A stretch of DNA of 44,853 nt from Verrucomicrobium spinosum (GTDB lineage Bacteria > Verrucomicrobiota > Verrucomicrobiia > JADLBR01 > JAIBCM01). The stretch's first letter is position 1. Every line of letters begins with the position of its first letter. The notes beneath the pieces are model-generated. The model was not told where the DNA came from. It saw only the letters and a program-made list of their open reading frames with translations, and ran no database searches. The stretch is taken from positions 1 through 44,853 of the forward strand of contig DYRQ01000007.1 of the NCBI GenBank assembly GCA_020718645.1. Direction: 5' to 3'. Below, in pieces: positions 1 to 44,853 of this stretch. Both the position numbers and the translations under genes were made by a program.

Positions 1-15
1 TGCAAAATCTGGGTT
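1..15. repeat. Right end of a dispersed terminal-inverted-repeat element (partial)
   Basis: The first 15 bases (TGCAAAATCTGGGTT) are identical to the last 15 bases of the right terminal inverted repeat of the complete element at 11565-11744. Sequence outside the repeat diverges at once (CAAAT here, AAAAAG there), which marks a true element edge. The rest of this copy lies beyond the window start. A 15-bp match alone is modest evidence. Its position at the window edge, together with a matching left end at the other edge, raises confidence. Confidence 0.7.
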
Positions 16-223
16 CAAATATGAATCGCATGAGATTCATAATGGTTTTCAGGAGGGGGAGTTTTGTTATCCATCAGAGGACGGATTTGCCCTGCGGCGA
101 GCCTTCGGATTACACGGTGAGCAAGGATGGGAAACATCTCCCGTCATGCCTGCAAATTGTCTGCGCGTAGGGAGCAAGCAGACGGCGAAACGGGAGGTAA
201 ATCTGACTGCGGAGATTAGGTGG
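16..223. other. Intergenic stretch downstream of gatA
   Basis: No convincing gene. It holds an 8-bp perfect inverted repeat at 20-41 (TATGAATC, 6-nt loop, GATTCATA) just outside the repeat element end. There is no T-run after it in either direction, so I do not call it a terminator. The remaining 180 bp lies 3' of gatA and shows no RNA gene that I can recognise. Confidence 0.4.
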
Positions 224-1672
224 TCAGAGGACAGGGCGGCGGGTATGCCATTCGGTGGATTGCTCGTAGGCGTGGCTGGCACGAAGGAGCGTGGCTTCGT
301 CAAAAGCTTTGCCTATGAATTGTAGGCCGAGTGGGAGATCTGTGCTGTCGCGCTGCACGAAACCACAGGGGAGGGAGAGCCCGCAGAGTCCTGCCATGTT
401 GACCGCGATGGTGAAGACATCCGAGAGATACATCTGGATCGGGTCGCCCGTTTTTTCGCCGAGTTTGAAGGCTGGGGTAGGTGTGGTGGGAGTGGCGATG
501 ATGTCGCACTTTTTCCACGCCTCTTCGAAGTCTTTGCGGATCAGGGTGCGCACTTTTTGGGCGCGGAGGTAGTAGGCGTCATAGTAGCCGGAGCTGAGCA
601 CATAGGTGCCTAGGATGATACGGCGTTTCACCTCGTTGCCGAAGCCAAGTGCGCGAGTGCGGCTGTAAACATCGAGGACATCTTTGCCATCGGGCACGCG
701 GGCACCGTAGCGGACGCCGTCGAAGCGGGCGAGGTTGGCGGATGCCTCAGCGGGGGCAATGATGTAGTAGGAGGAGAGTGCGTAGTTGGTGTGAGGGAGG
801 GAGATGTCCACCAGTTCTGCACCGAGCTTGGCGAGTTGGTCCAGTGCTTGGCGGGTGGTTTGTTCGACATCTTTGTCCATGCCTTCGATAAAATACTCTT
901 TGGGCACGCCGATGCGGAGTCCTTTGACACCCTGTTCCAGCGAGGCTGTGTAATCGGGCACGGGCTGGTCGAGCGAGGTGCAATCGCGGGGGTCACGACC
1001 AGAGATGGCGCCGAGTAAGGTGGCGGCGTCACGGACAGTTTTTGTAAAGGGACCGATCTGGTCGAGAGAGGATGCAAAGGCGACGAGGCCGTAGCGTGAG
1101 ACGCGTCCGTAGGTGGGTTTGAGACCAACGCAGCCACAGAGAGCGGCGGGCTGTCGGATGGAGCCGCCGGTGTCACTGCCGAGCGAGGCAATGGCTTCGT
1201 GTGCAGCTACGCAAGCGGCGCTGCCGCCGCTGCTGCCACCGGGGATACGGGAGGTGTCCCATGGATTGCGGGTGGGGCCGTCGGCGGAATTTTCGGTGGA
1301 GGATCCCATGGCGAACTCGTCCATGTTGCACCTGCCGACGGGCACGGCACCGAGCGAGCGGAGGCGTTCGATGACACCTGCGTCATAAACTGCGGTGTGC
1401 CCTTTCAGGATTTTCGAAGAGCAGGTGCAGGGCTGGCCTTTGACCGCGATGACATCTTTGATGGCGATGGGCACGCCACCGAGGGGAAGGGAGGCATCTG
1501 CGGTGGCCGCCTCGCGCAGGGCAGTGTCCCAATCGAGGTGGTTGAAGGCAGAGACCGAGGGCTCGACTTGGGTGCAGCGGGCGCGCAGGGCTTCAATGAC
1601 TTCGGTGGGGGTGATGTCGCGGGCGGCAAGCTTGGCGCGCAGCGAGGTGATATTTTCAAAGGCAGGGTTCAT
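224..1672 (-). CDS. gatA: Aspartyl/glutamyl-tRNA(Asn/Gln) amidotransferase subunit A
   Basis: Amidase-signature subunit of GatCAB. It hydrolyses glutamine and passes ammonia to GatB to convert mischarged Glu-tRNA(Gln) or Asp-tRNA(Asn) into the amidated form. Full length at 482 residues. The amidase triad is visible: Lys72 in AIKDV, cis-Ser147 in PGGSSGGSAA and nucleophile Ser171 in DTGGSIRQPA. The 75- and 24-residue spacings are those of characterised GatA proteins. The ATG overlaps the gatC stop by 4 bp (ATGA), so the two are translationally coupled. gatB is not in the window, which is common because gatB is often unlinked. The gene is the last of the mtnA-apt-guaA-gatC-gatA minus-strand block. 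Confidence 0.97.
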   Translation of the reverse strand: MNPAFENITSLRAKLAARDITPTEVIEALRARCTQVEPSVSAFNHLDWDTALREAATADASLPLGGVPIAIKDVIAVKGQPCTCSSKILKGHTAVYDAGVIERLRSLGAVPVGRCNMDEFAMGSSTENSADGPTRNPWDTSRIPGGSSGGSAACVAAHEAIASLGSDTGGSIRQPAALCGCVGLKPTYGRVSRYGLVAFASSLDQIGPFTKTVRDAATLLGAISGRDPRDCTSLDQPVPDYTASLEQGVKGLRIGVPKEYFIEGMDKDVEQTTRQALDQLAKLGAELVDISLPHTNYALSSYYIIAPAEASANLARFDGVRYGARVPDGKDVLDVYSRTRALGFGNEVKRRIILGTYVLSSGYYDAYYLRAQKVRTLIRKDFEEAWKKCDIIATPTTPTPAFKLGEKTGDPIQMYLSDVFTIAVNMAGLCGLSLPCGFVQRDSTDLPLGLQFIGKAFDEATLLRASHAYEQSTEWHTRRPVL

Positions 1673-1956
1673 TCGACAATCTTCGGCATGAGGATGAGGT
1701 CGTTGGCTTTCTTGGGGGCGTTGGAAAGCGCGTCTTCCACGGGGAGGGAAGGTTTAATCTCGTCTTTTCTTAAGACATTGAAAACGGGGGAGGCATGGGC
1801 AGTGGGTTCGATACCATCGAGGTTCAAAGATGCGATGGCATCCATGTGTTCCAGGACGCTGCCGAGCTGGTTCTGGTAGGTTTCAATCTCCTGTGCAGAG
1901 AGATCGATGCGCGCCAGTTTGGCGACATATTCGACATTCATGGTGGTCTGGCTCAT
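1669..1956 (-). CDS. gatC: Aspartyl/glutamyl-tRNA amidotransferase subunit C
   Basis: Small subunit that wraps around GatA and stabilises the GatA-GatB complex. The 95 residues are a normal length. The family pattern is clear: VEYVAKLARIDLSAQEIE near the N-terminus, a helix with QLGSVLEHMDAIASLNLDGIEPT, then DALSNAPKK and a C-terminal PKIVE. The start at 1956 gives MSQTTMNVEYV. The Met at residue 6 is a possible alternative because neither start has a good Shine-Dalgarno. It lies 50 bp downstream of guaA and overlaps gatA by 4 bp, so it is read as the pair partner of gatA. Confidence 0.95.
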   Translation of the reverse strand: MSQTTMNVEYVAKLARIDLSAQEIETYQNQLGSVLEHMDAIASLNLDGIEPTAHASPVFNVLRKDEIKPSLPVEDALSNAPKKANDLILMPKIVE

Positions 1957-2006
1957 AAAAGTGTTTTAGTCGGAGAGGAGTTGGGGATGCAAGACCGCGG
2001 TTGGGG

Positions 2007-3542
2007 TCACTCCCACTCGATGGTGCCTGGGGGTTTGGAGGTGATGTCGTAAACGCAGCGGTTCACGCCTTTGACCTCGTTGATGATTCGGTTGGAAATG
2101 GTGGCTAGCAGGTCGGGTGGCATGCGAACCCAGTCGGCGGTCATGCCATCTTGGCTTTCCACGATACGCACAGCCACGGTCGAGTCGTAGGTGCGTTCGT
2201 CGCCCATGACGCCCACGCTCTTGACGGGGAGCAGCACGGCGAAGGATTGCCAGACTTTGTAATACCAGCCTGCTTTTTTCATCTCGTCGAGGACGACCCA
2301 ATCGGCCTCGCGGAGGATGGCGAGTTTTTCTTTGGTGATCTCGCCGAGGCAGCGGACGGCAAGACCTGGTCCTGGGAAGGGTTGACGCCAGACTATTTCT
2401 TTTGAGAGCCCGAGTTCTTCGCCGACTTTACGAACCTCGTCTTTGAAGAGTTGGCGTAGCGGCTCGACGAGCTGGAACTTCATCTCGGAAGGTAGGCCGC
2501 CGACATTGTGGTGGCTCTTGATCAGGGCTGCGGGGTTGTCGCCGATGGCAACGCTTTCGATGACATCGGGGTAGAGGGTGCCTTGGGCCAGATATTTGAC
2601 TTTGCCCACGCCCTTTTTAGCAGATTCAAAGACGCGCACGAATTCGGTCCCGATGATTTTCCGTTTGCGCTCGGGATCGGTCACACCTTGGAGGAGCCGG
2701 AGAAAACTGGCCGAAGCGTTGACCGTCTTGAGCTGGATTTTCATGTGTTTGCCGAAGAGATCCTGCACGGCCTGGGCCTCGTTTTTGCGCAGGAGTCCGT
2801 TATCTACGAAGATGCAGGTGAGCTGGTCACCGATGGCTTCGTGGAGCAGGGCGGCAGCTACACTCGAATCCACCCCGCCGCTCAACCCGAGGATGACGCG
2901 GTCTTTGCCGACTTGTTCCCGGATGGAGGTGACCGTGTTTTGGATGAACGAGCGCATGGTCCAGGTGCGGGGGCAACCACAGATTTTTTTCAGAAAATTC
3001 TCGAGGATTTTTTTGCCCTTCGGCGTGTGCGCTACCTCGGGGTGAAACTGCATGCCGTAGAAATGGCGTGCGGTATCTTGGACGATGGCGTAGGGGGAAT
3101 TTTCCGAGATAGCGACGACGGAGAAACCTTTGGGGAGTTTGGTGAGTTTGTCGCCGTGGCTGTTCCAAATCTGGATTTCCTTGGGTAACCCATCGAGCAG
3201 GGGGCTGGAAACTTTGGCGGTGAGAGTGCCGCGTCCGTATTCGCGGCGGTCACCCTTGGCCACAGTCCCGCCGAGGTGGTAGGCCAAGAGCTGGAGCCCG
3301 TAGCAGATGCCGAGGATGGGGAGACCCAACTCGAAGATGGCCTTGTCCGGCTGAGGGGCGCCTTTGGCGTAAACGCTGGAGGGGCCGCCCGAGAGGATGA
3401 TGCCCTTGGCTCCCGAGGCGCGGATGGTGGATGCCGGGGTTTTGTAGTGGAAAATTTCCGAGTAAACCCCGCATTCGCGGATGCGCCGTGCGATCACTTG
3501 GGTGTATTGCGATCCAAAATCTAAAATGGCGATGTGGTTCAT
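2007..3542 (-). CDS. guaA: GMP synthase (glutamine-hydrolysing)
   Basis: Converts XMP to GMP using ATP and glutamine in the cytoplasm. The N-terminal class I glutamine amidotransferase has Cys80 in GICYGLQ and His167/Glu169 in QFHPEV. The ATP-pyrophosphatase domain has the PP-loop LSGGVDSS at about 220-227. The C-terminal dimerisation domain ends in [14 protein letters not shown], the usual terminus that contacts XMP. Its 511 residues are family length. It sits between apt and gatC, so the block combines guanine synthesis with adenine salvage. I saw no purine riboswitch pattern in the 94 bp between apt and guaA; a 7-bp inverted repeat (AGCTGAA/TTCAGCT) flanks that gap. Confidence 0.98.
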
Positions 3543-3636
3543 CGGTGTCTTTTAGCTGAAAAGCGGCGGCAGCACTAGGGAAAACGAACAAGGCGCCGCA
3601 GACAATAATTGTGGTAGATCGACTCCCAGTTCAGCT

Positions 3637-4164
3637 TCAGAGCTGGATGATCGAGTGGATGTTGTTGCCGGCGAGTTTGTCGCGACCTTTGAGGAACTCC
3701 AACTCGACTAGAAAGGTCATTTCCAAGAGGTCGCCGCCGAGTTCTTTGACAAGCTCAGAAGCTGCGGCTGCTGTGCCGCCGGTGGCGAGCAAGTCGTCAA
3801 TGACAACGACTTTCTGGCCGCGTTTGATGGCGTCTTTGTGGATGGAGATGGTGGCTGATCCGTATTCGAGTTCGTAGCTTTTGTCGAGTGTCTGCCAAGG
3901 GAGTTTCCCTTTTTTGCGGATGGGGATAAAAGCGATGCCTAGCTGGTTGGCGACCGCACCGCCGAAGATAAAGCCGCGCGCGTCTATACCTACGATAGCG
4001 TCGAGCCCTTTCTTCATATACCGCTCGAGCATCAGATTGATGACCAAGCGGAAGAGCTGCCCATTCTGGAGAATGGGTGTGATGTCAATAAATTGGATTC
4101 CGGGCTTGGGGAAGTCGGGCACTGTCCGCAGTGCGTCCGCAAGCCGTTGTATGGCGCTGTTCAT
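3637..4164 (-). CDS. apt: Adenine phosphoribosyltransferase
   Basis: Salvages adenine to AMP with PRPP. Type I phosphoribosyltransferase fold: the PRPP-binding loop VVVIDDLLATGGTA is near residue 120, with IDARGFIFGG upstream and the N-terminal hood FPKPGIQFIDITP. The frame is open to a TTG at 4173, but ATG at 4164 (MNSAIQRL, 175 residues) matches family length and is preferred. Neither start has a well-spaced Shine-Dalgarno. The upstream neighbour encodes MtnA. Adenine is released when methylthioadenosine is recycled, so the pair fits joint recovery of both halves of that molecule. Confidence 0.96.
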   Translation of the reverse strand: MNSAIQRLADALRTVPDFPKPGIQFIDITPILQNGQLFRLVINLMLERYMKKGLDAIVGIDARGFIFGGAVANQLGIAFIPIRKKGKLPWQTLDKSYELEYGSATISIHKDAIKRGQKVVVIDDLLATGGTAAAASELVKELGGDLLEMTFLVELEFLKGRDKLAGNNIHSIIQL

Positions 4165-4251
4165 ACCTTTCAAAACAGGGATAGCCCTAGACCATTATTT
4201 GATCGTTGCCAATAGAAAACCGTCTGAGAGATGCAGGAAGTTGGTGCGGGG

Positions 4252-5382
4252 CTATTCCGTCCGGTGCTCAGGATAGAGCTGTAGCAGACCTTCTTCGCTC
4301 GCCGGGGAGATGCCCCGCTCGGTGATGAGACCGGTGACCAAACGGGCGGGGGTGACATCAAAGCCATGGTTGATAGCAGGAGAATTTTCTGGAACGACCC
4401 GCACGGTGGTGACGCGGTGTCCGTCCCAGCCTTCGACATGGGTAATCTCGGTGGCATCGCGCTCTTCGACGGGGATTTCTTGGACTCCATCGCGCATGGT
4501 CCAATCGAGGGTGGACGAGGGGAGTGCCACATAGAACGGGACGCCATTATCGCGGGCGGCAAGGGCTTTGAGGTAGGTTCCGATTTTGTTGGCGACATCG
4601 CCGCAGCGGGTGGTGCGATCACTGCCGACGATCACCATGTCCACGAGGCCGTGCTGCATGAGGTGGCCGCCCGAGTTGTCGGGGATGATAGCGTGGGGCA
4701 CGCCGTGCTGCCCGAGTTCCCATGCGGTCAGGCGGGCGCCTTGGCTCCGTGGGCGTGTTTCATCTACCCAGATATGGAGGGGTATGCCTTGTTCGAAAGC
4801 CGTGTAGATAGGTGCCGTGGCTGAACCGTAGTCCACAAAGGCGAGCCAACCCGCGTTGCAGTGGGTGAGGATGCGCACGGGTTCCCCTGGCGCTTTGCGA
4901 GCAGCGATGTCACGGATCAGGGCTAAACCGTGCTGTCCGATGGCGCGGCAGCAGGCGACATCCTCGTCGGCTATTTCGGTGGCAATGGTGAGGGCGGTGC
5001 TGATTTTTTGGGCAGGGTCGGGTTGATCTGCGAGTGCGCGGAGCTGGCGATGCACTGCCCACGCCAAATTGACAGCGGTGGGTCGGGTTGCCACGAGTTT
5101 TTGAGCTGAGCGGTCGAGGTGTGCGTCAGGGGTGGCATCGTGCGAGGCCTCGATGGCGGCCAGATACATGCCGTAGCCAGCAACGGCACCGATACAGCCA
5201 GCACCACGGATGTGCATGTCTTTGATAGCAGTGGCGACTTGATCCACGGTGCTCAGGTCTTCTATGACCCACGCAAAGGGAAGATGCCGTTGATCTATGA
5301 CTTGGATGATGCTGGGTTGGCTGGGGTGGAGCCACACCGTGCGAGAAGGTTTACCGTGAACGATCATGTCATGCTCTAGCAT
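4252..5382 (-). CDS. mtnA: S-methyl-5-thioribose-1-phosphate isomerase (eIF2B-alpha-like)
   Basis: Isomerises 5-methylthioribose-1-phosphate to the ribulose form in methionine salvage. Family signatures: MHIRGAGCIGAVAGYG near residue 56, the catalytic Cys175 in LTHCNAG, and catalytic Asp255 in VIVGSDRTTRCGDVANKIGTY. A C-terminal GFDVTPARLVTGLITERG is also typical. The 376 residues are slightly long. A ribose-1,5-bisphosphate isomerase relative is the main alternative; the adjacent apt and the full Cys/Asp pair favour MtnA. It is first in the minus-strand block. The 106 bp to the divergent gene at 5489 must hold both promoters, but I could not assign clear -35/-10 boxes. Confidence 0.9.
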   Translation of the reverse strand: MLEHDMIVHGKPSRTVWLHPSQPSIIQVIDQRHLPFAWVIEDLSTVDQVATAIKDMHIRGAGCIGAVAGYGMYLAAIEASHDATPDAHLDRSAQKLVATRPTAVNLAWAVHRQLRALADQPDPAQKISTALTIATEIADEDVACCRAIGQHGLALIRDIAARKAPGEPVRILTHCNAGWLAFVDYGSATAPIYTAFEQGIPLHIWVDETRPRSQGARLTAWELGQHGVPHAIIPDNSGGHLMQHGLVDMVIVGSDRTTRCGDVANKIGTYLKALAARDNGVPFYVALPSSTLDWTMRDGVQEIPVEERDATEITHVEGWDGHRVTTVRVVPENSPAINHGFDVTPARLVTGLITERGISPASEEGLLQLYPEHRTE

Positions 5383-5488
5383 TATGGTGGCAAAAGGGCA
5401 AATGTGCTATGCTGCTAATTGTTGAGTAGTCAGTATAGGGCTTGAGCTTGTGGGCGAAGCTGGCATGTAGGTCTTTCCATTTTTACTG

Positions 5489-7054
5489 ATGAAAACGAGC
5501 GGATCAAACTACGACTCACGGGGCGTGCTCCTGTGCGCTCTGCTATTGGGTCTATTCTCCGTGGAGTTGGGGCGGATGTCACTCTTGGCGGAGCTGCCTG
5601 CAACACCCTTAGCAGAGCTGACGCTGGAGCAGGCTTTGGCCGATCGTGCCTTCTGGCCGCAGGAGGTGACTCTCTCGAAGGATCTGACTCTCTCCATTGA
5701 GATCAATGGCAAGGGGTCTGGCACGACAAAAGCACGGCAGGGTGACACGCTGCAACTGGCAGACATCCAGAGCGGGATGCTGATAGTGAAAAACAAGCTG
5801 GGGCAAGGGCGCGTGTCTGTTGCCGACACCGATTTTTTCGAGCGCGCCCGAGAGCAAGCCGAAAAAAATAGGGTGGCTGTTGCCGAGAAGTTGCGGGATG
5901 ATATGGTGGCACGCGCAGCAGGGCTCCCGCTCCCGCATCGTCTCAGCCCTCAGGAATACCGCCACGCCATGCCATCTTCTGGGGAGGAGACTGCGGCTCC
6001 CTTATCAGGCTCGGAAGGAACTCGTATGGAGCCAGCGAGTGATGCCTCTGTCGCTGCGGTGGGGCAAACCCGTCAGGAGCGCGAGCCTAGAGGTATCAAC
6101 GCCAAGCTGCCGGGGGTGGAGGCTACGCAGTCGGAAGTAGAAGATTACTTGCTCAAAGTTTTTTTCGCGAGCAGAGACAAGCTCGCCTCAGGTCAGAGTA
6201 GCCGTGAGGATCTTGCTGCTGAGATTGCCGCGATCGCCCGCCTGAGGCCGGAACAAATCCCCATGTTGCTTCTTGCTTATCAAAAGTATGTGCATCCCCA
6301 AAACTCTCTGAGAGAGGATAGTGTCGGGCGTTTTGCTCGAGATCAAATGCCGCCTGTGGTCCGGTATGCTGCACAGGCTGTGCTGCGACCTGCTATCGGA
6401 GATTTGTTATCCGCCCATTTCTCATATTTTGAGCAGCAGATGATCGGGGAGTGGTCCGGTGCTGAGAACGAGGGGGAGAAACTGACAGAATTTTTTGATG
6501 CCCAGCGTTTATCTCCCGAGCAACGACAAAAAGTGGAGAGTGCCTTGGTGGGCAAGCTCAAACCTGGCATGACACCTTCCACGCCGCTCTTGCTTTTGGT
6601 GTCTTCGGGTTCGCCAGCGCTGTTGGCTAAAGTCCAAGAACTATTGATGGCTCCGCGAACCCTGTCCCCCACGATATCCCGCGCTGTGAGCAGGGCGTGC
6701 AACGGGGCATCACAACCTTTTTGTGAGATGGCATTGCAAGTGTGGAAATCCAACCAAGCTCGCGGTGGAGCTTGTGATTCCCTCGATGCTGCCGCTGCCA
6801 AGTGCGGGAGCAAAGAGGCGCTCAGCAAGCTGGTGAGCAAACTAACTGGTGAGAAAGTTGGGGCAGACACGATAATCGAATTAGATGGCGGCAAATACAC
6901 TGCCACCTATGTAGTGCGATGGCTCGCTACTGAACTAGCACAGCAAGTAGTGGTGCCGCAGTCGGTGCCTGAACTCAAGCCGTGGTGGAAAACGAAGGGG
7001 CAGCATCTCGTCTGGTTCCCTGAAAAACGCCGGTGGCAGCAGGCTGGAGAATAA
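5489..7054 (+). CDS. Exported protein of unknown function upstream of dnaG
   Basis: I do not recognise this 521-residue protein. The N-terminus looks like a signal peptide or membrane anchor (hydrophobic GVLLCALLLGLFSVEL after a short polar stretch). Residues about 40-120 form a beta-rich module (TLSKDLTLSIEING, then DTLQLADIQSGMLIVKN) of the small SH3-like kind often seen after verrucomicrobial signal peptides. A polar Ala/Glu/Arg linker follows, then a mainly helical region to the C-terminus. No catalytic motif is evident. The TAA stop is 4 bp before the dnaG GTG, with the dnaG ribosome site inside its last codons, so the two are almost certainly co-transcribed. Coding bias is normal for the window. 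Confidence 0.8.
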   Translation: MKTSGSNYDSRGVLLCALLLGLFSVELGRMSLLAELPATPLAELTLEQALADRAFWPQEVTLSKDLTLSIEINGKGSGTTKARQGDTLQLADIQSGMLIVKNKLGQGRVSVADTDFFERAREQAEKNRVAVAEKLRDDMVARAAGLPLPHRLSPQEYRHAMPSSGEETAAPLSGSEGTRMEPASDASVAAVGQTRQEREPRGINAKLPGVEATQSEVEDYLLKVFFASRDKLASGQSSREDLAAEIAAIARLRPEQIPMLLLAYQKYVHPQNSLREDSVGRFARDQMPPVVRYAAQAVLRPAIGDLLSAHFSYFEQQMIGEWSGAENEGEKLTEFFDAQRLSPEQRQKVESALVGKLKPGMTPSTPLLLLVSSGSPALLAKVQELLMAPRTLSPTISRAVSRACNGASQPFCEMALQVWKSNQARGGACDSLDAAAAKCGSKEALSKLVSKLTGEKVGADTIIELDGGKYTATYVVRWLATELAQQVVVPQSVPELKPWWKTKGQHLVWFPEKRRWQQAGE

Positions 7055-7058
7055 TCCT

Positions 7059-8909
7059 GTGTGGGATCCGCAGACCATAGACAAAGTCAAATCGGCCAAT
7101 GACATCGTAGAAGTGATCCGCGACTATCTCACCTTGCGTCCGTCGGGTGCTAATTTCAAGGCGCTCTCGCCTTTCAAAAACGAGAAGACCCCATCGTTCG
7201 TCGTCACGCCTTCGAAGCAGATATGGTATTGTTTCAGCACCAGCCAAGGCGGGGATGTTCTCAAGTTCCTCATGCTGACTCAGAGTGTGGATTTCCCGAC
7301 TGCTGTCAGAATGCTGGCTCGTAGGGCGGGGATCGTCTTGCCAGAGCCCGATGCGGCCACAGGAGGCCAAGGTGCAGGGGATAGCAAAGAAGCCATCTTG
7401 AGACTCAACGAAAAAACCGCTTTCTGGTGGCATGAGTTGCTGCTGCACGATCCACGGGCTGCTCACGCCCGAGATTATGTGGCCAAGCGTGGATTGACCG
7501 AAGAGACTCTGAAAGCCTTTCATATCGGTTATGCGCCCGATTCCTGGGACGCCCATTTGACCTGGAGCCAGCAGCAAGGTTTCAGCGCGGAATTATCCGA
7601 GAAAGCTGGGCTCTCGGTGCCCAAGCAAAACGGGGGGCACTACGACCGTTTTAGGGACAGGCTCATGTTTCCTATTTTTTCAGAGGCTGGCACGGTAGTC
7701 GCCTTCAGTGGGCGCGCTTTGAAAGCCGATACGAAAGAAGCTAAATATGTCAATTCCCCGGAGACCCCAGTCTTCACCAAAGGGCGCGTCCTCTTCGGAC
7801 TTTATCATAATCGCAAGGAGTTGGTCGCTGCCAAGAGTGCCGTCGTATGTGAGGGCCAGGTGGATCTCATCACCTGCCACCAGCACGGGGTGAAAACAAT
7901 GGTGGCCTCACAGGGCACAGCCTTCACTCCTGATCATGCGAGAATTCTGAAACGACTGGTAGATGAAGTGGTCCTCTGTTTTGATTCCGACGAAGCTGGC
8001 CTGAGAGCCGCTGCCCGGAGTTATCCAGCGCTGGCGGCAGCGGGTTTGGCTGTGCGGGTGCTCTCGCTGCCAGATGGCGAGGGCGGTGCAAAACAGGATC
8101 CCGACTCCTTTGTGAGAAAGAGCGGTGGCGAGGCTTTTTTGAAGCTCGTTGCCGTCGCGCCAGACTTCTGGAAATGCCAGGCAGAACGCTTGGCAGTGCT
8201 GCACGACTGTAGCACCGCACGGGGTTCCATGGCCTACAAGCGAGCCTACTTCGAATTGCTAGCCGAATGTCATGATGCGACACAAGTCGAGGTAGCACTC
8301 ATGATGGCGTGCGCTAGGCTCGGAGTAGCTGTGGATTCCTTGAAGGAGGATTTCCGTGCTTTCCGGCGCCAAGCGCAACGCCGCACTCCTGCGCATCCGG
8401 GGGCTGAATCTGGGTATGTCGAGGCCCAACCCCCGCAGAAAAAGTCCTGTGACATACACCCTGTGGTAGGGCTCCTGCTCCGTCTTTGCCTAGACCACTT
8501 GGAGATCGTGCCAGAAGTGCAGAGATTTTTGCCGGAAAGCCATGTTTCTGGGATGTCGGGGGGCACGATTCTGACCCAACTTTTTCAGGCGCACAGCCAC
8601 GACAGTTTGGAAAGCCAACAATCGTTCTTGGAACACTTGGACGAAATAGATCAGGATGCTGTCTTACGGCTGTTTGCCAAAAACTCATTGCCGGTCACTC
8701 CTGATCCAACCGCCGCCGCTCAAGAGCCAGAAGCCGCTATGAAATCAGCTTTGCTCTGTGTCAGCAGGCTGGAAGCCATGCACCTGGAAAAAGAGGTGCG
8801 CAAGATCGAAGCCTCGATTGCCACGATGAAGACCCCAGACGCCATGCAAGCCTTGGGCGAACTCTCAAAAATGCGGCAAAAACTTGACAAAGCTAGAAAC
8901 ATCCTGTAG
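7059..8909 (+). CDS. dnaG: DNA primase DnaG with degenerate zinc-ribbon ligands
   Basis: Synthesises RNA primers at the replication fork. GTG start, with GGAG about 10 nt upstream in the end of the previous gene; 616 residues. The CHC2-type N-terminal domain is plain (residues 33-90, SPFKNEKTPSF and QGGDVLKFLM), but the expected Cys/His/Cys/Cys ligands read Ser37, Lys40, Cys58 and Thr61. The catalytic core and TOPRIM domain are intact: EGQVDLI near residue 264 and the acidic FDSDEAG near 308. A C-terminal helical, helicase-interacting part follows. The next gene is rpoD, giving the classical dnaG-rpoD order; rpsU is absent here. Confidence 0.96.
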   Translation: MWDPQTIDKVKSANDIVEVIRDYLTLRPSGANFKALSPFKNEKTPSFVVTPSKQIWYCFSTSQGGDVLKFLMLTQSVDFPTAVRMLARRAGIVLPEPDAATGGQGAGDSKEAILRLNEKTAFWWHELLLHDPRAAHARDYVAKRGLTEETLKAFHIGYAPDSWDAHLTWSQQQGFSAELSEKAGLSVPKQNGGHYDRFRDRLMFPIFSEAGTVVAFSGRALKADTKEAKYVNSPETPVFTKGRVLFGLYHNRKELVAAKSAVVCEGQVDLITCHQHGVKTMVASQGTAFTPDHARILKRLVDEVVLCFDSDEAGLRAAARSYPALAAAGLAVRVLSLPDGEGGAKQDPDSFVRKSGGEAFLKLVAVAPDFWKCQAERLAVLHDCSTARGSMAYKRAYFELLAECHDATQVEVALMMACARLGVAVDSLKEDFRAFRRQAQRRTPAHPGAESGYVEAQPPQKKSCDIHPVVGLLLRLCLDHLEIVPEVQRFLPESHVSGMSGGTILTQLFQAHSHDSLESQQSFLEHLDEIDQDAVLRLFAKNSLPVTPDPTAAAQEPEAAMKSALLCVSRLEAMHLEKEVRKIEASIATMKTPDAMQALGELSKMRQKLDKARNIL

Positions 8910-8966
8910 CATAACCCGTTCACGCAGTAAGTGTATTTTTTAGCTGTAGATTTGGCGTAAAGGATT

Positions 8967-11318
<2,352 letters not shown>

Positions 11319-11423
11319 TCTCTAGCCTCGGATAAAACCTGCAATCATCGCCAGAGACGATCTCAGACAACCGTCTCGTGGTGCGCCCCTATTTGTGCGG
11401 CGTCCACGGAGATGGTATATCAA
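11319..11423. other. Intergenic segment after rpoD
   Basis: No gene. It contains a weak inverted repeat at 11354-11359/11372-11377 (GAGACG and CGTCTC, 12-nt loop) without a following T-run. I therefore cannot assign a rho-independent terminator to rpoD. A 10-bp block CCTATTTGTG near 11387 is matched 9/10 by an inverted copy near 11860. The arms are not evenly spaced with the main repeat, so that may be chance. Confidence 0.35.
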
Positions 11424-11521
11424 CCTAAATTCCGCAGTTGGAGGCCATTTTCCAACTGCGGTGTAGTTCAGCTTTGTTTTTGCATCTCACTATTTCACAG
11501 TAAATTGTATTTCCCGTAGAC

Positions 11522-11546
11522 ATCTAAAAACAGGGTGTTTTTAGAT
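11522..11546. repeat. Perfect 11-bp hairpin, terminator-like without clear T-tail
   Basis: ATCTAAAAACA (11522-11532), loop GGG, TGTTTTTAGAT (11536-11546). The stem is perfect but AT-rich. Its right arm (GGGTGTTTTTAG, 11533-11544) can instead pair over 12 bp with CTAAAAACACCC at 11610-11621 inside the 180-bp element. The two folds are mutually exclusive. It may help end rpoD transcription, but it lies about 200 bp past the stop codon and has no U-run after the stem. Confidence 0.5.
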
Positions 11547-11564
11547 CGAGTGTCCATTCACTTA

Positions 11565-11744
11565 AACCCAGATTTTGCATTAGACACCATGTTTTCTACT
11601 GATGCAGAGCTAAAAACACCCGAAACATCATTACCCATTTGGTGAATATAACACATTGATTAAGAAACGAATCAGGGTTTTGATTTCTAATGCTTTGCAT
11701 TAGAAACTGAAGAACGCAGCCCTTCCTAATGCAAAATCTGGGTT
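11565..11744. mobile_element. MITE-like 180-bp element with 19-bp terminal inverted repeats
   Basis: Left end AACCCAGATTTTGCATTAG (11565-11583) and right end CTAATGCAAAATCTGGGTT (11726-11744) are perfect 19-bp inverted repeats. The inside is non-coding and holds a perfect 10-bp hairpin, TTTCTAATGC (11684-11693) and GCATTAGAAA (11697-11706), that reuses the GCATTAG core of the ends. The left 57 bp recur at 44797-44853 with a single difference (G to A at 11591 versus 44823). The last 15 bp recur at 1-15. Flanking sequences differ in all copies. This is the pattern of a small non-autonomous transposable element; no transposase is present. I see no certain target duplication: a TTA precedes both left ends. 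Confidence 0.8.
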
Positions 11745-11808
11745 AAAAAGTGAAGTCAAAAAGGGTTCTTTTCACTCGGACAGCCTACTTCTAACTGCGG
11801 AATTTAGG

Positions 11809-12076
11809 ATCAATAAGAGTGGACGGGGCGACACGCGAATTGGAGGCGATGCCATAGACCACAAATGGGAGCAGCCTGCGCCTTGCAGCTACCCGCCTCA
11901 CACTATTCCCGGTTTCAGGCTAAATCTTTATCCCCGTCTCTCTACTCTACAGAGATCCGCAGCGAAAAATTTCTCCCTTTTGAAAATCCTGTCAGAAAAT
12001 CGGCAGCAGAATAGTGGGGGCTGGAGGAAGGTGCTAGGAACGGGGATCCAGCGACGGAGTCATGGCAGCTTTGCGC
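11809..12076. other. Intergenic segment between the repeats and the epimerase gene
   Basis: No gene or RNA that I can support. This is the 3' side of both rpoD (+) and the epimerase operon (-), so transcripts converge here. I found no strong rho-independent terminator for either. Composition is similar to the surroundings. Confidence 0.3.
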
Positions 12077-13126
12077 TCAGGCGAGTTGAGGTAGGCCAGC
12101 AGGTAGTTCGCAGGCATACCAGTTCAAAGCTTCCCGCAGCCCGGTGGCGAGATCGTGAGTTGGGCAATAACCTAACTCGCTCACGGCTTTGGAGATGTCG
12201 GCCAAGGAGTGCCGCACATCGCCTGCGCGAAAATCTTTGTAGGTGGGGCGCAAGGCAGCAATATCAGGGCGGCTTTCGCCGAGGATGTGTGTGAGGGCGG
12301 AGAAGAGCGTATTGAGCGAAGTGCGGTCATGCACGGCTACATTATAAACCGTGGAATGGCGATCGGGCATGGGTGTGCAGGCAGCCAGCAAGTTGGCCTG
12401 CACCACATTGGCGATATAGGTGAAATCGCGGCTGGTTTCTCCATCGCCGTAGATTTCCGGGGATTCCGTTCGCAGTAAGAGCGCAACCCATTTTGGAATG
12501 ACAGCAGCGTAGGGTCCTGCCGGATCTTGGCGCGCTCCAAAGACATTGAAGTAGCGGAGTCCCGCTAGGGAGATGGGGTAGCAGTTGGCAAAGGCGTCAG
12601 CGTAGATTTCATCCACCCGTTTGCTGGCGGCGTAGGGGGAGAGGGGGCGTCCGATGACGGACTCTTTTTTTGGGAGGTCGGGCGAGTCTCCATACACCGA
12701 GCTGCTCGAGGCATAGACCATGCGTTTGACGCCGGCTTGGACGGCGGCGTGGAGCATGTGGACGAAGCCTGTGGCATTGGCTGCATGGGTGTTGAGTGGT
12801 GTGGCGATAGAACGGGGCACAGACCCGAGAGCAGCTTGGTGGAGGATAAAATCCACGCCTTGGCAGGTGGTGCTGCAGGTGTCGGCATCTGTGATAGAGC
12901 CTTCGACAAACTCGAAGCGTGTCCAAGCCTCCTCGCCAACCATGCGCCGAACATCATCGAGGTTGCGGCGGTGTCCTGTGGCGAAGTTATCCAAGGCCCG
13001 GACCCTTTGCCCGAGGGAAAGGAGTTGCTGCGTGAGGTGCGAGCCGATAAAGCCAGCGGCACCTGTGACCAGCCACTGTTTTGGGGAGTGACGCAGGGAA
13101 TCGCAGAGTTGCTCGTAGGCGGTCAT
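12077..13126 (-). CDS. NAD-dependent nucleotide-sugar epimerase (WbpP/GalE family)
   Basis: Extended short-chain dehydrogenase of 349 residues. It probably interconverts the C4 configuration of a UDP-N-acetylhexosamine or hexuronic acid for surface polysaccharide. The N-terminal Rossmann motif is TGAAGFIGSH (21-30). LDNFATGHRRNL (45-56) is characteristic of the WbpP/TviC-type UDP-GlcNAc 4-epimerases. The catalytic set is Ser141-143 with Tyr165 and Lys169 in SPYAASK. Its ATG overlaps the stop of the upstream aminotransferase by 4 bp, so the two probably act in one nucleotide-sugar pathway. Substrate is inferred from motif resemblance only. Confidence 0.9.
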   Translation of the reverse strand: MTAYEQLCDSLRHSPKQWLVTGAAGFIGSHLTQQLLSLGQRVRALDNFATGHRRNLDDVRRMVGEEAWTRFEFVEGSITDADTCSTTCQGVDFILHQAALGSVPRSIATPLNTHAANATGFVHMLHAAVQAGVKRMVYASSSSVYGDSPDLPKKESVIGRPLSPYAASKRVDEIYADAFANCYPISLAGLRYFNVFGARQDPAGPYAAVIPKWVALLLRTESPEIYGDGETSRDFTYIANVVQANLLAACTPMPDRHSTVYNVAVHDRTSLNTLFSALTHILGESRPDIAALRPTYKDFRAGDVRHSLADISKAVSELGYCPTHDLATGLREALNWYACELPAGLPQLA

Positions 13127-14298
13127 GTGAAAAAGGCGCGAATAGCAGCAACAACTTCCGCGAGTTCATCGCGGGTCAGTTCAGGGAAAATGGGTAGGCT
13201 CACGCACTCGGCGGCAGCCGTCTCGGAGTGAGGTAGCGAGAGTTGACCCACAATGTCAGCAAAGCACTCCTGCTGGTGTAAGGGGAGCGGGTAATAAATT
13301 TCAGTAGCTATGCCACGAGCTTGGAGGAATTCGCGGAAGGCATCGCGCTTGCCGCCCTTGATGCGCAGGGTGAACTGATTCCAGATATGGTCGTTGTCGG
13401 GGAGACTGAAAGGCAGGAGCATGCGGGCGTCTGGGCAGTCGTTGGAAAAGCCGCAGTTGCACGCCAGACAAGCGTCGGCATTGAGTGCTGCGCCGGGTAT
13501 TTCTAGGAGTTCAGACAAGTAGAAATCGGCGTTTTTTTTGCGGTTGGCGCAGTAGGCGGGGAGGTGGGGGAGTTTAGCTCGGAGCAGCGCGGCTTGGAGG
13601 GCGTCCATGCGGAAATTGGCGCCGATCATGGGGTGGAAGTATTTTGGTTTCATCCCATGCACACGCAAGACGCGGGCGCGTTCGGCATGGACATCGTTGT
13701 TGGTGACCAGTAGGCCAGCATCGCCGAAACCGCCGAGATTTTTGGATGGGAAAAAGCTGTAGGCTCCGAAATCTCCGATGGTGCCGGCTTGGGTTCCCCG
13801 GTAAGAGGCACCGAAGGCTTGGGCGGCGTCTTCGATGATATGGAGGTCATGTTTGCGAGATAGGGCCGAGAGCTTATCCATCTCGCAGGTTTGTCCGAAG
13901 AGGTGGACAGGGATGATGGCGCGGGTGGCAGGGGAGATGCGTTTTTCGACATCGGTGGGATCCATGCCAAAGCAGACGGGGCAGATGTCGCAAAACACGG
14001 GGGTGGCACCTGTGCGAGCCACGCAACCGGCGGTGGCGAAGAAAGTGAAGCTGGGGCAGATGACCTCATCGCCCGGGCCGATGCCAATAGACATGAGCGC
14101 TAGCAAGATGGCGTCAGTGCCGGAGGAGACTGATATGGCGTGCCGCACACCGAGGAATTGGGCACACTCTTTTTCGAAGGTCTCGATTTCCGGGCCGAGG
14201 ATAAAGTGTCCCGATTGGAGCGCCCGGCTCCACGCGGCATCGAGATCGTTTTTCAGGGACGCGTTCTGGCGTTTGAGGTCGAGCAATGGCACTGGCAT
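13123..14298 (-). CDS. DegT/DnrJ/EryC1/StrS-family sugar aminotransferase
   Basis: PLP-dependent aminotransferase of the family that aminates nucleotide keto-sugars. 391 residues. The PLP lysine is Lys186 in SFFPSKNLGGFGDAG, with Asp157 in IEDAAQAFGA and the usual SVSSGTDAI start of the cofactor pocket. Between residues about 272 and 300 it has an unusual stretch with four cysteines (Cys277, 280, 282, 288; pattern C-x2-C-x-C-x5-C) just before the conserved HIWNQF substrate segment. It could bind metal or just be a loop. The gene follows the pseudopilin by 58 bp and overlaps the epimerase by 4 bp. Some family members are 3,4-ketoisomerase partners or dehydratases, but Lys186 favours true transamination. 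Confidence 0.92.
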   Translation of the reverse strand: MPVPLLDLKRQNASLKNDLDAAWSRALQSGHFILGPEIETFEKECAQFLGVRHAISVSSGTDAILLALMSIGIGPGDEVICPSFTFFATAGCVARTGATPVFCDICPVCFGMDPTDVEKRISPATRAIIPVHLFGQTCEMDKLSALSRKHDLHIIEDAAQAFGASYRGTQAGTIGDFGAYSFFPSKNLGGFGDAGLLVTNNDVHAERARVLRVHGMKPKYFHPMIGANFRMDALQAALLRAKLPHLPAYCANRKKNADFYLSELLEIPGAALNADACLACNCGFSNDCPDARMLLPFSLPDNDHIWNQFTLRIKGGKRDAFREFLQARGIATEIYYPLPLHQQECFADIVGQLSLPHSETAAAECVSLPIFPELTRDELAEVVAAIRAFFT

Positions 14299-14356
14299 AT
14301 CCTTGATCCCTAGCAGCCTGAGTGCTGTGAGACTAGGGGAAAATCGCAGAGGTTAT

Positions 14357-14836
14357 TTACTCGTCCTGTTTTTCGAAGAAGACGCGACCGTTGGCCATGA
14401 TACAGAGGTTGCCGTAGAATACTTTTTCTGTGCTCATGAAGAGGTAGATTTCATCTTTATCTTCGGCGTAGAGGATGTCGTAAGCACCTGCGCCGCCAAA
14501 CATCCAGTTCGGTGGTGCTTTGCCAAATTCTGCCGACATGCCAGGGATATACCAAGTCCGTTTGGGGAGCCCATATTGCTCGAGCGTATTCATCCACCAC
14601 TGCATGCTGCTGGGGAAAGTAGATTTGGTGTTGGAAGAGTCCTGCTCGCGCACAAACTCCATGGTGGCGTCGTAGATTTTATGAGCCTGATTTATGGCGT
14701 TGAGCGAGAGCGTTTTTTGGCGTGCTTTGTGAATGGCAGGCACGGCAAAGGCGGAGATGATGGCGATGATCGAGAGCGTGACGAGAATCTCGACTAGGGT
14801 GAACGCGCGGCGGGTGTGTGGGCTAGTCAATGGCAT
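14357..14836 (-). CDS. Type II secretion/type IV pilus-like pseudopilin
   Basis: 159-residue prepilin-like protein. A short basic leader (MPLTSPHTRRA) is followed by FTLVEILVTLSIIAIISAFAVPAI, the hallmark N-methylation/transmembrane segment with Glu5 of the mature protein. The residue before the cleavage point is Ala11 rather than the usual Gly; Ala is sometimes accepted by prepilin peptidases. The C-terminal part has a small globular domain with WWMNTLEQYGLPKRTWYIPG, common in the large verrucomicrobial pseudopilin families. The gene overlaps lepB by 14 bp. Whether it builds a secretion pseudopilus or another surface fibre cannot be told, as no secretion ATPase is nearby. Confidence 0.9.
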   Translation of the reverse strand: MPLTSPHTRRAFTLVEILVTLSIIAIISAFAVPAIHKARQKTLSLNAINQAHKIYDATMEFVREQDSSNTKSTFPSSMQWWMNTLEQYGLPKRTWYIPGMSAEFGKAPPNWMFGGAGAYDILYAEDKDEIYLFMSTEKVFYGNLCIMANGRVFFEKQDE

Positions 14837-16013
14837 GGACGATCCTGTTCAGGGGATAATAGATGAAAGAGGCGCGCCCCACGAGATTGGGCAGAGGCAC
14901 GGGACCAAATTGACGGCTGTCCGCCGAGTTATAACTATTATCGCCCATAGCCCAATAAGTGAAGGGGGGAAGCTCGTAAGAATCTTCCGGAGAGCGGAGG
15001 TAGTTCATCACGCTCCCATCTTCTGAACCGTGACTGTAGCCTTTGTAACCGGGCAGGGCGGATTCCCAGACACGACGGATGGAGGGGTGGGTGGCTTCCG
15101 CGCCGTTGAGGAAGAGTTTGGGGGGCTGCACCTGCACGGTGCCCGGGCCATCAAATACACAGCGTTTGATGTAATATTGCGAGCCCTCGGAGGTGTCGCG
15201 CTGGAGTAAGTTGCGCGAGGTCATGAGACCCATGGTGCGAAAGACGAAAGGCTCGCCCGAAGTGGGTTTGGAGAAATGGTAAGCCATCTTATTGACGAAC
15301 AAGTGGTCGCCAGTATCCACCTGAAAACGGAGATGGATCGCCTCTGGTGCAGGCGAGCCCAGATAGCGAGGGATGCCCGCAGCCTGAAGGATGGCGGCAC
15401 TGTCAGCTTCGGTGCGAAAACTTTTTGTCAAGTGGTCGTCGCCGTGGCGAAAATGGAGGTCGAGGGTCTGGAAGAGAAAAAAGCCTGAGCGTTTTTCCCC
15501 GAGGAAAATAGCGCCAGCCGGCAGATCGAGTGTATGGTGGGTGCGTCCGCAGGTGATCCTCTCCCAGAGCGCCGCAGGAGCGGAAGGCATCGGTGTCTCC
15601 GGTGGTAGAGGGGTCAACACCACGCCACGCAGTGAGGGGAACATGGAATTGGTGGGGATTTTGAAAGGTTGTAAAAAATAACTGCGAATGCCGATGGCCA
15701 CGATGAGAGCGACCAGCACGACATCTACATTTTCGGCGAGCGTGGCGTATTTTTTTTCAGGAAAAGTTCTGCTGTAAAATGAGCGAACTTCTTCGAGCAA
15801 ACCTTTTTCCTCCTGCGTCAGAGGCGCGCTGATGGCGCAGAGTCTTTTCCAGAGCGGGGTCTTCTTTTTAAGGGAGTGCAGCGAGTCAGCGAGGCGTGCA
15901 GAGAGGCTGTCGAGGCGGGTGAGGTTCTCTGGGGAGATGCGGTCTTTTTCGTGGTGGCGAGCCTTGGTAAAAGCAGCGAGGGCATCGGCCAGTTCTGTCA
16001 GTCCCGAGGGCAT
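14823..16013 (-). CDS. lepB: Signal peptidase I with large insert
   Basis: Membrane-bound leader peptidase that removes signal peptides on the periplasmic side. 396 residues. About 95 N-terminal residues are charged and helical, then a transmembrane helix (VALIVAIGIRSYF, about 101-113). Box B is PTNSMFPSL with nucleophile Ser123. Box D is YYIKRCVFDGPG with general base Lys283. Box E is AMGDNSYNSADSRQFGPV near 345. Ser and Lys are 160 residues apart, against about 55 in E. coli, so a roughly 100-residue insert sits between them. The start lies 7 bp after lepA, the classical lepA-lepB pairing. Confidence 0.95.
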   Translation of the reverse strand: MPSGLTELADALAAFTKARHHEKDRISPENLTRLDSLSARLADSLHSLKKKTPLWKRLCAISAPLTQEEKGLLEEVRSFYSRTFPEKKYATLAENVDVVLVALIVAIGIRSYFLQPFKIPTNSMFPSLRGVVLTPLPPETPMPSAPAALWERITCGRTHHTLDLPAGAIFLGEKRSGFFLFQTLDLHFRHGDDHLTKSFRTEADSAAILQAAGIPRYLGSPAPEAIHLRFQVDTGDHLFVNKMAYHFSKPTSGEPFVFRTMGLMTSRNLLQRDTSEGSQYYIKRCVFDGPGTVQVQPPKLFLNGAEATHPSIRRVWESALPGYKGYSHGSEDGSVMNYLRSPEDSYELPPFTYWAMGDNSYNSADSRQFGPVPLPNLVGRASFIYYPLNRIVHAID

Positions 16014-16020
16014 GGCGGTA

Positions 16021-17814
16021 TCAGGATTTGAGGACTTCGATGAAGGCTTCCTGCGGGATATTGACCTTGCCGATCTGTTTCATGCGCTTTTTACCTTCCT
16101 TCTGTTTGTCCCAGAGCTTGCGTTTGCGTGTGATGTCGCCGCCGTAGCATTTGGCAGTCACATTTTTTCCCATGGCCTTGACGGTTTCGCGGGCGATAAT
16201 TTTGCCGCCGATAGCGGCTTGGATAGGGATGGGGAAGAGCTGGGGTGGGATGATATCCTTGAGCTTCTCCGTGAGTTGGCGACCCCGGTAGGGGGCTTTG
16301 TCGCGGTGCACAATACTGGAGAAGGCATCCACGGGATCGCCGTTGACGAGCACATCCATTTTCACCAAGTCGCTGGGGCGGTAGGGGGTTGGCTCATAGT
16401 CCATGGAGCCGTAGCCACGGGTGAGGCTCTTGATGCGGTCATTGAAGTCCACGAGAATCTCGTTGAGCGGGATGTCGCAGGTGAGCATAACGCGCTGCGC
16501 ATCGAGGGACTCGGTCTGGGTGCAGACGCCGCGCTTTTCCATGACCAGTTGCATCATGTCGCCGATATTTACATTGGGAGCCATGATGAAAGCGCGCACC
16601 ATAGGTTCGTGAATTTCCTCGATCTGCGAGGGGTCAGGCAAGTCCACGGGGTTGCTTAGCTCGATGATTTCGCCGTTGGTCAAGAGGATCTGGTAAACGA
16701 CGCTGGGATAGGTGGCGATGATGTCCATCTCGTATTCGCGGCGCAGGCGTTCCTGCACGATTTCGAGATGAAGCAGGCCGAGGAAACCGCAGCGGAACCC
16801 GAATCCGAGAGCTACGGAAGTCTCGGGTTGGTAAACAAAAGCGCTGTCGTTGAGCTGGAGCTTGCCCATGGCAGCCTTGAGCCGTTCGAAGTCAGAGGTG
16901 ACAATGGGGTAGATGCCGCTGAACACCATGGGGCGCAGTTCTTGAAAACCAGCCAGAGGCTCGTCAGCCGGGTGTTGCGAATCCGTGATGGTATCGCCGA
17001 TTTTCACCTCGGCAGTGGTCTTGATGTTCGCCACGACATAGCCGCTGTATCCGGATTTGAGGCAGGTCTGCTTGATGGGTTTGGGCGTGAAGATGCCGAC
17101 CTCTTTGCACTCGTATTTCTCGCGGGTGCCCATCATCTGGATCATGGAGCCTGGGCGGAGTTCGCCGCTAAAAAGGCGGACATAAGTGACCACGCCTCGA
17201 TAAGTGTCGAAAACTGAGTCGAAGACCAAGGCGCGGAGGCGGGTGACTCCTTTGGGGTCAGGGTGGGGCAGGCGAGTTACGATGGCCTCGAGAATATCTT
17301 CGATGCCAATGCCCATTTTGGCGCTGCATGGGACGGCTTCTGAGGCAGGGATTTGGAGGATGTCCTCGATCTGTTTTTTGACGACATCCACATTGGCTGC
17401 CGGGAGGTCAATTTTATTGATGACAGGGATGATGGTCAGCTTCTGTTTAGCCGCGAGGTGAACATTGGCCACTGTCTGTGCCTCGACACCCTGCACGGCA
17501 TCCACGACTACGATGGCACCTTCGCATGCAGCGAGGCTGCGGGAGACCTCATAGCTGAAATCTACATGGCCCGGTGTATCAATGAGGTTGAGGCGGTAGG
17601 TTTTGCCGTCTTTGGCCTTGTAAGACATGGTGACAGGATGGGCTTTGATCGTGATGCCGCGCTCGCGCTCCAGATCCATGGAGTCCAATAATTGATCCTG
17701 CATGTCCCGGGTTTCCACGGTGCCTGTCATGTGCAGTAGGCGGTCCGAGAGCGTAGTTTTCCCGTGGTCAATATGCGCGATAATACAAAAATTTCTGATC
17801 AGTTCCAGTTCCAT
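16021..17814 (-). CDS. lepA: Elongation factor 4 (ribosomal back-translocase)
   Basis: Translational GTPase that remodels stalled or mistranslocated ribosomes. G1 [10 protein letters not shown]3 DTPGHVDF, G4 NKID and G5 SAKMG are all present. The LepA-specific C-terminus has [20 protein letters not shown] and ends in [10 protein letters not shown]. The frame extends eight codons upstream to a TTG at 17838, but ATG at 17814 starts with [16 protein letters not shown], the normal LepA beginning (597 residues), so I use it. It heads a minus-strand run lepA-lepB-pseudopilin-aminotransferase-epimerase with short gaps or overlaps. Its promoter should lie in the divergent 17815-17948 gap. Confidence 0.97.
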
Positions 17815-17948
17815 GAAGATAAGGGGACAACCTAGCAAACCCAGAAGGCTTGGCGAGAAGAATTAACAAAACGGGCGCGGGTGCGGCCTGTAAGTAAAGC
17901 TGCTATCTTGAGTGTTGTGAGTAAAATGATTGAAAAAGAGACCGCTCA

Positions 17949-18758
17949 ATGCACAATGCCAGCATGAAACAAGGTGACGGCGACAGCAGTGGGAATTTCG
18001 AAAGGCAAATGACTCGCGGACAATTCCTCAAAATGGGTGCAGCTCTGGTTGCTGCGCCTTGGTTGACACAGGCTTGGGCGCAGGAGTCACCTGCCGTGAT
18101 GCCGACCCCCGAGCGTGGTGATTCTTTGGACGGCCTTGCTATGGATCAGGCCGAGAAATCAGGGGCGCCATTTTTGTTGCGCGGAACGCGTGAGACGAAA
18201 AAAGTGGCGGTGACTTTCGATGATGGTCCAACTCCCGCGGTGACGGAGCAAGTGCTGGCTGCTTTGGAAAAATACAATGCCAAAGCCACATTTTTTATGA
18301 TTGGCCGCAGGATCAAAGAATTCCCGAGCATTGCCAAAAAAGTGCTGGCAGCCGGACACGAACCCGCCAATCATTCTTACACACACCCGACGCTCGGGAC
18401 GCTGCCCAAGGAGCGAGTCGAGCAAGAGCTGCAACTCACACAGCAGATCATGCTCGAGTCTCTCGGAGTCACCCCACGGTGGTTCCGTCCCCCTTATGGC
18501 TCGTTTAAATCCTCCCAGATGTCCATTGCGCATGCGCAGAAGCTGGGCGTGGTGATCTGGTCGGTGGATCCCCGAGATTGGTCCCGTCCGGGTGTGGATG
18601 TGATCACCGATCGTATTTTGCGCGGCACCTCTGGCGGAGACATTGTCCTGTGCCATGATCTGCACGCCCAGACAGGCCAGGCAGCCGAGCGTATCATCGG
18701 TGGGTTGGTGGAGCGGGGTTTGCAGCCTGTGACGCTATCTGAGCTGATATTGAGTTGA
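17949..18758 (+). CDS. Exported polysaccharide deacetylase (NodB domain, CE4)
   Basis: Metal-dependent deacetylase of N- or O-acetylated polysaccharide, acting outside the cytoplasm. 269 residues. The signal region holds TRGQFLKMGAALVAAPW, like a Tat motif in which the second Arg is Gly, and ends AWAQE. NodB motifs are complete: TFDDGP (Asp91, Asp92), the metal histidines His142 and His146 in NHSYTHPTLG, RPPYG (180-184), WSVDPRDW and the final CHDLH. AAGAG lies about 8 nt before the ATG. The next gene begins 3 bp after the stop, placing it in an operon with a terpene synthase, an acyltransferase and a glycosyltransferase. The natural substrate is unknown. Confidence 0.92.
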   Translation: MHNASMKQGDGDSSGNFERQMTRGQFLKMGAALVAAPWLTQAWAQESPAVMPTPERGDSLDGLAMDQAEKSGAPFLLRGTRETKKVAVTFDDGPTPAVTEQVLAALEKYNAKATFFMIGRRIKEFPSIAKKVLAAGHEPANHSYTHPTLGTLPKERVEQELQLTQQIMLESLGVTPRWFRPPYGSFKSSQMSIAHAQKLGVVIWSVDPRDWSRPGVDVITDRILRGTSGGDIVLCHDLHAQTGQAAERIIGGLVERGLQPVTLSELILS

Positions 18759-18761
18759 TGC

Positions 18762-19646
18762 ATGGAGCTGGATAAAAGTTTTTGCGCGGCTGCAAGGGTG
18801 GTGCAACACCATGCCAAAAGCTTTTATTTTTCCTCTTTTCCTCTGCCCGCGGCCAAACGCCGTGCCGCTTATGCTGTCTATGCTTTCTGCCGTCACTGCG
18901 ATGATGTGGTAGATCGGGCTGAAGGAGCTAGCGAAGCTTCTGCGGCTGCGTCCGAGTTAGGGGGGCTGTTGTCCAGTCTCTACCAAGGAGCTGCGCCGGC
19001 AAGTTTGCCTTGGGGCTTGGCTTTTTCAGAGACGGTGCATCGGTATGGTATTGAGCAACGCTTTTTTTCAGACCTGATTGAAGGGGTTCGCATGGATGCC
19101 CTGCCGGAAGTGCGGATCGCCAATTGGAGTGAACTCGAACGATACTGTTACCATGTCGCCTCGGTAGTAGGTTTAGCGATGGCGCCGATCCTGGGTATGT
19201 CTGATCCTGGTGCAGCTAAGCAGGCGGCAGATTTGGGCACGGCGATGCAGCTCACCAACATCCTGCGCGATGTGGTAGAGGATTTTGAGAACAGGCGTAT
19301 TTACCTGCCAGCAGACGAACTGGAGAGGGCGGGATTGCCGACAGAGAGTCTGCCAGATTTCGCTTCGTTGGAGTGGAAGCATTATGCCAAGCATTTCGTG
19401 GCGCGAGCCTCCAAATATTATGGGGCAGCGGAGTCCGGTATTCCGAGTTTAGCCAATGACGGTTCTCAGTATTGCGCTTGGTGCATGCGCTGGATCTATG
19501 CGGGTATTCTCGATCGTATCGAGGAGGCGGACTACGATGTCTCCGTGAGGCGCTCTGTGCCCATGCTCTCGAAAGTGGCACTGGCCATGAAAGCTTGGGC
19601 GTCTTGCCGGGCTAGTGTGCCTGTGGGAAGGTTGGTGCAGGCATGA
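18762..19646 (+). CDS. Squalene/phytoene synthase family protein (trans-isoprenyl head-to-head synthase)
   Basis: Condenses two prenyl diphosphates head to head. 294 residues, family length. The first Asp-rich motif is CDDVVDRAEG (about 46-55), and the second is ILRDVVEDFENRRIYLP (about 167-183). A YCYHVASVVGLAMAPILG helix is also diagnostic. C15 (squalene or dehydrosqualene, CrtM/HpnD-like) and C20 (phytoene, CrtB-like) specificity cannot be separated by eye. It starts 3 bp after the deacetylase and overlaps the acyltransferase by 4 bp. The acyltransferase and GT2 partners resemble the CrtO/CrtQ arrangement of staphyloxanthin-type C30 carotenoid pathways, so a CrtM-like role is my favoured inference. 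No desaturase or oxidase is nearby. Confidence 0.93.
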   Translation: MELDKSFCAAARVVQHHAKSFYFSSFPLPAAKRRAAYAVYAFCRHCDDVVDRAEGASEASAAASELGGLLSSLYQGAAPASLPWGLAFSETVHRYGIEQRFFSDLIEGVRMDALPEVRIANWSELERYCYHVASVVGLAMAPILGMSDPGAAKQAADLGTAMQLTNILRDVVEDFENRRIYLPADELERAGLPTESLPDFASLEWKHYAKHFVARASKYYGAAESGIPSLANDGSQYCAWCMRWIYAGILDRIEEADYDVSVRRSVPMLSKVALAMKAWASCRASVPVGRLVQA

Positions 19647-20383
19647 TTGCTGCAAATAAAAATCCGGCTTTGGATGTGTTGTTGTATATCTACATCAGGA
19701 CGCTTTTCAAAAATCGGTTTAGTGGCGTCTATGTGCGCGGGTTGGAGCACTACCGTGATTTGGACAGGAACAAACCGGTGATCTGCTTGGCCAACCACCA
19801 TAATTGGTGGGATGGCTTGGTGGCCTTTTATCTGAGCCGCTATAACTGGCGCAAAAAAGGGTATTGCATGATGGAGGAGAAGCAGCTCCGGCATTACCAG
19901 TTTTTTACATGGCTGGGGGCGTTTTCGGTGGATCTTTCCAACCCGCTGCGGGCGGCCGCCTCTGTGCGTTATACGATGGATTTACTGCAGAAGCCCGAGA
20001 CATTGGTCTGGATTTTCCCCCAGGGAAAGATCGTGCCCTCGAGCACTCCCATCCAGGCTAAGGAAGGAACTTCGTTTATGGCCAACCACCTGCCGAAAGT
20101 GCAGTTGTTGCCGGTGGCGTTCCGCTACGAATTTTTCCGCGATGACAAGCCCGTGGTGATGGTGCAGATCGGTAAACCTTTTTCCGGTAAACGCCCGATG
20201 AGTGACGGGGATATCGGAGACATGATACGCCAAGAATATGCACTCGTGGACGCTAGTGCTCGGGCGCAAGATTTGACAGGTTTCAAACCAATCGTGGCAC
20301 CTGCCTTGCCGATCAACAAACGATGGGAGTGGTTCCTGCTCCTCTGCCAAGGTCGGCTCGACAAGTTTCATTCTGATAACTGA
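19643..20383 (+). CDS. PlsC-type 1-acyl-glycerol-3-phosphate acyltransferase family protein
   Basis: Glycerophosphate-acyltransferase fold protein of 246 residues. Block I is NHHNWWDG, with the catalytic His52-x4-Asp57. The block III equivalent is FPQGKIVP (125-132), with Gln where FPEG is usual. It is short and probably monotopic; only weakly hydrophobic segments are visible. ATG overlaps the terpene-synthase stop by 4 bp, and the GT2 gene starts 1 bp after its own stop. In phospholipid synthesis plsC is rarely placed like this. The context suggests an acyl transfer to a terpenoid glycoside, but ordinary lysophosphatidate acylation cannot be excluded. Confidence 0.9.
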   Translation: MIAANKNPALDVLLYIYIRTLFKNRFSGVYVRGLEHYRDLDRNKPVICLANHHNWWDGLVAFYLSRYNWRKKGYCMMEEKQLRHYQFFTWLGAFSVDLSNPLRAAASVRYTMDLLQKPETLVWIFPQGKIVPSSTPIQAKEGTSFMANHLPKVQLLPVAFRYEFFRDDKPVVMVQIGKPFSGKRPMSDGDIGDMIRQEYALVDASARAQDLTGFKPIVAPALPINKRWEWFLLLCQGRLDKFHSDN

Positions 20384-20384
20384 G

Positions 20385-21527
20385 ATGGCCGTGGATGCTT
20401 TGGCTGTGGGAGTGGCCGCTGCGGTGGCTGGTAACGCTTTTTTCCTCTGTAACGGGGCTCTAGGTCTCAGCCTGTTTTGTGCGCCCCGGCGAAGCACCCC
20501 ACACCCGGAGGCTACAGTTTCTGTGCTCATTCCGGCGAGGAATGAGGCGGCTCGTATAGGGCCGTGCCTAGACTCCCTGCGACATATACCCGAGGCCACT
20601 GAGATCCTAGTGCTCGACGATTTTTCTGAGGATGGGACAGCGGAGGTGGTGGCAGAGTTTGCTCAGAGGGATTCTCGCATCCGGTGCCTGCGCGGAAACC
20701 CATTGCCGGAAGGATGGACTGGCAAGTGTTGGGCCGCCCACCAACTTTCATTGGCAGCGCGGGGCGATTACCTGCTGTTTACCGATGCTGACACGGAACA
20801 TTTTCCTGGGGGTCTAGGACAAGCTATGTCCTACATGGTTTCCGAGAACGCTGATATGCTTTCTGCTTGGCCTCTCCAGCGTATGGCGACTTGGTCGGAG
20901 CGTTGGATTATACCGTGGATGCACATGCTGATCCTCGCGGTGAGACCGCATTGGATGGAGCGGTGGATGAGGTTTCCTGTCCTAGGGGCAGCCAATGGGC
21001 AGTTCGTGCTCTTCCGGGCTTCCTCTTACCGGCAGGTGGGTGGGCATACTGCGGTGGCGGGCAGTGTGGTGGAAGATATCGGCTTGGCGCGTCTCATGCT
21101 CGGAGCGGGGCTCAAATCGCTCAATGTGGATGGCACGCAGATCGTGGGCTGCCACATGTATGCGGGGTGGGGGGAGTTGGTGCAGGGGTTCACCAAGAAT
21201 TTGCGCCCGGCTGTCGGGGGTGGGGATGTAGCGTTTTGTTTATTCCACTTGCTGCTATTTGTCTGTCTGTCGCTGCCGTGGTTTCTGGTTCCCATACTTG
21301 CTGTGATAGGGAGAGGGCTCGAACTCTGCCTCGTCGTGAGTGCTGTCTGCGGGACTTTAGTGCTGCGTGGGTGTATGGCTTGGCGCTTTCGTGGCACATG
21401 GGACTCAGTGGTGGCGCACCCTATAGCTCATCTCTTCTTGATGGGGATAGCAGCCCGCAGCATGGTCAGAGCGGCTGGAGCAGGAGTGGAATGGAAAGGA
21501 AGGGTCTATGCCCGACCCAAGGCGTAG
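20385..21527 (+). CDS. Membrane GT2 family glycosyltransferase (CrtQ-like)
   Basis: 380-residue GT-A glycosyltransferase: VSVLIPARNEAARIG (45-59), VLDDFSEDGT (76-85) and the metal-binding D-x-D in FTDADTEH (Asp134, Asp136). NPLPEGWTGKCWAAHQ (105-120), ANGQFVLFRASSYRQVGGH and VVEDIGLARLM are features I associate with CrtQ-type carotenoid glycosyltransferases. There is one N-terminal hydrophobic helix (about 8-33) and at least two near the C-terminus (LFVCLSLPWFLVPIL and following). It is the last gene of the deacetylase-synthase-acyltransferase-GT2 operon. Acceptor and sugar donor are inferred from context only. Confidence 0.9.
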   Translation: MAVDALAVGVAAAVAGNAFFLCNGALGLSLFCAPRRSTPHPEATVSVLIPARNEAARIGPCLDSLRHIPEATEILVLDDFSEDGTAEVVAEFAQRDSRIRCLRGNPLPEGWTGKCWAAHQLSLAARGDYLLFTDADTEHFPGGLGQAMSYMVSENADMLSAWPLQRMATWSERWIIPWMHMLILAVRPHWMERWMRFPVLGAANGQFVLFRASSYRQVGGHTAVAGSVVEDIGLARLMLGAGLKSLNVDGTQIVGCHMYAGWGELVQGFTKNLRPAVGGGDVAFCLFHLLLFVCLSLPWFLVPILAVIGRGLELCLVVSAVCGTLVLRGCMAWRFRGTWDSVVAHPIAHLFLMGIAARSMVRAAGAGVEWKGRVYARPKA

Positions 21528-21611
21528 GATTGGGTGAGGTTTTTCTTGGAAAGAGAAGGGGGGCAGAACCCGAATAGAGAAGCGTCTTAGCGTCTGCGGT
21601 TCACAAGTGGT

Positions 21612-22586
21612 TTAGCGAATCAGAAAAGCGAGCGCGAGTGCGATAATCGTGGTGAAGGTAACACCGATTCCACACCAGCTTGCAGCGGTGTTAAAAAGCT
21701 GTTTTTTCCGAATGTCAGCCAAGGCATAGTCTAGTGCTGCTGAGGCATCTTTGGTGTTGGCGGGGCGGCGGGCAGGATCAAGTTCGATCATGGAATGAAT
21801 CCAGCGCAGGATGGAAGCGGGCAGGTCGGGACGAAGTGCTGCCAGCGGGGGGGCAGGGGAGTGGAGGCGCATCCGGGCGATAGACTGGGAGTCCTTGCCT
21901 TCGAAAGCATCACGCGCGCTGAGGGCGTAATAGAAGACGAGACCCAGCGAGTAGATATCGGAGCGTTCATCGCAGCACTGGGACATCAATACCTCTGGGG
22001 AGACATAGGGCGGTGAACCCAAGAAAATATCGCTGGTATCTCTCGTGCCAGTGGATCGTGCGCAACCCATGTCGAGGAGTTTGACCTGCGTATTGCCTGC
22101 AGGGTCTTCCCAGACAAGGATGTTCTCGGGCTTGACATCGTTGTGGATGAGGGAGGCCGTGTGGATAGAACCGAGGGCGGAGAGGCATTGTTTAGCAAAG
22201 GCGAGGAAGGGATCTAGCGCCATCGGTTCATAGCGAACTATGGTGTCCACAGTGCGGCCTTCGACAAACTCCATGACCATGACATCGCCCATGGGGTCGG
22301 TAGTGTAGTCATGGACTGCAGGGAGGTTGGGGTGGGATAAAGAAGCGAGAGTCCGAGCCTCTTTTCGCAGCTCCATGGGTTTGCAGGGCATGGAGGACTG
22401 GGTGCTTCTGATGCGTTTCATCGCGACTCGGCGGTTGAGCTCTAGGTCCCAGCCGGCATACACAGTGCCAAGCCCGCCTCTCCCGATCACATGGCCTTGC
22501 ATGTAGCGCCGCCCCTCATCTTGCGAAGTCTGCGGCAGCTTACCCGTGGATATGCGGGTGGCTGTAGATGACAGGGCAGAGGACAT
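21612..22586 (-). CDS. Membrane-anchored Ser/Thr protein kinase (PknB type, non-RD)
   Basis: 324-residue Hanks-type kinase. P-loop IGRGGLGTVYAG (34-45), Lys57 in VAMKRI, Glu76, catalytic loop IHNDVKPENIL with Asp150, metal Asp172 in LLDMGCA, and an APE-like PYVSPEVL. The usual Arg before Asp150 is Asn, so this is a non-RD kinase that may not need activation-loop phosphorylation. A single C-terminal helix (about 303-323, FTTIIALALAFLIR) anchors it, with no extracellular sensor domain after it. Its ATG shares one base with the receiver stop (TAATG), so sensor, receiver and kinase are made together. Confidence 0.93.
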   Translation of the reverse strand: MSSALSSTATRISTGKLPQTSQDEGRRYMQGHVIGRGGLGTVYAGWDLELNRRVAMKRIRSTQSSMPCKPMELRKEARTLASLSHPNLPAVHDYTTDPMGDVMVMEFVEGRTVDTIVRYEPMALDPFLAFAKQCLSALGSIHTASLIHNDVKPENILVWEDPAGNTQVKLLDMGCARSTGTRDTSDIFLGSPPYVSPEVLMSQCCDERSDIYSLGLVFYYALSARDAFEGKDSQSIARMRLHSPAPPLAALRPDLPASILRWIHSMIELDPARRPANTKDASAALDYALADIRKKQLFNTAASWCGIGVTFTTIIALALAFLIR

Positions 22587-22957
22587 TATTTCGATGGCAT
22601 CAGGCTCTTGACCTCGTTGAGGAGCACGGAGGGGGAAATGGGTTTAACTAGATAGCACTGGACGCCGAGTGACTGGGCTTTGTCCAGCAAGTGGGGGTTT
22701 GTCGCCGCTGTGAGCATAATGGCAATCACATGTTGGTATTGGGGTTGGCTTTTGAGCGAACCCAAGAGGTCGAGCCCATGTTGCCCAGGCATTTCTTGGT
22801 CGAGCACCAGCAAGTCGGGGACGAATCCTTCCTTCAAAACAGCTCGTGCACTGTCGGCGCTTTCGGCGGTCTTGATGGTCAGATTGCTATTTTGCTGCAA
22901 GACCATCAGGAGCATTTCAAGGATCAAAGGGTCGTCATCAACGCAAAGGATGTTCAT
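22586..22957 (-). CDS. Single-domain response regulator (CheY-like receiver)
   Basis: 123-residue stand-alone receiver domain. The acidic pocket is VDDDP (7-10), the phospho-acceptor Asp53 sits in VLDQEMPG, the switch Thr83 in MLTAAT and Lys105 in LVKPISP. No output domain follows. It overlaps the upstream sensor gene by 4 bp and the downstream kinase gene by 1 bp. No histidine kinase is present in this operon, so the phosphodonor must come from elsewhere, or the receiver may act as an adaptor or substrate for the Ser/Thr kinase. Confidence 0.95.
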   Translation of the reverse strand: MNILCVDDDPLILEMLLMVLQQNSNLTIKTAESADSARAVLKEGFVPDLLVLDQEMPGQHGLDLLGSLKSQPQYQHVIAIMLTAATNPHLLDKAQSLGVQCYLVKPISPSVLLNEVKSLMPSK

Positions 22958-23733
22958 GGGTGGAGTTCCTGGAGGGCTGGGTTATTATCGGGGATTACAA
23001 AAGCAATGGTATATTTCCGTCCTCGGCCTTGTCCCAGTTGAGCCGTATGGAGGAAGGTGAGTGCCGAGCGGGTTTGTTTGGGCAAGCCAGATCTATATTC
23101 GAAACGGCAGGTTCGCTGAATTTCATCGGGCTTGGCATCAGCCTCTTTGTCGGAACTCATGAGGATGGTGTTCCCCAAGCGGCGAGAGAGAATGTCTTCG
23201 CGGCTGTTCTCCAAAAAGTCGGCGAAGGACTGATTGCAGTCGAGCATCTGACCGGATTCGAAGTCACAGATAAAGGCTGGGTCGGACTGCTTGAGGAAGT
23301 AGGACTCATAAATCTGGCCAGGGGCACGGGCTGTGCGGTTATTGGTCGACTCAGCCAGTAGCGTGTTGCAGAGGTCGGCGACCTCTTTCCATGTAGAACC
23401 GCCCTCGCGAAAAAATATGGCAGGAGCCACAGGGGACTTGTGCTCGATCGAAGCACGGAGCTGGCGCGCCATGAGTCGCGCAGCGTGATTAAACAGGGCG
23501 ATCAGTCCCAAGAGAGTCATCAGGAAGATGCCAGCCGCCGCAACAGCAGCCTTGTGCGCCGATGGCCCGAGCGGAGCTAAGAACGCCGCCAGAGCAGCAG
23601 CATGGAGCGCAAAGAGACCTGAGGCCCAAACCACGATGGAGGCGGGCAGACTCCACCAACCAGAACTCATGGTTCGAGCCGGCTTGGGAGCCACTTGATG
23701 CTCGCGTGTTCCAGATAGTGTTACAACTTTCAC
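22954..23733 (-). CDS. Membrane protein with PAS-like sensory domain
   Basis: 259 residues. Two transmembrane helices (about 28-50 and 63-83) are followed by a short linker and a PAS-like domain (about 135-255) with DPAFICDFESGQMLDCNQSFADFL and a FLENSREDILSRRLGN helix. There is no histidine-kinase, GGDEF or methyl-acceptor output domain. The protein therefore looks like a bare membrane sensor whose partners are the receiver and kinase encoded next to it. GTG at 23733 is the first start; ATG at 23670 (MSSGWWSLPAS) is an alternative that keeps both helices. It is transcribed divergently from the gene at 23850. Confidence 0.8.
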   Translation of the reverse strand: MKVVTLSGTREHQVAPKPARTMSSGWWSLPASIVVWASGLFALHAAALAAFLAPLGPSAHKAAVAAAGIFLMTLLGLIALFNHAARLMARQLRASIEHKSPVAPAIFFREGGSTWKEVADLCNTLLAESTNNRTARAPGQIYESYFLKQSDPAFICDFESGQMLDCNQSFADFLENSREDILSRRLGNTILMSSDKEADAKPDEIQRTCRFEYRSGLPKQTRSALTFLHTAQLGQGRGRKYTIAFVIPDNNPALQELHP

Positions 23734-23740
23734 AGGGTCA

Positions 23741-23772
23741 CTCTTGTCAGTAATCAGCAGTCATGACAAGAG
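23741..23772. promoter_or_regulatory. 9-bp inverted repeat between divergent genes (possible operator)
   Basis: CTCTTGTCA (23741-23749) and TGACAAGAG (23764-23772) form a perfect 9-bp inverted repeat with a 14-nt centre. It lies 8 bp upstream of the sensor GTG and about 78 bp upstream of the divergent ATG. A second small repeat, ATATG-CAAA-CATAT, follows at 23776-23789. A dimeric regulator site or a leader hairpin is possible. There is no T-run, so it is not a typical terminator. Confidence 0.45.
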
Positions 23773-23849
23773 GCGATATGCAAACATATGGTGCCAAAAT
23801 TGTGTCAGACTCCTTTTCATGCTTGTATTGTGGCATAATATGACTCGAA

Positions 23850-24680
23850 ATGAATAATGAACCTGTCTTAGAAAAGGTTGCCGTTGGGTGGCTGCTGCTG
23901 GCACTCCTCCTAGTGCTGGTGGCGACGGTTCTGCTTTATCGTCATGCCTCTCGGGGCACAGCGAATGTCTCAGACACCATCTCTGTGGAAGAGTCTCGAC
24001 AACGCGTGTCTGAAATCCGGATCCTGACCCACGAAAACGCGGCTCAATTCGAAAAACTGGTGGTGCGTCGAGGCATGATGGTGTCCCAGGTGGTGCAGGC
24101 ACTTGATGGCGTGGAGCTGGAACGGGTTGCTGATCCAAGCTTGGAGATGGAGTTTACCTCGGTCCGCTATGACATGTTGCGCACAGTATATTTGCTGGCG
24201 GCACTGGTTCTGGAAAAACCGCTCTACAACGAATCGGTTCTCACACTGCTTGGGCGCCTCGTTGAAAAAGATAAAAAGGAATTTGGAAACGCAGCGAAAG
24301 TCGCCAGTGCCACCTATCGCATGGCTGAAATGTCGGGCACCTGGGCGGCTTCCCTCGGAGTTTCCACGAGCGATATTCAGAGGGTATTTGGTGAAATGAA
24401 AATGGTGGACTCCCGCCTGAAAGTCGCCCACTACCAAATCATCAATGGACTCTACCGCAGCGCGGAGTTACTGGCCTTGGCAGCCAAACAGCTCGGTGTA
24501 GAATCCGCGCAAGCAGACGAAATCATCGCTGAGATGAAGCGGGTGGAAACACAAACCACCGACACCATGCTACGCATGAAAAACGGATTGGAGTCTGTGA
24601 ATAAAATTTTGCAACAGATAGAACCGCTGGTCAAGGAAGGCTCGAAAACGCAGGAAAGCCGATCGAGCAGCAGAGAGTAA
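23850..24680 (+). CDS. Single-pass membrane protein with long helical region, unknown function
   Basis: 276 residues, not recognised. One N-terminal transmembrane helix (about 13-34, GWLLLALLLVLVATVLLY) is followed by an entirely helical, charged region likely to form coiled coils. The end (ADEIIAEMKRVETQTTDTMLRMKNGLESVNKILQQIE) is rich in polar heptad-like spacing, reminiscent of the helical bundles of membrane receptors. No HAMP, PAS or methyl-accepting hairpin can be identified. It is divergent from the sensor-receiver-kinase operon and shares the 116-bp intergenic region with its inverted repeat, so it may be part of the same signalling unit. Confidence 0.75.
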   Translation: MNNEPVLEKVAVGWLLLALLLVLVATVLLYRHASRGTANVSDTISVEESRQRVSEIRILTHENAAQFEKLVVRRGMMVSQVVQALDGVELERVADPSLEMEFTSVRYDMLRTVYLLAALVLEKPLYNESVLTLLGRLVEKDKKEFGNAAKVASATYRMAEMSGTWAASLGVSTSDIQRVFGEMKMVDSRLKVAHYQIINGLYRSAELLALAAKQLGVESAQADEIIAEMKRVETQTTDTMLRMKNGLESVNKILQQIEPLVKEGSKTQESRSSSRE

Positions 24681-24825
24681 GCCCAGCCCCGAGAAATCCA
24701 GGAGAGATCCTAGCAGGGAGGTGGGCACTCAGAATTAAATTGCCTGTCTGGACAGATTTTCTCAACCTCATCGCATTATCGAAGTGTAATATTGCGGTTA
24801 TTCTTTGGTTTTGTAGGATCGCTGC

Positions 24826-26322
24826 ATGAAACCCAAGAATCTTACTTTGCTGAAAATAACTGTTTTGACTCTTTCTCTGTTACTCCCTCTCTATTCTTGG
24901 GCGCAGAGTTCTATACTAAGACTGCCTCGGATTTTTACTGATCATGCGGTCTTGCAGCGCGATGTCGAAGTCCCGATCTGGGGTTGGGCTGCTCCCGGAG
25001 CTGATGTCCGGATAACCTTCAAAGATCAATCTGTCTCAGCCACAGTGGATGGCGAAGGCAAGTGGATGGCGAGGCTATCGGCTCTCTCTGCCGATGCCAC
25101 GGGTGCAGAGCTTACTGTCAGTTCTGGCAGTGAGAAAATCATCCTCAAAAATGTGCTAGTAGGAGAGGTATGGCTCTGCGGCGGTCGCTCCCAATGGACG
25201 ATCAGCGTGTCGAAAATGCTGGCTGCCATGAAAGCTATAGACCCCACGCTCGAAGCCGAGGTGGCACAGATCCAATACCCCTCGGTCCGCATGATCGCGG
25301 TGAATACCAAAAAACCCATGCTTGAGCCGCAGTCAGACTTTGAAAGCAGCAAGGGTTGGGTGGAAGCCACTCAGTCCAATATCTCCTCCTATCCTGCTAT
25401 TTCTGTAATTTTTGCTCACAACCTCTACAAATCACTGAATATCCCCATCGGTGTCATTACCAATAACTGGGGTGGCAGCACAGCACCTCTCTGGATTCGC
25501 TTTGAGGCTTTTGAGGTCTTTTCCAAAGGAGGTGCTGTCGCAATAGCAGATGCAAACTACGAAAAAGAGAGTGCCGCGCACCACAAACAGGGTGCTGGCG
25601 ATTACGCCGACGACAAGAGGCCGGGCATCCTGTGGAACTCCCATGTCCTCCCGCTCGTTCCCTATGCCATACGAGGCTTGGCTTGGTATCTGGACGATAT
25701 TGATGGCCCCAAGGCCGAGTTGCTGATCAACGATTGGCGCCAGCAGTGGGGTCAAGAATTTGCTGTATTGTTAAATCAAGTTCACCCTGCCGATAAAGCA
25801 GGAAAACTGGCAGACCCCGATATGTCCAAAGTCAAAACTCCTGCGCCGAAAAATCGCGAGGGGCTCATGGATCTCGAGAAAAAACTCTCGAGAGTCTGGA
25901 CCGCCTGCAACGCTGATTTGGGGGACGAAGTGGACATGAGTAATATCCATCCTGCCAACAAACGACCCGTGGGTGAACGCCTAGCACTTTTGGCCAGAGC
26001 CAAAGTCTATGGCGAGGAGATCCCTCACCATTCCCCCCTTTTCAAAGAGATGCAAGTGGACGGAAACAAGGCTGTCCTATCATTTAACTACCCTGGCGGT
26101 GGCTTGGTGTGTCATGGTGAAAAATTAGAGGGATTTGCCGTGCATGATGGCCAATCATGGGCATGGGCTGAAGCCAGTATCACGGGGCTGGATCAAGTGA
26201 CTTTGACTCACCCCTCGGGTGGCGTCCCCCAGAAGGTTCGCTACGCTTGGGCCGCCTATCCTACCATGACACTCTATACAAAAGAGGGGTTGCCAGCGGC
26301 ACCATTTCGCACGGATCGCTGA
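24826..26322 (+). CDS. Sialate O-acetylesterase-like (SGNH) protein with altered active site
   Basis: 498-residue exported protein (signal peptide to about 26, SWAQ). The order of segments is that of bacterial SIAE-type esterases: an N-terminal beta-sandwich with LPRIFTDHAVLQRDVEVPIWGWAAPG, then the SGNH domain. Block I, usually GQSNM, reads GRSQW, with Ser122 retained. The WGGS block is kept (NNWGGSTAPLW). The WYQGE block reads WYLDD, and the DIHP catalytic end reads NIHP. Three of four blocks are therefore changed, and the protein may be a non-catalytic carbohydrate binder or have a shifted mechanism. It stands alone on the plus strand; the frame is intact and uses normal codons, so it is not an obvious pseudogene. 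Confidence 0.85.
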   Translation: MKPKNLTLLKITVLTLSLLLPLYSWAQSSILRLPRIFTDHAVLQRDVEVPIWGWAAPGADVRITFKDQSVSATVDGEGKWMARLSALSADATGAELTVSSGSEKIILKNVLVGEVWLCGGRSQWTISVSKMLAAMKAIDPTLEAEVAQIQYPSVRMIAVNTKKPMLEPQSDFESSKGWVEATQSNISSYPAISVIFAHNLYKSLNIPIGVITNNWGGSTAPLWIRFEAFEVFSKGGAVAIADANYEKESAAHHKQGAGDYADDKRPGILWNSHVLPLVPYAIRGLAWYLDDIDGPKAELLINDWRQQWGQEFAVLLNQVHPADKAGKLADPDMSKVKTPAPKNREGLMDLEKKLSRVWTACNADLGDEVDMSNIHPANKRPVGERLALLARAKVYGEEIPHHSPLFKEMQVDGNKAVLSFNYPGGGLVCHGEKLEGFAVHDGQSWAWAEASITGLDQVTLTHPSGGVPQKVRYAWAAYPTMTLYTKEGLPAAPFRTDR

Positions 26323-26391
26323 TAGGCTCCAATCAGACTTTCGTTAAGCTACAGGAGCGGTGGCGTGGCAGCCAGCGGGACTACAGGCAGA

Positions 26392-26832
26392 TCAAACAGC
26401 CAAGTGCGGCCATTGGTTGCGCCACTCGATTGGGGTGCGTATGGGGCGTCCTTTGTCCATCTGCAAACAGGCGAGTGTCTGGTGGCAGCGGACGATGATG
26501 GATCCGTCTGCTGGCCGCTCAACCACGAAAGAGATGCTAAAGCTAGCTTTGCCCAAGCGGTCGAGTTTAGAGTGAATCACCAGCAGATCGCCGAGGCGCG
26601 CAGGCTTCACATAATCTATCTCCGTGCGTGCCACAACAGGGGCAACGACATTACGAGCCATCTCTAGGAGGCTCCACCCGAGGTGTTCTGCGAGGCGGGT
26701 GCGGGCTTCTTCGATATGGCGAAGGTAAGCGATGTTATGGACCACACCGCCTGCGTCCGTATCGTAGTAGTAGATGCGCACAGGCACATCGAGGCAGGGA
26801 TCCGAGGGAAGGTCGGGAGAGATGTGGATCAT
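26392..26832 (-). CDS. YbgC/4-hydroxybenzoyl-CoA-type acyl-CoA thioesterase
   Basis: Hot-dog-fold thioesterase of 146 residues. VRIYYYDTDAGGVVHNIAYLRHIEEAR carries the family's Tyr-x-Asp-Thr-Asp-x-x-Gly-Val-Val core with the catalytic Asp. The end CHQTLACLQMDKGRPIRTP is also typical. The frame is open 29 codons further to 26919, inside ppk2. ATG at 26832 overlaps the ppk2 stop (ATGA) and starts MIHISPDLPSDP, so I chose it. It may belong with Tol-Pal-type envelope maintenance or with acyl-CoA turnover; no tol genes are in the window. Confidence 0.9.
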   Translation of the reverse strand: MIHISPDLPSDPCLDVPVRIYYYDTDAGGVVHNIAYLRHIEEARTRLAEHLGWSLLEMARNVVAPVVARTEIDYVKPARLGDLLVIHSKLDRLGKASFSISFVVERPADGSIIVRCHQTLACLQMDKGRPIRTPIEWRNQWPHLAV

Positions 26833-27560
26833 TCGAAGAACTCGTGCAGACGAGCTACTACCGTGCGGGCGACCGAAGTGCGAGCAAACCACTTGTAGTT
26901 GGTGCCGACAACATGCCACGGGGCACAGGCAGTATGAGTCTGGCGGAACATTTCCTCAGCCGCCTCATTGTGGAGTTTCCACTTGCGGCGGTTGCGCCAG
27001 TCTTCGTCATTGATTTTCCAGTGTTTGTAGGGGTCGGCCTCTCGGGCGCGAAAGCGGCGGAGTTGCTCGTCCTTGCTGATGTGGAGATAGAACTTGATGA
27101 TGATCGTGCCATCGTCCGTGAGCATTTTTTCGAGGGCGTTAATCTCGCTGTAGGCTCTTTGCCACTCTTCCTCTTGTGCGAATTTCTCCACGCGCTCCAC
27201 CAGCACACGGCCATACCATGAGCGGTCGAAGATGCAGATCTCACCGCGCTTGGGGAGTTTGTTCCAGAAGCGCCACAGGTAGTGGTGCGCATACTCTTCT
27301 GGCGTCGGCTTGACGACAGAATACACACGCACGGTGCGAGGATCCAGTTTCTCGGTGATGCGTCGGATGCATCCCCCCTTGCCGGCGGCATCGGGGCCTT
27401 CGAACACCAAGACCACCGAGTGATTGCTCTCCATGAGCACGCGCTGCATGCGCAGCAGGTCGAGCTGGTAGGTGGCAATTTTGTCGGCGTAAACCCCCTT
27501 GGACTCGAACTTCTCGTCTAGTGGAAGTTCATCCAATTCGATTTTCAGCGGTTTGACCAT
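26829..27560 (-). CDS. ppk2: Polyphosphate kinase 2 (PPK2) family nucleotide phosphotransferase
   Basis: Transfers phosphate between polyphosphate and a nucleotide. 243 residues: Walker A GPDAAGKGG (Lys63 in the longest frame), Walker B FDRSWYGR (Asp114) and a lid region with RFRAREADPYKHWKINDEDW. It is a single-domain PPK2. Class I (NDP), II (NMP) or III (both) cannot be told by eye. The longest frame starts at GTG 27566, but GGAG lies 8 nt before the ATG at 27560, which I prefer. It is downstream of gnd by about 30 bp and overlaps the thioesterase by 4 bp. Confidence 0.93.
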   Translation of the reverse strand: MVKPLKIELDELPLDEKFESKGVYADKIATYQLDLLRMQRVLMESNHSVVLVFEGPDAAGKGGCIRRITEKLDPRTVRVYSVVKPTPEEYAHHYLWRFWNKLPKRGEICIFDRSWYGRVLVERVEKFAQEEEWQRAYSEINALEKMLTDDGTIIIKFYLHISKDEQLRRFRAREADPYKHWKINDEDWRNRRKWKLHNEAAEEMFRQTHTACAPWHVVGTNYKWFARTSVARTVVARLHEFFE

Positions 27561-27592
27561 ACTCACAGCTCCAGGATCAGGGTGCGATGAGG

Positions 27593-29002
27593 TCAGATGG
27601 CGTTCCAGTCTGCGTGAAAGGAGCCATCGCGGTCATCGCGCTCATAGGTATGGGCACCGAAGAAATCGCGTTGGGCCTGGGTGAGGTTGGCAGGCAAGCG
27701 CTCGCGGCGGTAGGCATCAAAGTAGGCTAACGAAGCCGACATGGCGGGCACGGCGATTCCTTGATCCACAGCCAGTTTGATCACCTCGCGCCAAGCGGCG
27801 AGCGACGAGCAAAGCTCTTGACGGAAAGTCTGAGCCACCAAGAGATTTGGCAGATGAGGTTCCTCGGAGAAAGTGGCACGCAAACGATCCAAGAAAACCG
27901 CGCGAATAATGCACCCACCCTTCCAGACGCGAGCCGTTTCAGCGAGATCCACCCCATATCCGTGGGCGGCAGAGGCGGCGCGCAGCATGGCGAAGCCTTG
28001 GGCATAAGAGCAGATTTTCGAGCTGTAGAGCGCTGCTTCGAGTTTCGAGATCCAAGCCTCTGCATCGGGGACGGGTGAGGTTATGGCAGGGAATAACTTG
28101 GCGGCGGCGACACGCTCTTTTTTGTGGGCAGACATCAGGCGAGCGTCCACCGCTGCAGTGATGGTGGGCACGGGCACACCGAGGTCGAGCGCCGACACTG
28201 TGGTCCATTTACCAGTGCCCTTTTGTCCTGCTGAATCTACGATGATATCCACCAGCGGACGGCCTGTGCCAAGGTCGTCTTTGGCGTTGACTACTTTCTC
28301 GGTAATTTCGATCAGGTAGGAAGCCAGACGCCCACGGTTCCATTCCCCAAAGACCTGTTGGATGCGATCCAGAGAGAGGCCGAGGGCATGGCGCATGACA
28401 TCGTAAACCTCGGCAATGAGTTGCATATCCCCATATTCGATTCCGTTGTGCACCATTTTCACAAAATGACCGGCGCTCTTGGAGCCACAGTAGGTCACGC
28501 AGGCGCCGCTATCAGTCTTGGCGGCTATTTTTTCTAAAATGGGTTTGAGTGCATCATAAGCTTCTTTGTCACCACCGGGCATGAGGGCTGGGCCGTTGAG
28601 TGCGCCTTCCTCACCACCGCTGACACCCATACCGAAGAAGTGGAGGTTTTTTGGAGCCAACTCGGCGTGGCGTCGGTCGGTATCTGTGAAGAGGGAATTG
28701 CCACCGTCTATGACGATGTCGCCTTTCGAGAGCAGGGGAGCCAGTTCAGCTAGGGTAGCATCGGTAGCGGCTCCAGCTTTGACCATGAGCAGTATCCTCC
28801 GTGGTGTCTGGATGCTCTTGACGAAATCGCGCATGGTTTTGGCACCAGTGATTTTTTTACTGGCTGCACGTCCGCCGATGAATTCTTCTGTTTTTGCGTA
28901 GGTGCGGTTGTAAACGGCAACGGAAATACCATTGCGCTCGAGGTTCAAAATCAAGTTTTCGCCCATCACACCGAGCCCGATCACTCCAAAATCTTGTGTC
29001 AT
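27593..29002 (-). CDS. gnd: 6-phosphogluconate dehydrogenase, decarboxylating
   Basis: Oxidises 6-phosphogluconate to ribulose-5-phosphate with NADP in the oxidative pentose phosphate pathway. 469 residues, full length. N-terminal Rossmann motif GLGVMGENLILNLERNG (8-24). The substrate site GVSGGEEGALNGPALMPGG is followed by the catalytic Lys in FVKMVHNGIEYGDMQ. QKGTGKWT and a C-terminal FFGAHTYERDD segment are also diagnostic. It heads a minus-strand block with ppk2 and the thioesterase. No zwf or pgl is nearby. Confidence 0.97.
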   Translation of the reverse strand: MTQDFGVIGLGVMGENLILNLERNGISVAVYNRTYAKTEEFIGGRAASKKITGAKTMRDFVKSIQTPRRILLMVKAGAATDATLAELAPLLSKGDIVIDGGNSLFTDTDRRHAELAPKNLHFFGMGVSGGEEGALNGPALMPGGDKEAYDALKPILEKIAAKTDSGACVTYCGSKSAGHFVKMVHNGIEYGDMQLIAEVYDVMRHALGLSLDRIQQVFGEWNRGRLASYLIEITEKVVNAKDDLGTGRPLVDIIVDSAGQKGTGKWTTVSALDLGVPVPTITAAVDARLMSAHKKERVAAAKLFPAITSPVPDAEAWISKLEAALYSSKICSYAQGFAMLRAASAAHGYGVDLAETARVWKGGCIIRAVFLDRLRATFSEEPHLPNLLVAQTFRQELCSSLAAWREVIKLAVDQGIAVPAMSASLAYFDAYRRERLPANLTQAQRDFFGAHTYERDDRDGSFHADWNAI

Positions 29003-29140
29003 GGCAGCTAGATTGTCTTGAGCTTTTCAGAATAGCAAGAATGCAAATTGTTCTCGCCGCTGGCAGGCTGGGAATTTTTCCTACATACAAACGGAATTCT
29101 GCCTATTTCCACCATCATTGGCAGTTGGTAGATTGTTTTC

Positions 29141-29389
29141 ATGCAACTCATGACCCTTTCAGATGAACTCGAGAAGCTCGAACTCCAAAACATGATTTTC
29201 TCCTTGGACCGCCCTTGTCATCGCGACGCCTGTGAGAACTGTGTGCTGTCAGAAATATTTCCTCTCCCACTCTCATTGCGATTAAAGTGGTTTAATGCGC
29301 TGACGCTGAATGAAGTAGTTGTCATTATGCGGGCTCATAGACAGTGCCTCAGGCAAGTTCATTGTGAGAGGGAATTCGCGTTTGCTTAA
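29141..29389 (+). CDS. Small Cys-rich protein (putative)
   Basis: 82-residue frame, not recognised with certainty. It has a plausible protein-like organisation: an acidic helix (LSDELEKLELQNM), then C-x3-D-A-C-x2-C (PCHRDACENCVLSEIFPLPL), then RLKWFNALTLNEVVVIMRAHRQCL. Together with a later Cys this could bind a zinc ion. The Leu/Pro block followed by an Arg-x3-Trp helix looks conserved rather than random, but that is impression only. ATG at 29141 or 29150 could be the start; no clear Shine-Dalgarno is present. It is divergent from gnd. The next strong terminator downstream is at 29526-29556. Confidence 0.5.
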   Translation: MQLMTLSDELEKLELQNMIFSLDRPCHRDACENCVLSEIFPLPLSLRLKWFNALTLNEVVVIMRAHRQCLRQVHCEREFAFA

Positions 29390-29525
29390 CTTATGTTCGG
29401 GAAATTTTCCTGCGCTCTTCGGGAAAATTTCCCATAGCGCACTTTTTATGCACAGGCTAACTTGTGTTTCACAAATCAATATTTTCCTCATGGGAAAAGG
29501 TGGAGGATACCACAGCGCTACCTTA
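29390..29525 (+). ncRNA. Structured RNA candidate with competing hairpins
   Basis: Non-coding stretch packed with complementary segments. GGGAAATTTTCC (29399-29410) pairs perfectly with GGAAAATTTCCC (29422-29433). That second arm overlaps TTTCCCAT (29428-29435), which pairs with ATGGGAAA (29490-29497). TAGCGC (29435-29440) can pair with GCGCTA (29515-29520), and TTGTG/CACAA (29462-29466/29470-29474) forms a local hairpin. The folds are mutually exclusive and the whole ends in a strong rho-independent terminator. It could be a small RNA, the structured 3' end of the small ORF transcript, or an attenuator. I recognise no known family: 6S, 4.5S and tmRNA features were not found. Confidence 0.4.
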
Positions 29526-29556
29526 AAGCCCGTCATTCATTGACGGGCTTTTTTTT
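29526..29556 (+). terminator. Strong rho-independent terminator
   Basis: AAGCCCGTCA (29526-29535), loop TTCAT, TGACGGGCTT (29541-29550), followed by a run of T to 29556. This perfect 10-bp GC-rich stem with U-tail is the clearest terminator in the window. It faces the plus strand and ends the transcript that begins upstream of the small ORF and/or RNA candidate, about 210 bp before clpS. Confidence 0.9.
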
Positions 29557-29766
29557 ACCCCCACTAGAACCATAGAAACACAACATCGAAATAGCACACT
29601 ACGAGATCCGGCGATAAGAGGAGATCAGTTGATTTACAAAGCGTTTTGTGATGGGCTGGAGCGTGGAGGGAGTGTTCTAGAGTGGTGCGGTAAGGAAACC
29701 CTGTCTCTGGCCTTAGAACTGACTCTGCTTACCACTGGATTTTTCTTGAGAAGCCGATATGTTTTC
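29557..29766 (+). other. Leader region upstream of clpS, possible N-terminal extension
   Basis: The clpS frame is open upstream to a TTG at 29629 preceded at ideal distance by AGGAGAT (29618-29624). This would add 46 residues, including a fairly hydrophobic stretch (LALELTLLTTGFFL). ClpS proteins normally begin with a short flexible tail, so I treat this as leader sequence containing the clpS promoter. The good ribosome site keeps the alternative open. No RNA gene was recognised. Confidence 0.35.
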
Positions 29767-30069
29767 ATGATGCAAAACGCAAGCAAGACCGAAGGGCTTC
29801 CAGCCGTGGAGACTCGCAGCCACTCTGATCTCGAGCCTGGTTTTGTCGTCGTGGTCTGGAACGATCCTGTCAATCTGATGAGCTATGTGACCCATGTCTT
29901 CATGCGCCTTTTTGGGTGGCCAAAATCCAAGGCAGATATTCACATGCTAGAAGTTCACCACCAAGGCAAGAGCGTGCTAGTCCAGACTGGCCGAGAGAAA
30001 GCCGAACTTTATGTGGGGCAACTTCAGAACTACGGACTAACAGCTACCATGGAGAGTGTGGGCGAGTGA
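29767..30069 (+). CDS. clpS: ATP-dependent Clp protease adaptor ClpS
   Basis: N-recognin that hands N-degron substrates to ClpA/ClpC. Core signature: VVVVWNDPVNLMSYVTHVF (Asn-Asp-Pro-Val-Asn binding pocket edge), LEVHHQGKSVL, then GREKAELYVGQLQNYGLTATME. With ATG at 29767 (or the next codon at 29770) it has about 100 residues, the family norm. Its stop overlaps the start of the DUF2017-like gene (GTGA). ClpS followed by a DUF2017 gene is the arrangement known from actinobacteria. ClpA/ClpC are not in the window. Confidence 0.93.
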   Translation: MMQNASKTEGLPAVETRSHSDLEPGFVVVVWNDPVNLMSYVTHVFMRLFGWPKSKADIHMLEVHHQGKSVLVQTGREKAELYVGQLQNYGLTATMESVGE

Positions 30070-30554
30070 ACGACCTGTTCGACCTCGACCTGCCCTGTGA
30101 CGATGAACCTGGGCGCACGCGACTTCTCTTTCAGTCTGTGCTGGTTCCTTTCGTTCATTTTCTACCCGAGGCGTGGAAACTCTGCTCTCTGATACCCTAT
30201 TCACCCAAGGAGCACGACGCAACGGATTGGGAGGTGCTCCTGCCCTCGATCGAGGAGGATTTTCGCGAGCGTGGTGGGTGGCTCCGTTCAGCCACCGCAT
30301 CGGTGCACACTGCCGACGGCATCTCGTGGATCCAGGTGGATGCGGATGGCGTAGAGTCTTTTTTACAATGTCTGAACGACATTAGACTCTCTTGTTGGGG
30401 GCGACTGGGAAACCCCGATCCGTTGCCCCACATCGAAAAAATTGATCTTAACTTCAGGCGTTTTCCCGAGGATAAAAAAGTCGTCCTCTCGGTCATGGAA
30501 CTCATCAGTCACTGGCAGACAGTGATTGTGGAGAAAGTCAACCGATTCTCGTAA
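30066..30554 (+). CDS. DUF2017-like protein, ClpS partner gene
   Basis: 162 residues from the GTG that overlaps the clpS stop by 4 bp. The open frame extends further into clpS, but GTG at 30066 is the sensible start. It resembles DUF2017: a leading helix LFQSVLVPFVHFLPEAWKLC, an acidic middle, and a C-terminal FLQCLNDIRLSCWGRLG, corresponding to the family's WL-ALND-RL-LG-RLG stretch. Function is unknown. Conserved placement next to clpS suggests a role in N-degron proteolysis, which is an inference. cheD follows after 67 bp. Confidence 0.75.
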   Translation: MNDLFDLDLPCDDEPGRTRLLFQSVLVPFVHFLPEAWKLCSLIPYSPKEHDATDWEVLLPSIEEDFRERGGWLRSATASVHTADGISWIQVDADGVESFLQCLNDIRLSCWGRLGNPDPLPHIEKIDLNFRRFPEDKKVVLSVMELISHWQTVIVEKVNRFS

Positions 30555-30621
30555 AAATAAAGCATCTCTGTGTCGGATAATTCTCTTGCTAGCAAAGCGA
30601 TTTTCGGCAGTTTACCCGTAA

Positions 30622-31152
30622 ATGAATTCACCTGCGGCGCTACAGCAATTATCGAATGCGCTTTCTGGTTCCACCAAGCAGCTTATCGTTGGTGTTGGTG
30701 ACTGGAAGGCGTCCAAAGAGGCTGGGATGACAATAGTCACATACGCACTTGGCTCTTGTTTGGGCATCACCTTTTACGACCGTGTCCGCAAAATAGGGGT
30801 GCTCTTGCATATCATGCTGCCGAACTCCAAGGATCACGAAAAAAACCATACCAAACGAGCCATGTTTCTGGATACTGGCATGGAAGATATAATTGGAGCC
30901 TTGGCGAAAGAGGGTGCAGATACTAGGAGCCTCGAGGTCAAAGTATTCGGCGGTGCCAAGGTGACTCAAGCCGATAATTTCTTTAATATTGGGACAAAAA
31001 ATATCGCGGCATTCGAGCTGTTATGCCAGCAGATGCGATTTCGCGTTTTGGCGAAAGAGGTCGGGGGAGCTCTTAACCGCACTATTCGTCTATCGCTGGC
31101 CACAGGGGAGGTCAGCCTAAAAATGCCAGCCCAGCCTGAAAGAATTTTATGA
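30622..31152 (+). CDS. cheD: Chemoreceptor glutamine deamidase CheD
   Basis: Deamidates receptor glutamines and, in some bacteria, stimulates CheC. 176 residues. VGVGDWKASKE is followed by the active site TYALGSCLGITFYD with nucleophile Cys46, and by His63 in VLLHIMLPNS. The conserved VKVFGGAKV and a C-terminal GGALNRTIRLSLATGEV complete the fold. It overlaps the HDOD gene by 4 bp. No other chemotaxis gene is in the window, so this pair may act with receptors encoded elsewhere. Confidence 0.95.
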   Translation: MNSPAALQQLSNALSGSTKQLIVGVGDWKASKEAGMTIVTYALGSCLGITFYDRVRKIGVLLHIMLPNSKDHEKNHTKRAMFLDTGMEDIIGALAKEGADTRSLEVKVFGGAKVTQADNFFNIGTKNIAAFELLCQQMRFRVLAKEVGGALNRTIRLSLATGEVSLKMPAQPERIL

Positions 31153-32003
31153 ACGAAGTGCTCCCTCTCCAAATGGTATGCGAGATGGCTCGCAACATCC
31201 CTTGCTCACCTTGGCTGTTGCCGAAAGTCACCGCAGTGGTTCGCAAAGAAGATTACAGCAACACAGAGCTAGAGGGGCTGATCTTGCAGGACACAGGTCT
31301 GGCTGCCACGGTAATCCGCATCGCCAATAGCGCTTTCTTTAATCGCGGGCGCCAGTGCGAGACTCTCCAAGACGCTATTCTCCGGCTCGGTCGCAAAGAG
31401 GTTTACAGGTTGGTTTCTAGTTCTCTGGCGCAGCGTTGGCTGTCTGCTGAAGTCAAGGGTTACGGATGGGAACCCGGCGATCTCTACAAGCACTCTGCCG
31501 CCGTTGCCATAGCAGCCCAAGCCATTGCCAAGGGGCGCGATGGTTTTGATCCCGAGATGGCTTACACGGCTGGACTGTTTCACGATGTAGGGAAGCTGGC
31601 TCTCGCTTATTCCCGCTCCGATCAGTTCGACACCATTCGCATTTACCAGCAGCAGAGTGGGGTCAGTTGGCGTCAGGCCGAGCATGATTTGCTCGGCTAC
31701 GACCATTGCGACATCGGTGGGGCGCTCCTCGAGGGATGGCAGTTCCCAGTCGAATACATCGAAACGGTGTGCTACTACTCTCGGCCACAATTAGCTGCCA
31801 AAAACGAGCGTTCTCTCGTCACCTTGGTTCATGCCGCCAAACACTTGGCGATCATGATCGGCACAGGCGTGGGGGAGGACGGCTTCACTACAGAACTCGA
31901 CGCCGAATCTTTGACAGCCGAAGGCTACACCTCTGAGATGCTCGAGAAATTCATGCCAGAAGTAGTTACTGAGCTAGCAAAATTGACTGGTGACATGAAA
32001 TAG
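31149..32003 (+). CDS. HDOD domain signalling protein
   Basis: 284-residue protein with one HDOD domain (about 10-210): LPLQMVCEMARNIPCSPWLLPKV, LILQDTGLAATVIRIANSAFF, ILRLGRKEVYRLV, then GLFHDVGKLALAYS. HDOD proteins are HD-fold relatives that usually lack phosphodiesterase activity and act as adaptors in signalling, motility and cell-cycle control. The HD pair is retained here in FHDVGK, as in several HDOD members. It is translationally coupled to cheD, so a role in chemotaxis or surface signalling is plausible. Confidence 0.92.
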   Translation: MNEVLPLQMVCEMARNIPCSPWLLPKVTAVVRKEDYSNTELEGLILQDTGLAATVIRIANSAFFNRGRQCETLQDAILRLGRKEVYRLVSSSLAQRWLSAEVKGYGWEPGDLYKHSAAVAIAAQAIAKGRDGFDPEMAYTAGLFHDVGKLALAYSRSDQFDTIRIYQQQSGVSWRQAEHDLLGYDHCDIGGALLEGWQFPVEYIETVCYYSRPQLAAKNERSLVTLVHAAKHLAIMIGTGVGEDGFTTELDAESLTAEGYTSEMLEKFMPEVVTELAKLTGDMK

Positions 32004-32013
32004 TATAATCTGT

Positions 32014-32580
32014 GTGGACTTGAGTATTTATTCTTTTATCCAGCGGTTCAGATTTTTTTCTGCCGTAGCCTTCTCGGTCTGTGCATTGCAAGCCAGTCCT
32101 ATCCATGCGCAGCAGACTGCTAATGAGGCGCTGAGCATCGCCCTCTCCCAGATGCCTCCCGGCGAGCGTCCGCCTTTGCTGGGCATCCGCATCAAGGACT
32201 CGATTGATGGAGAAATTTGGGAACTCCAGTTCGAGGATAAGACCCATGTTGAGGGTCGGCGGGTGCTCACCATGAAGGATGGGAAATTCGACAGCGGTCG
32301 GCCAGGATCCATCTGGCCGTTTAGCGAAGGACAGTATGCACCTGTGCTCACCTCGCAAGTCACCCAAAAGATATCAGACCTCCGCCGCTTGGCTCATAGC
32401 ACCGCGCTTGATGCGGCAGTGAAACCAGCCAGCATCACCTACATTTTAAGCCGGAAATTTGGAGAGAGGGACTCGCTCTGGAGCATCTATTTTCTGGATG
32501 CTGCAAAAGTGATCCTCGGGGTGATGCAGGTTTCTTCTCTCGACGGATTGGTCGTTCAGAAAAGCTTCAATAACCGCTAG
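32014..32580 (+). CDS. Exported protein of unknown function
   Basis: 188 residues, not recognised. GTG start with no clear Shine-Dalgarno; TTG at 32020 is another option. A signal peptide is likely (hydrophobic FFSAVAFSVCALQA, cleavage near PIHAQ). The mature part has a beta-rich region (LLGIRIKDSIDGEIWELQFEDKTHVEG) and a C-terminal SIYFLDAAKVILGVMQVSSLDGLVV. No catalytic motif is seen. It begins 10 bp after the HDOD gene and is probably the last gene of that operon. Confidence 0.7.
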   Translation: MDLSIYSFIQRFRFFSAVAFSVCALQASPIHAQQTANEALSIALSQMPPGERPPLLGIRIKDSIDGEIWELQFEDKTHVEGRRVLTMKDGKFDSGRPGSIWPFSEGQYAPVLTSQVTQKISDLRRLAHSTALDAAVKPASITYILSRKFGERDSLWSIYFLDAAKVILGVMQVSSLDGLVVQKSFNNR

Positions 32581-32593
32581 CAGCCAGGCTGCT
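32579..32593. terminator. Short hairpin between convergent genes (possible weak terminator)
   Basis: AGCAGCCAGGCTGCT is a near-perfect palindrome (6-bp GC-rich stem, 3-nt loop) overlapping the stop codon of the plus-strand gene and lying just past the end of the minus-strand gene. It is placed where a bidirectional terminator is expected, but no T-run follows on either side. Confidence 0.35.
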
Positions 32594-32599
32594 GATAAC

Positions 32600-33076
32600 T
32601 TAGATTTTCTCCCCTTCGTGCTGGGGCGTTTTCACAGGTTTTTCTTCAATGGTTTCTTGGTCAGTGCTAAGATCCTTCATCAGATCTTCCACGGCTTTTT
32701 CTGCCTCTCGCAGGGCTTTTTCCAAGATGGAGGCGCTCTGGGTGGCTCGGCGTTCGATCAGCTCTTTAGTTTCGAGGGCGAGGTTGTTCGCCAATGTCTT
32801 AGCGAGAGCCGTCCGCACAGATCGTAGTTCCCGCAGAGATTCCTCGATCTTTTGGGAACCCTCTTTCTCCTTGCTCTTGATTTTTTCGAGAGCCTCGTGC
32901 TGGCGGATATACTTTTTGGCCAGCTCAATTTCCTCCTGCTGCGCCGCTGGTCTGGGTGACATGGCGACAGGAGAATTGTCCGGTGAACTCTGGATGTCTC
33001 CACGGGAGAATTGAGCTAAAAATAACACGGCAACGAGCGCCAGAGGGGCCGCGGTAGTGAGTGGAGTGTGTGACAT
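32600..33076 (-). CDS. Exported coiled-coil protein, unknown function
   Basis: 158 residues. Signal peptide (TAAPLALVAVLFLAQFSRG, about 8-26), a Pro/Ser linker, then a long Glu/Lys/Arg-rich helix from about 46 to 145 (IELAKKYIRQHEALEKIKSKEKEG onward) likely to form a coiled coil. No metal-binding Cys/His/Met cluster is visible. Its start is 8 bp after the P1B ATPase stop, so it is probably co-expressed. I cannot propose a function. Confidence 0.7.
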   Translation of the reverse strand: MSHTPLTTAAPLALVAVLFLAQFSRGDIQSSPDNSPVAMSPRPAAQQEEIELAKKYIRQHEALEKIKSKEKEGSQKIEESLRELRSVRTALAKTLANNLALETKELIERRATQSASILEKALREAEKAVEDLMKDLSTDQETIEEKPVKTPQHEGEKI

Positions 33077-33084
33077 AAATTATA

Positions 33085-35217
33085 TTATCTGACGCGCAGC
33101 AATCGCAGGGCATTCAATACCACCAGCACGGAGCTACCCTGATGGGCGATAGCTGCCAGCCAGATGGGGAGACGACCTTCCATCGCCATCGTGATCATGA
33201 CGATGTTGAAAGCCAGCGAGAAATAAAGGCCTTGCCGTATTACAGTGAGCATGGAACGCCCCATGCGCACGGCAAAAGAGACCTTGCGCAAATCCTGTGA
33301 CATCACGACCACTTCTGCCGCTTCGCTGGTGAGAGTGGCCTTCCCGCCCCCGAGCGCGATGCCTGCCTGTGCGGCAGCCAAGGCCGGGGCGTCGTTGATG
33401 CCGTCTCCCACCATGGTCACGATCCAGCCCTCTTCACGCAGGGCGCGAATCATGGCTGCTTTTTCTCCGGGCAAAACGCCCGCTGTCACCTCGATGCGGG
33501 AGAGCCCTACAGCGCGGGCGACTGCATGGGCATTGCGGTCGTTGTCGCCCGTTAACATGCAGATTTTTTCCACGCCCGCCGAGCGTATTTCCTCTAGGCA
33601 CTGAGCGGCCTCAGGGCGGGGCGAGTCGGTGATAGAGAAGTGTCCCAGCCAGCGCCCATTCAAGAGGATTCCGATGTGTCCGGTTGCCTCGGCAGGAACT
33701 CCACCAAAGCTTGTTAGCCAAGTGCTCGATCCTGCGTGGATGACTTCATGTCCGATACGGGCTATGACTCCCTTGCCTCGCTCGGCAGTGAGTGAATCAG
33801 GTGGAGTGGGGGAGATGCCGCAGCGTGCTGCTTCACCCAAGATGGCGCGTGCCACAGGATGTTCGCTCTGGCATTCGGCTGTCGCGGCGGCGGTAAGCAG
33901 TGCCTCTGCGGAGATTCCTAGAGCTGGCAAGACTTGCGTGACAGTGGGATTACCCGTGGTCAGCGTGCCGGTTTTATCTAGAACCAGAGCTGTGGTGCGG
34001 GCTAAGTTCTCGATGACAGCACCCGACTTGAAGACCACGCCCTGACGAGCTGCCCGGGAGACGGCAGCAATCACGGCGGTGGGCGTCGCCAGCACCAAGG
34101 CGCAAGGGCAGGCAACGATCAATACGGTGACCCCCCTATACAAGGCGTCACCCCAAGGAATACCGGCAGCCAGTCTCCAGTAGAGCAGGGTGGCTGTCGC
34201 GAGCAGAATCATGGCTGGAATCACCAGTTTCGCGTAGCGGTCGCAGTCGCGGGCGATCGGAGCTTGTTTCTCCTGCGCATCATGCACCAGGGTGGCGATC
34301 CTGCCAATCAGCGACTCTTTGCCGACTTTTTCCGCGGAGATGACGAGCGCCCCATCGCAGTTGTTCGTGCCGCCATAGACACTGTTGCCGACGCTCTTTT
34401 CCACAGGCATCGGCTCCCCGGTCAGGGCGGATTCTATCACGCAACTTTCTCCGGATAACACCGTGCCATCTACAGGCACTACTTCGCCCGGGCGGACGGT
34501 GATCTGGTCTCCTGGTTTGAGCGCTGATACAGGGATTTCTTGATCTCCTGTTTTTGTCTTGAGTCGTGCTGTGCGGGGGACGGCTTCGAACAGCGACTCC
34601 AGAGAGCGCTTGGCGCGTTGCAGGGACCATTCTTCCAAGTGTTCGCCCAGCAGGAGTATGAAAGCAACTTCCGCGGCAGCCAGATATTCCCCGATCGAAG
34701 CCGAGGCTATAACGGCTATGCCCACCAGCACATCGGCGGTGATCTGTCTTTCAGAAATCGCACGCCAAGCCTTGATCGCGACTGGCACAAAGCTCAAGAG
34801 CCCGGAGACTCCGATACAGGCGAGAGAGACCCACGCCAGAGTCCCTTCAGGTGCAGCCGTTGTTACGGCATGATGATCGTGTGTTCCGAGTTGAAAAGAG
34901 ATGGCCCACCCGATCGCCAGCAGTAGCCCAGCAGCAGAGACATGCAAGAGAGGCACGCAACTGTTGGTGTGGTGGTGGGCCTGTTCGAGGTCATCGCCAT
35001 CGGGCAATAACCGGCAGCCCGTTTGCCGGGAGATTCTGGTAATGTCCTCTTCGATCCAATCACATTCTCCCCCAGCGGTGACCGTGGCCTTGGAGAGCGC
35101 GAAATTCACAGAGGCAGTGGTGACACCTCGCAGACCAGAGAGTTTTTTTTGCAGGTTCTCGGCGCAGGAGGCGCAGTTGAGTCCCTCGACCCTGTAGCTG
35201 AGTGTGCGTGGCGCCAT
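33085..35217 (-). CDS. P1B-type heavy-metal-transporting ATPase
   Basis: 710-residue metal export pump. One N-terminal HMA domain with [11 protein letters not shown] (Cys15, Cys18), then a His-rich linker HHHTNSC. Membrane site CPC (370-372), phosphorylation site DKTGTLTTG (Asp414), the SEHPVA motif (His453-Pro454) and hinge [10 protein letters not shown]. The last helix reads [18 protein letters not shown] (from 691). Copper pumps normally show Tyr-Asn in helix 7 and Met-x2-Ser-Ser in helix 8; neither is here. The His-x-Gly-Ser pattern recalls P1B-4 enzymes, although those have SPC. A divalent metal (Zn, Cd, Co) is more likely than Cu, so I give no copA/zntA symbol. It is 8 bp downstream of the Fe-S carrier gene. 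Confidence 0.93.
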
Positions 35218-35225
35218 GCTAGCTG

Positions 35226-35558
35226 CTACGCTTCAAAAGAAGTGCCGCACCCACAGGTTTGGCGGGCGTTCGGGTTATGGATGCGGAAGCCCGCGCCCGT
35301 GAGCCCGTCGGAGTAATCAATAGTCGAGCCATGGAGATAGACTTGGCTGGAAGGATCCAGCAACACCATGGCACCCAAATGTTCGATGATGGTGTCATCA
35401 GTTTTTTTGTCATCGAGCGACATGCCGTATTGCAAACCAGAGCAACCGCCGGCTTCGACAAAGATGCGCAGACCTTTGCCAAGACGACCTGCTGCGAGTT
35501 CGGCGATCTGGGCAGCCGCTTTGTCGGTGACTTTGAGTGCATCTTGAGATTCTGGCAT
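35226..35558 (-). CDS. A-type iron-sulfur carrier protein (IscA/ErpA/SufA family)
   Basis: 110 residues. It receives a nascent Fe-S cluster and delivers it to apo-proteins. The three conserved cysteines are Cys39 in [10 protein letters not shown] and Cys102/Cys104 in CGCGTSF at the C-terminus. [11 protein letters not shown] is typical of ErpA/IscA. Position next to a metal ATPase rather than an isc or suf operon does not decide which member this is. First gene of the three-gene minus-strand block; the sequence before its ATG is CTCCTCC, so it has no Shine-Dalgarno. Confidence 0.93.
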
Positions 35559-35695
35559 GGAGGAGAACCATACGGGTTACAGCCTCACTGTCAAATCAGG
35601 GGACACCCAGAATCAAACAGCACGCTTCTTGTTGTTCAGCTATTCCAACACGATAGTATTCCAGAAGCAGATTGGTCGTGAATAGAGGAGGAGCT

Positions 35696-35713
35696 ATGAC
35701 AATACGGACTTAA
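35696..35713 (+). other. Five-codon mini-ORF with strong ribosome site upstream of argC
   Basis: ATG ACA ATA CGG ACT TAA (Met-Thr-Ile-Arg-Thr-stop), preceded by AGGAGG with 4-nt spacing (35686-35691). It is 120 bp upstream of argC, which has a poor ribosome site. An Arg codon in a leader peptide could sense charged tRNA-Arg, but one Arg codon and no clear terminator downstream make this tentative. Confidence 0.3.
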
Positions 35714-35833
35714 AATTTCACACACTGTCTGGATGGCGACACCAGCAGGCTCCTAGGCTGTTTCTCTGCTAATTTTCGAGGAAACAAGATTTGACGATTG
35801 GCAGAAATCCGTTCATCCCTTACCTCTTTCTGT

Positions 35834-36865
35834 ATGCCTAAAACTAAAGCGGCCATCATCGGAGCCTCTGGTTACACGGGCGAGGAACTGGTGCGGCTCA
35901 TGTCGCGTCATCCTTCGCTGGAGTTGGCTGCGGTCACATCCCGACAGCACGCTGGCAAGCGAGCTGCCGACATCTACCCTTATCTTCGTCCCCCGCAAGA
36001 TCTCGTGTTCAGCAATCCCTCCCTCGCAGAGTTGCCGGCGTTGGCGGAGGTTTTTTTTCTCGCCCTGCCGCACGGTGAGTCCATGCACCATGCTGCCCCG
36101 CTACTGGAGGCTGGTCGGACGGTGATTGATCTGAGCGCTGATTTCCGGATCAAGGATCGCGAACGCTACCGCCAATATTATAAAGAAGAAGCGCCCGCTG
36201 AGGAGTGGTTGCAGCGCGCAGTTTACGGGAGTCCGGAGACCAACGCTTCTGCGTTGCAGGGTGCGAAGCTGGTGGCATGTCCGGGGTGTTATCCGACCAG
36301 TGTATTGCTGGCGCTCGCTCCGGCCCTGATGCGGGGCTGGGTGCGCCCGGACTCCGTCGTAGTCAACGCACTGAGCGGCACCTCGGGTGCCGGGCGCAAG
36401 GCTGATGTATCACTCCTCTTTTCCGAGTGCAACGAGAGCGTCAAACCCTACGGTGTGGGAACGCACCGGCATGTGCCCGAGATCGAGCAGGAGTTGTCCC
36501 GCGTATCAGGCGCGGCTGTGATCGTGCAGTTTACCCCGCATTTGCTGCCGATTACCCGTGGCATGCTCAGTTCTGTAGTGGCGGCTCCTTCGGGTGCTCT
36601 GCCTTCGCAGCAAGAGGTGGATGCCGCCTACGCTGAGTTCTGCTCGACGCGCCCGTTTGTGCGCTACTGTGCAGGCGAGTTGCCGGAGATCCGGCGTGTG
36701 GTTCAGACCAATCGCTGTGATGTCGCTGCACGGGTGGACACCCGCACCGGACGACTGCTTTTTTTCTCGGTAATTGATAACTTGACCAAGGGTGCCTCTG
36801 GACAGGCACTCCAATGCTGGAATTTGATCGCTGGACGCGACGAAACGGAAGGACTCCCCCTATGA
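35834..36865 (+). CDS. argC: N-acetyl-gamma-glutamyl-phosphate reductase
   Basis: Third step of arginine synthesis: reduces N-acetylglutamyl phosphate to the semialdehyde with NADPH. From ATG 35834, 343 residues (MPKTKAAIIGASGYTGEEL). The frame also opens at TTG 35798, but the ATG form fits the family length. Catalytic Cys152 is in ACPGCYPTSVL. GTSGAGRKADVSLLFSE and the His-containing TPHLLPITRGM are diagnostic. The argJ ATG overlaps the stop by 4 bp. No ArgR box was recognised in the upstream gap of about 240 bp that separates it from the divergent Fe-S carrier. Confidence 0.96.
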   Translation: MPKTKAAIIGASGYTGEELVRLMSRHPSLELAAVTSRQHAGKRAADIYPYLRPPQDLVFSNPSLAELPALAEVFFLALPHGESMHHAAPLLEAGRTVIDLSADFRIKDRERYRQYYKEEAPAEEWLQRAVYGSPETNASALQGAKLVACPGCYPTSVLLALAPALMRGWVRPDSVVVNALSGTSGAGRKADVSLLFSECNESVKPYGVGTHRHVPEIEQELSRVSGAAVIVQFTPHLLPITRGMLSSVVAAPSGALPSQQEVDAAYAEFCSTRPFVRYCAGELPEIRRVVQTNRCDVAARVDTRTGRLLFFSVIDNLTKGASGQALQCWNLIAGRDETEGLPL

Positions 36866-38079
36866 AAAAAGATCAAGGCTTCACAGCCATCAAAAACGGC
36901 ACGGTAACATCGCCTTCGGGTTTTTATGCTGCTGGTATTTCTGCGGGCATCAAAGCGGGGAAAAAGAAAGATCTCGCGCTGATCGTCAGCCAACTCCCCG
37001 CAACTGCCGCTGGCACTTTCACCACGAACCAGGTGAAAGCCGCGCCTGTTCATCTCTCTATGCGTCACATCAAGGACGGCAAAGCTAGCGTCATCGTGGC
37101 GAATAGCGGCAATGCGAATGCCTGCACGGGTATCCAAGGAGTGTCCGACGCCAAAGAGACTGCGGCAACGGCGGCCACGCTTCTCGGCTGCAAACAAACT
37201 GATGTCTTGGTCTGCTCCACCGGGCGCATCGGCGTCAACATGCCGATGGACACGATCAAGGCTGGCGTGAAAAAAGCCTTTGAAAATCTCGATGACGAGG
37301 CCGGCTCCGATGCAGCCGAGGCGATCATGACTTCCGACTCCTGCGCCAAGCAGGTCGCGGTCAAACTTTTGGTGGACGATAAGGTTGTCACCATCGGGGG
37401 TATCGCCAAAGGCGCCGGTATGATTGACCCGATGATGGCCACGATGTTGGCGTTCATCACTACGGATGCCGCGATAGACCGCCGCACGCTCCAGCGGTGT
37501 CTGTTCGAGGCGGTGGATCTATCGTTCAATGCCATCTGCGTGGATGGCGATATGAGCACCAACGACACGGTGCTCATGCTGGCTAACGGCGCTGCCGAAA
37601 ACAGCATCCTGCGCAGCTACCACAAAGATCTTGAGAAGTTCCAGAAAGCCTTGAATTGGGTCACCCGCGAACTGGCACGCAAGATCGTGCTCGACGGTGA
37701 GGGAGTCACCAAGCTGGTGGAAGTGCATGTCGAGGGCGCAGCCTCTGTCACGGACGCGAAGATAGCAGCCGAGTCCATCTCGAAATCAGCGCTGGTCAAG
37801 TGCGCGTGGTTTGGTGGCGACCCGAACTGGGGTCGTCTGATGTGTGCTATCGGCTATTCCTCGGCCCGCGTGCGCGAAGAACTCGTGGACATTTATTACG
37901 ATGGTCTTTTGGTGGTGCGCCATGGGCGTCAAGCCAAGTGCCCCGAGGCAAAATTGCGCAAGATCGTTGCCAAGGATCAGTTCCGCATCACGGTGAATCT
38001 CCACCTCGGTCAAGGTAAGCACACGGTTTATACCACGGACCTGACCGATGATTATGTGAATTTCAACAAAGGGGAATAG
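36862..38079 (+). CDS. argJ: Glutamate N-acetyltransferase / amino-acid acetyltransferase
   Basis: Recycles the acetyl group from N-acetylornithine to glutamate, closing the cyclic arginine pathway; bifunctional members also use acetyl-CoA. ATG at 36862 overlaps the argC stop (ATGA) and has GGAAGGA upstream. The frame runs 16 codons further into argC but this start is preferred (405 residues). The self-cleavage site is at MMATMLAFI, with nucleophile Thr194 following Ala. GGIAKGAGMIDP upstream is the usual motif. The proenzyme is expected to split into alpha and beta chains. No argA is seen, consistent with a bifunctional or cyclic route. Confidence 0.96.
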   Translation: MKKDQGFTAIKNGTVTSPSGFYAAGISAGIKAGKKKDLALIVSQLPATAAGTFTTNQVKAAPVHLSMRHIKDGKASVIVANSGNANACTGIQGVSDAKETAATAATLLGCKQTDVLVCSTGRIGVNMPMDTIKAGVKKAFENLDDEAGSDAAEAIMTSDSCAKQVAVKLLVDDKVVTIGGIAKGAGMIDPMMATMLAFITTDAAIDRRTLQRCLFEAVDLSFNAICVDGDMSTNDTVLMLANGAAENSILRSYHKDLEKFQKALNWVTRELARKIVLDGEGVTKLVEVHVEGAASVTDAKIAAESISKSALVKCAWFGGDPNWGRLMCAIGYSSARVREELVDIYYDGLLVVRHGRQAKCPEAKLRKIVAKDQFRITVNLHLGQGKHTVYTTDLTDDYVNFNKGE

Positions 38080-38086
38080 AGCCTCC

Positions 38087-38941
38087 ATGCACGCGCCCAA
38101 TTTGATCGAAGCCCTGCCTTACATCCAAGAGTTCCGCGGACACACCGTTGTTGTGAAGTATGGCGGCAGCGCCATGGAAAACCCCGATCTTGTCCAAGTG
38201 GTGCTTCAAGACATCGCCGTGCTCAATGCCATCAATATCCGCGCAGTTGTCGTGCATGGTGGCGGCAAATCCATCAGCCAGCGCATGGGCGAGGCGGGTA
38301 TCCAGCCCCGTTTTGTCTCGGGTATCCGTGTCACTGACGCCGAGTCCATGAAGATCGTCGAGAGCGTGTTGGACCGTGAGGTCAATGCAGACATCGTGCA
38401 CCGACTACAACGCATGGGCGCGTCGGCCGCTGGCGTCTCGGGCAAGGAAGTCTTTCTTGCCAGTAAAGGGCCTTTAATTAAAACCGATGACGGCTTTGCC
38501 GATGCGGGTCTTGTCGGGGAGGTGGCCCGGGTGAACCTCGCGCCGATCCGCGAATGTTTCAACGACGGCGAGGTGCCTGTGGTGTCGCCCATAGGGCGCG
38601 ATGAGAACGGCGTCATTTACAATATTAATGCCGACATTTCTGCCATGGAACTCGCCATCGCCCTGCGTGCAGCCAAGCTGGTTTATATCTCCGATGTGCC
38701 CGGCGTGCTCCGCGATGCCTCCAACCCCTCGTCCTTGATCCCCACGATTCGCATCTCTGAGATTGCTGGGCTCGCCGAACAGGGTGTGCTCAAAGGCGGC
38801 ATGCTCCCCAAACTCGATAGTGCCAAAGACGCGCTCGAGCGTGGTGTCGGCAAGGTGCAATTCATTGATGGGCGCCAAGAGCACTCGCTGCTGGCAGAGA
38901 TGTTCACCGAGGCAGGGTGCGGCACGGAAATTATTCGATGA
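38087..38941 (+). CDS. argB: Acetylglutamate kinase
   Basis: Second step of arginine synthesis. 284 residues of the amino-acid kinase fold. VVVKYGGSAM (ATP site Lys-x-Gly-Gly), VVVHGGGKSIS (substrate), then VNAD and GVSGKEV. The end has YISDVPGVLRD and KGGMLPKLDSAKDAL. The N-terminal helix before the first strand (APNLIEALPYIQEF) is present. In arginine-sensitive hexameric kinases a longer mobile N-terminal helix is found, so feedback control is possible but cannot be decided here. The argD ATG overlaps the stop by 4 bp. Confidence 0.97.
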   Translation: MHAPNLIEALPYIQEFRGHTVVVKYGGSAMENPDLVQVVLQDIAVLNAINIRAVVVHGGGKSISQRMGEAGIQPRFVSGIRVTDAESMKIVESVLDREVNADIVHRLQRMGASAAGVSGKEVFLASKGPLIKTDDGFADAGLVGEVARVNLAPIRECFNDGEVPVVSPIGRDENGVIYNINADISAMELAIALRAAKLVYISDVPGVLRDASNPSSLIPTIRISEIAGLAEQGVLKGGMLPKLDSAKDALERGVGKVQFIDGRQEHSLLAEMFTEAGCGTEIIR

Positions 38942-40176
38942 GCTGCCTGGACACCAGTCGGGATATAGAATCGGCCTACGCCAAATTTGTCGTGCCCACC
39001 TATGCACGCAGCCTTTCGCTGGTGCGTGGCAAAGGTATCAAAGTCTGGGATGCCGAAGGGCGCGAATACTTGGATTTTAGTGGCGGCATTGCCGTGAATT
39101 GTCTGGGGCACGCGCACTCCGTCATCGCTGAGACGCTCCACAAACAAGCCTCGCTGTTGGTGCATACCTCCAACCTTTTTTACACGCGCCCTCAGGTGCG
39201 GTTGGCTGAAGAATTGGTCGGGCTGTCAGGTCCGGGTAAAATATTTTTCTGCAACAGCGGTGCCGAGGCCAATGAAGCTCTCTACAAACTGGCTCGCCGC
39301 GTTGGACATGATGCGGGTCGTTTTGAAATACTCACTGCCGAAAACTCCTTCCACGGGCGCACGCTCGCAGGCATTGCCGCCACCGGGCAGGACAAGGTGA
39401 AAAAAGGTTTCGACCCGATCACTCCCGGCTTCCGTTACATCCCTTACAACGACCTTGCTGCTGCCGAGGCGGCCATTGACGAGAAGACGGCAGCCATCCT
39501 CATCGAAGGTATTCAAGGTGAGGGCGGCGTCACTCCCGCCACTCCAGAATACCTCCTTGGTCTGCGTGCCTTGTGTGATCGCCATGGCATTCTCCTGATG
39601 ATGGATGCCGTGCAGTGCGGCATGTTCCGAACGGGCACATTTTTGAGTTCTGGGCGCATTCTCGAGAACACAGATGGTGGGGAAGATTTTTCGTTTGACG
39701 CTGTCTCCATGGCTAAATCCCTCGGCGGCGGGTTCCCTATCGGCTGCACTTGGATTTCTGAAAAATACCAAGATGTTCTCGATGCAGGGAGTCATGGGAC
39801 TACTTACGGTGGCACCCCCTTGGCCTGCGCGGTGGCGCTTTCAGTCATGGAAGTGATACGCGAGCAAAACTTGGCTCACAACGCGCGGCGCATCGGGGAG
39901 TTTCTCGGCTCGAACTTTAGCATGCTCTCAGCGAAACACCCGGATCGGGTGGTCGCAGTGCGCGGTTTCGGCTGCATGTTAGGCGTGGAAATCATAGAGC
40001 CTGTAGCCGGAGCAGTGAGTGCGTTGCGACACGCTGGTCTAATTGTGGTTCCTGCAGGACGCAACACCGTGCGCTGGTTGCCTCCTCTGAATGTCACTAT
40101 GGAGGAATGCACTCGAGCCATCGAAATTTTCGCCGCTTATTTGTCGGCGCCCCTGCCATCGCCCAAGGAATCCTGA
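38938..40176 (+). CDS. argD: Acetylornithine aminotransferase
   Basis: Converts N-acetylglutamate semialdehyde to N-acetylornithine; may also serve lysine synthesis. Class III PLP aminotransferase, 412 residues from ATG 38938. A GTG seven codons upstream is open but unlikely. NSGAEANEAL phosphate site, Lys260 in SMAKSLGGGFPIG, and Asp223 in MMDAVQCGMFRTG. The usual DEVQ is DAVQ here, so the conserved Glu next to the cofactor Asp is Ala. ATGA overlap with argB, and 33 bp to argF. Confidence 0.96.
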   Translation: MSCLDTSRDIESAYAKFVVPTYARSLSLVRGKGIKVWDAEGREYLDFSGGIAVNCLGHAHSVIAETLHKQASLLVHTSNLFYTRPQVRLAEELVGLSGPGKIFFCNSGAEANEALYKLARRVGHDAGRFEILTAENSFHGRTLAGIAATGQDKVKKGFDPITPGFRYIPYNDLAAAEAAIDEKTAAILIEGIQGEGGVTPATPEYLLGLRALCDRHGILLMMDAVQCGMFRTGTFLSSGRILENTDGGEDFSFDAVSMAKSLGGGFPIGCTWISEKYQDVLDAGSHGTTYGGTPLACAVALSVMEVIREQNLAHNARRIGEFLGSNFSMLSAKHPDRVVAVRGFGCMLGVEIIEPVAGAVSALRHAGLIVVPAGRNTVRWLPPLNVTMEECTRAIEIFAAYLSAPLPSPKES

Positions 40177-40209
40177 GCGCTACTACCATTCGTTGGAGGA
40201 ATAATCACC

Positions 40210-41115
40210 ATGAGACACTACACCCGTTTTGACAGCCTCAGTGCTACTGAGACACGCCATGTCCTACGCCTGGCCGCCGAGTTGAAGAAGGGCAGGGGGC
40301 AGGCATCTGCACCGAGGCCATTCCAAGGACAGACTTGGGGTTTGATTTTCAATAAATCCTCGACGCGCACCCGTGTTTCCTTCGAGGTTGGCCTGCGTGA
40401 ATTGGGGGCGCAGTCGCTTTTCCTCTCTGCCGCCGACATCCAGCTCGGGCGCGGCGAACCGATGCGCGATACAGCCCGTGTGCTGGGTCGCATGATGCAT
40501 GGTGCCGTCATCCGGACTTATGCCCAGAGCGATGTTGAGGAATTTGCTAAACTCAGCGGCATACCCACGATCAACGCGTTGACGGATGAGGAACATCCCT
40601 GCCAGATCTTGGCGGATATTTTTACGGTGGAAGAACGCAAAGGTCCGATGGAAAAGCAGAAAGTGGTCTTCATCGGAGACGCTGCCTGCAATGTCCCGCT
40701 CTCGTGGGTGGCAGCTTCGCGCCAACTCGGTTTCCCGCTCGTGCTGTGCGCCCCTGAGGGCTACCAGCCTCCAGTCGAGGCGTTGGCAGGTGCGCCAGTG
40801 ACTATCGAGCCCGATCCCCTCAAGGCAGCCGAGGGTGCCGATGTGCTCTACACTGATGTTTGGGTATCTATGGGCAAGGAGTCGGAAAAAGCGCAGCGCA
40901 TGTCTGCGATGAAAGATTACCAGATCAACGCCTCTATGCTGGCTGTGGCCAAGCCGGAGGCACTCGTCATGCACTGTCTGCCAGCGTATCGCGGGCTCGA
41001 GATATCCGAGGAAGTTTTCGAGCTGCATGCTGACACGATTTTCCAAGAAGCCGAAAACCGCCTGCACGCGCAGAAAGGGTTGCTCTACTTCTTGCATGGC
41101 GAAAACAGTCTTTGA
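40210..41115 (+). CDS. argF: Ornithine carbamoyltransferase
   Basis: Makes citrulline from ornithine and carbamoyl phosphate. 301 residues, family length. Carbamoyl-phosphate loop KSSTRTRVSFEV (about 49-60). The ornithine-binding segment MHCLPAYRG near 256 is that of OTCase rather than ATCase. GGAGGA at 40196 gives a strong ribosome site, the best in the arg operon. With argC, J, B and D it completes synthesis to citrulline; argG and argH are not in the window. Confidence 0.97.
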   Translation: MRHYTRFDSLSATETRHVLRLAAELKKGRGQASAPRPFQGQTWGLIFNKSSTRTRVSFEVGLRELGAQSLFLSAADIQLGRGEPMRDTARVLGRMMHGAVIRTYAQSDVEEFAKLSGIPTINALTDEEHPCQILADIFTVEERKGPMEKQKVVFIGDAACNVPLSWVAASRQLGFPLVLCAPEGYQPPVEALAGAPVTIEPDPLKAAEGADVLYTDVWVSMGKESEKAQRMSAMKDYQINASMLAVAKPEALVMHCLPAYRGLEISEEVFELHADTIFQEAENRLHAQKGLLYFLHGENSL

Positions 41116-41137
41116 TCTACTACAACGGGGAGATGGC

Positions 41138-42226
41138 ATGTCGTTCACATCATTGCAGGCACTGATCCAGAAAGTGAATCTATGGGAGATAGGTTTGTTC
41201 TGCCTCGTCAACGCACTGGGTCTTGCCGCTGTTTGGGTTTTCAATAAATGGGGTGTCAAAGCCTGTGTGGATAAGTTCTCGCAGAAGAATCCCGAGATGG
41301 CTGGCCCAGTTTCTCGGGCGGTGGCTGCGCCTGTGGGCACGATCATTTTCCTCGCCTTTTTTAACAACGCCAAATCCGTATTTGCCCACATGCCCGGCTG
41401 GCTCTGGATGCTGTGTGAGAACGCGACGAAACTGGTCTATCTCATAGCCACCCTCGTCTTCTTGTTTCGCGTGGTAGATGTGATCGTAGCTGTGCTGCGC
41501 AAGAAATGGGAGACGCCCGACACCACGCTGGACGAGCACATGCTGAATCTGGTGGAGAAGGGGATCAAGACGGTGGCCTTCCTGCTAGTGGCTCTGGTGG
41601 GTCTGGATCACATGGGAGTGAAAGTGCTCGGCCTGTTGGCCGGTCTTGGTTTCATCGGTGCCGCGGTCGCTCTGGCACTGCAATCCACCATCGGCAATAT
41701 CATTGGTTCTCTCGAGATTCTGGCCGACCGCCTTTTCCGGATCGGGGACAGGGTGGCGTTTGGCGAATACGATGGATTCGTCACCAAGATGGGTCTGCGA
41801 AGCGTGGAATTGACCTCGCTTTACGGTGATAAAATCAACCTTCCCAACAAAGATTTTGTGGATAAGCAACTCCGCAACTTCAGCCTAGGTCGTTTTGTTC
41901 GCACTTCTGTGGTTGTCGGCATCACCTACGACCACACACGCCAGCGCATCGAACAGGCCATGGCTGTCGTGAAATCAGCCGTGGAATCAATTGCCTCCGA
42001 ACCCGATATGCCAGAGATCAAAAATGTCGTGGTGGTATTCAAAAAAATGGGGGATTTCAGCCTCGATCTCGAAGTGGTCTTCTGGGCTGCCTACAAGAAT
42101 GTGCAAGGCTACAACAGGGTTCTGACTGCCGCGAATCTCCATATCAAAGAAGGTTTGGATCAAGCCGGTATCGGCATCGCGTTCCCGACGCAGACGCTGC
42201 ATATCGCCCAACCCGAGAGCCGCTGA
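41138..42226 (+). CDS. mscS: Small-conductance mechanosensitive channel (MscS family)
   Basis: Heptameric channel that opens under membrane tension to release solutes. From ATG 41138 it has 362 residues. The frame is open further into argF (41027) but GGGGAGA lies 6-7 nt before this ATG. Four hydrophobic helices; the pore helix TM3 is VLGLLAGLGFIGAAVALALQSTIGNIIGSLEILADR, with the Gly/Ala packing of the family. RIGDRVAFG, LPNKDFVDKQLRNFS, and a mixed alpha/beta C-terminus follow. It starts 22 bp after argF and may be co-transcribed, though unrelated in role. A short hairpin with 5 T (about 42260-42285) follows at low strength. Confidence 0.94.
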   Translation: MSFTSLQALIQKVNLWEIGLFCLVNALGLAAVWVFNKWGVKACVDKFSQKNPEMAGPVSRAVAAPVGTIIFLAFFNNAKSVFAHMPGWLWMLCENATKLVYLIATLVFLFRVVDVIVAVLRKKWETPDTTLDEHMLNLVEKGIKTVAFLLVALVGLDHMGVKVLGLLAGLGFIGAAVALALQSTIGNIIGSLEILADRLFRIGDRVAFGEYDGFVTKMGLRSVELTSLYGDKINLPNKDFVDKQLRNFSLGRFVRTSVVVGITYDHTRQRIEQAMAVVKSAVESIASEPDMPEIKNVVVVFKKMGDFSLDLEVVFWAAYKNVQGYNRVLTAANLHIKEGLDQAGIGIAFPTQTLHIAQPESR

Positions 42227-42372
42227 AAAGCTGTTCGGTCTCACTCCGCCCGCTCCTTGCGAGCACTTTTTCGGCTGGCCTAGCAGCCTCCTGTTGTAAG
42301 TGGCAATGTGAAGAAATTGTATCGGGACTAAAATATGTTTCACAAATGCTGCCTCCCACTTAGGAAAGAGGT

Positions 42373-43143
42373 GTGGATAACACAGAAACGCCCATTATCA
42401 GCGTCCAGAACTTGCACAAAAGTTTTGGTGAACACGAAATCCTGAAGGGTATTTCCCTCGATGTATTCGAGGGGGAACTCATCTCGCTTATCGGCCCCTC
42501 CGGCTGCGGCAAGTCCACCTTGCTGCGCTGCCTGAACTGTCTCGAAGAATTGGATAGTGGCAAGTTCACTATCGGCGGGATCACCTTAGAGAAAAAGTCT
42601 AAGCACGAAGAGGACGAAGATTTTCACGAGCAAGCCCACCTCCTGCGCCAAAATGTGGGCATGGTCTTCCAGAGCTTCAATCTTTTCCCACACAAGACCG
42701 TGCTGGAAAACATCACCATGGCACCGCTCGTAGTGAAAAAACAACCCCGCGAAGAGGCTGTGGAAAATGCGCATCGCCTACTGAAAAAAGTCGGGCTCGA
42801 GAATTTCGCTCACCGCTTCCCAGCCCAGTTGTCCGGCGGGCAGAAACAGCGCGCTGCCATTGCCCGTTCGCTCGCGATGAATCCGAAAGTGATGCTCTAC
42901 GACGAGCCGACTTCCGCCCTCGACCCGGAGCTGGTGGACGAGGTGTTGCAAGTCATGCGCGAACTCGATGCCGATGGTATGACCCAGCTCGTGGTCACCC
43001 ACGAGATGCGCTTTGCCAAGGATGCCTCTGACTACATTGTGTATATGGAGCAAGGCCAGATCATCGAGATTTCCGATGAGGATGAAATTTTTGTAAACCC
43101 CAAGGATGAGCGCACCCGCCGATTCCTGAAAAAATTCATGTGA
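42373..43143 (+). CDS. glnQ: Polar amino-acid ABC transporter ATP-binding protein
   Basis: 256-residue ATPase of the GlnQ/HisP type. Walker [15 protein letters not shown]-loop [18 protein letters not shown], signature [16 protein letters not shown], Walker [17 protein letters not shown], and H-loop [15 protein letters not shown] charged insert ([17 protein letters not shown]) precedes the Q-loop. GTG start, with AGGAAAGAG just upstream. Coupled by a 4-bp overlap (GTGA) to the permease fusion, so the two genes make a complete importer. Confidence 0.96.
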
Positions 43144-44702
43144 GAACGCTTATGAACCGTTGGATTTATCTGTTGGTTGCCTTGCTGCTGCCTTCCCTCT
43201 CGAGTCTCCGCGCCGAGGGCGAGGAAAAACTTTTGCGCTGGGGTGGCGATGCCCAAGGTGGGGCTCCCTATGTATTCCAAGACCCCGAGGATCCCACGAT
43301 CCTGAAGGGCTTTGAGGTGGATCTCATCGAGGCCATAGCCAAGCGCATGGGTCGCAAACCTGTGTTTGTGCAGAACGAGTGGAGCGGTCTCATCCCCGGT
43401 CTCGATCGTGGCGACTACGACATCGCTCTGAGCGGTCAGGAAATCACCCCTGAGCACGAAGAGAATTTCATCTTCACCAAGCCCTACTACATCACGGGCG
43501 CACAGCTCGTGGTGGGACGCTCGAACACGGTGATCGAAGATCTGAAGGATTGCGGTGGGAAAAAGATCGGTTCGCTCAAAGAGTCCGAAGCCACGCGCAT
43601 CCTGCGTGCCGCCGGCAATATCGAAGTCGTCTCCTACGAGGACGAGGTCAATGCCTTCAACGACACCGTGCTCGGACGCATGGACGGCGCCATGGTGGAT
43701 CAGCCTGTGGCCGTTTTCTACGGGCTCATTAATCCCGGCCTGAAATCAGTCGGCAAACTCGCTGGCCGCATCGAATACGGCATGGCCGCCAACCAAAAGC
43801 AGCAAGCTTTGGTGGAGGAGATTAACCGGGCCCTCGACGAGGTGATCGCCTCGGGCGAATTCCGCACCATCTTCGAGCGCTGGAACCTCTGGAACGCGCT
43901 GCTCGCCGAGCATATCGGTGCCACGGATGTGGCCTCGCAAAGTGCCCCGACGGAGTTTGATGCTTGGTGTGAATTGCAGAAGCGCTCGTTGACTTGGGTG
44001 GATAAGATGAATCGTTACATCTCATTTATCCCGATCCTGCTCAACGGTGCCTGGACGACGCTCTGGCTCTCGGTGATTTCCATGAGCTTGGCTGTTGCAC
44101 TCGGACTCGTGCTTGCCGTCGTGCGTATCTACGCGCCCAAGCCGATTTCCTTGCTGGCGATGATCTATATCGAAGTCGTGCGTGGCACACCACTGCTGAT
44201 TCAGCTTTTCCTGATCTTTTATGGATTGCCATTGCTCGGTCTGAATCTGACGCCGCCCTTGGCAGCTTTTATAGGTTTGGGGTTGAACTACGCAGCTTAT
44301 GAGGCGGAAAACTATCGTGCCGGCCTGATGTCCGTATCCAAAGGCCAGCTCGAGGCGGCGCTCTCCTTGGGCATGACGCGGGGGCAAGGCCTGCGCCATG
44401 TGGTCGTGCCGCAAGCGGTGCGCCTCGTCATACCGCCAGTGACCAACGACTTTATCTCGCTGCTCAAAGATTCGTCCTTGGTCTCGGTGATCACCATGGT
44501 GGAGTTGACTAAAATATACAGTCAGCTCGCCCAGACCTATTTCGACTATCTCGGAATTGGTCTCATGACAGCCGTGGTCTATCTGCTGCTGGGGTTGCCT
44601 TTCGTGCGCTTGGCCTCGTGGTTCGAGAGCCACCTGCATGTGGACGCTCGTGGCAACGGTCAACGCCCCGGCATGATGCCTGCCCCTGCCGCGAGTAAAT
44701 AG
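43140..44702 (+). CDS. Fused substrate-binding / permease protein of polar amino-acid ABC importer
   Basis: 520 residues. Signal or anchor helix (about 6-25), then a periplasmic binding domain (about 30-265): [45 protein letters not shown] and a final [12 protein letters not shown]. The permease domain starts near 300 and has the HisM/GlnP pattern [38 protein letters not shown] and the EAA-like loop [38 protein letters not shown]. Such fusions are known from lactic bacteria (GlnP). Start GTG 43140 or ATG 43152. The substrate is probably Gln, Glu, Arg or a related polar residue; the arg neighbours hint at basic amino acids. Confidence 0.92.
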
Positions 44703-44796
44703 CTGCGGCAGGTCTGGGCCTTGGGTTAGAGGTTCTCAGAACGGGTGGATGTTGGTGTATTGTCCAGCACCACTTGTTATTGCATAATCTCGATTA
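44703..44796. other. Spacer after the transporter operon
   Basis: No gene. A 94-bp spacer between the permease stop and the repeat. I saw no clear hairpin terminator in it. Confidence 0.4.
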
Positions 44797-44853
44797 AACC
44801 CAGATTTTGCATTAGACACCATATTTTCTACTGATGCAGAGCTAAAAACACCC
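44797..44853. repeat. Left end of the 180-bp terminal-inverted-repeat element (partial)
   Basis: Identical to 11565-11621 except one base (A at 44823 versus G at 11591): 56 of 57 positions. It starts with the terminal repeat AACCCAGATTTTGCATTAG and runs to CTAAAAACACCC at the last base of the window. The sequence upstream of it differs from that at 11550-11564 except for a shared TTA. The element continues beyond the window. Confidence 0.85.

Follow-up and report, generated by a model that had tools for sequence, protein, structure and literature searches.

The window, a stretch of 44,853 nucleotides of Verrucomicrobium spinosum DNA, is the whole of contig C94 in a draft genome of 2.56 Mb and 152 contigs. 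It carries, between two convergent genes, a short non-autonomous element that we call MITE-1, which is nested within an older host MITE, and each end of the window falls inside a further element. The sigma-70 gene at 8967-11318 encodes a primary sigma factor homologue of 783 aa, the extended N-terminal region of which has a 36-bp (12-residue) tandem repeat at 9171-9242. The features are as follows.

1-13, no strand: 13-bp remnant of an element end, from MITE-1 or a related family, truncated where the contig stops and flanked by TTCAA
11419-11423, no strand: host MITE target duplication ATCAA, left copy, read directly
11424-11808, no strand: older host MITE, 204 bp after subtraction of MITE-1 (176 bp) and one copy of its 5-bp duplication, ends CCTAAATTCCGCAGTTG / CCTAAATTCCGCAGTTA (two matches, 0 expected)
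11562-11566, no strand: MITE-1 target duplication TTAAA, left copy (at 10 of 11 copies the two 5-bp sequences agree exactly)
11567-11742, + strand: MITE-1, 176-bp non-autonomous element (11 full genome copies, 99-100% identity)
11567-11583, + strand: MITE-1 left terminal inverted repeat, 17 bp, CCCAGATTTTGCATTAG
11687-11703, + strand: MITE-1 internal palindrome CTAATGC-TTT-GCATTAG, with arms that repeat the 7 inner bases of the ends
11726-11742, - strand: MITE-1 right terminal inverted repeat, a perfect 17-bp match to the left
11743-11747, no strand: MITE-1 target duplication TTAAA, right copy
11809-11813, no strand: host MITE target duplication ATCAA, right copy, read directly
44799-44853, + strand: left 55 bp of a further MITE-1 copy, truncated where the contig stops, 98% identical with one mismatch, TTAAA at 44794-44798

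The initial annotation had described this element as a 180-bp unit with perfect 19-bp terminal inverted repeats, and the 19-mer has three matches in the window against 0.01 expected by chance. The inverted ends are indeed there and match at 17 of 17 bp, but the other copies prove that the two outermost bases at either side are part of the 5-bp TTAAA duplication, so that the true repeat is 17 bp and the unit 176 bp. The internal hairpin reusing GCATTAG, also described there, is present in the sequence, and its arms reach 10 bp, all perfectly paired, at 11684-11706. No ORF of at least 100 aa covers the 176 bp, in agreement with the lack of coding capacity first noted. The predicted RNA fold is strong (−58.6 kcal/mol, z −8.1), a value to be expected from a perfect inverted repeat. 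In the surrounding host MITE, a separate perfect hairpin, ATCTAAAAACA-GGG-TGTTTTTAGAT, lies at 11515-11555, and the string CTAAAAACACCC recurs in MITE-1 (11610-11621). The host MITE ends, CCTAAATTCCGCAGTT(G/A), also adjoin IS1380 transposase fragments on contigs C51 and C95.

Searching the full genome with the unit returned 11 complete copies, all intergenic and none inside a spanning ORF. Seven of them, including that of the window, are identical and four have one difference, a near-identity that points to a recent burst. About 13 partial copies of 24-60 bp were also found, most of which stop at a contig end, and most measure 47-60 bp, as expected from k-mer overlap. The proposal of a dispersed, high-copy MITE-like element is thus borne out beyond the window, and no outcome named as refuting it was seen. 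Since one broken copy yields two contig ends, we estimate 17-20 MITE-1 insertions in total. The window was also taken for a contig broken by such a repeat, which fits its being exactly one contig, with an assembly break at both ends. The copy claimed at its right end is MITE-1 with one mismatch, whereas the 13 bp at its left end are too short to be assigned, as other families here share TGCAAAATCTGGG; no contig overlapping the window start was found. Contigs C121 and C37 have the same flank across a contig break of this kind, and MITE-1 accounts for much of the fragmentation of this assembly. Allowing up to 2 mismatches, the 19-mer has 90 sites in the genome, many of them 8-57 bp from a contig end, and a broader end pattern has 164, compared with 0 for the reversed control in each case, which indicates that the related elements are, as a group, abundant.

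The search was extended to 56 relatives, which contain no match to MITE-1. The nearest of these, G001 (same family), has 22 end-like sites and no MITE-1 copy, which suggests that it has its own IS1380/MITE families. These end-like sites mostly read CCCAAATTTTGCATTAG and CCCAGATTTTGCATTTG. In the viral collection, a pattern scan detected no IS1380 relatives, and no piece of MITE-1 was found.

Alignment of the 11 copies, each set in different flanks, defines the 17-bp repeats and confirms that the boundaries are real: 5-bp target duplications border the full copies, ten exactly and one with 1 mismatch. Besides TTAAA in the window, the duplicated targets are TTCAA, TTAAT, TTGAA (three copies), TTCAA/ATCAA, TTCAA, ATAAA (two copies) and TTTAC, and can be summarised as AT-rich, TTNAA-like and 5 bp long. 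A second family of MITEs in this genome, of about 290 bp and on G000 contigs (e.g. L055:481-769, L053:1680-1967 and L065:402-689), with ends CCCAGATTATGCAATAG / CCCAGATTATGCAATTG and 5-bp duplications of its own (TTCAA in L055), is a repeated target of MITE-1. Three copies (L004, L005 and L006) occupy the same TTGAA of this family, in two orientations. Uninterrupted members read GGATTGAAAACT, and the interrupted ones GGA-TTGAA-CCC...GGG-TTGAA-AACT; that is, the empty site GGATTGAAAACTC can be compared with the filled site TTGAA-CCC...GGG-TTGAA. MITE-1 was therefore inserted and not merely repeated. The use of one site in two orientations reflects either a hot spot or the movement of a composite.

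The exact 17-mer was scanned against about 85,000 species genomes. This gave 70 stretches in Omnitrophota, Bacteroidota, Verrucomicrobiota, Pseudomonadota and others, where about 30 are expected by chance (an estimate for a random 17-mer). Many of these stretches have a partner in inverted orientation and a 5-bp duplication that matches exactly or nearly so, forming gene-less elements of 79-297 bp; ends of the MITE-1 type are thus found across several phyla in short elements without genes. The scan also revealed complete insertion sequences: L120, of 1,397 bp, has a TTTAA duplication on both sides and one end that matches the 17 bp of MITE-1 exactly, and L141, of 1,398 bp, has unmatched flanks. 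Both encode proteins of 444 aa that score above the IS1380 equivalog cut-off (NF033539; 214.9 bits for L120, cut-off 180), which is also passed by L157 and L159.

In the genome of MITE-1 itself, a transposase fragment exceeds the PF13701 cut-off, and the ends of the IS1380 fragments differ from those of MITE-1 by 1-2 bp (CCCAAATTTTGCATTAG on C2/C135 and CCCGGATTATGCATTAG on C91/C109). The full-length IS with the same ends that had been suggested as a check is therefore matched in part, exactly at one end of L120 and closely in the genome's own fragments. This assembly holds no complete IS1380 gene, only fragments, and intact copies may be missing from it, since several fragments are cut at contig ends. 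We also considered MITE-1 as a descendant of an IS end of this genome; in BLAST comparisons with those ends, only the termini and the palindrome rose above background, with no support for descent beyond them.

Taken together, the 176-bp unit is very probably an IS1380-type MITE, most likely moved in trans by an IS1380-family transposase, judging from the shared sequences. The enzyme may have been supplied by an IS of this genome, the ends of which are expected to read CCCA(G/A)ATTTTGCATTAG. The transposase, a DDE enzyme (PF13701), would bind each end at its inner sequence, TTTGCATTAG, and cut outside CCC, and MITE-1 would then insert at AT-rich, TTNAA-like 5-bp targets, which become duplicated. 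The palindrome, in which the inner end sequence stands twice in opposite orientation, is probably an asymmetric extra site for the transposase, and as it lacks the outer CCCAGAT, it is expected to be bound and not cut.

The palindrome of MITE-1 matches the inner ends at 14 of 14 positions (p=0.005 against shuffles), is predicted to form a DNA hairpin of −8 kcal/mol (z −5.9), and is shared with the IS1380 fragments of the same genome. The inner end sequence is repeated in inverted form towards the 3' end of the transposase gene; this holds for 14 of the 19 elements whose ends are defined, always with a 3-nt spacer and at a distance of about 80-270 bp from the 3' end. The remaining five lack it (L178, L171, L230 and ISEcp1) or fit poorly (L244, with an imperfect version). 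In 11 related IS it is read as the codons TGC TTT GCA (T/A/G)T(A/T) GG, encoding CFA(L/I/V)G, and TGC TTT GCA is invariant in all 11 sequences, compared with a mean synonymous identity of 0.47 over 90 columns. The TTA of the motif is the sole TTA among 44 leucine codons in L157 and L158 (GC3 0.76-0.77). Other IS1380 groups have the palindrome CAACTGC-N3-GCAGTTG at a different position of the protein, where it encodes CNAVE, CHAVD, TAPQL or TAEQL and is in some cases read in a different frame; in L205, the ends are GAAGTAG/TAAGTTG and the palindrome GAAGTTG. The arms resemble the ends of their own element at 6.0 of 7 positions, versus 5.4 of 7 after permutation (p=5e-5, for a hand-assembled list of pairs and ignoring shared ancestry), and the p-values of single-element shuffles range from 0.005 to not significant. 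The case for the palindrome is thus made by the constant spacer, the position and the codon evidence together, and from these we lean towards a site bound by the transposase.

Such a site could either help or restrain transposition, and MITEs without the palindrome have also moved. It is absent from the ~290-bp MITE family of the same genome, which has the same ends and duplications, and from most MITEs with these ends in other taxa, and is therefore not needed for MITE movement. These clean duplications in MITEs without it also leave some room for a purely regulatory palindrome, where the transposase, once bound, would repress the gene that encodes it or inhibit transposition, as has been suggested for a subterminal site of piggyBat, the activity of which is restricted by subterminal sequences (PMC11707139). 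We regard this as possible but rather doubtful, given the location of the site at the 3' end of the gene, distant from the promoter, and given that MITE-1, which has no gene, still keeps a perfect version with 10-bp arms. Its absence from most other MITEs with these ends would also agree with inherited debris, left after internal deletion of an IS. However, MITE-1 shares no further sequence with an IS, its palindrome lies about 55 bp from the end compared with about 166 bp in the IS, its arms are more perfect than those of the IS, and the conservation inside the IS genes would be left unexplained, so that debris, too, appears unlikely.

The strong hairpin, the position of the window copy between convergent genes and the lack of full copies within ORFs could be taken as signs of a domesticated regulatory repeat, a terminator or source of small RNAs that spread under selection, and the initial annotation had raised both functions. 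Neither is supported, as Rfam gave only sub-threshold matches and a terminator scan of the intergenic region found 2 sites versus 0.9 expected, close to chance; intergenic siting is itself expected from selection against gene disruption, and we consider domestication highly improbable. A segmental duplication or assembly artefact, to which the many copies at the edges of contigs in this draft might point, is already contradicted by the absence of shared flanks, the duplications at 10 of 11 copies and the nested insertions with their empty sites, and has practically no likelihood left.

MITE-1 is therefore a real element and, as a kind, an ordinary one: one more MITE family. The interest extends beyond it, to the palindrome embedded in the coding region of IS1380 elements, which is a concrete and testable candidate for a cis-acting site in a transposon family related to ISEcp1. 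In the open literature searched we found no IS1380-linked MITE, and no description of a coding-embedded IS1380 palindrome appears in the open papers searched, a set that leaves most subscription journals and ISfinder outside its scope.

MITE-1 resembles other bacterial MITEs, such as Correia elements, TIMEs and MITEPye1, in being short, gene-less, intergenic, hairpin-forming and flanked by duplications, and in sharing its inverted ends with a transposon family. TIMEs are tied to Tn3 and MITEPye1 to IS1182 (PMC4133298, PMC11578231), whereas the ends of MITE-1 are of the IS1380 type. With the IS1380 family (ISEcp1/ISEc9, ISPsp9) it has in common the 5-bp duplications and ends that begin with CC and are similar to CCTAGATTCTACGTCAG of ISEcp1, and elements whose ends match carry a gene for a PF13701/NF033539 transposase, which MITE-1 lacks. 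ISEcp1, in turn, lacks the palindrome found in MITE-1. In ISEcp1 (L210:415-2070) there is a possible end-like copy, GTCTAAATTCTTCGTGAA, at most about 60 bp from the right end and inverted relative to it, which by eye resembles the left end CCTAGATTCTACGTCA.

A further parallel is found in piggyBac, which combines TTAA-like targets with palindromic, asymmetric internal repeats, as the IS1380 elements do. On one end of piggyBac, a dimer of the C-terminal domain binds a palindromic internal repeat of 19 bp (PMC7351741), subterminal sequences inhibit the activity of piggyBat (PMC11707139), and IS1380 is used as the prokaryotic outgroup in one piggyBac tree (PMC10813416). A search with the IS1380 transposase profile gave no sequence match among solved structures (PDB), and a model of the transposase built from two sequences has a pLDDT of 32.6. 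The eukaryotic piggyBac differs from MITE-1 and IS1380 in its zinc-binding CRD and its 4-bp TTAA target, a strict requirement from which the 5-bp targets of MITE-1 (TTAAA, TTCAA, TTGAA, TTTAC and ATAAA) depart. In its architecture, the palindrome may link the IS1380 elements of bacteria to the piggyBac of eukaryotes. We put at about even the chances that much of the IS1380 family has a second, asymmetric putative transposase-binding palindrome, hidden in the 3' coding end of the transposase and evolving with the ends, as the prokaryotic counterpart of the piggyBac internal repeat, with MITE-1, consisting of ends plus palindrome, as its minimal natural substrate.
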